48,007 nt of DNA from an uncultured Arenicella sp. Lineage in GTDB: Bacteria > Pseudomonadota > Gammaproteobacteria > Arenicellales > Arenicellaceae. The position numbers and the translations under genes are program-made. Below the pieces are notes generated by a model, which had not been told where the DNA came from, searched no databases, and saw nothing but the letters and a program-made list of their open reading frames with translations. How positions within the stretch are numbered: position 1 is the stretch's first letter; each line of letters begins with the position of its first letter. Positions 1 through 48,007 of the stretch are shown piece by piece. The stretch spans positions 1 to 48,007 of the forward strand of contig CAKZRZ010000194.1 of the NCBI GenBank assembly GCA_937918955.1, given 5' to 3'.

Positions 1-605
1 GAGTTAACGACATACTTTCCATAATCGCCTGCGTCGTACCAACCTTTCGACGCCGATAGCTTAGTGCCCGTAGGCCGTTGTTTACTCGCTGCCGATTCGT
101 GCACTTTTACACTGGTATCAAGGTGGCCCGCTGGCCGCGCAAATTTGCCACCATAACGTTCACTGATCGCCATGCCAGATCGATTAAAATAATACGACTT
201 AAGCGCCGCATCATGAACGCCAAGCAATGGCTGAGACGCAATCTCAAAAGAATGAGAGCGAACCGATTCAGAGGTTTGAATATGATATGAGCCAGACGCC
301 TTGAGCTCAGAAAAGTCTGCCTGCTGAACCGTTTCTCCAGAGTACTGCCATTTAACAGCTTTGCTAAGCGTTTTGCTGAGAACAACCTTATTCGACCGCG
401 AGTCGATCACTTGAAACGAAGTCGAGCTGCTTTGCGCATCTTCAAGCGGAACAATAGCAACTTTCTTGCTACTAGGGCTATAACCGATTTGATTAAGCTT
501 AATCGTTTGCGCCGAGCTGTTAAACACGACGCTTAAGCCAGCGCCGAATACCAGCATAAGTTTTCTTGCCAGCTTGGTGATAGAGATGATCTGAGCTAAT
601 TTCAT
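1..605 (-). CDS. Glycoside hydrolase family 9 (endoglucanase-like), N-terminal part only, runs off the window edge
   Basis: Open minus-strand frame from ATG at 605 to the window edge: MKLAQIISITKLARKLMLVFGAG...AQTIKLNQIGYSP... (CelD_N-like Ig domain) then GWYDAGDYGKYVVN, the GH9 DAGD motif. Absent from the ORF track because it has no stop in the window. Confidence 0.85.
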   Translation of the reverse strand, partial: MKLAQIISITKLARKLMLVFGAGLSVVFNSSAQTIKLNQIGYSPSSKKVAIVPLEDAQSSSTSFQVIDSRSNKVVLSKTLSKAVKWQYSGETVQQADFSELKASGSYHIQTSESVRSHSFEIASQPLLGVHDAALKSYYFNRSGMAISERYGGKFARPAGHLDTSVKVHESAASKQRPTGTKLSASKGWYDAGDYGKYVVN

Positions 606-668
606 TTGGCATACTCCTACGATAAACCGTATTAGTTATTCCTCATCTCTCGAGCAACTGTAACGTAT

Positions 669-1427
669 TTACCGCTCGCTGAAAACCTCATTTATCCAAT
701 GACCAATATCTTCGATCTGCGGCATGATCACTTGATGCTCCATAGGGTAGGTTTTCCACTTGATGTTGTAACCCAGTTCACTAAGCACATCTACGCTACG
801 CTTACCCATAGCCAAAGGTACTACCGGGTCGTGCGTTCCATGACTAGCAAAAATAGGTGTGTGCTGATTGGCCTCGTGTTGCTCTGCTTGAGTATCGCCG
901 TCAAACGGTAAATAGGTTGATAAAGTCAACAAGCCTGCAAGCTTATGTTGGCTTCGAACTCCTGTGAAATAGGTGACCGCCCCTCCCTGCGAAAAACCTG
1001 CCAAAATAATATTCTCGCTAGGTATGCCGGCGTTGATTTGTTGCTCAAGCATATCATCCAACATGCTTTGCGACTCTTTCATGCCCACCGCATCTTGCTT
1101 GTCTTCAATGCTAACCCCTTTGATGTCATACCAGCCTGGCATACGCATACCACCATTGATGGTAATCGGCCGATCAGGAGCCTGAGGAAAAATAAAACGA
1201 ATGGTTCGGCTTTTAAGTAAGCCCAGCTCTGGCACAATCGGCGGAAAATCATTGGCCGATGCGCCAAGGCCATGCAACCAGATTATCGCATGCGTGGGAG
1301 TACCGTCGCCGTGGACGAGTTCAATAGTGTCTTTAGGGTATGTCATGGCAATCGAGCTCATCGAGCAAAAAATTAGTGTGAAACTGAAAGCAAGTACTAG
1401 AGCCAGTGATTTTTGCTTCGTTTTCAA
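669..1427 (-). CDS. Phospholipase/carboxylesterase family alpha/beta hydrolase, exported
   Basis: Signal peptide; IIWLHGLGASANDFPPIVPEL, GFSQGGAVTYF nucleophile elbow, SHGTHDPVVP, catalytic His near C-terminus. Confidence 0.85.
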   Translation of the reverse strand: MKTKQKSLALVLAFSFTLIFCSMSSIAMTYPKDTIELVHGDGTPTHAIIWLHGLGASANDFPPIVPELGLLKSRTIRFIFPQAPDRPITINGGMRMPGWYDIKGVSIEDKQDAVGMKESQSMLDDMLEQQINAGIPSENIILAGFSQGGAVTYFTGVRSQHKLAGLLTLSTYLPFDGDTQAEQHEANQHTPIFASHGTHDPVVPLAMGKRSVDVLSELGYNIKWKTYPMEHQVIMPQIEDIGHWINEVFSER

Positions 1428-1441
1428 TGTGTGATATCCGC

Positions 1442-2728
1442 TTAGCGCTGGAGTTGGCGTGCCAACATCACTGCGGCCAATTTGGTTCTAGCAATCAAGC
1501 TCTGTACGGTTGATTCTTCTCGAGATGAATGAGCGCCTTTACCATCCATGCCTAGACTATCGACAGTGGCTAATCCAACCCCTTGAGCGATAGAGCCATC
1601 GGTGCCGCCGCCCGAATAACGTGTACCAACAATTGGCTCGCCGATTAGCTCAGAAAGCGCCATCGCTTCAGCAATAAGAGCATCAACCTTTGGGTTTTCT
1701 GGCTTAACCGGGCGATGCAGCACTGCCCACGATTCAACCTTAGGCAATTCGGGGTACTTAGGGTTACTCACCACGGTTTTCGAGGCGATGCGTTCGATAT
1801 CTTTTTTCAATCGCTCGCCATCTTCTAACGCTGGAAAGCGCATATCAATGTAAGCATCAGCACAGCCTGGCACGGTATTTCTTTTCTCACCGCCGCTGAG
1901 AACGCCCGTATTAACGGTTACCTTGCGCTCATAGTCGGTCAGCTCTTCAACAGCGATTACTTTGTGAGCCATCTCAAGACTCGCCGACACGCCCTCTTGA
2001 TGCGCACCACCAGCATGCGACTCTCGGCCAGTAATACGCAATCGAGCTTGGCCTAAACCTTTGCGCGCGCGGGTTGCTAAGTTGTTATAGGTACCTTCAT
2101 ACACCAAGCCAACATCGTGTTGTTTTGCCAGCTCTTCTATCAGCGCGCGTGAGCCTAAAGAGCCGATTTCTTCGTCGCTATTAAACAATACAGTCAAGTT
2201 TGAATCGTCAAGCAAGCCCTGAGCATGCAACGCTCTGAGAGCATTGATCATAATCACAATGCCGCCTTTCATATCCGCCACGCCAGGGCCTTTAAGTACT
2301 CCGTCGTCCATGATTTTCAGGGTTTGAAACTCATCGTCCTTAGAGAATACTGTGTCCATATGGCCATTCATTAACACTCGGTTCTTAGCGCTACCCGTTC
2401 GAGTAGCCACCAGGTGATCGGCTATCTTGATTTGACCACCTTGGCAACTAAGCACATCAATTGGCTCCGATGAGTGCGTCGTGATCTTAAAACCAAGTTT
2501 TTTCAAATCGCCGGCTAGGATATTTCGATAACGATCTAGGCCAGCAATGTTAGCAGTGCCGGTATTAATCTCAACGTGCGTTTTTAGCTCATCTAAAATA
2601 TTACTTTTGCGTTGCTCCACCCAGTCAATCAATGCTTTTTCTTGCGTAGTCAGACTAGTGCTTTGAGCCATAACTGGAGACATCAAACACAAAGATAGGC
2701 AAGCGCCAACTATCGAACGTTTCAACAT
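1442..2728 (-). CDS. M20 family metallopeptidase (glutamate carboxypeptidase-like), exported
   Basis: Signal peptide; NGHMDTVF, GVADMKGGIV, NSDEEIGS, GGGTDGS motifs of M20 peptidases. Confidence 0.88.
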   Translation of the reverse strand: MLKRSIVGACLSLCLMSPVMAQSTSLTTQEKALIDWVEQRKSNILDELKTHVEINTGTANIAGLDRYRNILAGDLKKLGFKITTHSSEPIDVLSCQGGQIKIADHLVATRTGSAKNRVLMNGHMDTVFSKDDEFQTLKIMDDGVLKGPGVADMKGGIVIMINALRALHAQGLLDDSNLTVLFNSDEEIGSLGSRALIEELAKQHDVGLVYEGTYNNLATRARKGLGQARLRITGRESHAGGAHQEGVSASLEMAHKVIAVEELTDYERKVTVNTGVLSGGEKRNTVPGCADAYIDMRFPALEDGERLKKDIERIASKTVVSNPKYPELPKVESWAVLHRPVKPENPKVDALIAEAMALSELIGEPIVGTRYSGGGTDGSIAQGVGLATVDSLGMDGKGAHSSREESTVQSLIARTKLAAVMLARQLQR

Positions 2729-2810
2729 TGTTAACTCAGGTTTTAGAATGACGATTACTCGTCTTAGTTAAATTCAGTTTTTAGATTCGGTTCAATAAAA
2801 CCTGAACGAT

Positions 2811-5378
2811 CTAAGACAAAGGTTTAAATTTCGCCACTAACATCGGCAACATAATTAGATTGGCAATAAGCGCGGTGATCATCGCCAAGGCTGTAAGAAC
2901 ACCGAAGTACATGGTTGGCACAAAGTTTGAAAAAACCATAATCAGAAAGCCTGCGGTTATTACCATTGTGGTATAGAACATGGCTTGACCGACATTATTA
3001 GTAGCCTCGAATATCGCAGCTGTGTCATCACTTTTTACTGCCATTTCATTGCGAAAACGATCAATAAAGTGAATAGAGTTATCCACCGCTATACCAACAC
3101 TGATTGCCGCAATAGTAATCGTCATTAAATCTAAAGGTATGCTGAACACGCCCATAATGCCGAGCACCACACCGGCTGAGAATACATTTGGAATAATAGT
3201 AATTAGGGCTAGTTTAAAGCTGCGAAAAAGCACCATAAACATCAAGAAAATCACCACAAATACAGTTCCTAGAGTGAGGATTTGCGAGCTAAAGAGCGAG
3301 TTAAGCATATTGTTATAAAACACCAACAAACCAGAGATATGAATTTGCTCAGTATCTAAACCATGCTCGGTGATCAATAGCTCACGGATATCCTCAATTA
3401 ACTGATTGCGATCAAGGCCCTTAGATGTTTCGAATACGCGAATATTAATATGCAGCTGATTACCATCTTCAGAAATATACGGTTTAAACAGCGTTTGCTT
3501 ATTCTCATCAGACAAGACATTGAGCATGAAACTCAAATCAATATTGTCCATCGGCTTTGCGTCTTTCAAACCGTCGAACACACTCATGGTGGTCGCCAAA
3601 CTCATTACTTTGCCCGTCTCTGAAAGCTCATCAAGAGATGTTTGAATGGCTTGAATTTTACGAATGCCTTGTTCATTAAACCAATAAGAGGTGGCAACTA
3701 GATTACCGCTATCAGCTTCATCCTCGAACTCATCAAATTCGTCAAAATCATCGTTTGACTCTTCGTCAAAATCGTCAAAGAAGTCATCATCGTCACTAGG
3801 CGCAAGCTCCTCTTCGGCGACTTCTTCAGTTGCTACATCTGTTTTTTCGAAGAAGCTTTTTGGCGCATCGATAATGATGTTTAGCGGCGTTGTTCCACCT
3901 AGCTTCTCATCAATTTCGACCATGCCTTGATAGATTTCGGTGCTAGGTTTGAAGTAATCAATAAACCTGTTTTCAACAGTTAGGTTTGCCATGCCGTAGG
4001 CGCCAATTGCGCCGACCAAGACAAAGAAGATCGTCACAATAGTGCCTTTTCTGTGCAGGCTTTGTGCACCGTTTAAAATCACTTTGCTAATCGCATCTTT
4101 GTTAGCTGAAACCTGCCTCGGCTTCATGAAAATAGTTAGCGCCGGAAACACAACAAAGGTGGTAACAACCGCGACGATAATACCGAGACACATAATCCAA
4201 CCAAAATCGATAACTGGCCTAATACCACTAACAATCAAAGAGGCAAAGGCGACGATTGTAGTCAGAGCGGTGTAAATACAAGCAATGAATTTTGATCGAA
4301 TGGTTTGGCTAAGTAGGCTGCGTTGATCAAGGCTTGGGTCCAATTTTGCAAGCTCTCTGTAGCGCACGATTAAGTGAATATTCAGCGAAAGAGTAATGAT
4401 CAATAACAAGGATAAAAAGTTTGACGAGACCACCGATATTGGCCAATTCAGAAGGCCTAATAAGCTAACCATGGTGTAGCCCGTTACCGCACAAGTAAGC
4501 AGAGGCATAACGACCCAACCTAATTGCCTAAAGGCAATCGCCAGAATAAAAACGATCAGCGCTAACGAAGCTAAGCCGAATGTTTTAAAGTCAGAATTAA
4601 TAAAGCGAACCGAATCAGCAACAATCATAGGCAAACCGCCTAAGAACAGCTTGGCATCGGCTTGATAGGGCTGCATGATGCCGCGCACTTGATCTATGAA
4701 CTCGCTCTGCTTGGCTTTGAAGGCATCGTCTTTGCTTTGATACTCTAAAGAGATTGCCTCTAACTGGGCAGATTCTTCGACGCTTAATTCACCTTGTTCG
4801 CGCTTTAAACGCAATGCGTTTCGTTGATCGAGTAAATCTGATAATTCAGTATTTCGCTTTAGAGCAACTGCGATCGCGGTGGTGCTGAAATCGCCGCTGA
4901 CTAATAAGTCTTTGTATAAATCACTATCTCTCAGTTCCTTTTTCGCCAGCTCGCGGTCAGTTTTATCGTCCAACAAGGTTTGCGTTGAACTGGCGAGCTC
5001 ACCTAACGTCACTGGCGGGCTTTGAGTAAGCGGCACATCAATAATCGAAAGCACTGAACTAACAGGCTCTAGAACACGTAGCTCATCGCTCAGCTTTTTA
5101 ATCTTGGCTAAGGACTCGTCGGCAAAGAGGTCACCTTTAGGCGCATAGGTCAAAATCAGCAGGTCTTCGCCGCTGTATTTTGTCACCACGTCGCGAAAGT
5201 ACTTAAGTGACTTGTCATTCTCGAGCACTAAAGAATCAGAAGACGTATCTAAACGAAAGTCATCCAAATAAGGCCAGAGCAGCGCTAAAAGAAAAGCAAC
5301 AAAAATCAATACCCATTTCGAGTGTTTGAAAACCAGCGTGTCATAGAGCGAATTTGAATTAGACTGAGAATGGGACAT
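2811..5378 (-). CDS. RND/MMPL superfamily transporter with an acidic periplasmic-loop insertion
   Basis: 855 aa; N-terminal TM, two TM clusters, GIAVDNSIHFIDRFRNE motif; D/E-rich stretch in the second large loop. Confidence 0.85.
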   Translation of the reverse strand: MSHSQSNSNSLYDTLVFKHSKWVLIFVAFLLALLWPYLDDFRLDTSSDSLVLENDKSLKYFRDVVTKYSGEDLLILTYAPKGDLFADESLAKIKKLSDELRVLEPVSSVLSIIDVPLTQSPPVTLGELASSTQTLLDDKTDRELAKKELRDSDLYKDLLVSGDFSTTAIAVALKRNTELSDLLDQRNALRLKREQGELSVEESAQLEAISLEYQSKDDAFKAKQSEFIDQVRGIMQPYQADAKLFLGGLPMIVADSVRFINSDFKTFGLASLALIVFILAIAFRQLGWVVMPLLTCAVTGYTMVSLLGLLNWPISVVSSNFLSLLLIITLSLNIHLIVRYRELAKLDPSLDQRSLLSQTIRSKFIACIYTALTTIVAFASLIVSGIRPVIDFGWIMCLGIIVAVVTTFVVFPALTIFMKPRQVSANKDAISKVILNGAQSLHRKGTIVTIFFVLVGAIGAYGMANLTVENRFIDYFKPSTEIYQGMVEIDEKLGGTTPLNIIIDAPKSFFEKTDVATEEVAEEELAPSDDDDFFDDFDEESNDDFDEFDEFEDEADSGNLVATSYWFNEQGIRKIQAIQTSLDELSETGKVMSLATTMSVFDGLKDAKPMDNIDLSFMLNVLSDENKQTLFKPYISEDGNQLHINIRVFETSKGLDRNQLIEDIRELLITEHGLDTEQIHISGLLVFYNNMLNSLFSSQILTLGTVFVVIFLMFMVLFRSFKLALITIIPNVFSAGVVLGIMGVFSIPLDLMTITIAAISVGIAVDNSIHFIDRFRNEMAVKSDDTAAIFEATNNVGQAMFYTTMVITAGFLIMVFSNFVPTMYFGVLTALAMITALIANLIMLPMLVAKFKPLS

Positions 5379-5525
5379 AGTGATGCTATTTTGATGAACT
5401 TAGCCGTGCTTTCAACGACTGGAGATTTGCTTCTAGGATAACTAATCTAGCGGCAATTGTCTGTGCTACTAGGCTAACAGCTTTAAGGTGTTTAATCGTC
5501 TAAACCGGACACCCTGAAAAACTAA

Positions 5526-5556
5526 AAGCCACCAGAGGCACTGCTTCTGGTGGCTT
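5526..5556 (-). terminator. Rho-independent terminator downstream of the YceI gene
   Basis: AAGCCACCAGA...TCTGGTGGCTT stem; read on the minus strand it is followed by TTTTAGTTTTTC. Confidence 0.75.
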
Positions 5557-5600
5557 AACTAGCTCATCAGCGGCTTAGGCTGATGAAAAATAGTGATGCT

Positions 5601-6230
5601 TTATTTTTTTAAAAACTCGCCTTCAATTTCAACGGCAACTTCTGCACCAATGTTTGGCGCGTATTTACTTAAACCCCATACAGTACGATCAATAGTGGTT
5701 TTAGCTGAAAAGCCTACAAGTGGCACTTTGGCAAACGGGTGCTGAGGCGTAGCGCCATTTAGCGTAGCATCTAGCGTTACCGGATGTGTTTGCCCCATTA
5801 AGCTAAGATCACCCTCGATAGTGAAATCAGAGCCATCTAAGGCACTTACTGAAGTCGCTTTAAACGTAATTGATGGATGATCGCCGGACTTAAACCAATC
5901 TTGAGCCAACTTAGCATTAAAGTCCTCTTTCTCAGGATTTGGGTAATCGGTATCTAATGAGTCGACTTTGATTTCAACATCTACCGAGCTCTTCTCAAAA
6001 TTTTTGCTATCAAGTTCAAGTTTCGCATCGAAGTCATTAAACCTGCCCACATAAGTTGAAAAGCCAAAATGGCTAACTTTCCAAATCACGCTCGCGTGAG
6101 TTAAATCGAGGCTATAAGTGCCCGAAGGAATGCCTTCGAGTGGGTTTTCTTGGGCGTTTGAAACTTGAACTAGGGCTAATGCCGCAACGGCCGTGACCGA
6201 AGCTCGTTTAAGTGATTTAAGAAGTGACAT
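5601..6230 (-). CDS. YceI family exported protein
   Basis: Signal peptide; GTYSLDLTHASVIWKVSHFGFSTYVGRFNDFDAKLELD typical of YceI. Confidence 0.92.
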   Translation of the reverse strand: MSLLKSLKRASVTAVAALALVQVSNAQENPLEGIPSGTYSLDLTHASVIWKVSHFGFSTYVGRFNDFDAKLELDSKNFEKSSVDVEIKVDSLDTDYPNPEKEDFNAKLAQDWFKSGDHPSITFKATSVSALDGSDFTIEGDLSLMGQTHPVTLDATLNGATPQHPFAKVPLVGFSAKTTIDRTVWGLSKYAPNIGAEVAVEIEGEFLKK

Positions 6231-6381
6231 AGGGGCGTATCCTTATTTTTCAGGTTAAATAGTATGCATAGTGTAATCGGCTTCGATGAAGTAATAGTAG
6301 AAGCCGACATTACGAAAACTTTAAGACCTAAACAAATTAGCTAAGATATTAGCTAATTGATGGCCTTAATACCCCTATTCT

Positions 6382-8181
6382 CTAGTGCCCGATAAAATCT
6401 TCAGCCTCTAGATTAAAACAAGTATCGTCTAGTGACGCTACCAAGTCGAATTTCGACAAGGCCTTTGGCAGCTCGTAGCGAAAAAAGAATCTACAAGCTG
6501 ATAGCTTGCCGCGATAGAACGCAGCATCGCTGGCTTTGCCTTCTTCTTGACCCTTGGTTGCGGCCACTGCTTGCTTTAACCACATCCAAGCAATAACCAC
6601 ATGCCCCATAGCATCTAAAAAGATCGTTGCGTTCGCTAAAGCCAACGATGGATCCTTGGCTGTACTAACCGACTCCAGAGTGCTTTGCACCGACTGCATC
6701 GCCTCACCTAGGTCTTGGCAGTAGCTAGACAAATCGGCATACGCGCTGGCCTCACCGATGGTGGCAGTAATTTCTTTTGATAAGGCTTTTAAGGCCGCAC
6801 CGTCAGCCATGCGTACCTTACGCCCCATGATATCCAAACCGTGAACAGCATGCGTGCCCTCGTGAATATGGTTCAATCGATTATCGCGATAATAGCGTTC
6901 TACTGGGTACTCACGTGTATATCCATAGCCACCCAATACTTGAATCGCCAATTTATTGGCTTCAAGGCAAAACTCAGACGGCCAAGACTTACAAATAGGC
7001 GTTAACAACTCTAATAAGAGAGTGGCGTGTGTCTTTTCTTCTTCAGTTTGGGCAGTAGCTTGTTGATCGAGTAAGCGCGCTGAGTACAACATCAACGATT
7101 GTGCGCCTTCAACAAATGCTTTTTGAGTCATCAACATACGTTTGACGTCGGCATGCTCAGAGATCATCACCATCGGCGACTCAGGATCTTTATTGGTCAA
7201 ATGACGACCTTGTGGTCGATTTCGAGCGTAGTCTAGTGAATAGAGGTAGCCACCAAGCCCAATAACCGTAGCCGCCATACCAACGGCGATTCGGGCCTCA
7301 TTCATCATGTGGAACATATTCGCTAGCCCTTGATTCTCACCACCAACGAGGTATCCAATGGTGTCGCCACTTTCGCCAAAATTAAGCAAACAATTGGTGG
7401 TGCCCTTGTGCCCCATCTTGTGATTTAAACCGGCTAAAGCAATATTGTTAGATTCTCCGATAGTGCCATCATCATTAACACGATGCTTAGGCACCAAAAA
7501 TAGAGAAATACCTTTAACACCAGCAGGGCCACCTGGAATTTTAGCAAGAACCATATGCACGATATTATCGGTCATCTCATGGTCGCCACCTGAGATCCAC
7601 ATTTTGGTGCCTGTGATTTTATAACTACCGTCTTCTTGAGGCTCGGCTTTGGTGCGAATATCAGCCAATGAAGAGCCAGCTTGCGGCTCAGACAAACACA
7701 TAGTGCCATACCAATCGCCTGCTACCATATTTGGCATGTACTTAGCTTTTAACTCATCAGAACCGCAAGTATTGAGCATATTTGTCGCGCCTTGAGTGAG
7801 AAAAATATAGTTACTCACCGATGTGTTTGCGGTAACAAACATTGAGCTTAGTACTTGATGCACAACCCAAGGTAGTTGCATTCCGCCCATGTCATAATCG
7901 TAACCACTGGCAAATAAGCCCGCTTCTTTATAAGCACTAAGCGCTTCTTTTACTTCAGGAATAATTTCAACTTTACCGTCTACATACTTAGGCTCGTTCT
8001 GATCAAGATGGCCAGCAAATGGTTGGAAAATATCTTCAGCAAGCGATTGCGATAAATCTAGAATTGCCTCAATTGACTCACGATCATAGTCACCATAACG
8101 ATCAGTTTCGAGTAATTGCTCAAGCTTGTGAGTTTCATACATTAAAAAGTCGAGATCACGGCGATTGACAATAGTGGACAT
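6382..8181 (-). CDS. Acyl-CoA dehydrogenase (large, ~600 aa, DmdC/AcdA-like)
   Basis: CLSEPQAGSSLADIRTKAE, GTKMWISGGDH, GGYGYTREYPVERYYRDNRLNHIHEGT. Confidence 0.88.
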   Translation of the reverse strand: MSTIVNRRDLDFLMYETHKLEQLLETDRYGDYDRESIEAILDLSQSLAEDIFQPFAGHLDQNEPKYVDGKVEIIPEVKEALSAYKEAGLFASGYDYDMGGMQLPWVVHQVLSSMFVTANTSVSNYIFLTQGATNMLNTCGSDELKAKYMPNMVAGDWYGTMCLSEPQAGSSLADIRTKAEPQEDGSYKITGTKMWISGGDHEMTDNIVHMVLAKIPGGPAGVKGISLFLVPKHRVNDDGTIGESNNIALAGLNHKMGHKGTTNCLLNFGESGDTIGYLVGGENQGLANMFHMMNEARIAVGMAATVIGLGGYLYSLDYARNRPQGRHLTNKDPESPMVMISEHADVKRMLMTQKAFVEGAQSLMLYSARLLDQQATAQTEEEKTHATLLLELLTPICKSWPSEFCLEANKLAIQVLGGYGYTREYPVERYYRDNRLNHIHEGTHAVHGLDIMGRKVRMADGAALKALSKEITATIGEASAYADLSSYCQDLGEAMQSVQSTLESVSTAKDPSLALANATIFLDAMGHVVIAWMWLKQAVAATKGQEEGKASDAAFYRGKLSACRFFFRYELPKALSKFDLVASLDDTCFNLEAEDFIGH

Positions 8182-8542
8182 AATGCTTCCTTTTACTAAT
8201 TAGGATTAATTGGTGAGAGTAGTGGATTAACTCTCAATATAGCGTCATTTTACGCGCTGTCACAATTTTCAGGCTATGACATTTCATTTTAAATTATGTG
8301 CCTTTCGCTCAAATGAGGAGGTTACGCGATGCCCTAAATTCAGATTAACAAAACTCTCCTCGAATTTGGTTGACACGCGCTAGTTTAACAAACACACTCG
8401 AGGCATGAATCAGATTAACGTAAAGCAAACAACTTCATCTCGCCGGTGCATTACTGTGGCCGCGATTTGCCCTTGTGTGCTGAAGACGGTGTGGAAACCA
8501 TCGCGCTGCGTGTTTTGATTTAGTTTAGGTTATACAAACTTT

Positions 8543-8581
8543 AAAAAAGCCGCATTTTCGATAAAGAGTGCGGCTTTTTTT
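8543..8581 (+). terminator. Rho-independent terminator (bidirectional hairpin)
   Basis: AAAAAAGCCGCA TTTTCGATAAAGAG TGCGGCTTTTTTT. Confidence 0.8.
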
Positions 8582-8681
8582 ATGGCTGCGCCTCCAAACA
8601 AAAGCCGCGTCTCAAACCCTAAGTTAAGTACCTTAATACAGTTGAGAACTGAGATATGGTCATCAAATATGGACAACAACA

Positions 8682-9638
8682 ATGAATAACACTAAGCAGC
8701 AAGCAAGCATCAAGGCCGAATCTAGTTTTAGCTTAGATAAGCTTGCAATCCCTATTTCGTTTATTGTGGTCCTTCTCATTTGGACAACAACGCCATTGGC
8801 GATCAAATGGAGTTCGGTTGACGCACCAATGACCAGCGCTACCTTAAGGATGTCGATTGGGTTTGTGTTTTGTGCCTCAGTTATATTGGCAATGAGCTTC
8901 GGAAAGAATAGACAGGCTTTCCAGATGGACGCGGCCGCGCGCAAAGTTTACATAGTTGGCGGCCTATCGATTTTTATTTGCATGACCTTGTTTTACAGCG
9001 CGGCTCAAAAGATTCCATCAGGCTGGGTCGCGGTACTGTTTGGTCTGTCGCCATTGGCAACTGGGCTTTTTTCGGCCTTCGTGGAACCTGAAACAAAGCT
9101 AACGCCTAGCCGAATCATTGGGCTAATGCTGGGCTTAGGCGGCCTTTACTTAGTATTTTCTGCTGGTTTAAATTTTGCAGACGCTTCAATTGACGGCGTA
9201 ATTTTCGTGCTGATAGCCGTAATCATATCGTCGGGGTCGTCTGTAATAACTCGACAATTGGTTAAAGGCATGAGCCTGCCTGGGATGCAGATCACCACGG
9301 GCAGTTTAATCGTCGCGATTCCGTGCTTTATTGTTTCAGTATTGCTTCAAGAACCTGAGCTTAATTTTGATTTCACTCCAACTGCATGGCGAGCGATCTT
9401 ATATCTAGGCCTAATCGGTACTGGCGTTGGCTTCACCTTGTACTACTATCTGCTAAAGCATGTTAGTGCCAACCGCTTGTCACTAATCACCTTGATTACG
9501 CCGATTTCAGCACTGTCGGTGGGCAGCTGGCTAAACAACGAGCCACTATTACCAGAAGTTTGGATGGGTGCTATCTTGGTTTGCATTGGGCTTCTAATGT
9601 ATGAATTTAAACCGAAACTTGGTTTACGAAGACTATAA
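8682..9638 (+). CDS. DMT superfamily transporter (EamA family)
   Basis: Ten hydrophobic segments; FSLDKLAIPISFIVVLLIWTTTPLAIKWS, duplicated EamA pattern. Confidence 0.9.
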   Translation: MNNTKQQASIKAESSFSLDKLAIPISFIVVLLIWTTTPLAIKWSSVDAPMTSATLRMSIGFVFCASVILAMSFGKNRQAFQMDAAARKVYIVGGLSIFICMTLFYSAAQKIPSGWVAVLFGLSPLATGLFSAFVEPETKLTPSRIIGLMLGLGGLYLVFSAGLNFADASIDGVIFVLIAVIISSGSSVITRQLVKGMSLPGMQITTGSLIVAIPCFIVSVLLQEPELNFDFTPTAWRAILYLGLIGTGVGFTLYYYLLKHVSANRLSLITLITPISALSVGSWLNNEPLLPEVWMGAILVCIGLLMYEFKPKLGLRRL

Positions 9639-9650
9639 GGCAAACTCAAT

Positions 9651-10040
9651 TTAGTGGATATTTGTTCTCGAGATTTCTCGGCAATCTTTGTAGCAGTTTT
9701 TATGAATGAGCAGCGCTGAATAGGTTTCGATAGAACCACGATATAAAGCGCTATGTCGAGTGTCTGATAGTTTGGTTGCCAGTACTTTGCGCAACATTCT
9801 TTTGTGAATATTTTCTAAAGTTTCGCGCGCAGCGGCGGTATCGCCTTGGCGCTGATACAAGTCAGCGATGTTATGCCAGGTCACGACCAGTGCCGATACC
9901 GCTTCGTTAGCATCTTTCCAGGTTTCAAATAATGATTCAGCCTCTCGTTTCGCGGCTCGATACAAAGTGTCGGCGGCGTCAAGATCATCTGCTGCAAAGC
10001 GTTCATTACCTTTAACAATGTAGTTTTTCCATAGATTCAT
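9651..10040 (-). CDS. Small TPR-like protein of unknown function
   Basis: 129 aa; MNLWKNYIVKGNERFAADDLDAADTLYRAAKREAE...WHNIADLYQRQGDTAAARETLENIH resembles TPR helices. Confidence 0.65.
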   Translation of the reverse strand: MNLWKNYIVKGNERFAADDLDAADTLYRAAKREAESLFETWKDANEAVSALVVTWHNIADLYQRQGDTAAARETLENIHKRMLRKVLATKLSDTRHSALYRGSIETYSALLIHKNCYKDCREISRTNIH

Positions 10041-10219
10041 ATGTTTGTAATTACCCGAATATTTGAATTATTTAAACAAACGTTTTTCATTCACATTGCT
10101 TGAAAGAAGCAGTTGAAACTAACGTCAGCAATTGAACACAGGGCAAGCCACCCGCCACCAGTAAAATAGTGACAGGTGTTTTGCTTTTTTTATGGTTTAC
10201 GCCGTTTGGCTGGGCACAT

Positions 10220-11365
10220 CTATTTCTTGATTAGATAATTCGCAAGAATGTCATCCACTCTTTTTTGAGCGTCTTCGATGCTTAATTTGTTGTCAGAAAA
10301 CTCACTAGCCAAGGAAAAAAGCGGCATAAACATTGACTGGCCATCATGCTTTCGCTTTAACTCAATATGTTGAGATTTGGCAATCTGTTCTGACCATATT
10401 GATCGCACCATTTTCCAAACAGGCTCGGTATTAGAAAAATATTTATCACCGCCTGAAAAATCAAAGTCTTTGACGGCTTGATAGCGGGCTAGACCTTCTT
10501 CTTTTGCCAATTAAGGATCTTGACTAAAAGGTTGTTCATGTTCATCAAGCACTAGCTTCCAATTCTCTTCTTCTTGAACCCAACCGTGGCGCATCACGGT
10601 ATGACGATTAAACCCTTCTAAAGCATGATAGTCGTCGCGCACACTGTGTTCTCGGCGAGGTAATGGCCTACGCGTTGTTTGACTTATCCAAGTTGAGAAA
10701 CTGCCGTTATGTTGCCAACTACCATAGGATTCATAGCGAGGTGAATCGTCGACCTGAAACACCGCCTGACTCCAAGTGCCCTCGACAACATTTTTAGGGA
10801 GCAATCTCTTTCTCCATGTATTGTCATGCGAGTACTCGAGCAAAGACGTATCTTCGAAACGCCAATCTTGGCGCCAATGTTTCATAACCATAGGTTCCGA
10901 TACAGAACCATCATCTTGTTTAAAGAACATCACCATGATGTGCTGTAAACTTATAAAGTTCGGCGTGTCTTCGATTACATAAACGTATTCGGTTCCCCAA
11001 GACTGATAAGGGCGATCGCTTAGATAGCCTTCGCTAAAGCCAACCGTCTCAAGAAAGTCAAAGTTAACTTTGTAACCGCCTTGCATCGCTAGAATTGCGC
11101 GTCGGTCACGCTCCTGCTTGTTCAAACCTGGTTGCTGTAAGGCCAACCAAGGTTTTCGCAATTGAGAGGCTAAGCTAACATCAGCGCCTTTACTGCTTCC
11201 ACCTCGCGGTTTTTTACTGCAATCGTCGGTAATCGGCCAACTAAAGATAAAGCGCGATTGATCGCTTTCTTTGCAGCTTTGTTTTTGTTCGTAAGCTTGC
11301 GCGTTCGATAAACTTAATTGGCTGATTACCAATACAGCCGCGAGTTTTAGACTCAATAGTTTCAT
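10220..11365 (-). pseudogene. DUF6607-like exported protein gene interrupted by an in-frame TAA (10511-10513)
   Basis: ORFs 10511..11365 and 10220..10510 are contiguous in the same frame (...FSQDP*LAKEEGLARYQAVKDFDFSGGDKY...); the second begins at TTG directly after the stop with no RBS-like spacer. Family name is from memory. Confidence 0.65.
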
Positions 11366-11389
11366 GTTGGGCTTCTCTTCTTAGCTGCC

Positions 11390-13693
11390 TTAGAATGTGT
11401 ATTTCAATGAGAGTGAGAAGTTTCTACCAGCCTCGCTCAAACGATCAAAATTTGCAGTCGCAGGATTTTGCACAAACTCTTCGCTCCATGAAAAAGTTTG
11501 CTTATCTGTGACATTAAACACGCCATAGTTTAGACGCAACTTGTCGTTCACATTGTAGTAGCCAATTAGGTCAAGCGTGGTAAAGCCAGGTGTTTCAAAT
11601 GCAGCAATTAACGGCGCGCCTGCCTGTTGAAATGAACTAGCATCAATATCCGATCGATCTTTACGATCTGTTGAATTTACGACAGCTTCAATGCCCCAAC
11701 GATCACCTTGAGAAGCATAGCCAATACCCAACACTAGCTGTTGCGGATCGATAGAGTTGATCGGTGTATTATCTTCTAAATTTTCGCCATCAGCATAAGC
11801 GTACGCTGCGCGTAATTTGAATCCTTCCAGTGCTGCCGACAGCCCTGATAGATCGGCAAGTAGTTTAGCTTCAAACCCTTTAATAGTTGCCTCATCGAGA
11901 TTTCTCGCTTGAAACTCCAATAGCCCGGTTGCTGGATTAAAGCCTCGTACCGATAAACTTTCGATAAAATTTACATAGTCATTTTCGTAGGCGACAAGAT
12001 CAACACTTAAAAAGTCGCTATGATGTCGCACGCCAAATTCTACTCCTTCGCCTGATTCAGGCTCTAGATCAGGGTTAGGAAGTGCTGTATAACCACCCGC
12101 GAAGTTTGTAAAGCCGACATTAACTGCGTCAAGAGCTGGCGCTCTAAAGCCTTCGGCGTACTGTGCAAAGACAGACCAAGAGTCGCTTAGTTGATACACC
12201 GTTCCTAGCTTAAACGACACTTGCGATTCATCATAGCCCGCAGGCAAAGGCGAACCCGGGTTGCCAGACAAATAGATCGGATCGGCTTCAGGGCTCAACT
12301 CGAAGTTGTCATAACGCACGGCAGGAATAAGACTCAAACGTCCATCAAGCAAACGGATATCGTCTTGAACAAACAGCCCTTGGCTAACGTACTCAGACAA
12401 TGGGAAATCGCGAGTAGGGAAACTGCTGAATTCAGGCGCAATGGTTCCAGTAGCGCGATTTACAGTGCTGCCATCGCGACGAGTCGCAGAGTCACTCTTA
12501 TCATAGTCAAAACCATAGCTGACTAAATGCTCGCTCGCGCCCAACTCAAAAGACTTGTTCAACTGCAGTCGGAGGCCAATATTCTCTTGATCATACTGAG
12601 AGGTTCGACTTCGATCTTGAATACCCGAAAATGGCGAAGAGCGCTCAGTCAAGGTTAGTTGATTAGCCTCACTTTGTTGCGCGTACGCGAGTATTGAGAA
12701 TTGATCAAATAGTGCTGTTGTTGAAGTTAAACGATAATCAACACTGGCTCGTTCACGAGACCGTTGATCGATTCCCTGTTGTGAAAGCGTCACTACGCCT
12801 CTTGAAACAGTGTTTGCCGCCGACAACACGTCCGTCGAAGAATCGCCCTCATAACGCTCAGCGGTAAAAGAGATTGATTGATTGTCGCTTGGCTTATAAA
12901 CAATCTTTGCAAATAGATTGGTGTTTTCGTTATCTTGCGGGTTTTGAGACAGCCTTGATGGCCCTACACTGTCGTCATCAAAAAAGGTTTCGGTCTCCGA
13001 AAAATCACGCTGAGTGGCAACCACCATGGCCGACAATGTTTCGTTTCCAAAAGCTGTTAGTAAGGTGGCATTAGTGCCTTCATTGATAGAACTGTAATTT
13101 GCCTTCGCCGAGCCAGCAAACGACTTGCCTTGTAGATAGTCTGCTGGGTCTTTAGTAACGAAATTAACCACACCACCGATCGCATTACTGCCAAACGAAC
13201 TGGAACTCGGACCGCGAACAATCTCCACTGACTTTAAGGCGTCCAGATCAACGAAATTACGACGCGATGACAAAAACGGGCCAAATGAAAACTCATCAGA
13301 CGTTGGCGTACTGTCGACAAGAGTAAGAACACGGTCACCTGTGATTCCACGAATTGCGAAACCACTCAGACCAAAACGCCCTCCCCCAGCAACCGACACA
13401 CCCGGTTCATAGCGAACTAGATCTGCAATGTTATTGGAAATCTCTCGTTCAATTTGCTCGGCATCAATCACCGAAACGGTTGCTGAAAGGTCTGTAATTG
13501 GTTTTTCGGTTCGCGTTGCCGTAACAACGATGACTTCTTTCTCTGTGTTATGCGCATCCTGCGCGCTTGCTGAAACACTCGTGAAGCCACAGAGTATCGA
13601 GCAAGCAATCAAGCTTAATTTGTGTGACTTCGCGAACAATTGACTGTTTGTTGTTGAGTAAAAGTCGTTAAGGTTTTTGTTAAAAGTGCGCAT
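11390..13693 (-). CDS. TonB-dependent heme/hemoglobin-type receptor
   Basis: EVIVVTATRTEKPITDLSATVSVID TonB-box/plug, EIVRGPSSSSFGSNAIGGVVNFVTKDP, FRAP and NPDL motifs, C-terminal aromatic F. Start placed at MRTFNKN (13693) rather than the ORF-track 13786, which would overlap the putative Fur box. Confidence 0.88.
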   Translation of the reverse strand: MRTFNKNLNDFYSTTNSQLFAKSHKLSLIACSILCGFTSVSASAQDAHNTEKEVIVVTATRTEKPITDLSATVSVIDAEQIEREISNNIADLVRYEPGVSVAGGGRFGLSGFAIRGITGDRVLTLVDSTPTSDEFSFGPFLSSRRNFVDLDALKSVEIVRGPSSSSFGSNAIGGVVNFVTKDPADYLQGKSFAGSAKANYSSINEGTNATLLTAFGNETLSAMVVATQRDFSETETFFDDDSVGPSRLSQNPQDNENTNLFAKIVYKPSDNQSISFTAERYEGDSSTDVLSAANTVSRGVVTLSQQGIDQRSRERASVDYRLTSTTALFDQFSILAYAQQSEANQLTLTERSSPFSGIQDRSRTSQYDQENIGLRLQLNKSFELGASEHLVSYGFDYDKSDSATRRDGSTVNRATGTIAPEFSSFPTRDFPLSEYVSQGLFVQDDIRLLDGRLSLIPAVRYDNFELSPEADPIYLSGNPGSPLPAGYDESQVSFKLGTVYQLSDSWSVFAQYAEGFRAPALDAVNVGFTNFAGGYTALPNPDLEPESGEGVEFGVRHHSDFLSVDLVAYENDYVNFIESLSVRGFNPATGLLEFQARNLDEATIKGFEAKLLADLSGLSAALEGFKLRAAYAYADGENLEDNTPINSIDPQQLVLGIGYASQGDRWGIEAVVNSTDRKDRSDIDASSFQQAGAPLIAAFETPGFTTLDLIGYYNVNDKLRLNYGVFNVTDKQTFSWSEEFVQNPATANFDRLSEAGRNFSLSLKYTF

Positions 13694-13779
13694 GGATAAC
13701 CCCGAAATTTTGACCGCCGTTCGGCGAATAGATTGAATAGCGTAATAAAACTGGCGCAAATATATCAATTTTAATTGCA

Positions 13780-13798
13780 AATGCAAATCATTCTTATT
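13780..13798. promoter_or_regulatory. Candidate Fur box in the divergent receptor/hmuT promoter
   Basis: AATGCAAATCATTCTTATT matches the canonical AATGATAATCATTCTCATT form at 16 of 19 positions and lies in the only divergent gap of the heme locus. Confidence 0.65.
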
Positions 13799-13849
13799 AA
13801 TATTTACATATTATTTGATTAACTTATTTAACTTGGAGCTTACGTTTCC

Positions 13850-14755
13850 GTGTTCACCGTAATTGGAATTAGAGAAATAGTCGCAAAACCTACCTTAGTC
13901 TTCATTCTTGCTTTGGTTGCATTGATGAATATGATGCCGGTCGCAGCGCAAAACAAAACGCAGACTGCGCACTATTCAAGAATAGTGTCGGCTGGCGGCA
14001 GTATTACTGAGATTATTCATGCTTTGGGCCTAATGCCTAAGGTAGTTGCTGTCGATAGCTCTAGCCTCTACCCCTTATCGGCTAAAGAATTGCCACAAGT
14101 TGGCTATTTTAGAAGCTTAGGCGCTGAAGGCTTGCTGTCACTCTCTCCCGATCTGCTCGTCACCGCGCGCGGAGCGGGCCCAAGCTCGACGCTGCAGCAA
14201 GTTAAATCGGCAGGAGTGGCCGTTAAACAATTTGAACAATCGGTGTATACCCTAGCGTCTTGGGGAAACTTAGTTTCAGAGATGGGAGATTTTTTTCAAA
14301 AACAGGATGAGGCTAAACAACTAATAAGTGGTGTCACCTCAGCAATTGATCTAACCAAGCAACAGCGCTCGTATGACAAAAACAAGCTAAATGCAATCGC
14401 ATTGCTAAACTCAGGCCAGCGGGGGCAAACCGTTGCCGGTAAAAATACCGTAGCCGACTTACTGCTATCAACCGCTGAAATCAACAATCTAGCATCCGAA
14501 TTAGAAGGCTATAAGCCATTTAGCAGTGAGATGCTGGCAAATGCGCAAGTAGATATAATTTTAGTGCCCCTACACAATCTTGAAAGCATGGGAGGGGTAG
14601 ATGGTATTTGTTCTCAGGTCGCGATCAAACTCGCAACTAAAAATGGTTGCCATGTTCATGCAATGGATCCATTGCTACTGCTCGGTTTTGGGTCTCGAAT
14701 AGATCTGGCAATCGAAGAGGTAATAGCCCAAGGCAATGCCGTGTCGGAGATGTAA
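13850..14755 (+). CDS. hmuT: Heme ABC transporter periplasmic binding protein
   Basis: RIVSAGGSITEIIHALGLMPKVVAVDSSSLYP...LPQVGYFRSLGAEGLLSLSPDLL; followed by permease and ATPase. Confidence 0.88.
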   Translation: MFTVIGIREIVAKPTLVFILALVALMNMMPVAAQNKTQTAHYSRIVSAGGSITEIIHALGLMPKVVAVDSSSLYPLSAKELPQVGYFRSLGAEGLLSLSPDLLVTARGAGPSSTLQQVKSAGVAVKQFEQSVYTLASWGNLVSEMGDFFQKQDEAKQLISGVTSAIDLTKQQRSYDKNKLNAIALLNSGQRGQTVAGKNTVADLLLSTAEINNLASELEGYKPFSSEMLANAQVDIILVPLHNLESMGGVDGICSQVAIKLATKNGCHVHAMDPLLLLGFGSRIDLAIEEVIAQGNAVSEM

Positions 14756-14762
14756 TACCGCA

Positions 14763-15860
14763 ATGGCATCGAATCAAATCAGTCTGTCTGCCGTAGCATT
14801 AGAGTTACCGCAATCAAGGCGCCCTCTATTCATTGTACTAGTAGCACTGTTGTTCATCGCGTGCTGGCTTGGCGCTTCTTTGGGAGCCGCCAAATTTGAT
14901 CTCTTTTTACCGTTTGAAACCCTGGCAATGGCGCTTGGTTTTAATGGCGAAACTGAAGTAACTGGTATTCAAAATATTGTATTAAACATTCGCTTACCGC
15001 GCGTATTAATGGCCGTATTGGTTGGCGCGGCATTGGCAGTAAGTGGCGCTAGTCTGCAAGGAATGTGCCGCAACCCATTAGCCGATCCTAGTCTGCTTGG
15101 TATCTCTTCTGGAGCTGCAGTTGGTGCTGTTGCTATGATTTTCATCTCGCAAAAATTGTTCCTTATGATACCTGCACTAGCACACATTGGCCCATATGCG
15201 ATATCGATAGCGGCTGTTTTAGGTGCCGCGATAACCGCTTTTGCGGTATATCACCTAGCTCAGACTGGCGGACAATTCCAAGTGCCTACTCTGCTGTTAG
15301 CGGGCGTTGCGATCAATTCCTTATCAATCGCCCTTATTGGCGGGTTTAATTATCTCGCAGACGATCAAGCCTTACGCCAAATCACGTTTTGGCTAATGGG
15401 CAGTCTTGGTGGTTCGAGCTGGAAATCTGTGTCGATTCTCTTCCCCATACTCGGCCTCGCTCTATGGATGATTCATAAACGCCGACACGCAATCAACCTA
15501 ATGTTGCTAGGCGAAGCAAATGCGCGATGCTCTGGAATTGACGTTGATCGCATAAAGCTCGAACTACTGTGGATAAACGCTTTAATCGTTGGCGTTGCTG
15601 TTGCGTTTACCGGAATTATCGCCTTTGTAGGCTTAGTAGTGCCTCATATTTTAAGGCTCTACTCAGACACCAATTATCGGTACCTGATAATAAACTCCGC
15701 AATGCTTGGCGGCGCGCTACTAGTGCTTGCTGATACTGCATCACGAGTCATTGCCGCTCCAGCTGAGTTGCCCATTGGTATTTTGACGTCGCTTATCGGT
15801 GCTCCGTTTTTTATCGCATTACTCATAAAACAGAAACGCGCGTTGGGGTTTGTCTTATGA
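14763..15860 (+). CDS. hmuU: Heme ABC transporter permease (FecCD family)
   Basis: NIRLPRVLMAVLVGAALAVSGASLQGMCRNPLADPSLLGISSGAAVGA; FVGLVVPHILRL. Start MASNQ (14763) preferred over 14736. Confidence 0.9.
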   Translation: MASNQISLSAVALELPQSRRPLFIVLVALLFIACWLGASLGAAKFDLFLPFETLAMALGFNGETEVTGIQNIVLNIRLPRVLMAVLVGAALAVSGASLQGMCRNPLADPSLLGISSGAAVGAVAMIFISQKLFLMIPALAHIGPYAISIAAVLGAAITAFAVYHLAQTGGQFQVPTLLLAGVAINSLSIALIGGFNYLADDQALRQITFWLMGSLGGSSWKSVSILFPILGLALWMIHKRRHAINLMLLGEANARCSGIDVDRIKLELLWINALIVGVAVAFTGIIAFVGLVVPHILRLYSDTNYRYLIINSAMLGGALLVLADTASRVIAAPAELPIGILTSLIGAPFFIALLIKQKRALGFVL

Positions 15861-16645
15861 GCCTTAGAATTGAAAACTTAAGGGTATCTGTGGGCAACAA
15901 ATGTCTGCTGTCGGATATCAACATAGAATGCCAAAGTGATAGATTTATTGGTGTTATTGGTGCTAACGGCGCTGGTAAGAGCACCTTACTGAATGTGATG
16001 GCAGGACTAAATGCACCGAGCTCTGGCTCGGTAAGCATCGATGATAAAGACATCTTTGAATATTCGGCAAGCCAACTTGCCAAACTACGGGCGGTGCTAC
16101 CACAGCACAGTGACTTATCGTTTCCTTTAAACGCTATAGAGGTTGTACGTTTAGCATTAAGCCTTTCGTCAATGAATGTCAGCCAACAACACGATCTATT
16201 GATTGATTGCATGTCGCGTTTTAACGTATTGCATTTAGCCAACCAAAACTATCTGACGCTATCGGGTGGCGAACGGCAACGCGTTCAACTCGCGCGCGTA
16301 ACGGCTCAATTGTTTTCGAATCAAAATCATCAAGAACATCAGTACCTATTGCTGGACGAACCAATTTCCGCACTCGACCTATATCAGCAATACCAAACAT
16401 TAGATGCCCTTAAGCTACTTGCGAAAGAAGGCGTTGGCGTTGTCGCTGTGCTGCACGATTTAAACCTTGCCTCTCTTTATTGTGACCATCTCGTTGTCTT
16501 AAAGCACGGCTGTATTTCAGCCCAAGGGTCGCCTAAGCAAGTGATCAACGAGAACAGCTTAAAAAGCGCGTTTAATATTGATGTCTGGCTGCAAGCACAC
16601 CCAGATACCCAAGCCCCCTTTATTACTCCTCGAATTTCGCAATAA
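15857..16645 (+). CDS. hmuV: Heme ABC transporter ATP-binding protein
   Basis: GANGAGKSTLLNVMAG Walker A, LSGGERQRVQLARV signature, LLLDEPISALD Walker B; 4-bp overlap with hmuU. Confidence 0.92.
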   Translation: MSLRIENLRVSVGNKCLLSDINIECQSDRFIGVIGANGAGKSTLLNVMAGLNAPSSGSVSIDDKDIFEYSASQLAKLRAVLPQHSDLSFPLNAIEVVRLALSLSSMNVSQQHDLLIDCMSRFNVLHLANQNYLTLSGGERQRVQLARVTAQLFSNQNHQEHQYLLLDEPISALDLYQQYQTLDALKLLAKEGVGVVAVLHDLNLASLYCDHLVVLKHGCISAQGSPKQVINENSLKSAFNIDVWLQAHPDTQAPFITPRISQ

Positions 16646-16678
16646 GCGATTTAAAATATCCAGATTAGCAATATAACT

Positions 16679-17452
16679 ATGAAACCCTCCAAACAACGTT
16701 CTATCAATCAGGCTCGCCAACTACTACGAAATTGCGAACTCGGCGTACTCTCAACACATTCGAAAGCTTGTGATGGATTTCCGTTTGGTTCGGTGTCTAC
16801 ATTTATGAGCACGCATGAAGGTGATATCGTTTTCTACATCAGCGATTTAGCTCAGCATACAAAAAACATTCAGTATAAACCTGAGATGAGCTTTACCGTC
16901 TTCCCTGGCTGCTCTTCAAAAGGGAACCAGCCCGACGACCCAAACGCTGGAGCTCGTTTGAATCTGGTCGGTAGCGCTCAGATGATGACTGAAGGTCAAC
17001 AAGAAGCGATATCAGAAAGATTTTTTATGCTTTACCCTGATAGTAGAAAATATCAAAAAGCTCATTCATTCAATTTCTTTAAAATGACGGTAGAGCGTGC
17101 GAGATACATTGGAGGTTTTGGTGACATTCATTGGTTTAGCGATAAAGAATGGAGATTGGAGACACCATCATGGTGTGAATCAGAGTTAGATATGGTTACG
17201 CACATGAACAATGATCACGTAGATGCCATGATGGCAATATGTCAATGGAAAGCCGGTATAGGCTCTGAATCAGTAGAAATGCTAGCAATAAATACAGACG
17301 GTGCTTTTTATCGTTGCCAACACCATGATGCTATCTTTATTCCATTTGACGAGTTTGCCTATGATGGCAATAGCGTAAGACAGCATTTGGTAAAACAAAC
17401 TCAGGAAGCGCGAGAAAAACTGGGCTTATCTAAAACCTGGGCTACCGCTTAA
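16679..17452 (+). CDS. HugZ-like heme utilisation protein (PNPOx-type split barrel + DUF2470-like C-terminus)
   Basis: ARQLLRNCELGVLSTHSKACDGFPFGSVSTFM; C-terminal MVTHMNNDHVDAM. Confidence 0.82.
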   Translation: MKPSKQRSINQARQLLRNCELGVLSTHSKACDGFPFGSVSTFMSTHEGDIVFYISDLAQHTKNIQYKPEMSFTVFPGCSSKGNQPDDPNAGARLNLVGSAQMMTEGQQEAISERFFMLYPDSRKYQKAHSFNFFKMTVERARYIGGFGDIHWFSDKEWRLETPSWCESELDMVTHMNNDHVDAMMAICQWKAGIGSESVEMLAINTDGAFYRCQHHDAIFIPFDEFAYDGNSVRQHLVKQTQEAREKLGLSKTWATA

Positions 17453-17478
17453 ACAATAATTTTACTCTATTCACTAAT

Positions 17479-17512
17479 TCGGCATTTAATCTAGACCCAG
17501 ATTAAATGCCGA
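17479..17512. repeat. Perfect 14-bp inverted repeat (hairpin) downstream of the heme operon, possible terminator
   Basis: TCGGCATTTAATCT-agaccc-AGATTAAATGCCGA; no clear U-tract after it. Confidence 0.6.
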
Positions 17513-17686
17513 TTAACTGTTTCGTCAAGTTGGTCAAAGAGCTCAGTCCACTTTAAGCCAGTAGCGCTCGCGGCTCCACGATTTAGGATTAGCGCCATAT
17601 CGTTTAAAGCGAGTGGCGATTAGAGAAGCCAATACCGTACTCAGATTAGATAGTACTAATCTAAAGTTTCCAGAAGTACAAAGAAG

Positions 17687-18007
17687 TTATAAGCAAACTA
17701 AGGCTATTGCACCGTTGCTAGCACGAATCGGAACGCATAGAAGATCGTTAGCCTGAGCGCCTCCAGACCTAAAGAGAAATACCAACGAGCTCGAGACCTT
17801 AAAAGATGACGATGCGCTAACACCTACCGCGCGTGAATCGCCTAGCACACTAAATAGTTGATGATTGGCCGATGACATCGAGTTAGCACTAGCAAAGCCA
17901 TCACCTCTAAGCGTGAAATTGGCAGAGGCCGATTGCTCTGCGTTTGCAACGTCACTAAATATTGACAATATGCCTAGACAAAAAATGATTAGAGTTAACT
18001 TAGTCAT
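17687..18007 (-). CDS. Small exported protein of unknown function
   Basis: Probable start MTKLTLIIFCLGILSIFSDVANAEQ (signal peptide); SSANHQLFSVLGDSRAVGVSASSSFKVSSSLVF repeat-like motif; two Cys near the C-terminus. Confidence 0.6.
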   Translation of the reverse strand: MTKLTLIIFCLGILSIFSDVANAEQSASANFTLRGDGFASANSMSSANHQLFSVLGDSRAVGVSASSSFKVSSSLVFLFRSGGAQANDLLCVPIRASNGAIALVCL

Positions 18008-18041
18008 TACTAAATTCCTATTTTTTTGAGTCGCTGTTTCG

Positions 18042-18683
18042 TTAATCTGCATGACTAAATTTATTAGTGCCGAGCCCATTATGCAGACGATAATTTTTTG
18101 ACGATGTAGTAGCCTGCGTTGGCTCAACCGTTTTGTGCCTAACGACTTTGCCGGCTAACTGCTCTATGCTGATAAAACCAAGCTGACGGCTGTCGTAGCT
18201 TGTCGATTGATTTTCTCCAAGCACGATGATGCTATTATCAGGCACACGGTTATCATACTGCTGTATTTGCATTTTAATAACATCAATACCTTTGCTGGCA
18301 GGCCGTAAGGGTTGTCTTTTGCTGTTCACAATGAGTTGCTTATTTTCTATTCGAACTTTATCGCCACCTACCGCAACAACAGTTTTCAACATGGGCAAAG
18401 TTTGTCCCTGCAATAGCACCCCCACAGTGTCTCCTCTTGAAGGAGGCATGCCCTGATAAGTCGAGGTATCGAGTACAACGATGTCACCATTGTTAAATTT
18501 TGGCTCCATGGAATCACCAACAACCTTAAGATAAATTTGTTCGGCATGCGTCGTAACGCTAACGAACATTAACGTCAGAACACTGAGAAAACTCAAAACA
18601 TAGCTGAACACTTTCAAATTAAGATAGCCGCGGCTAAGTTTTAGTATTCTCATTGTCATTACTGTTGAGCTCCTGCTGTACAA
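18042..18683 (-). CDS. S26 family signal peptidase (signal peptidase I-like)
   Basis: VVGDSMEPKFNNGDIVVLD (catalytic Ser box), MLKTVVAVGGDKVRIEN (catalytic Lys box), GENQSTSYDSRQLGFI (box E). Confidence 0.85.
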   Translation of the reverse strand: MYSRSSTVMTMRILKLSRGYLNLKVFSYVLSFLSVLTLMFVSVTTHAEQIYLKVVGDSMEPKFNNGDIVVLDTSTYQGMPPSRGDTVGVLLQGQTLPMLKTVVAVGGDKVRIENKQLIVNSKRQPLRPASKGIDVIKMQIQQYDNRVPDNSIIVLGENQSTSYDSRQLGFISIEQLAGKVVRHKTVEPTQATTSSKNYRLHNGLGTNKFSHAD

Positions 18684-18692
18684 TCAATAGTA

Positions 18693-20174
18693 TTAACCTT
18701 CGGCGTTATCGATACCTGTAGCGCCACTGCTTAGTAAAACGTCACCCGCATCGGTGGCGCTGTTTGTTTCACAGCCGCTGGTTACATTTTGTGTCGCCAA
18801 GCCTCGAACGAGCCTGAAACATACACCCGAATGCAACAATACATTTCTGATTACATTATTCTTTACTACGAACGTCCCATTGAGGTTCATTCCACCGGTA
18901 CCACTTGCTGTAGTGCCTGTAAATACTGAATTTGTAACAACATTGTTTTGTACAAAGCCATTTCTGCACGTCATACCTAAGCCTCGCGATTCAATAGATG
19001 GCGTTGAAAACCCCGTGTTAGTAGAGTCGCCATTGATTATATTGTTTTCAATAAAACAAGCACCATTGCCTCCTACTGTAACGCCAGATGTGTCAACTAT
19101 GGTTAAGTCTTTCAGTACAAGTCTATTGATTGCTGTACTATTGGTTAGTATCGCTTGGGGGCTGAGTGCACCAACGACTCCTTGAATAGTGCCATTCATA
19201 ATCTCAATTGTTGACGTGCTAAACAACCTTACTAGAGAGCTACCTGCGGCTACGCTGGTACTAGAAATAGTTTTGTTGTTCAGATCTAAAATGACATTCT
19301 CTCCGGGAGCGCTTATGCTGATTACGCCCGTTGATGTGCTTGAAATATCATTGGCTAAATAGTACCTACCACCCGACGTAATTGTAGTCGGCCCAGTGAT
19401 CGCAGTGCCTTGAGGGGCGCTAGCAGCCGCGATAATATCACTGGCTTGCATACCGTCTACCAAATCGGCATCTAAGTTTGAACCTGCACCATCCGCAGCT
19501 TTAATAGCGGCTACCGCATTTGCGTTGGTGTATTTGTCGTGATTAAAATCATTACTATCTGAACGAGTACCCATCGCAGATCGAGCTTCTGTATCGGTAT
19601 AACGATCGTGATTTAAATCGTTTGTATTAGACCGAGTCCCCATTGCCGCTCGAGCGTTGATGTCGGTATAACGGCTATGATTGAGCGGGTTGCTGTTGCT
19701 TATCGATCCCATTGCGCTAACCGCTTCAGCATCTGTATAGATAAGATCCGCCGCTGTTTGACCATCTAGGCGCTCCGCGTTCAGTGCAAATGGTGCGCTG
19801 GTTAAGGAGGTGCGCGGGCTCATCTCAGCGTCGGTATTCACACTAATCCCTAAAAATAGCGGGCCGTCGAATAAGTTATTGGGAAAGGAATTAATACCGT
19901 CACCAAGCTCGGTGGAAAAAGCACCTTGATCAATTGCAACCGATTTGGTGTCGCTCCAAAGTTCAATACCGCCATTCGCTTGAGAATAGATTCTAAAGGT
20001 AATAGTTTGTGTCTGATTTATTGGCTCACCTGCCGAGTCGGTAAGGTATCCCTGATAGTTGATTGTGCTCGGCACCGATGCATTGGCTAATGCACTCAAC
20101 ATCAATAAAGCGATGATGACAATTTTTTTGATTACCAATGTTCTTAGAAGGTAGTCCATATTGCGTATTCTCAT
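18693..20174 (-). CDS. Exported beta-helix surface-like protein with tandem 23-aa repeats
   Basis: Signal peptide; INYQGYLTDSAGEPINQTQTITFRIYSQANGG; three 23-aa YTDxEAxxAMG...LNHDR units; Asn/Thr-rich C-terminal region with parallel beta-helix character. Confidence 0.7.
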   Translation of the reverse strand: MRIRNMDYLLRTLVIKKIVIIALLMLSALANASVPSTINYQGYLTDSAGEPINQTQTITFRIYSQANGGIELWSDTKSVAIDQGAFSTELGDGINSFPNNLFDGPLFLGISVNTDAEMSPRTSLTSAPFALNAERLDGQTAADLIYTDAEAVSAMGSISNSNPLNHSRYTDINARAAMGTRSNTNDLNHDRYTDTEARSAMGTRSDSNDFNHDKYTNANAVAAIKAADGAGSNLDADLVDGMQASDIIAAASAPQGTAITGPTTITSGGRYYLANDISSTSTGVISISAPGENVILDLNNKTISSTSVAAGSSLVRLFSTSTIEIMNGTIQGVVGALSPQAILTNSTAINRLVLKDLTIVDTSGVTVGGNGACFIENNIINGDSTNTGFSTPSIESRGLGMTCRNGFVQNNVVTNSVFTGTTASGTGGMNLNGTFVVKNNVIRNVLLHSGVCFRLVRGLATQNVTSGCETNSATDAGDVLLSSGATGIDNAEG

Positions 20175-20420
20175 TTAAGGTTATTTTTTCGCGTCACCAA
20201 GTAACACAGCAAAGCCGAAGCAAGTATGAAATTGGTCCCGATGTTTGTGTAACTGGCTTCAGTCAACTTAAACTCAGTGCGTTAGCACTTAACTAGCGGC
20301 GACTATAATCTTTATTCTGATGTCGACAAACGGGCCGTATGACCCCTTGACCAGATCAGTAGTACCTCTGATATGCTAAAAGCTGACGAGAACATTTATT
20401 TATAGTCAACAAATAACATT

Positions 20421-21065
20421 GTGATGAATGCCACCAAAAAGATATTAGTTATAGATGATCACCATCTCTTTGCTGAAGGTTTGGCGATGATTTTAGAGTC
20501 CAGTGGTAACCAGTTTGAGGTAGAGACAAGCAACAACGCTCAATACCTTCTTACTGATTTAGACAAGCTAAAAGGTTTCGATTTGGTTCTTATCGACTTA
20601 CACATGCCTAACTTGTCTGGCTTTAGCTTTCTTAGTGCAGTAAATGCGCAATCACTAGCGATAGTCGTTGCGGTAATCTCTGGCTCTGATAAAAGAGTCG
20701 AAATTGAGCGAGCCATCAGCCTTGGAGCACAAGGTTTCATTCCCAAAGATAGCAGCAGCAAGGAGTTTATAAACGCGTCTAGCCAACTCTTACAAGGCAA
20801 GAGATACCTACCCTTGGCCTGGGACGGTGAGATAGATTGGAAAAGTGGTGACGACGAATCAATTCCCGATTCTGAAGCGCTGACCGAGCGTCAACATCAA
20901 GTGCTCGAGTTAATGCGCGATGGCTTGCAGAACAAGCAAATTGCATTGGTATTAGGAATTAAACCCTCTTCAGTAAAAGGCCATGTTGAGCGACTGTTTA
21001 CCAAGTTCAGCGTTAACAACAGAACATCCTGTGTCCAAATTGCGCAAGAACAGAAGCTTATTTAA
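20421..21065 (+). CDS. LuxR/FixJ-family response regulator
   Basis: KKILVIDDHHLFAEGLAMIL...LVLIDLHMPNLSG; C-terminal LTERQHQVLELMRDGLQNKQIALVLGIKPSSVKGHVERLFTKF HTH. Confidence 0.92.
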   Translation: MMNATKKILVIDDHHLFAEGLAMILESSGNQFEVETSNNAQYLLTDLDKLKGFDLVLIDLHMPNLSGFSFLSAVNAQSLAIVVAVISGSDKRVEIERAISLGAQGFIPKDSSSKEFINASSQLLQGKRYLPLAWDGEIDWKSGDDESIPDSEALTERQHQVLELMRDGLQNKQIALVLGIKPSSVKGHVERLFTKFSVNNRTSCVQIAQEQKLI

Positions 21066-22780
21066 GAGTTTAGAAGCTGATTAATCCTGAGCTTCAATTC
21101 TTCTGGGTCTACCGGTTTGTATAAGGTTGAGTATTGTTGAGCTTCAATTATTTTGTCAGGCGCGGTATCGCCGGTAATAAGAAGCGCCGGAATATCACAA
21201 TTGTATTCATCTCTAATTGCGTCAATTGCATCGATGCCAGTGAGGCCTTCTCGCAACCTAAGGTCACTAATAATAAGATCCGGAACGCTGTTTCGCTGTC
21301 TTAAAGTGACTAGTGCTGCTGACTGCGAGTCGGCGGTGACTACATCGCAGCCATAACTTGTAAGTAAATATTGCATTCCCTCTAAAATATTCTTTTCGTC
21401 ATCAATAACTAAAATGTACTTAGCCTTTAAAGAGACTGCCGGTTCCTGAATATCTTCATGTTCATTTGGCTTAGCCATACCCTGAGGGAGAGCAAGCTTT
21501 ACCTCAGTTCCTACATTTAGTTCAGACTCGATATTTAGCTCGATATTTGCAATCCCGCAAAGCCGTTTAACAATTGCTAGTCCCAACCCTAGGCCCTTTT
21601 CGCGATCACGCTCAGGGTTGTTCAATTGGTGAAACTCATCAAACACTATTGACATTTTATCTTCAGGAATTCCTATTCCGCTGTCGATAATTTTCACATA
21701 AACAAGATTGGTCTCGCTTGGCTCACATTCAATATTAATCTCACCTTCGTTAGTATATTTGATCGCGTTATCGAGAAGGTTATTTAAAATACGATAGAGA
21801 ATTGTTGGATCAGCGTAAACAATAACATCACTGGGAAGGTCAATCGTAATCGATATTTTCTTGGCGTTATGTCGATACTCTTCAGCAAGTTGATTAATAA
21901 TGGTCTGTAAAACTAGGTGCTTTGGGTTGTTTACTACTGTATCCGAATCCAAACGCGAAATATCTAATAGAGCATTTAGCATCCGATTTAGACCTGTTAA
22001 CGACTGTCGAATCTTTATTAAAATTTGTTTTCCCTTTGACTCACTCTGAAGTGGCACCAATGCTTCGGAAAATAACCCAATGGCGTTCAACGGTTGACGT
22101 AAATCATGACTCGCTGCGGCTAAAAATTTGTCTTTAGACGAAACTGCAGCTTGTGCTAGGTTTTTTTCATGGGCAAGCTGGTCGATAAGTCGTTCATTTT
22201 CATATTGAATCCCTACGGACTTAATAAATTGCTTGTGCATATTTGTTGATACTGCCGCCATCATAATTATGAAGTGAATCATTAATACGGCGATAGCATT
22301 GTTGTCAAACCCGCCTTCATAAAAAAGTCGGAACACAAACGGCATCGTGATTCCCAATGAAAAGGCAACGAATGAATATCTATAGATAGAACTCACGGCT
22401 AATGACGAAGCAACGTAGCCAGAATAGATTGAAACAATCACTACATAAAAGAACACCCTGTCATGTAGAAAAAAAATCGCTGGGGCTAGACTCCAAGTGA
22501 AGCCAACGCAAAATGCGCAAGCCATATTTGCGATTCTCCAACGTTGAATAGTGAAAATATTTTTATCGGGTACAAGCGCCTTCGTAACAAAGAACATAAT
22601 AATAGACGATGTCAAAGCGATGGCTAGCCAAACAAAAATAAGGTCGTCGACGCCCAGTGAACGTAAAATTAAAAAGGTCAAAACGCTAGTGATCGATTGA
22701 CCTATTAGCCTTGCTTTTGCGTGATCAGCTAAACTGCTAGCTCGTTCGTGATATAAATAGATTCTGAAGTTTGAGTCCAT
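21062..22780 (-). CDS. Membrane hybrid sensor histidine kinase with C-terminal receiver
   Basis: Multiple TM helices; AAASHDLRQPLNAIGLFSEAL H box, NLLDNAIKYTNEGEI N box, DSGIGIPEDK, GLGLGLAIVKRL; C-terminal ILVIDDEKN...ISDLRL receiver. Confidence 0.92.
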   Translation of the reverse strand: MDSNFRIYLYHERASSLADHAKARLIGQSITSVLTFLILRSLGVDDLIFVWLAIALTSSIIMFFVTKALVPDKNIFTIQRWRIANMACAFCVGFTWSLAPAIFFLHDRVFFYVVIVSIYSGYVASSLAVSSIYRYSFVAFSLGITMPFVFRLFYEGGFDNNAIAVLMIHFIIMMAAVSTNMHKQFIKSVGIQYENERLIDQLAHEKNLAQAAVSSKDKFLAAASHDLRQPLNAIGLFSEALVPLQSESKGKQILIKIRQSLTGLNRMLNALLDISRLDSDTVVNNPKHLVLQTIINQLAEEYRHNAKKISITIDLPSDVIVYADPTILYRILNNLLDNAIKYTNEGEINIECEPSETNLVYVKIIDSGIGIPEDKMSIVFDEFHQLNNPERDREKGLGLGLAIVKRLCGIANIELNIESELNVGTEVKLALPQGMAKPNEHEDIQEPAVSLKAKYILVIDDEKNILEGMQYLLTSYGCDVVTADSQSAALVTLRQRNSVPDLIISDLRLREGLTGIDAIDAIRDEYNCDIPALLITGDTAPDKIIEAQQYSTLYKPVDPEELKLRINQLLNS

Positions 22781-23161
22781 GATTTATTTACCTAAATGTG
22801 AAGAACGGCTCGCTGTTTTCATCTCTGAGCTATTTCTAACCCTTTATATGACGGCCTAGCTTCTAGGGCATAAGACAAACTATTCAAGTTTGCCGACTTA
22901 TAGACTGGTTGATGTTGAGAGGCCTTTGTTCCAGCCCTTATCTTGCTTATCGATCATTTTTTTCGTGATACAGCGTTTGGCCACATGAACCAAACAACTG
23001 AGGAATGAGCTTAAGTGACATGAGCAATTTCGATGATACCGCTTATATCGACCTTGTGCTAATCAACGTATAGAAGTATTTAGAGGTCGGAAGGTTTGCT
23101 GTGCAGAGCAATCATATGCAGGTATATAATTCTAAAGCTACTACGTTGAGAGTCGACTACC

Positions 23162-23626
23162 ATGAAGAAGAAATTGCTCGTAATTGCTCATGTACCTTCT
23201 GAGAACACACAGAGAATGCGTGACGCACTGGTCAAAGGAGCTTCAGATGATCAAATCGAGAATACTGAAGTAAAAGTTTTGAACCCATTAAACACGCAAC
23301 CCAATGACATTAACTTAGCGGATGCTATTGTGATCGGAACTACAGAAAATTTAGGATACATGGCAGGCTTAGTAAAAGACGTGTTCGATAGATGCTTCTA
23401 TGAATGTGCTGAAAAAACTGAAGGAATGCCTTTCACCTTCTATGTTCGAGCTGGTCATGATGGAACCGGAACGAAAACTGCGATTCAAAGCATAACAACT
23501 GGTATGAAATGGAAATTGGTTCAGGAACCTCTCGTTTGTCGTGGAGAGTTTAGCGACGACTTTCTAGATCAATGCGAAGAACTTGGCTTAACTATGGCCG
23601 CGAGCCTCGATGCGGGCATCATTTAG
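23162..23626 (+). CDS. Flavodoxin family protein / NAD(P)H-dependent oxidoreductase-like
   Basis: KKLLVIAHVPSENTQRMRDALVKGA; ADAIVIGTTENLGYMAGLVKDVFDRCFYEC. Confidence 0.75.
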   Translation: MKKKLLVIAHVPSENTQRMRDALVKGASDDQIENTEVKVLNPLNTQPNDINLADAIVIGTTENLGYMAGLVKDVFDRCFYECAEKTEGMPFTFYVRAGHDGTGTKTAIQSITTGMKWKLVQEPLVCRGEFSDDFLDQCEELGLTMAASLDAGII

Positions 23627-23659
23627 AAGAACAAACCACAACGTTACTACAAATATACT

Positions 23660-23944
23660 ATGAACAAACAAACTGAAATTGAAGCAGCCGCGTTTCGCCG
23701 ACTGCTAGAACATTTGGATAGCCGAAAAGATGTACAAAACATCGACCTGATGAACCTTGCGAACTTTTGCCGCAATTGTTTAGCTAAATGGTATTCGGCT
23801 GCCGCGAATGACTTAGGGGAAGAAATAGACCTAGAGCAAGCCCGAGAGGTAGTCTATAAAATGCCCTACTCCGAGTGGAAGGAGAAACATCAAACTGAAG
23901 CGACGCCCGAACAAATGGCGGCGTTTAACGCTCGAAAGACTTAA
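23660..23944 (+). CDS. DUF1244 family protein
   Basis: FRRLLEHLDSRKDVQNIDLMNLANFCRNCLAKWYSAAANDLGEEIDLEQAREVVYKMPYSEWKEKHQ. Confidence 0.88.
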   Translation: MNKQTEIEAAAFRRLLEHLDSRKDVQNIDLMNLANFCRNCLAKWYSAAANDLGEEIDLEQAREVVYKMPYSEWKEKHQTEATPEQMAAFNARKT

Positions 23945-23972
23945 ATTTCGGTTAAAAATTTTGTTGCCATTA

Positions 23973-24008
23973 AAAAGGCCACCGCAAGAAACCCTGCGAT
24001 GGCCTTTT
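23973..24008. terminator. Bidirectional Rho-independent terminator between convergent DUF1244 and mdh
   Basis: AAAAGGCCACCGCA AGAAACCC TGCGATGGCCTTTT. Confidence 0.8.
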
Positions 24009-24044
24009 CTAAAACGCTTTACTTAAGCTAGCTTACACTAACGC

Positions 24045-25025
24045 TTAGCCAAGCAAGTGAGCAATCGCTGCTCGCTCTTCACGCAGCTCGTTTTCAGTAA
24101 CGTCCATACGAGAACGACTGAATTCGCTGATTTCCAAGCCTTGTACAATCTCATACTTACCGTCTTTGCAGGTAACTGGGTACGAAAACATGATACCCGG
24201 CTCGATATCGTAGCTGCCATCGCTTGGGATGCCCATGCTAACCCAATCGCCTTCAGCAGTGCCCAAAGCCCAAGTACGCATATGGTCAATTGCTGCTGCA
24301 GCCGCTGACGCAGCACTTGATGCGCCGCGAGCTTTAATGATCGCCGCGCCGCGCTCTTGAACTGTTGGAATGAAGTTTTCCTCTAACCACGCTTGGTCAA
24401 CCAAGTCGGAAGCCGCTTTGCCACCAATAGTGGCATTGCTGATATCAGGATATTGAGTATTTGAGTGATTTCCCCAAACAGTCATACGCTTGATTTGAGT
24501 TGTGTGGGCACCAGTTTTTTCAGCCAATTGGCTCAAAGAACGATTGTGATCAAGACGCATCATGGCGGTGAATTGGCCTGGATCTAAATCAGGTGCATTG
24601 GCCGACGCGATCAAAGCGTTTGTGTTAGCAGGGTTACCTACAACCAATACCTTGATATCACGGCTAGCAACCTTATTCATTGCCTTGCCTTGTACCGAGA
24701 AAATTGCTGCGTTAGCTTCAAGTAAGTCTTTACGCTCCATGCCAGGTCCACGTGGGCGTGCACCAACAAGCAAGGCATAATCTGCGTCTTTAAATGCAAC
24801 TTCTGGGTCATCTGAGGTAACTACGTCTTGCAGCAATGGAAATGCACAATCGTTTAGTTCCATAACAACGCCGTCAAGCGCGCCCATGGCTGGAGTGATT
24901 TCCAATAATTGTAAGATCACTGGCTGGTCTTGGCCTAGCATAGCCCCAGAAGCGATGCGGAAAAGTAATGCGTAGCTGATTTGGCCAGCAGCACCGGTGA
25001 CGGTAACGCGAACTGGTTGTTTCAT
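24045..25025 (-). CDS. mdh: Malate dehydrogenase
   Basis: [85 protein letters not shown]. Confidence 0.96.
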
Positions 25026-25377
25026 GGTAGATCCTCGTAGAAAAAGTATAGGAAAGTGAACTATTTAAGTGGGCCGCAGTTTACTAAAAATAGCGAGTGG
25101 TGGCTACGATTTGCCAATCAGTACCGCAAATATCGCATATTTACTAAGCGTTTCTTAGCATTCGTTGATCAATTCTTCGACTTACCTCAGAAGATCATTA
25201 ACTAAACCATCGACCTTTCAACTAAACCAAAGTCCTAGAGCCAAATAGACAACTTGTCTTTATGCTCCGCATCACAATTAAAAAACACTTTCGACAAGCG
25301 ACAAAGTCTCTAGCTTTCAAAAAGCGACATTTAAATTAGAAGATTGTTGAAGAATGAATCACTAAGAGGAGTTGGGT

Positions 25378-27045
25378 ATGGGTTACGACAACACACGTTT
25401 TAGCAATTTAGTTTATAAAATTATCGGCACGCCAGAACGCTGGCACAGCGATTATATCGACGTAATGAACCAAGTGCTCGATGATAGCGCTCACATTGAC
25501 GACCCTAAAAATGTCACCGAGTTAAAAATTGGTGAACAAATTCTAAGTCAGATCAGCAATACCAATGAAGCGATGATGGCATTCGGGTCCCTGCTCGATA
25601 ATGGTCGCTTTAAAATGGTGATTTTAGACAGCGCCTATCAAGTGATCTACAACAATAAAACTGCCGACCAACTACTCGACTATCTGCTCGTCGACAAGAC
25701 CTCAAATCAACTAAAGCCAAGTGTTCTAAAAAAACTTGAACTCACAGCAAAACATAATCAAGAACTCGCTCTCAAAGCCAATCATAGTGGCCTATCAGCG
25801 ATGGACTATCTTGACCAAAACGATGAACAGGTTTACTTACGGTCAATTCATAGCCGCACCGACATTGATGGATCGCTATCGACTCATTACCTAGTTTTAG
25901 TCGTTGATCGAACAGCACGTAATAAAGCTCTGAACCCTGAATTCATTTCTCGATACGACCTCACCGATAAAGAGCAAGCTGTATTAGTGAAGCTGATTCA
26001 TGGCCAATCGATCAAACAACTTGCTGAAACGTCTTTTGTTTCTGGAAATACAATCAAGAGTCACCTCCAATCGCTTTACCGCAAAACCAATACTGCCTCA
26101 CAAGCTGAGATTATTCACTTGGCGCTCACTGATGAATCGCAAATTCTCGATACCTACTTCGGTATTCGAGAATCGATCTTGCCTCTTTTAGAAGAACAAA
26201 ATAAAGACAAATTTGTACGCTTGAGAAATGGGCACCAAATTGCCTACCGTGACTATGGCCCTGCCAATGGAGACGTGATTATCTTCTGTCACAATGGTTA
26301 CGGTAGCCGCGTGAGCATCCCGAACAACTATCGCCAAATTTGTGAGAGACAAAATAAACGCATAATTATTCCAGACCGACCGGGTTATGGTCTGACTCCT
26401 TATGCGGATCCAAGCGAATGGAACGCAATGTTAAACGAGTTTATCGATCTGCTCGGCATTCAACGCTATCAATTGTTAGGCAGCGTTTTAGGCTCAGCTG
26501 TAGCCTTAGATTTCGCGACTCAAGCCGACCAGCGGATGACTAAGTTGAGTCTCTGCTCTCCGGTTTTTATCAATCAAGAAAATGACGCTGATTATATGAC
26601 CGGGATTTTCGCCCCAGTCACGAGACTGATTAAAGCGTCAAAACGTATCACACTGGAAATCTATCAATTGTGGCTTAAAAGCGTAAGCCTTAATCTAGCG
26701 CAGCATTACGGCCAGATGCTAAGCAACAGCATTGGCTCGGCAGAAGTCGAGCAGTTTCAAAGGCAAGGGACTGTAAACCTAATGATCGATGGATTCATCC
26801 AAGCAAGCAGTAAAGGCTTAGATGGTATTGCCAATGATATGGTGCATTGCATGTCACCTAAGAACATTGACCTCACGCAAATAAATGTGCCGGTAACTCT
26901 ATGGTGGGGAAGCGAAGATGCTCGCATAAATCTAGACGGAGTTAAGCACATTGCAGCACAACTTAACGATACGACCGTGGAGGTGCGAGAAGGGTACAGC
27001 GAGCATATCTACTATGCTCTATTTGAAGAAATTATTAGTCAGTAG
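25378..27045 (+). CDS. Sensor-like N-terminus + LuxR-type HTH + alpha/beta-hydrolase fusion protein
   Basis: YDLTDKEQAVLVKLIHGQSIKQLAETSFVSGNTIKSHLQSLYRKTNTAS (LuxR HTH) followed by HQIAYRDYGPANGDVIIFCHNGYGSR...IIIPDRPGYGLTPYAD...YQLLGSVLGSAVALDFA (hydrolase fold). AGAGGAG RBS supports the ATG at 25378 over the TTG at 25372. Confidence 0.82.
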   Translation: MGYDNTRFSNLVYKIIGTPERWHSDYIDVMNQVLDDSAHIDDPKNVTELKIGEQILSQISNTNEAMMAFGSLLDNGRFKMVILDSAYQVIYNNKTADQLLDYLLVDKTSNQLKPSVLKKLELTAKHNQELALKANHSGLSAMDYLDQNDEQVYLRSIHSRTDIDGSLSTHYLVLVVDRTARNKALNPEFISRYDLTDKEQAVLVKLIHGQSIKQLAETSFVSGNTIKSHLQSLYRKTNTASQAEIIHLALTDESQILDTYFGIRESILPLLEEQNKDKFVRLRNGHQIAYRDYGPANGDVIIFCHNGYGSRVSIPNNYRQICERQNKRIIIPDRPGYGLTPYADPSEWNAMLNEFIDLLGIQRYQLLGSVLGSAVALDFATQADQRMTKLSLCSPVFINQENDADYMTGIFAPVTRLIKASKRITLEIYQLWLKSVSLNLAQHYGQMLSNSIGSAEVEQFQRQGTVNLMIDGFIQASSKGLDGIANDMVHCMSPKNIDLTQINVPVTLWWGSEDARINLDGVKHIAAQLNDTTVEVREGYSEHIYYALFEEIISQ

Positions 27046-27060
27046 TCTGCAAACAGAGCA

Positions 27061-29295
27061 CTAAACTTTGCGCTTCACTGACAGAACATTAGGTAAATGA
27101 TCGAGTTTCGCCAGCAAGTGGCTCATTGCCTCGAAACTTGTTACTTCAACAAGTGCTTCCATTTGAACCGATTGATTCTGAGCATCGGTTCGAGTCTTCA
27201 TCTCCAGCACATTGACCTTCTCATCGGCGAACACGGTAGACACATCACGCAATAGGCCTTTGCGATCAAAAGCATTGATCAGAACGGTCATCGGATAGAC
27301 ACGTTCTTGATTCTGCCCCCAGTTGACTTCGACTACCCGCTCGTCAGCTTCGTGCTTTTGATACAAAATATTTGGACACTCTTCTCTATGGATCGTTATG
27401 CCAGAGCCGCGTGTTACAAAACCGAGCACTCTGTCGCCCGGCACCGGCTGACAACATTTCGCCAGTGACGTCATTAAATCAGTAACGCCTTGAACACTCA
27501 TCTCGCTAGGCCGGGTATCATCGTTAGCCGCTCGACCAGCTTTAAAAGTCATTTCGAGCTGTTCTTCTTCGCTCAAATTATCAGGCTTTAACATCCGTTG
27601 TGCGATTGCCGCAGCGCGCCCTGGTTTGATAGAGCCATCGACCATTTTAAAATAAAGCTCTTCAGCATCTTCAACGCTTAACTTTTTAGCGAGTTGCTCC
27701 AGGTTTACATCACTAACATTCATGCGATCGAGTTCTCGATCTAATATAGTCCGCCCATGTGCGATGGTTTCATCTCGGTGCTCGTGACGAAACCAATGCT
27801 GTATTCCTGAACGTGCTCGGCGTGTTCTGACATAGCCTTTATGAGGGTCCAACCAGTCTAAACTTGGCCCCCCACTTTTAGCGGTGACAATGCTGACCTG
27901 CTCACCGGTTTTTAAACGATAAGTTAACGGCACCATCTTGCCATTAACCTTTGCGCCTCGGCATCGATGACCGACTTCGGTGTGTATTGAATAGGCGAAG
28001 TCTATCGGCGTGCTGCCGTAAGACAAATCAACAACCTTGCCCTTGGGACTAAACACGTAAACACGATCTTCAAAGACTTCATCTTTAACCCGATCAACAA
28101 ATTCGCTTGCATCAGCTACTTCCTCTTTCCATTCAAGAAGCTGCCTCAACCATAGGATCTTATTATTAACCGCTTGATCATTATCGGTGCTACCTTCTTT
28201 GTAGCGCCAATGTGCTGCAATGCCGAGCTCATTGTACTCATGCATTTCATGAGTTCGAATTTGAACTTCAACAACCTTGCCCGTGGGGCCGATGACGGCT
28301 GTGTGAATCGAGCGATAATTATTCTCTTTAGGGGTGGCAATATAGTCGTCAAACTCCCCAGGTATGAACTTCCAATTGGTATGAATCGACCCTAATGCGG
28401 CATAACAGTCTTTCACTGAGTCGACTAAAATTCTGACCGCTCGCACATCGAATAACTGCTCAAACTCTAAGCCTTTTTTTTGCATTTTAGACCAAATGCT
28501 ATAGATGTGTTTTGCCCTGCCACGAATCTCAGCATCGACGTTTTCGGCCTCTAGCTGGCTGGCAACATCGCTAATAAATTGGTCTATAAATGATTGTCGA
28601 TCAACACGACGTTCGGACAATTTTCGAGCGATGGTTTTATAGATATCGGGCTCAATGTAACGAAAGCTTAAATCTTCAAGTTCCCACTTTATTTGCCAAA
28701 CACCAAGCCGATTAGCTAAGGGAGAGAATATCTCGAGTGTTTCAGTCGCAACGCGCTTCTGTTTTTCAGCTTTAACCGCTCCGAGTGTTCGCATATTATG
28801 CAGCCGGTCGCAGAGTTTAATTAGTACAACGCGCACATCATCGACCATTGCCAGCATCATTTTGCGCAAACTCTCTGCTTTGGCTTCTTGCTTCGATTTA
28901 CGGCGGTTTGACTCGGTCTCAGTGAACTCTTGAATTACTTCCATTTTTGTTACGCCGTTGACTAAATTGGCAACGTCTTGACCAAAATTACTCGCCAACT
29001 GCGCCAGCGTAACGTCAGTGTCCTCTACTGTGTCGTGCAACAAAGCAGCAATGACTACGTCCGAATCGAGGCCTAGCTCGTGAACAATCGCGGCCACTGC
29101 GAAAGTGTGATTTACATAGTCTTCACCAGACGCACGTTTTTGACCACTGTGAGCATCTATTGCAAAATACGCCGCTTTTTCAATACGTTGAACGTCTTCT
29201 TGGGGCCGCCCACAGCCGATTTCCGACAACCATTGAGGTACATTGTCGGCTGGTAATTCCATTTCTGAAAGAGATTTTACTGCTGCGAGAACCAT
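27061..29295 (-). CDS. relA: RelA/SpoT family (p)ppGpp synthetase/hydrolase, RelA-like in the synthetase part
   Basis: HD: AALLHDTVEDTDVT, IKLCDRLHNMRTL; synthetase: FDVRAVRILVDSVKDCYAALG, GEFDDYIATPKENNYRSIHT; TGS VYVFSPKGKVVDL; ACT at the C-terminus. Confidence 0.93.
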   Translation of the reverse strand: MVLAAVKSLSEMELPADNVPQWLSEIGCGRPQEDVQRIEKAAYFAIDAHSGQKRASGEDYVNHTFAVAAIVHELGLDSDVVIAALLHDTVEDTDVTLAQLASNFGQDVANLVNGVTKMEVIQEFTETESNRRKSKQEAKAESLRKMMLAMVDDVRVVLIKLCDRLHNMRTLGAVKAEKQKRVATETLEIFSPLANRLGVWQIKWELEDLSFRYIEPDIYKTIARKLSERRVDRQSFIDQFISDVASQLEAENVDAEIRGRAKHIYSIWSKMQKKGLEFEQLFDVRAVRILVDSVKDCYAALGSIHTNWKFIPGEFDDYIATPKENNYRSIHTAVIGPTGKVVEVQIRTHEMHEYNELGIAAHWRYKEGSTDNDQAVNNKILWLRQLLEWKEEVADASEFVDRVKDEVFEDRVYVFSPKGKVVDLSYGSTPIDFAYSIHTEVGHRCRGAKVNGKMVPLTYRLKTGEQVSIVTAKSGGPSLDWLDPHKGYVRTRRARSGIQHWFRHEHRDETIAHGRTILDRELDRMNVSDVNLEQLAKKLSVEDAEELYFKMVDGSIKPGRAAAIAQRMLKPDNLSEEEQLEMTFKAGRAANDDTRPSEMSVQGVTDLMTSLAKCCQPVPGDRVLGFVTRGSGITIHREECPNILYQKHEADERVVEVNWGQNQERVYPMTVLINAFDRKGLLRDVSTVFADEKVNVLEMKTRTDAQNQSVQMEALVEVTSFEAMSHLLAKLDHLPNVLSVKRKV

Positions 29296-29423
29296 GGTCT
29301 AAACCTAATGCCCGTCCCCCAACAAAACAAGTGGTTAGTTTACTTTTTTACGCTACTTACCTTTTACTCTGTTGGATAACCTTATTCAAGCCGAATTAGT
29401 CAAAAAAAGACGATACTTATCAA

Positions 29424-30890
29424 CTAATGCGACGATGGACGTTTATTTTTAAACACTGCGTTGGTCATCATTTTGGCCTTATCCAATAACTCTTGATACT
29501 CGTCTTCGACCTCTGAATCGATTACTAAACCGCCTCCTGCTGAATACCTTGCAACTCCATCTTTAACAACGATGGTTCGAATCGCAATGTTCGTCTCCAG
29601 ACTTCCATCAACTCCAACGTAGCCAATGCTGCCACAGTAAAGACCTCGACGATTAGGTTCGAGCTCTTCGATAATTTCCATCGCGCGGATTTTAGGCGCG
29701 CCCGTAATTGAACCACCAGGAAAACACGCCCTGAATAAATCGAGAACATTCAAATTGTATTTAAGTACACCGCTAACGGTACTAATTAAATGATGCACAT
29801 TGGCGAAACTGTGGATCTCAAACAACTTAGGAACCTTTACACTGCCAAACTCACAACAGCGACTCAAGTCGTTACGCATCAGATCGACAATCATTAAATT
29901 CTCTGCCCTATCTTTGGGACTATTAAGCAGTTTATGAGCTTGCGCTTTGTCGGCCCCATTACTGCCATGTACGCGAGGTCGAGTGCCCTTAATCGGACTG
30001 GTGAGAACCTGCCGATTTCGACATTGAATAAAGCTCTCGGGTGAATTTGACAACACCTGCGCAAACGGTAAATTGAGATAGCAACCATAAGGAGCTGGAC
30101 TTTGTTCGCGTAAATAGCGATAGGTTAACCACGCGTCGCCGGTGACCTGTACTGAAAACTGCTTAGTGAGATTCACTTGATAGCAGTCGCCGGCAATTGT
30201 GTAATCACGAACCTGCTTAAAGCGCTTGCGATAGACATCTCGCGGCATATTATCTTCCAATATCCCGCTGAGTAGGCCTCCGGTAAAATAAGGTTCTAAT
30301 CGTTTTTGATTTGCTTCAATTTCGTCAGCAAAGTCTGCCATGTCACGTTCAAATTCTACACTCCAATCAATAAGGTCGAGCCATTCATCGGCTACCGCTT
30401 GCGTATCGGCTGACTGGTCAAGTTGAACAACCAAGCTCTTTTTTTTGCGATGATCTATCACCACAACTACACAGTAAATTCCCATCGCCATCATCGGAAG
30501 CTGCTCGTTATCAGCCGCTAGATTTGGGATATTTTCGTAGCTTCGCGCTAAATCGTATGAAAAATAACCCAAAGCGCCCGGCATGTACGGCAGGTCTGAT
30601 GGCGATTCTTGTTCGATATCAGGAATTGCCGATTGCAGAATAGCCAGTGGGTCACCGTAAAGCCGCTCCTTAACCGAGCTATTACGAAAGTGCGTCACCT
30701 TGCCATCGAAAACTAAGGTGGATTTCGGTTTGATCGCTAAAACGTCGAAGTCTCCGTGCTGCAAAGGCTGCTCTGACTTTGACAATTTACCCGAATCAAG
30801 AAATATCGCCCAGGGCTGATCAGAGACCTTGTCAAAAAGATCTGAACTATCGATATAGGCACGCTCGGTACAAACGACAGTCATAGACAA
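29424..30890 (-). CDS. pabB: Aminodeoxychorismate synthase component I
   Basis: AGDCYQVNLTKQF, SPIKGTRPR, ENLMIVDLMRNDLSR, FPGGSITGAPKIRAMEIIEELEP, YSAGGGLVIDS. Confidence 0.9.
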   Translation of the reverse strand: MSMTVVCTERAYIDSSDLFDKVSDQPWAIFLDSGKLSKSEQPLQHGDFDVLAIKPKSTLVFDGKVTHFRNSSVKERLYGDPLAILQSAIPDIEQESPSDLPYMPGALGYFSYDLARSYENIPNLAADNEQLPMMAMGIYCVVVVIDHRKKKSLVVQLDQSADTQAVADEWLDLIDWSVEFERDMADFADEIEANQKRLEPYFTGGLLSGILEDNMPRDVYRKRFKQVRDYTIAGDCYQVNLTKQFSVQVTGDAWLTYRYLREQSPAPYGCYLNLPFAQVLSNSPESFIQCRNRQVLTSPIKGTRPRVHGSNGADKAQAHKLLNSPKDRAENLMIVDLMRNDLSRCCEFGSVKVPKLFEIHSFANVHHLISTVSGVLKYNLNVLDLFRACFPGGSITGAPKIRAMEIIEELEPNRRGLYCGSIGYVGVDGSLETNIAIRTIVVKDGVARYSAGGGLVIDSEVEDEYQELLDKAKMMTNAVFKNKRPSSH

Positions 30891-32008
30891 CCGCGCTCGA
30901 GAACAAGTTCTCTTATAATAGACGTAGCAAATTGCCCTCGATTCAATTCAAAACTCAAAACACAATCGAGCCGCGCTTCACTGACCTGTTGGTATTGCCA
31001 CTCAAGTCGCTTTGCGATTACTCGGAGTGGCCGGCGCTGATAGTCCAAGCGAGCAGACTCTAAACCAACTTTCAATTCTGCGTATGCAACTAATGCATCG
31101 CGCTCTAGGTCTAGCAAATCAACACTTGCCGACTCAGCGAAAGACTCGTGACCTTGCCCCCAAAGTGGCGCAGTAGGATGAATATCCAAATCCTTTAGCC
31201 GTTGATTTTCCACTAAGGCATCTTCGACAACGAAAATGCTATTACTTGAATCAAGGTTGGCCGGTTCGCCCTTAAATAACATTTGCCAAGTTCGCGTTTT
31301 AACGCGCGCGGACACTACGCTATTAAATAGCCATGATCGAACTGATGACAATAAAATGCTACGCAAGTTTCTATCCTTTACCCTCTTCTCTCCCCGAAAC
31401 ATCGCTAAGGCTTGCGGTATATTACCGGCATTACGGCCAAAGCGTTGCTCACCAAAATAGTTTGGCGCGCCTTGGTCTCGAAGAGTCTTTAATCGATGAT
31501 CTAGAATGGTTTGGATATCCTGCGCTTGTTCACCGCCTTTTAGATTCGCCAATCTAATTTCAAAGCGATTGGAGCGATGAGTTCCACGTTTTATTTTTCT
31601 CGAGTGATTCACAACTCGATTAAGCTCGACACCATCAAACTCGTAAGACGACCAATCGAGTGGCTCGCCTTTGGGTCGCCATACACTAAACCATTGGCGC
31701 GTCACGGCGTTGAAGTCCTTCATTCCTGAATAGCCAACATCTCGATTTGACACGCCGGCAAACCGCGCTAAAGACTTTGCAACCGCGTCAGTGTTGCGCC
31801 GAATTTTAGTCACGTCAAGCCAGATATGCTCACCTTCTCCGCTAGGCTCAATTTCCATTTGCTCGACCACAACAAAATCTTCCGGGCTTTGCTTAAGCAA
31901 GGCCGATATCTCAGGCGCTCCGTTGGCGTAGCTCAGCTCACTCAGCATGTTCGACCAATTAAGGTCGTCTAATGCTGCACTAAGCTCAGATATCGAATTT
32001 GCGGTCAT
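30881..32008 (-). CDS. truD: tRNA pseudouridine(13) synthase
   Basis: EDFVVVEQMEIEPSGEGEHIWLDVTKIRRNT; RFAGVSNRDVGYSGMKDFNAVTRQWFSV; NYFGEQRFGRNAGNIPQA. Confidence 0.93.
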   Translation of the reverse strand: MTANSISELSAALDDLNWSNMLSELSYANGAPEISALLKQSPEDFVVVEQMEIEPSGEGEHIWLDVTKIRRNTDAVAKSLARFAGVSNRDVGYSGMKDFNAVTRQWFSVWRPKGEPLDWSSYEFDGVELNRVVNHSRKIKRGTHRSNRFEIRLANLKGGEQAQDIQTILDHRLKTLRDQGAPNYFGEQRFGRNAGNIPQALAMFRGEKRVKDRNLRSILLSSVRSWLFNSVVSARVKTRTWQMLFKGEPANLDSSNSIFVVEDALVENQRLKDLDIHPTAPLWGQGHESFAESASVDLLDLERDALVAYAELKVGLESARLDYQRRPLRVIAKRLEWQYQQVSEARLDCVLSFELNRGQFATSIIRELVLERGCL

Positions 32009-32227
32009 AAGTTGTCCAAGAAAATAGCCGTCCTAGAAAAATGGCTCATTAGCCATGTAAGCCTAAGTTGTATTTCTTGAGTATAAGTAAACAAATCACG
32101 CAGGTACATCTAAACTAGAATGTGAAAAAAAGGTTAAAGTGAAAAAATACGGCAAGCTTGATGCAGTCAAATACACACCAAATCCGTTATAATCGGCGCG
32201 TTTTCGTAATCGCAGTGAGACTTAATC

Positions 32228-33355
32228 ATGCTTCCACTTCAGCTAAGCAAACAGAACGCGCCAAGCAACAAATCCTATTTTCTCTTTATTCTCGTGGCCA
32301 TTGTCGCGATTGGCTCTGGTTTATTGGTTCAAAGCTCAAAAGCGCCACCTGCGAAACTGCCCGAATTTAAGAAGACAATACTGCTTCCAAATCCCAAGCC
32401 CTTGGTTGACGTTGAATTTACCGACCACCATGGTAAAGAATTTAGCCTCGAGCAGTTTAAAGGCAAATGGAGTATTTTATTTTTCGGCTTTACCAACTGC
32501 CCCGATGTCTGCCCGACCACCATGCACACCTTAAAGCAAGTAAAGGCAGAGCTCGAGCAGGCTGATGTTTGGCATAACTATCAAGTGATTATGGTATCGG
32601 TTGATCCAGAGCGAGATACAAGCGAACGCTTGGCGCGCTATGTGCCATTTTTTGACCCAGAATTCATCGGCGTTTCAGCGCCCTTACAAGCAACTGAGTC
32701 GTTTGCTAAAAACGTTGGCATTTTATTCTTTAAATCTGATGAAATGCCCAACGGTGGCTATGACGTAGATCATGGTGCAGCCATTATTCTGGTCAATCCA
32801 GAAGGACAATATGCGGGCGTAATAACAGCACCACATGTTGAATCGACTATTAGCGCCGACTTGATTGCCTTGTCCGAATACGCTGGTGTTAACCAAACAC
32901 CTGTAGACTCTTCGGCATCAAAAACAAGCCCGTCGAATTTAGCCAGTCAAAATGAAACAAGCAATGTTGAACAAGAATCAGCACTGCCTAAGCTTACTTT
33001 TAAGCAAGCATGGATTCGCCCAGCGCCACCAGGAGCGAGCAGCATGGCGGCCTATTTTGAACTTCGTAATAACAGTGATCAAGACATTATCATTGAACAA
33101 AGCGAGAGCGAGGCTTTTGCAATGACGATGATTCACAACACCGTGGTCGAAGACGGAATTGCAAGCATGCAACACATGGATTCTCTATTAGTACCAGCAA
33201 ACGGTGAGGTGATTCTAAAACCGTTAGGAATGCATATGATGTTGATGCAACCAAAACAAGAACTCAAACTTGGTGACCAAGCTGAAATCATCCTGATTGA
33301 CCAAGATGGCCAACAATATGTTCAAAACATTAGCGTACGCCCGGAGCCAAAATAA
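32228..33355 (+). CDS. SCO (Sco1/SenC) domain fused to a PCuAC copper chaperone domain
   Basis: FFGFTNCPDVCPTTMHTLKQV (SCO CxxxC) and C-terminal MTMIHNTVVEDGIASMQHMD...LKPLGMHMMLM (PCuAC H/M copper motif). Confidence 0.88.
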   Translation: MLPLQLSKQNAPSNKSYFLFILVAIVAIGSGLLVQSSKAPPAKLPEFKKTILLPNPKPLVDVEFTDHHGKEFSLEQFKGKWSILFFGFTNCPDVCPTTMHTLKQVKAELEQADVWHNYQVIMVSVDPERDTSERLARYVPFFDPEFIGVSAPLQATESFAKNVGILFFKSDEMPNGGYDVDHGAAIILVNPEGQYAGVITAPHVESTISADLIALSEYAGVNQTPVDSSASKTSPSNLASQNETSNVEQESALPKLTFKQAWIRPAPPGASSMAAYFELRNNSDQDIIIEQSESEAFAMTMIHNTVVEDGIASMQHMDSLLVPANGEVILKPLGMHMMLMQPKQELKLGDQAEIILIDQDGQQYVQNISVRPEPK

Positions 33356-33404
33356 TTGTTAGCGCCAATAGCTTTCGCTTAACTCTGCCAACCGCACCCT
33401 TTTT

Positions 33405-34052
33405 ATGCCATTAGATTTCAAAATAGTTCCAGTTACACCGTTTGCGCAAAACTGCAGTGTCATTTGGTGCACAGAATCAAAGCTCGCTGCGGTAATAGAC
33501 CCAGGCGGTGAACTGGCGAAAATTCAATCAGTTATTGAGCAGAACGAACTGGAACTGGATAAAATTCTTATTACACATGCTCACCTTGATCACGCTGGGG
33601 GCACTGGTGAGCTAGCTAGGATGACAGGCGTACCTATTATTGGCCCTCACAAAGACGATCAGTTTTGGATCGATTTACTGCCAGAGCAATGCCGGCAATT
33701 TGGCTTTGAAGGCGGTACCTTTACGCCTGATCAATGGTTAAACCACGGTGACACTGTAACGCTGGGCAGTTTGAACTTTGATGTTGTTCATTGTCCGGGC
33801 CACACTCCTGGTCACGTAGTCTTTGTTGAAATCAGCCAGTCATTTGCCGCTGTTGGCGATGTGATTTTCCAAGGTTCAATTGGTCGTTCCGACTTTCCTA
33901 AAAGCAACCCTGAAGACTTGCTAAACTCGATTCGCAAGCGACTGTTCCCATTAGGTGACGATATACGGTTTATCCCCGGCCATGGCCCAATGTCAAGCTT
34001 TGGCCAAGAACGCCAAACAAACCCGTTTGTTGCCGACCATCGGTTTGGCTAA
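33405..34052 (+). CDS. MBL-fold metallohydrolase (glyoxalase II-like, YcbL type)
   Basis: ILITHAHLDHAGGTGELARMTGVPI; VVHCPGHTPGHVVF; IPGHGPMSSFGQER. Confidence 0.9.
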   Translation: MPLDFKIVPVTPFAQNCSVIWCTESKLAAVIDPGGELAKIQSVIEQNELELDKILITHAHLDHAGGTGELARMTGVPIIGPHKDDQFWIDLLPEQCRQFGFEGGTFTPDQWLNHGDTVTLGSLNFDVVHCPGHTPGHVVFVEISQSFAAVGDVIFQGSIGRSDFPKSNPEDLLNSIRKRLFPLGDDIRFIPGHGPMSSFGQERQTNPFVADHRFG

Positions 34053-34077
34053 AGGGCTACTATTTTCTAGCTAATTC

Positions 34078-34164
34078 TTCGCATCCATGCGACCGCGACA
34101 TGCCTACATCCTGACGTTGAGTCGCTCTTTCGCATCCATGTGACCGCGACATGCCTACATCCTG
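34078..34164. repeat. Two direct copies (34078-34113, 34129-34164) of a 36-bp palindromic REP-like element
   Basis: TTCGCATCCATG(C/T)GACCGCGACATGCCTACATCCTG twice, one mismatch; the second copy completes the hairpin GCCTACA-TCC-TGTAGGC. Confidence 0.85.
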
Positions 34165-34172
34165 TAGGCAAC

Positions 34173-34204
34173 AAAAAAGCAGCGGGCTTGGGCCGCTGCT
34201 TTTT
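34173..34204. terminator. Rho-independent terminator
   Basis: AAAAAGCAGCGG gcttggg CCGCTGCTTTTT. Confidence 0.85.
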
Positions 34205-34235
34205 GAGTAATACCTTGTTTAAGCGTCTATCTGGG

Positions 34236-34979
34236 CTAGATATCCCAATACATCGCTTCTTCAAGTTGGCTATCTGCCTCTTGCAAAGCCTTATTAGTGC
34301 GACTCATGATGATTAAGTTACCACCACGAATAGGTTTGACTCGGCTAACATAGCCTTCATATCCAGCATCAAATAATTCACTGACTGAATCACCTTTAAT
34401 AAAAGCAAAGGTCACCTGACCATCGGCGGTTTCTAAGCTCGCGTGCAAGCCCTTATACTGTCCCATCGGACATATTCGGCTAAACTGTAAGTTACTCAAA
34501 AACTTCAATTTCATTTCAGGCGCATAACTTGCCAACAGAGTATTCGCATTCGAATTAGCACGCTCTGCGCTCCACACTGGAGTGATCGCTTGCTCATTCA
34601 TGTGTTCGACAACACCGGCTAACAGAGCTTGGTAATCTGAACTAATGTCGTTATTAGACCCAAATTGATTGCTCGCCATAAAGCCTGCGACAAATAGCGC
34701 TAGGGCGAAGCTTGCGGCCATTGCATAACGTCGCATTGGATTAATTGCAATAACCTCAGCGGTTTCTATTTCTTCTGTAAGTTCTTGGTTAAGCTGCAAG
34801 CGCGCCATCAAATCAGATGGCATCTCAACATCCATACTGCTCGATAAATCGGCATCCATCTGACGGATGCTGCCGACATACTTCAAGCAATCTGGGCACT
34901 GCGCACTGTGCTCTATAAAACTGTGATCGCGCGAACTCGGGTCTGATAGCGCTAATCTTTTAAAATCTAAACAATTCAT
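34236..34979 (-). CDS. DUF3379-like membrane anti-sigma factor
   Basis: HSAQCPDC zinc-finger motif, single TM (MAASFALALFVAGFMAS), located downstream of an ECF sigma gene. Confidence 0.82.
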   Translation of the reverse strand: MNCLDFKRLALSDPSSRDHSFIEHSAQCPDCLKYVGSIRQMDADLSSSMDVEMPSDLMARLQLNQELTEEIETAEVIAINPMRRYAMAASFALALFVAGFMASNQFGSNNDISSDYQALLAGVVEHMNEQAITPVWSAERANSNANTLLASYAPEMKLKFLSNLQFSRICPMGQYKGLHASLETADGQVTFAFIKGDSVSELFDAGYEGYVSRVKPIRGGNLIIMSRTNKALQEADSQLEEAMYWDI

Positions 34980-35030
34980 TTTCTATAAACTCTTTTAAAT
35001 TACTTCATTTGAAATGGTGATCAACCGGCT

Positions 35031-35600
35031 TTATTCCCCGACCACACCTAATTGAGGCGCTGATTCATGCCCCAAAATCTGGCGCATTTTTTTACGCGCT
35101 CTAAATAGTCTTGTCATCACGGCACTTGAACTGATGTCCAAAATCCCAGCGATTTCGTCACAAGAGAACCCACCTAACACTTGCATCTCAAGCGGCTCTC
35201 GATATTCTTCTGGCAACTTTTTCAAAGCATTTCGCAATGCGAAGGCTTCTGGGCGGTCGTCGTAGCCCATATGCGATGAATCCTCAATGGTGTCCATTGA
35301 TTCAACGTCTTTATACTGAAACTGCTTGCGTTCAAACTGTCGCGCATGCTCTCGGCGAAAAATCGTAAACAACCAACCTTTGGCGGCTTTGGCTTCTCGC
35401 AAACTGTCGAGCGACTTCCAAGCACGTAAAAAGGCTTCTTGCATGACGTCTTCGGCCATGTTCTTGTCTTTACAAAGCCACAATGCGTATTTATAAAGAT
35501 CTTTAGAATGCGCCTCAATTAAAAGGGCATATTTTCGTTTTTTATCCATCATGCTGTAGTTGACCTGTTCTTGGTCATTTTCATTACTTAAATCAGTCAT
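35031..35600 (-). CDS. ECF-type RNA polymerase sigma factor
   Basis: LYKYALWLCKDKNMAEDVMQEAFLRAWKSLDSL (sigma2) and LPEEYREPLEMQVLGGFSCDEIAGILDISSSAVMTRLFRARKKM (sigma4). Confidence 0.93.
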   Translation of the reverse strand: MTDLSNENDQEQVNYSMMDKKRKYALLIEAHSKDLYKYALWLCKDKNMAEDVMQEAFLRAWKSLDSLREAKAAKGWLFTIFRREHARQFERKQFQYKDVESMDTIEDSSHMGYDDRPEAFALRNALKKLPEEYREPLEMQVLGGFSCDEIAGILDISSSAVMTRLFRARKKMRQILGHESAPQLGVVGE

Positions 35601-36396
35601 AATTTTTATCTTTTTTGAAAAAGTTAACTAATGCAGCTAGTACAGCTTGCGGCTGCTCGGCATGAAGCCAGTGGCCTGCCTCGGGAATTTGTTCAAAACT
35701 CGCTTTGGGAAAGCGCTCTTTAACCACTCTATAATGCTCAGGGCCGACGTAATCGGACACTTCACCACTCAAAAATAGAGCACTAACATCAGAACTCATG
35801 GACATCTCAGGAAAACTGAGGATTTTGGGCATTTCTTCCAATAAAGTTCTTAAATTCAATCGCCATTCAAAGTTGCCAGCATTACCGACCAAGCTTTGAA
35901 GTAAGAATAATCGCGTAGCAGTGTCAGTAATGACCTCCGACAGCACCTTGTCAGCCTCTGCGCGAGACGCAATTGACGATAAATCTAGGTCTATCATTGC
36001 CTCAAGGTAAGGAGCGTGGGTATGAGAATATGATACTGGCGCAATGTCTAATACGGCGAGTTGATCAATTCGCTCAGAGTGCAGCAAACTGAAGACCATC
36101 GACGCTTTGCCGCCCATGCTGTGTCCACAAAGCTTGATTTTCTCGATCCCATGAGCATCCAAAAAACCAAGTAGATCACTCGCCAAATCATGATAACTAT
36201 GGGTCTCAGCATGAGGAGAGCGCCCATGATTGCGTTGATCCAACACGATTACAGGCCAATCGCTACTAAGCGCCTTAGCAAAACCCCGCCAATTAGTCGT
36301 TGAACCAAACAAGCCTGGCAGAATAAGCACCGGAATAGAGCCCTCATCACGATCTTCGAGTAAATCGCTTGGGTAACTTTGGTGATAGAGTTTCAT
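35593..36396 (-). CDS. Alpha/beta fold hydrolase (YbfF-like esterase)
   Basis: ILPGLFGSTTNWRGFAKAL, LDQRNHGRSPHA, LCGHSMGGKASM, EAGHWLHAEQP; 8-bp overlap with the sigma gene. Confidence 0.9.
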   Translation of the reverse strand: MKLYHQSYPSDLLEDRDEGSIPVLILPGLFGSTTNWRGFAKALSSDWPVIVLDQRNHGRSPHAETHSYHDLASDLLGFLDAHGIEKIKLCGHSMGGKASMVFSLLHSERIDQLAVLDIAPVSYSHTHAPYLEAMIDLDLSSIASRAEADKVLSEVITDTATRLFLLQSLVGNAGNFEWRLNLRTLLEEMPKILSFPEMSMSSDVSALFLSGEVSDYVGPEHYRVVKERFPKASFEQIPEAGHWLHAEQPQAVLAALVNFFKKDKNYD

Positions 36397-36466
36397 ACGC
36401 CTGAGTTTAGCAAGATAATTTGATATTGGCGCCCATTATGAGCCAAGCTTTGGTTACAATCGCTGC

Positions 36467-37207
36467 ATGTTTGAATTAATACTCCTCGTGATCACTGGCA
36501 TCGCTACCGGCTTTTTAAATGTAATGGCTGGTGGTGGCTCTATGTTGTCAGTGCCGATCATGATTTTTCTGGGTGTACCGGGCACGGTTGCCAACGGCAC
36601 TAATCGCATTGCGATCTTGCCGCAAAATATTTCAGCTGTCTGGGCTTTCTATCGCAAAGGTTTTAGCAACTTCAAGCTAAGTTTAAGCTTGGGTGCTTGC
36701 ACGATTCCTGGCACCTTGATTGGCGCAAGCTTAGCGAGTCGAATCCCAAGCGATCAATTCAATAGCATACTCGCGTTGATTATGGTGCTGGTTTTGGTAG
36801 TAATGGCATTACCTCAAGCAAAAACGATCGAGCAAAACCAATCGCCGAGCAAGAATCGTTTGATAGCAGGACACGCCCTGATGGTGTTGATCGGCTTCTG
36901 GGGTGGTTTTATCCATATCGGTGTCGGGTTTCTACTAATGCCAGCTTTGAATCGTGTTATGCAACTTGACCTTGTTAGCACCAACGCGCATAAGGTCTTC
37001 ATTGTCTTGTGTTATACGGTGGTAGCTTTGATGGTGTTTGCCTCTCAGCTCGAGCTTGTATGGAAGTACGGTATCGCGCTGGGAATAGGCACTTCGATTG
37101 GCGCTGCAATTGCGGCAAATATGCAGATCAAAAAAGGCATTGGGCCAATTAAAATCACGCTTAATATCGTCATTGTTGCATTTATTATCAAATTGCTTTT
37201 TTTCTAG
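36467..37207 (+). CDS. Sulfite exporter TauE/SafE family permease
   Basis: GIATGFLNVMAGGGSMLSVPIMIFLGVPGTVANGTNRIAI; hydrophobic throughout. Confidence 0.9.
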   Translation: MFELILLVITGIATGFLNVMAGGGSMLSVPIMIFLGVPGTVANGTNRIAILPQNISAVWAFYRKGFSNFKLSLSLGACTIPGTLIGASLASRIPSDQFNSILALIMVLVLVVMALPQAKTIEQNQSPSKNRLIAGHALMVLIGFWGGFIHIGVGFLLMPALNRVMQLDLVSTNAHKVFIVLCYTVVALMVFASQLELVWKYGIALGIGTSIGAAIAANMQIKKGIGPIKITLNIVIVAFIIKLLFF

Positions 37208-37264
37208 GCTCATTTTTCACCTCCTTCGAACTCGATGTGAACGCTCGGGTCTCACTCTAATTCT

Positions 37265-38557
37265 ATGCATATTGAAGATCAAAACATGGCGCTCGACTTT
37301 GATCGAGCCCATATCTGGCACCCCTACACTTCAGCAACCCATCCATTACCAACTCAATTAGTAGAGAGCGCTAACGGTGTACGACTATGTTTAGCCGACG
37401 GTCGCGAGTTAATCGATGGCATGGCCTCATGGTGGTGCGCGATCCATGGGTACAACCATCCTAGATTAAACGAAGCAGCAAAAGCACAAATCGATAAAAT
37501 GTCGCACGTAATGTTCGGCGGCATAACACATCAACCTGCTATCGATTTATGCAGACGCCTCATTGATATCACACCCGCTCGCTTACAGCATGTATTCCTC
37601 GCGGATTCTGGTTCTATCAGTGTCGAAGTAGCTATGAAAATGGCAGTGCAATATTGGCAAGCTAAAGCAAAACCATCTAAAGTTAAGATGCTATCCCTGC
37701 GAGGCGGATATCACGGAGATACCTTCGCTGCGATGTCAGTGTGCGACCCAGATACTGGTATGCACCATCTATTTAACAATGCGGTTATAAAACAGCTGTT
37801 TACCGAACGCCCACAATGTCGTTTTAATGATGAGTTTGATCAAGCGAGTACCGACGACCTAGAGCGGATGCTCACTAAACATCATCACGAAATAGCGGCA
37901 ATCACTCTTGAGCCGATTGTTCAGGGTGCGGGCGGTATGTGGTTTTACCATCCCGAGTACTTAACGCGCGTGAGAGAACTGTGCGATCGATTTAATGTAC
38001 TCTTAATCGCCGATGAAATTGCCACGGGCTTTGGGCGTACTGGAAAACTATTCGCTTGCGAGTGGGCCAATATTGAACCGGATATATTGTGCCTAGGTAA
38101 GGCTTTAACAGGCGGGTATATGACGCTTGCGGCGACACTCGCGAGCGCTGAAGTCGCTAATGGTATTTCAGCAAACGGCGGTGTTTTTATGCATGGCCCG
38201 ACCTTTATGGGCAATCCGCTAGCTTGCGCCGTCGCTAACGCCAGTATCGATGTCTTGTTTGAAAACGATTGGCACAAAAATGTCAGCCGGATTGAAACTA
38301 AGCTAGAAAAAGAGCTTCAAAATGCCAAGGCGCTAAGCTCAGTAGAAGATGTGCGAGTGCTTGGAGCGATTGGCGTAATCGAGATGAAAAAAGCCATCGA
38401 CACGGTAGCTGCTCAAGCGTTTTTCGTTAAACGAGGTGTATGGGTTCGCCCTTTTGGCAAGCTGTTATACATAATGCCGCCCTACTCGATTAGCAGTGAG
38501 GAATTGTCTATGGTGTGCCTAGCGATGATTGAATTCGCTCAGGAGCAAACTGCCTAG
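37265..38557 (+). CDS. bioA: Adenosylmethionine-8-amino-7-oxononanoate aminotransferase
   Basis: IWHPYTSATHPLP; GMASWWCAIHGYNHPRLNEAAKAQIDKMSHVMFGG; LSLRGGYHGDTFAAMSV; LIADEIATGFGRTGKLFACEW; LGKALTGGYMTLA. Confidence 0.94.
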   Translation: MHIEDQNMALDFDRAHIWHPYTSATHPLPTQLVESANGVRLCLADGRELIDGMASWWCAIHGYNHPRLNEAAKAQIDKMSHVMFGGITHQPAIDLCRRLIDITPARLQHVFLADSGSISVEVAMKMAVQYWQAKAKPSKVKMLSLRGGYHGDTFAAMSVCDPDTGMHHLFNNAVIKQLFTERPQCRFNDEFDQASTDDLERMLTKHHHEIAAITLEPIVQGAGGMWFYHPEYLTRVRELCDRFNVLLIADEIATGFGRTGKLFACEWANIEPDILCLGKALTGGYMTLAATLASAEVANGISANGGVFMHGPTFMGNPLACAVANASIDVLFENDWHKNVSRIETKLEKELQNAKALSSVEDVRVLGAIGVIEMKKAIDTVAAQAFFVKRGVWVRPFGKLLYIMPPYSISSEELSMVCLAMIEFAQEQTA

Positions 38558-38648
38558 AGCTGGTCGACTGCCTGGAGCTGATCGACTGCCTAGAGCCGAT
38601 CAATAGCCTAGAGCCGATTAATAGCCTAGAGCCAATTAACAGCCTAGC
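38550..38648. repeat. 18-bp tandem repeat array, five full units plus a partial
   Basis: CTGCCTAGAGCTGGTCGA / CTGCCTGGAGCTGATCGA / CTGCCTAGAGCCGATCAA / TAGCCTAGAGCCGATTAA / TAGCCTAGAGCCAATTAA / CAGCCTAGC. Confidence 0.9.
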
Positions 38649-39921
38649 GTTTCTTTTTAAGCTCACTAAAATAATCGACATCAGTCGAAAGCCCAAGTAC
38701 CTCTCGGCGAACCATATCCATTGCCAACGCGGTTGCGGTGCGTTGAAATGCAATTCGCCCCATAGGTAAAAAGAATTTGCGCGCTTTGATCGCGCCAGCG
38801 CGACCCCAGGCCATCCAAACTAGTCCTACTGGCTTTTCATCACTGCCGCCCGTTGGGCCAGCGATACCTGATATTGATATCGCAATGTCGGCCGATGATT
38901 CCAGCAAAGCCCCTTCCGCCATCGCGATAACGCTCTCTTGACTGACTGCGCCGTGTTGCTCAAGTAAGTCCTCAGCAACGCCAAGAGTTTTAGTTTTCAT
39001 ACGGTTCGAGTAGACAACAAAGCCCGCTTCAAACACCTCAGAAGAACCGGCTTCGCTGGTAATGCCCGAGGCAATCTGACCACCGGTACATGATTCAGCG
39101 GTTGTGACCGTTAAGCCCTTTTGTTGCAAAGCTAAGTTGAGTGCTTGGCTTAATCGAACACTGTCTCTGCCGATTACATAGTCTGAAAAGTGAGCTTCAA
39201 ATTTATCAGCCCATTGTTGATTTAGCTCTAAGAATTCATCACCAACAGTCGCGAATTTCACTTCAATTACTGGCAGCTGCACGCGAAAACCTAATTCCAC
39301 TTCGGCCGGCCAATCGGGGAAAATTTCGTTAACCGTGTCTTGTAAACCTGATTCAGTAATTCCGAATATGCGTAATCGTGTAATTGTACTGCGCGCCTCG
39401 ATATTTCCATGCTCTCGAATCAATGGCAAAATGTGATTTTCGACCATCGGTTTGAACTCACTCGGCACGCCTGGAGTACACATGATTAGGCAATCGTTGA
39501 ACACACAACGAAAGCCCATCGCCGAGCCATTAGGGTTATCAATGATCTCGCACGCAGCCGGCAACTCGGTTTGCTTTAAGTTGGATTCGGTCATCACAAA
39601 GCCGCGGCGGGTCGCCCACTCATCAAGCTTGGCATAAGCGTCTGCGTTGCGTGTTAATGGCGAATCGATCGCGTTCGATAAAGCTAAAGCCGTAAGGTCA
39701 TCAACGGTTGGGCCTAAACCACCGTTAATAACTAACACATCCGAGACAGCAGCCAACTCTTGAATTGAACTAATCAGCAGTGACGTGTCATCGCCGACCA
39801 CTTTTTTGATATAGGGTACTAAACTCAGGTCCTTTAGAGACTGCGCAATATAGGCCGAGTTGGAATCGACGGTATCGCCGCTCATAAGTTCATTGCCGGT
39901 TAACAATAGCGATATCTTCAT
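38644..39921 (-). CDS. cinA: CinA family protein (competence/damage-inducible; NMN amidase)
   Basis: MKISLLLTGNELMSGDTVDSNSAYIAQSL; INGGLGPTVDDLT; TVTTAESCTGGQIASGITSEAGSSEVFEAGFVVYSN. Start set at MKISLL. Confidence 0.92.
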   Translation of the reverse strand: MKISLLLTGNELMSGDTVDSNSAYIAQSLKDLSLVPYIKKVVGDDTSLLISSIQELAAVSDVLVINGGLGPTVDDLTALALSNAIDSPLTRNADAYAKLDEWATRRGFVMTESNLKQTELPAACEIIDNPNGSAMGFRCVFNDCLIMCTPGVPSEFKPMVENHILPLIREHGNIEARSTITRLRIFGITESGLQDTVNEIFPDWPAEVELGFRVQLPVIEVKFATVGDEFLELNQQWADKFEAHFSDYVIGRDSVRLSQALNLALQQKGLTVTTAESCTGGQIASGITSEAGSSEVFEAGFVVYSNRMKTKTLGVAEDLLEQHGAVSQESVIAMAEGALLESSADIAISISGIAGPTGGSDEKPVGLVWMAWGRAGAIKARKFFLPMGRIAFQRTATALAMDMVRREVLGLSTDVDYFSELKKKR

Positions 39922-39941
39922 GACGAGTTCTCTAAATACTG

Positions 39942-40550
39942 TTAGTGCAAATTCTGCTTCAATAGATCTTCTGCCGCGTGGCGCATACGGGTGCGCTCCC
40001 ACACCAAGCGAAACTTACCGCCACCCTTTTGTTGCCAAAGAACCGCCGCTCTAATTGCGGCAAGCAACATCGTTCTTACCTTCTCTGGCACGCCCTCTTG
40101 CTGCAAGTGCTCTTGCTCACCTTGGACGATGATTTGCGGGCGCAGCACACTGATATGAGATTGATAGGTGTTAGAACAGGCGTCGATCAATTCATCATTC
40201 GAATAACTACTCAAGCGCTCAACCGACTGTCCAAACGCTGCAAACTTTTGATCATCTCGATAGAGCTGTGTCTGCAGTTGCAATATAGACATCATATAAC
40301 GCAACAATTCTAAATCGTCGCCAGCGGTTGAGTTGAGCGCACCATCTTTTAGTAGTGCTAACCCTGATCGAAGGCCGTCTATTCCGCCAAAAACGGCCGG
40401 TGTGTTAAGTGCATCGAGCACTAAAATTGACTGCAAGCTATTTTCAAAAGCATCGTCCTTAGCGAGACCTGTACGCGCCAACGACTGAACCTGTTGACAG
40501 GCTTGCAAGACACCAGCAAGAGCGATGGTTCTTTCTTGAATGAGATTCAT
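39942..40550 (-). CDS. hflD: High-frequency lysogenization protein HflD homolog
   Basis: ERTIALAGVLQACQQVQSLARTG...SILVLDALNTPAVFGGIDGLRSGL; size ~200 aa. Confidence 0.88.
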   Translation of the reverse strand: MNLIQERTIALAGVLQACQQVQSLARTGLAKDDAFENSLQSILVLDALNTPAVFGGIDGLRSGLALLKDGALNSTAGDDLELLRYMMSILQLQTQLYRDDQKFAAFGQSVERLSSYSNDELIDACSNTYQSHISVLRPQIIVQGEQEHLQQEGVPEKVRTMLLAAIRAAVLWQQKGGGKFRLVWERTRMRHAAEDLLKQNLH

Positions 40551-40583
40551 ATGCGAAGGTTTACTTAGTTTTTGTGGCTTATG

Positions 40584-40628
40584 TTTTGTTGATTCAGGTT
40601 TTCTTGATTCAAGTTTTCTTGATTCAAA
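40584..40628. repeat. 15-bp tandem repeat, three units, upstream of hflD
   Basis: GTTTTGTTGATTCAG / GTTTTCTTGATTCAA / GTTTTCTTGATTCAA. Confidence 0.85.
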
Positions 40629-40644
40629 TTATCATGACTTAAAC

Positions 40645-42744
40645 TCAATCAGTCGTAGCGCTGAGAATTCGGCGATAAAAGTTTAACTCTTTTCGCCAAG
40701 CATCAATGTTATTCGACGGCTGCTTAAAGCCATGGGCTTCATCCGGGTACTCAACGTACTCATGATCTATATTAGCCTGCTTTAACACGGCGATCACTTC
40801 TTCAGAAACCGCTGGCGGTACAACGCGATCTAGACTGCCTTGAAAAATAATCATAGCGCTCTTTAATCGGTTCATTTTATGAATCGGCGAACGCTGATAA
40901 AATCGACTGGCTTGAGTATTGGCACGAATTTCATCAAATTCTTCATCAATCAATCGATCAGTATAATGCTTTTCAAATTTATGTGTCGTTTCCGCCAAGG
41001 TAACAAGATTGCCAATGCCATAATAACAAGCCCCAACACGAAATAAGTCTGGGTATTCAGTAAGTGCGCGCAAAACAGCATAGCCACCTGCGCTCTTACC
41101 TCGTATGCAAATACGCGCTGGGTCGACCTTGCCTTGATCTATCAGTGATAGTACGCCATCGGCGATGTCACTGGCGTCAAGCTCGCCCCACTCGCCATAA
41201 AGAGCATCTCGAAAACCACGACCATAGCCCGAACTGCCTCGGTGATTCACTTCCAAAATGGCAAACCCTCGGGAGGTCCAGAACTGTTTTTGTAAATCAA
41301 AGTGTCCATAGGCACGTGCCGTCGGCCCCCCATGGACCATCACTAACAGTGGAGGTTTCGCCGAGCTCGACGTTCTTGCATGTTCGCTGCCATTACTTGG
41401 AGCGTAATAAAAACCGTGCGCGTATTCACCGTCTCGACATGGGTATGAAATAGCCTCGGCAGCGCTGATATCAAACTCAGAGCCTGATCTACCAATTTTA
41501 GGCTGAGGCTCAACCTCGATAGACTGACTTAACACATTGTTGTCATCGAGCCTAAGACTAACGATGCAGGGCGATTGATCAAAGGCTAAACGTTCAAATA
41601 TCAGGCGCCCCTTTGCATTACTGTCTAAATGTTGGAGTGTTGCGGGACTGTCATCAAATTGCTCTTCCAATGAATTAGATGAAGCGTCCGTGGATAAGTC
41701 TACTGGGGCAAAATCGACGATAGATTTGCAACCTAAGCTGGCCTCGTCGATAACCATTAGCTCATCACCAACCGGCCCGCTTGCAACTGCGGCGATTTTC
41801 GAATCACTCAGTTGCACAATACGTTTATCTCCATAAACCCAATGCGGATAACCGTATTCGCGTTGCTCATGGCTCAGTTTTGATACATTTTCGCTGATTG
41901 GATCATAAACATGAACGTTCCAAAAATTCTCGGCAGACTCACTCGACTTATCTCCGTAATCGGCCGAAAAAAACAACTTGCCACTGCGGCCAAACATCAG
42001 TTGGCAAACACTGACATCACACTCTGAGCCCGGCCATGTGACGACCCGCTGATTTTGAACTACGATATTGCTGCCATCTATCACAATGTCGGCAATGCAA
42101 AGCTCATTGGCATCCCATGGCATATTAGGATGATTCCACTGCACCCATGCGATTTGAGCCTTCGATACGCTGCCCTCATGCTGTATTGGACTGACAACAA
42201 GGTTACAGTAAAAGTCTGCACCCTTAATTACTATTGATGGGCTTAAATACTCACCACTTGGCGATATCGTTGCAATACCCATGAGGTTTTGATCATGCGG
42301 AATATCGACTTGCTCTTGTTCAACAATGGCGAGATAACACCGCTCACCAAGCCTATTGACATCGGTATACAAAAAACGGGTTTCGTCAGTTGGTTTTACT
42401 GTCAATCGACGTACTTCGCCAATACCGTCAATGCTTACCGACTGCGCATATAAGCACTGATCACTTTGATTTGCGAAGACTAACTCTTGACCTAGCAACC
42501 AAAATGGCTTGCCACCATATTCGTTGACTTTAGTTTGCAACTTGAATGGCGACGGAGTAAGGCATTGAATTTGATCATTCGAGTGCAACATTAAAACCTG
42601 CCGGTTATCACTCAAGTTTTTACTAACACTGACGAAGCGTTGATCGTCAGGATACGAGCTTAGAAATGTAGGATAAGAATACGATACAGAACCGGCGAAT
42701 ACCGTCTCTAAACTCAGCCCAGACTTCCAATCGAGATAGTCCAT
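40645..42744 (-). CDS. S9 family (prolyl oligopeptidase-like) peptidase
   Basis: PPLLVMVHGGPTARAYGHFDLQKQFWTSRGFAILEVNHRGSSGYGRGFRDAL; ICIRGKSAGGYAVLRAL; FQGSLDRVVPP; YPDEAHGF. Confidence 0.92.
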   Translation of the reverse strand: MDYLDWKSGLSLETVFAGSVSYSYPTFLSSYPDDQRFVSVSKNLSDNRQVLMLHSNDQIQCLTPSPFKLQTKVNEYGGKPFWLLGQELVFANQSDQCLYAQSVSIDGIGEVRRLTVKPTDETRFLYTDVNRLGERCYLAIVEQEQVDIPHDQNLMGIATISPSGEYLSPSIVIKGADFYCNLVVSPIQHEGSVSKAQIAWVQWNHPNMPWDANELCIADIVIDGSNIVVQNQRVVTWPGSECDVSVCQLMFGRSGKLFFSADYGDKSSESAENFWNVHVYDPISENVSKLSHEQREYGYPHWVYGDKRIVQLSDSKIAAVASGPVGDELMVIDEASLGCKSIVDFAPVDLSTDASSNSLEEQFDDSPATLQHLDSNAKGRLIFERLAFDQSPCIVSLRLDDNNVLSQSIEVEPQPKIGRSGSEFDISAAEAISYPCRDGEYAHGFYYAPSNGSEHARTSSSAKPPLLVMVHGGPTARAYGHFDLQKQFWTSRGFAILEVNHRGSSGYGRGFRDALYGEWGELDASDIADGVLSLIDQGKVDPARICIRGKSAGGYAVLRALTEYPDLFRVGACYYGIGNLVTLAETTHKFEKHYTDRLIDEEFDEIRANTQASRFYQRSPIHKMNRLKSAMIIFQGSLDRVVPPAVSEEVIAVLKQANIDHEYVEYPDEAHGFKQPSNNIDAWRKELNFYRRILSATTD

Positions 42745-42805
42745 ATATGACCTTAGATAGTTAGGTAAACCTTAAACAATTAATTTGCAGAGAGCGAATA
42801 AATCG

Positions 42806-43384
42806 CTATTGCGCCTTAGCCCAAGTCAATGTGTCGCCAAGCAAAATATCATGCTTTTTAAAAAAACCAGGGTGCACTTCAAATGCATATAAAATAGGCC
42901 TATTTGGGCTATAAAGCGGCTTTTTACGCTGCAGTAATGAATACGGTTTCATAGCCTGAATACTCTCAAGCCGGCCGCGTTTATCAACAAAAGCAATATC
43001 AATTGGAGCAACAACATTGTTCATATGAAAGCTCGGGATTGACTCTCGCTGAAAAACAAACAAGATCGGCATCGCTTCAATAGTCTCAGCACAGACTCGT
43101 TGAAAGCCCGCCGCTCGAGTCGCATTGTTATCGGCAAGTTTAGCCGTTACGCTATGCTGGCTCCCGTCTTTACGGCTTATAGTCACCTCGATGAGAGGCA
43201 TCGCTTGCAACGCGGCGTTATCTAATTCGCAATTAGCGGGCGCTTTAGGTACTGACCCTTTTTTTACGCTGGCCGCATCAGGAACAGACTCAGCCTTTGC
43301 GCAAGACACACTAAGCAAGCAGGCTGCAAGCACCAACGTTTTAAAGATCGATACTTGAAGAGAAGTCGTTAAGATCAGTTTCAT
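42806..43384 (-). CDS. DUF192 family protein, probable lipoprotein/exported
   Basis: LAACLLSVSC lipobox-like; NNATRAAGFQRVCAETIEAMPILFVFQRESIPSFHMNNVVAPIDIAFVDKRGRL. Confidence 0.88.
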   Translation of the reverse strand: MKLILTTSLQVSIFKTLVLAACLLSVSCAKAESVPDAASVKKGSVPKAPANCELDNAALQAMPLIEVTISRKDGSQHSVTAKLADNNATRAAGFQRVCAETIEAMPILFVFQRESIPSFHMNNVVAPIDIAFVDKRGRLESIQAMKPYSLLQRKKPLYSPNRPILYAFEVHPGFFKKHDILLGDTLTWAKAQ

Positions 43385-43405
43385 CTCGATTAATAGAGTT
43401 TTACG

Positions 43406-44353
43406 CTAGCTGATTGAATCACGCATAATTCGTTGAATTTTTTCAGCAAGTTGCAATGCCCGTAAACCTTGTAAACCAGTCACCATTGGCATTGCCTTGC
43501 CTTCAGCCACCTCTATGAAGTGAGCGAGTTCAACTTGTAAGGGTTGTTCTGCGTCAAACTTAATATGTTCAACCTCTAAATCTGGAAACTCACTGCCTTC
43601 TGGCGGTTCGCCCTTAGTAACAATATCCAGCTCTTGATCCATAAGGTTAACCCCGTAATAGCCTTCTGGGCCGAATACTCTAAAACGTCTAAAGCGCTTA
43701 TTCGAAACTCGGCTAGCGGTTATATTCGCCACAGCACCACTGGGGAAACCAAGACGAACATTGGCGAGATCTACGTGATCGGTTATAACCGATGAACCAA
43801 TCGCTTGAACGTTTTCAGGCTCTTCATCAACAAGCGACAACACCAAGTCTAGATCGTGAATCATCAAATCGGTGATAACGTCGACGTCCGTCGCACGCTC
43901 AACAAACGTTCCTAGACGATGAACTTCAATGTACTTCGGCTCAGCAACTTTATTGGCGACCGCCCTTAGAGCCGGGTTGTAACGCTCCAAATGACCGATT
44001 AGAAATGGCGCTTCGTTCTGCGCGGCAAGGTCGACCAGCTTACGAGCTTCATCTACGGTAGCCGCAATTGGCTTCTCCATTAGAGTGGCGATGCCGGCTT
44101 CGAGAAATGGCTGAGCGACGTCATAATGTAAGGAAGTTGGCACCACAATGCTTACCGCGTCGACCTTATCGATCATTTCCAAGTAGTTACTGGTGCACTC
44201 GCAGCCGTATGATTCAGCAAGTTTTGAAACAGTATCTTGGTCTGTATCGGCCAGCATCACCAATTCAACGTTATCCATTTCGTGATAGATCTTTGCGTGT
44301 ATTTGGCCTAAATAGCCTACCCCTACAACGCCGACTCTGGTTTTCTTGCTCAT
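43406..44353 (-). CDS. Gfo/Idh/MocA family oxidoreductase
   Basis: RVGVVGVGYLGQIHAKIYHEMDNVELVMLADTD; LMEKPIAATVDEARKLV; MIHDLDLVLSL. Confidence 0.92.
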   Translation of the reverse strand: MSKKTRVGVVGVGYLGQIHAKIYHEMDNVELVMLADTDQDTVSKLAESYGCECTSNYLEMIDKVDAVSIVVPTSLHYDVAQPFLEAGIATLMEKPIAATVDEARKLVDLAAQNEAPFLIGHLERYNPALRAVANKVAEPKYIEVHRLGTFVERATDVDVITDLMIHDLDLVLSLVDEEPENVQAIGSSVITDHVDLANVRLGFPSGAVANITASRVSNKRFRRFRVFGPEGYYGVNLMDQELDIVTKGEPPEGSEFPDLEVEHIKFDAEQPLQVELAHFIEVAEGKAMPMVTGLQGLRALQLAEKIQRIMRDSIS

Positions 44354-44539
44354 AAATTTCTAAGTAATTTAAATTCTGCTACTAGTTTCGCTACAAACAA
44401 TTGCGGCGCACCCTGAGCGGATTATACGCCAATTTATGCATTCGTGAGGCAGTCGATCAAGGCTTTTATGTTTGCGCGGCTCATTCCTGTCTCATCGCTA
44501 GCTCAATGGTGTAAACTTAGGCTACGATTTAACGACCCA

Positions 44540-45784
44540 ATGCCGAAAATTAGCGGCAACATATACGTGTCAAATATCATTCTTCTGAATATCTCCGGCG
44601 AAGACCGTATTGGCTTATCCGCTGATTTCTACTCGGTTATAGAGGCCATCGACGTACGCATTCTAGATATTGGTCAATCGGTTATCCACAACCATGTCTC
44701 ACAAGGCATTTTGTTGCAATTACCCGAAGATCAAAATCAGGCTCAACTCAAATGGCAAATACTCCAGCAGGCTGAGTCCTTAGGCTTAAAGGTAAAGATT
44801 CGAGATATTAGTGATCAGGACTATCGTCACTGGGTAAAACAGCAAGGCGCTGATCGTTACATTCTAACACTGCTCACTCGCGAAGTTAGCGCTGAAGAAA
44901 TTGCCCGAGTAACCAAAGTCACCGCTGAGCAAGGCCTGAATATTCATGATATCGCGCGACTCAGCGGCCGTTTAGATCTAAACGAACCGGTTAGCAACGA
45001 CACCAAATCTTGCGTTGAATTCAGAGTTCAGGGAAAACCCAAAGACCCTGCATCCATGCGAGCTAAATTTTTGAGTATTGCCAGCGAGCTCGACGTCGAT
45101 ATCGCCATTCAGCAAGACAATGCTTACCGACGCAGTCGACGACTGGTTTGCTTCGACATGGACTCAACGCTGATCAAGGCGGAAGTTATTGATGAACTAG
45201 CGAAACGTGCGGGCGTTGGTGAACAGGTTGCGAAAATCACTGAAAGCGCAATGCAAGGAGAAATAGATTTCAGTGAGAGTTTTCGTCAAAGAATGGCCCT
45301 GCTCGAAGGGTTAAGCGAAGACATTCTCGAAGACATTGCTGTCAATTTGCCCATGATGGAAGGAGCCGAAAAGCTGATTCGTAATCTCAACGCTTATGGC
45401 TTTAAAACGGCGATACTGTCTGGCGGATTTAACTATTTTGGCAACTACCTAAAAGATCGCTTAGGCATTGACCATGTTTACGCTAACACACTTGAAATAG
45501 AAGACGGCAAACTCACCGGTCGAGCGATAGAGCCGATCGTCAATGCTGAGCGTAAAGCAGTCTTACTAAAGCAAATTGCCGAAGAAGAAGGTTTAGACCC
45601 TCAACAAACCATTGCGGTTGGTGACGGCGCCAACGATCTATTAATGCTAAGCACCGCAGGCTTAGGTATCGCGTTTAGAGCAAAACCGTTAGTACGTGAA
45701 TCAGCCAAACAGTCGTTGTCAACGCATGGTTTAGACAGCATTTTGTATCTATTAGGCTTTAATGACCAAGATATATTGAGCTAG
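44540..45784 (+). CDS. serB: Phosphoserine phosphatase (ACT-HAD)
   Basis: ILLNISGEDRIGLSADFYSVIE (ACT); LVCFDMDSTLIKAEVIDELAKRAGVGEQVAKITESAMQGEIDFSESFRQRMALLEGL; VGDGANDLLML. Start MPKIS preferred to 44444. Confidence 0.95.
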   Translation: MPKISGNIYVSNIILLNISGEDRIGLSADFYSVIEAIDVRILDIGQSVIHNHVSQGILLQLPEDQNQAQLKWQILQQAESLGLKVKIRDISDQDYRHWVKQQGADRYILTLLTREVSAEEIARVTKVTAEQGLNIHDIARLSGRLDLNEPVSNDTKSCVEFRVQGKPKDPASMRAKFLSIASELDVDIAIQQDNAYRRSRRLVCFDMDSTLIKAEVIDELAKRAGVGEQVAKITESAMQGEIDFSESFRQRMALLEGLSEDILEDIAVNLPMMEGAEKLIRNLNAYGFKTAILSGGFNYFGNYLKDRLGIDHVYANTLEIEDGKLTGRAIEPIVNAERKAVLLKQIAEEEGLDPQQTIAVGDGANDLLMLSTAGLGIAFRAKPLVRESAKQSLSTHGLDSILYLLGFNDQDILS

Positions 45785-45823
45785 CCTATCCTTGATATTA
45801 GCGATAATAAGGCGACCCCGTAT

Positions 45824-46699
45824 TTAGCTCGGATCGCCTAGCTCAACCTCAATATTGTCAATCAAGCGAGCTTTGCCCAATTGAGCAGCGGCTAAAATAA
45901 CCAGTTTTGTATCGCCTTTCTTGGCAGGCTTTAAATCTCGCTGTCGACAAACAGTGATGTATTGAGGCTTGAAACCCAATTTTCTCAATTGGCTTTTTGT
46001 ATCATCTTCCATTTCCTTTAAGGCCTTCTTCGACACTACGGCGGACTTGAGTTTAAGAGCGTCCGACATAGCGCGCAAAGATTGCTGCAAACTTGGTGCA
46101 ACGGCTAATTGTTTTTCGGTGAGATAACCATTGCGCGACGATAGTGCTAAGCCCTCCTCTGAGCGCACTGTATCAACGCCAACAATTTGTATCGGGTAGG
46201 CTAAATCCTCAACCATGCGACGAATAATCGCTATCTGTTGATAGTCCTTATTTCCGAAAACCGCGATGTCAGGCTGCACCATATTAAACAAGCGGCTAAC
46301 TACCGTGGTGACGCCATAAAAATGCTCAGGCCGATCTTTACCACAATACATATCGCCAATCTTAGGCACGTACACCACGGTTTGCTCATCAATATCACCG
46401 GGGTACATCGTTTCTTGCTCTGGCAAAAATAGTAGATCAGCACCTATTTCAGCCAAGCTGCGAGCATCTTCTTCGGGGGTTGATGGGTAATTGGCGAGGT
46501 CTTCGTTTTTACCAAACTGCGTTGGATTAACATAAATACTCACCACTACAAATTCAGCGCGACGCTTCGCAAGGCGGACTAGCTCTAGGTGGCCCTCATG
46601 CAAATTCCCCATGGTTGGCACAAAGCCGATTGTCTTTTTATCTTTACGAGCCGCTTGTACCGCCGCTCGCAATGATGAAACTCGTTGAACTTTATTCAC
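45824..46699 (-). CDS. panC: Pantoate--beta-alanine ligase
   Basis: IGFVPTMGNLHEGHLELVRLAK; SIYVNPTQFGKNEDLANYP; FGNKDYQQIAIIRRMVEDL; GLALSSRNGYL. Confidence 0.96.
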   Translation of the reverse strand: MNKVQRVSSLRAAVQAARKDKKTIGFVPTMGNLHEGHLELVRLAKRRAEFVVVSIYVNPTQFGKNEDLANYPSTPEEDARSLAEIGADLLFLPEQETMYPGDIDEQTVVYVPKIGDMYCGKDRPEHFYGVTTVVSRLFNMVQPDIAVFGNKDYQQIAIIRRMVEDLAYPIQIVGVDTVRSEEGLALSSRNGYLTEKQLAVAPSLQQSLRAMSDALKLKSAVVSKKALKEMEDDTKSQLRKLGFKPQYITVCRQRDLKPAKKGDTKLVILAAAQLGKARLIDNIEVELGDPS

Positions 46700-46784
46700 T
46701 TCCTAACCTTTTTATTATCGGCATTACCGATTGCTCGACTCGTCTTTGAGCCTAAACGTTAACTGCTAATATATACGCGCCAGA

Positions 46785-47576
46785 TCAATCAAAGCTGTGC
46801 TCGGCGGCTGGGAACGTTCCCGCTTTAACCTCGCTGACATAATTTTGGACTGCACCTTTGATAGTGTCAGCACTGTCCATATAATTTTTTGAAAACTTCG
46901 GGCTTTTTTTCGGGTACACGCCGAGCATGTCTTGCAACACCAATACTTGACCATCACATTTAGGTCCAGCACCGATTCCAATAGTTGGGATCGACAAACG
47001 CTCGGTAATCTCAGCCGCCAGATCTTGGGGAATAGCCTCAAGAACCACTCCAAACGCGCCCGCTTGTTCAACGCCGATTGCATCTTCAAGAAGCTGCTTG
47101 GCAGCTGCACCGCGACCTTGAATCTTAAAACCGCCAAGCTGATGGACTGATTGCGGCGTTAAGCCAATATGAGCGCAAACCGCAATGCCACGCTCAACTA
47201 AAAACTTAATCGTTTCTACTTGAAGTTCACCACCTTCAAGCTTGATGGTATGAGCGCCCGCTTGCATGAGGCGCACTGCGTTTTCGTAGGCTTGTTCTTT
47301 ACTAACCTGGTAGCTACCAAAAGGCAAATCACCAACGATCATTGAGTTAGAGGATCCACGCGCCACACACTGGGTATGATAAATACTATCTTCCATCGTC
47401 ACTGGCACCGGTGTTTCGTGGCCTTGCATAACCATACCGAGAGAGTCACCGACCAAAATAGCATCGACTCCTGCGTCGTCAACCAGGTGAGCAAAACTAT
47501 AATCGTAGGCGGTCAGCCAGGTGATTTTATCCCCAGCGTCCTTCATTTTTTTAAGCGTGGTTACGGTAACCGACAT
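46785..47576 (-). CDS. panB: 3-methyl-2-oxobutanoate hydroxymethyltransferase
   Basis: [85 protein letters not shown]. Confidence 0.96.
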
Positions 47577-47704
47577 CTGCTGTTTCTCCTAAACTGTTGG
47601 AATCAAGCACTCACAATATCTTTCGCTAGAAGTTTACCTCAAACTTCTACTAGCTCGCACTGCAAATACAATCTTTGTGCCTCTAGACGCCGTTATTTCC
47701 CGTA

Positions 47705-48007
47705 TTAAGATGAGACCAAAGGATTAAAAAAGTGCTTACCCGCCGTTGCCTGTTCAATTTGAACTAACAAAGACTGGTAGTCGGACTCATTGTCTATGGG
47801 GTTAAACTCAGCAGCATTAACAATCAATAGTGGCGAGCTATCGTAGCGATGAAAAAACTCAGTATAAGCATCGCTTAAGTTTTCTAGATACTTCGTGTCT
47901 ATCCGCTGCTCGTACTTAATGCTGCGTTTCTTAATACGTTTTTGCAATACCGGCACAGGCGCCTGTAAATAGATCATTAAATCCGGTGTTGGCGCATCAA
48001 TGCTCAG
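47705..48007 (-). CDS. Deoxynucleoside kinase family protein, C-terminal part, runs off the window edge
   Basis: Frame stays open to the edge (LSIDAPTPDLMIYLQAPVPVLQKRIKKRSIKYEQRIDTKYLENLSDAYTEFFHRYDSSPLLIVNAAEFN), typical dNK C-terminus; upstream of panB. Confidence 0.85.
   Translation of the reverse strand: MSIDAPTPDLMIYLQAPVPVLQKRIKKRSIKYEQRIDTKYLENLSDAYTEFFHRYDSSPLLIVNAAEFNPIDNESDYQSLLVQIEQATAGKHFFNPLVSS

Follow-up and report, generated by a model that had tools for sequence, protein, structure and literature searches.

A LuxR-type protein of Arenicella carries a fused alpha/beta-hydrolase domain without catalytic serine and histidine and is a putative pseudo-hydrolase regulator

Introduction

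What purpose might an alpha/beta-hydrolase domain serve once it is joined to a DNA-binding domain and no longer carries the residues that would make it an enzyme? This question is raised by a single gene in the window, by which we mean the whole stretch of 48,007 nucleotides of DNA from an uncultured Arenicella sp. that was analyzed here. The gene lies on the forward strand at 25378..27045, begins with ATG (an in-frame TTG is present at 25372), and encodes a protein of 555 amino acids. Its parts are a PAS-like N-terminus, a LuxR-type helix-turn-helix (HTH) and an alpha/beta-hydrolase-fold domain, in that order.

Domain architecture of the fusion protein

A preliminary description of this DNA had placed a LuxR-type HTH and a subsequent alpha/beta-hydrolase domain within one open reading frame, and both domains indeed score above their Pfam cut-offs. 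The LuxR/GerE-type HTH occupies residues 195-249 (25960..26124, forward strand; PF00196, E 1.4e-10), scoring 41 bits against a cut-off of 23.5, and the surrounding residues 186-255 show zero amino-acid differences between the window protein and an 88%-identical orthologue. The hydrolase-fold domain, which is catalytically incomplete, extends over residues about 275-553 (26200..27036, forward strand): Abhydrolase_1 (PF00561) passes its Pfam cut-off at residues 300-398 (E 6.9e-8), a model of free-standing relatives matches the protein with 139.6 bits in hmmsearch, and profile comparison with intact relatives (hhalign) spans the entire domain. The N-terminal region, residues 1-185 (25378..25932, forward strand), is PAS-like; it has no direct Pfam match to a PAS domain, and aligns by hhalign with the N-termini of fusions that have an intact triad, some of which match PAS_8/PAS weakly.

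Over its full length the window protein is homologous to PAS-LuxR HTH-alpha/beta-hydrolase fusions of Pseudomonadota, many of which are without a full triad; against those with an intact triad, hhalign covers 539 columns (probability 100, E 3e-55) in the same domain order. The position of the HTH, at 195-249 of 555 with the hydrolase domain after it, is not the extreme C-terminal one that is usual, if not obligatory, for LuxR proteins; this internal placement had been correctly described before, and is common to the whole fusion family. The architecture is already visible in public annotation—for example, in Ruegeria sp. TM1040 (WP_011536845.1) and Aliiroseovarius (WP_260519347.1)—where such proteins are named merely "alpha/beta fold hydrolase" or "LuxR C-terminal-related transcriptional regulator". 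Matches of the window protein to the curated NCBIfam models all fall far under their cut-offs, a sequence search of solved structures returned none spanning both the HTH and hydrolase domains, and no relatives of the protein were found among the viral sequences scanned. By sequence, its nearest solved or curated enzymes are alpha/beta hydrolases of the BphD, acetoin and PHA-depolymerase types, which are free-standing enzymes with an intact triad. AlphaFold models, computed from shallow alignments (2 rows in the case of the full protein), have a mean pLDDT of 33 for the full protein and 39 for the hydrolase domain alone.

A triad without nucleophile or base

Active serine hydrolases are marked by a G-x-Nu-x-G elbow with Ser, Cys or Asp as the nucleophile, a feature absent from the window protein. 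Its elbow, G368-S369-V370-L371-G372, aligns with the G-x-S-x-G of free-standing and fused relatives, so the nucleophile position is held by Val370 (codon GTT, 26485..26487, forward strand). Since the aligned residue is Ser in the free-standing homologues and in intact fusions, the replacement of Ser by Val proposed in the preliminary description is borne out. Among 26 distinct Arenicella homologues of 43-100% identity, the position is Val in 17, Ile in nine and Ser in none; exchange between these two residues, to the exclusion of any other, indicates from the alignment that position 370 is selected for a branched aliphatic side chain. A sequencing error is ruled out as the source of Val370, because the same codon is present in the orthologue and every Arenicella homologue carries Val or Ile.

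The acid of the triad, which in this fold follows strand 7, is present as Asp514 (26917..26919, forward strand) and is kept in 26/26 Arenicella homologues, as had been suggested. The same cannot be said of the catalytic His after strand 8, which was previously described as apparently kept, within a GYSEH motif, and is, by alignment, missing. When the protein is compared with ten intact-triad fusions by hhalign, the C-terminus aligns ungapped, with Glu542 (GAG, 27001..27003, forward strand) opposite the catalytic His and His543 (CAT, 27004..27006, forward strand), the residue formerly put forward as the base, opposite Phe. MAFFT, applied to all sequences, gives the same register: 27/27 free-standing relatives have His in column 542, and 26/26 Arenicella proteins have Glu or Asp there (25 Glu, one Asp). 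The earlier assignment is most likely a one-residue misalignment. With Val or Ile at the nucleophile and Glu at the His position, the Ser-Asp-His triad is, on these alignments, now Val/Ile-Asp-Glu in the Arenicella clade.

A further residue accompanies this change. Arg516 (26923..26925, forward strand), two residues past Asp514, is found in 26/26 Arenicella proteins and in 0/92 of the other aligned sequences, fused and free-standing alike. Together, Asp514, Glu542 and Arg516 may constitute a rewired charge cluster, and the combination of V/I-D-E with Arg516 sets the Arenicella clade apart from the other fusions as a distinct branch with substitutions of its own.

Loss of Ser need not abolish all chemistry, and the domain might still be an enzyme of a Ser-independent kind, operating for instance through a dyad of His and Asp in which His543 sits on a shifted loop, and making the protein a bifunctional enzyme-regulator. 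Cofactor-free dioxygenases of the alpha/beta-hydrolase fold rely on His and Asp more than on Ser, and the conservation of D514 (26/26) and H543 (25/26) would suit such a scheme, as would two relatives with an Asp-Asp-His arrangement (considered below), in that some members of the family could still be chemically active. However, the ungapped profile alignment puts His543 one residue past the catalytic His, where Glu542 stands; one orthologue (L007) has Tyr at 543; and in the second paralogue group of Arenicella the G-x-Nu-x-G elbow itself is eroded (GSIIAC). On balance, we regard persistent catalysis as quite improbable.

Conservation and gene neighborhood in Arenicella

Homologues are present in 16 of 18 Arenicella genomes, the window's own included, and fall into two paralogous groups; the 88%-identical copy is from an uncultured Arenicella. 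Strong purifying selection acts on the gene: relative to that orthologue, dN/dS is 0.042 for the whole protein and 0.053 for the hydrolase domain, with dS near saturation. These data bear directly on whether the domain is merely a decaying relic, a functionless chance fusion or an assembly error. Loss of catalytic residues, taken by itself, would fit such an origin, but all 26 Arenicella homologues are free of frameshifts, the domain dN/dS is about 0.05 and synteny is conserved; selection and conservation thus refute this explanation, to which we assign almost no credence.

At the group A loci, the regulator gene stands single between a divergent and a convergent neighbor. The former is mdh, encoding malate dehydrogenase (24045..25025, reverse strand), which recurs at 15/15 other Arenicella orthologous loci; the latter is a relA-like (p)ppGpp synthetase gene (27061..29295, reverse strand), which recurs at 13/15, the exceptions being one locus cut by a contig end (L016) and one with no relA match in the available stretch (L008). 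In one Arenicella genome (G004), and in family- and order-level relatives, relA adjoins mdh with no group A gene between, which suggests that the gene was probably inserted there within Arenicella. Group B paralogues have different neighbors, including in some genomes a DAHP synthase-like gene identified by eye. Phage or plasmid origin was considered and rejected: there is no phage match, and the plasmid matches are distant.

The intergenic region between the regulator gene and mdh gives no fold or promoter signal better than shuffles. A block within it, AGTKTACTAAAAAT, was entertained as a target of the regulator and rejected, since a near-identical block lies upstream of mdh in G004; being kept in a genome that lacks the regulator gene, the block is read as an mdh promoter element. 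Upstream of mdh, the conserved block AGTTTACTAAAAAT (25078-25091), kept at the majority of Arenicella loci and little changed in G004, is probably the mdh promoter.

The genus holds further proteins of this type. G004, the genome without a group A gene, has an HTH-hydrolase fusion with an in-frame TAA stop in its hydrolase domain (L026/L050/L127; G004:C15:192800-194000), possibly a pseudogene. More distant HTH-hydrolase fusions (L044, L045, L046, L047, L048 and L049) carry M, N, Y or S as the nucleophile residue; several fusions with differing residues at this position suggest that one genus may maintain several parallel pseudo-hydrolase regulators.

Recurrent triad loss among HTH-hydrolase fusions

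Is the Arenicella protein an isolated case? Pseudomonadota genomes and plasmids were searched using the window protein itself, an alignment of the Arenicella homologues and one of mixed fusions; these seeds included broken-triad members, and the searches yielded a set of 91 fusions: 26 from Arenicella and 65 further distinct ones, among them that of Ruegeria sp. TM1040. A second search of largely the same genomes, seeded with intact-triad members only, returned no further fusions. An HTH model of the LuxR type, whose 28 seeds are mainly unfused proteins with a few fusion fragments among them, matches 91/91, and Pfam GerE (E 0.05) matches 47 of the 64 non-Arenicella fusions scanned.

Across this set the nucleophile position is variable: Ser occurs in 24 fusions, Val in 20, Gly in 10-11, Ile in nine, Gln in eight, Asp in seven, Met and Ala in four each, and Asn, Thr, Cys and Tyr once each. 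The nearest free-standing relatives have Ser in 27/27. Only 12/91 fusions have a complete triad, defined as Ser/Cys-Asp/Glu-His, compared with 27/27 of these relatives, and all of the intact fusions lie outside Arenicella (12 of 65). The disparity persists after clustering at 40% identity, with complete triads in 6/39 fusions and 10/10 free-standing proteins (Fisher p 9.7e-7).

On a tree of fusions and free-standing relatives built without the catalytic columns, the deep branches of which are weakly supported, the distinction between fused and free-standing proteins amounts to one change, whereas the Ser state requires at least seven by parsimony. From this number, and because the replacements differ by branch, triad loss among the fusions is, on the aligned sequences, recurrent. 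Rooting on the free-standing enzymes makes an ancestor with an intact triad the natural reading, although parsimony itself gives no direction. In the open-access literature, a scope that leaves most subscription journals and preprints outside, we found no description of this pattern of triad loss or of LuxR-hydrolase pseudo-enzyme fusions.

Two fusions (L081, 2461-4098, and L105) have an Asp nucleophile together with the Asp and His of the triad, giving D-D-H; the elbow of Ruegeria TM1040 reads GYDAGA. Dehalogenases and epoxide hydrolases likewise employ an Asp nucleophile, and both fusions may be active enzyme-regulators. If so, the pseudo-hydrolase would be the majority state among fusions and not a rule.

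In both Ruegeria (L081, 2461-4098) and Pseudosulfitobacter (L083, 2368-4125), a VWA-domain gene lies upstream of the fusion gene and on the other strand, with one gene intervening in Ruegeria; the VWA-domain gene is a possible conserved context in these two genera.

A candidate sensing or interaction module

Taken together, the genus-wide absence of Ser, the additional loss of His, the purifying selection and the prevalence of broken triads among fusions favor the proposal, already made in outline in the preliminary description, of a pseudo-hydrolase within a one-component regulator. In our assessment the window protein is probably such a regulator, its hydrolase fold being non-hydrolytic and serving as a module that senses or interacts. 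In this scheme, a PAS-like N-terminus and LuxR-type HTH would be followed in the same chain by an alpha/beta-hydrolase domain devoid of hydrolytic activity, and selection would keep the fold for sensing or interaction. A pocket beneath a cap, in which an aliphatic side chain would replace the nucleophile and the putative Asp514/Glu542/Arg516 cluster would lie, could bind a small metabolite, probably hydrophobic or carbonyl-bearing; alternatively, the domain could bind a protein partner. Either event would be expected to alter engagement of DNA by the HTH.

Precedents for such use of the fold exist, most instructively in plants. The gibberellin receptor GID1 has lost the catalytic His of its alpha/beta-hydrolase fold, while its Ser and Asp remain and make contacts with the hormone; DAD2, by comparison, keeps its triad and is catalytically active (PMC3531792). 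DAD2/D14 and KAI2 are alpha/beta-hydrolase folds that serve signaling, as proposed here for the Arenicella protein. The likeness to GID1 consists in a hydrolase fold with lost triad residues, and any sensing role is extended to the bacterial protein by analogy. The differences are that the Arenicella protein has lost both Ser and His, and that its DNA-binding domain resides in the same chain. A GID1-like class would be recognized by a fold that stays under selection although one or more essential triad residues are gone; the window protein bears this mark, and the best reading of the comparison is that GID1 would be its closest functional analogue, independently derived.

A bacterial precedent points in a somewhat different direction. 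In Escherichia coli, Aes, a separate alpha/beta-hydrolase with esterase activity, controls the LuxR-type regulator MalT by direct contact (PMC2805673). Here too a hydrolase fold controls a LuxR-type HTH regulator, the difference being that two separate proteins are involved. Aes-MalT, in which a hydrolase fold acts on an activator of the LuxR type (PMC2805673), is thereby a precedent for those who would see in the fused domain a purely structural or protein-protein module—for dimerization, partner docking or a DNA-facing surface—with no small ligand. Many clade-specific invariant residues, including P413, E427, Y429 and W432, lie between elbow and acid, the site of the cap in the alpha/beta-hydrolase fold, and could form an interface; moreover, the fusions as a whole let triad residues vary freely, with S, V, I, G, Q, D, M, A, N, T, C and Y all represented. 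Within Arenicella, however, the former active site is tightly constrained, admitting V/I only, D only, E/D only and R516 only at its positions, a pattern suggesting that this site continues in use. A ligand-free structural role is, in our view, unlikely, if less so than retained catalysis.

Returning to the sensing or interaction module, the recurrence of triad loss suggests that bacteria may repeatedly have made a hydrolase domain into a built-in sensor. A broader proposition, which we advance tentatively and with rather more doubt than conviction, is that HTH-fused alpha/beta-hydrolases comprise a large, previously unrecognized class of bacterial one-component receptors, arising via repeated independent destruction of the triad and forming a counterpart to GID1; the intact-triad fusions would then represent an ancestral trigger-enzyme state. 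If this is true, bacteria would offer a series that begins with an active HTH-fused hydrolase, passes through losses of single residues and ends with a pseudo-hydrolase regulator that has become fixed, and the evolution of hydrolases into receptors would become directly testable in single proteins that are easy to express. Many Pseudomonadota proteins annotated as "alpha/beta fold hydrolase" would, in that event, probably be regulators without hydrolase activity.

Other hydrolase and GerE genes in the window

The window also encodes two ordinary alpha/beta hydrolases, at 669-1427 (Abhydrolase_2) and 35593-36396 (Abhydrolase_1), the latter with a canonical GHSMG elbow that contrasts with that of the Val370 protein. 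Elsewhere, a GerE response regulator gene (20421-21065, forward strand) overlaps the end of a convergent hybrid histidine kinase/receiver gene (21062-22780, reverse strand).
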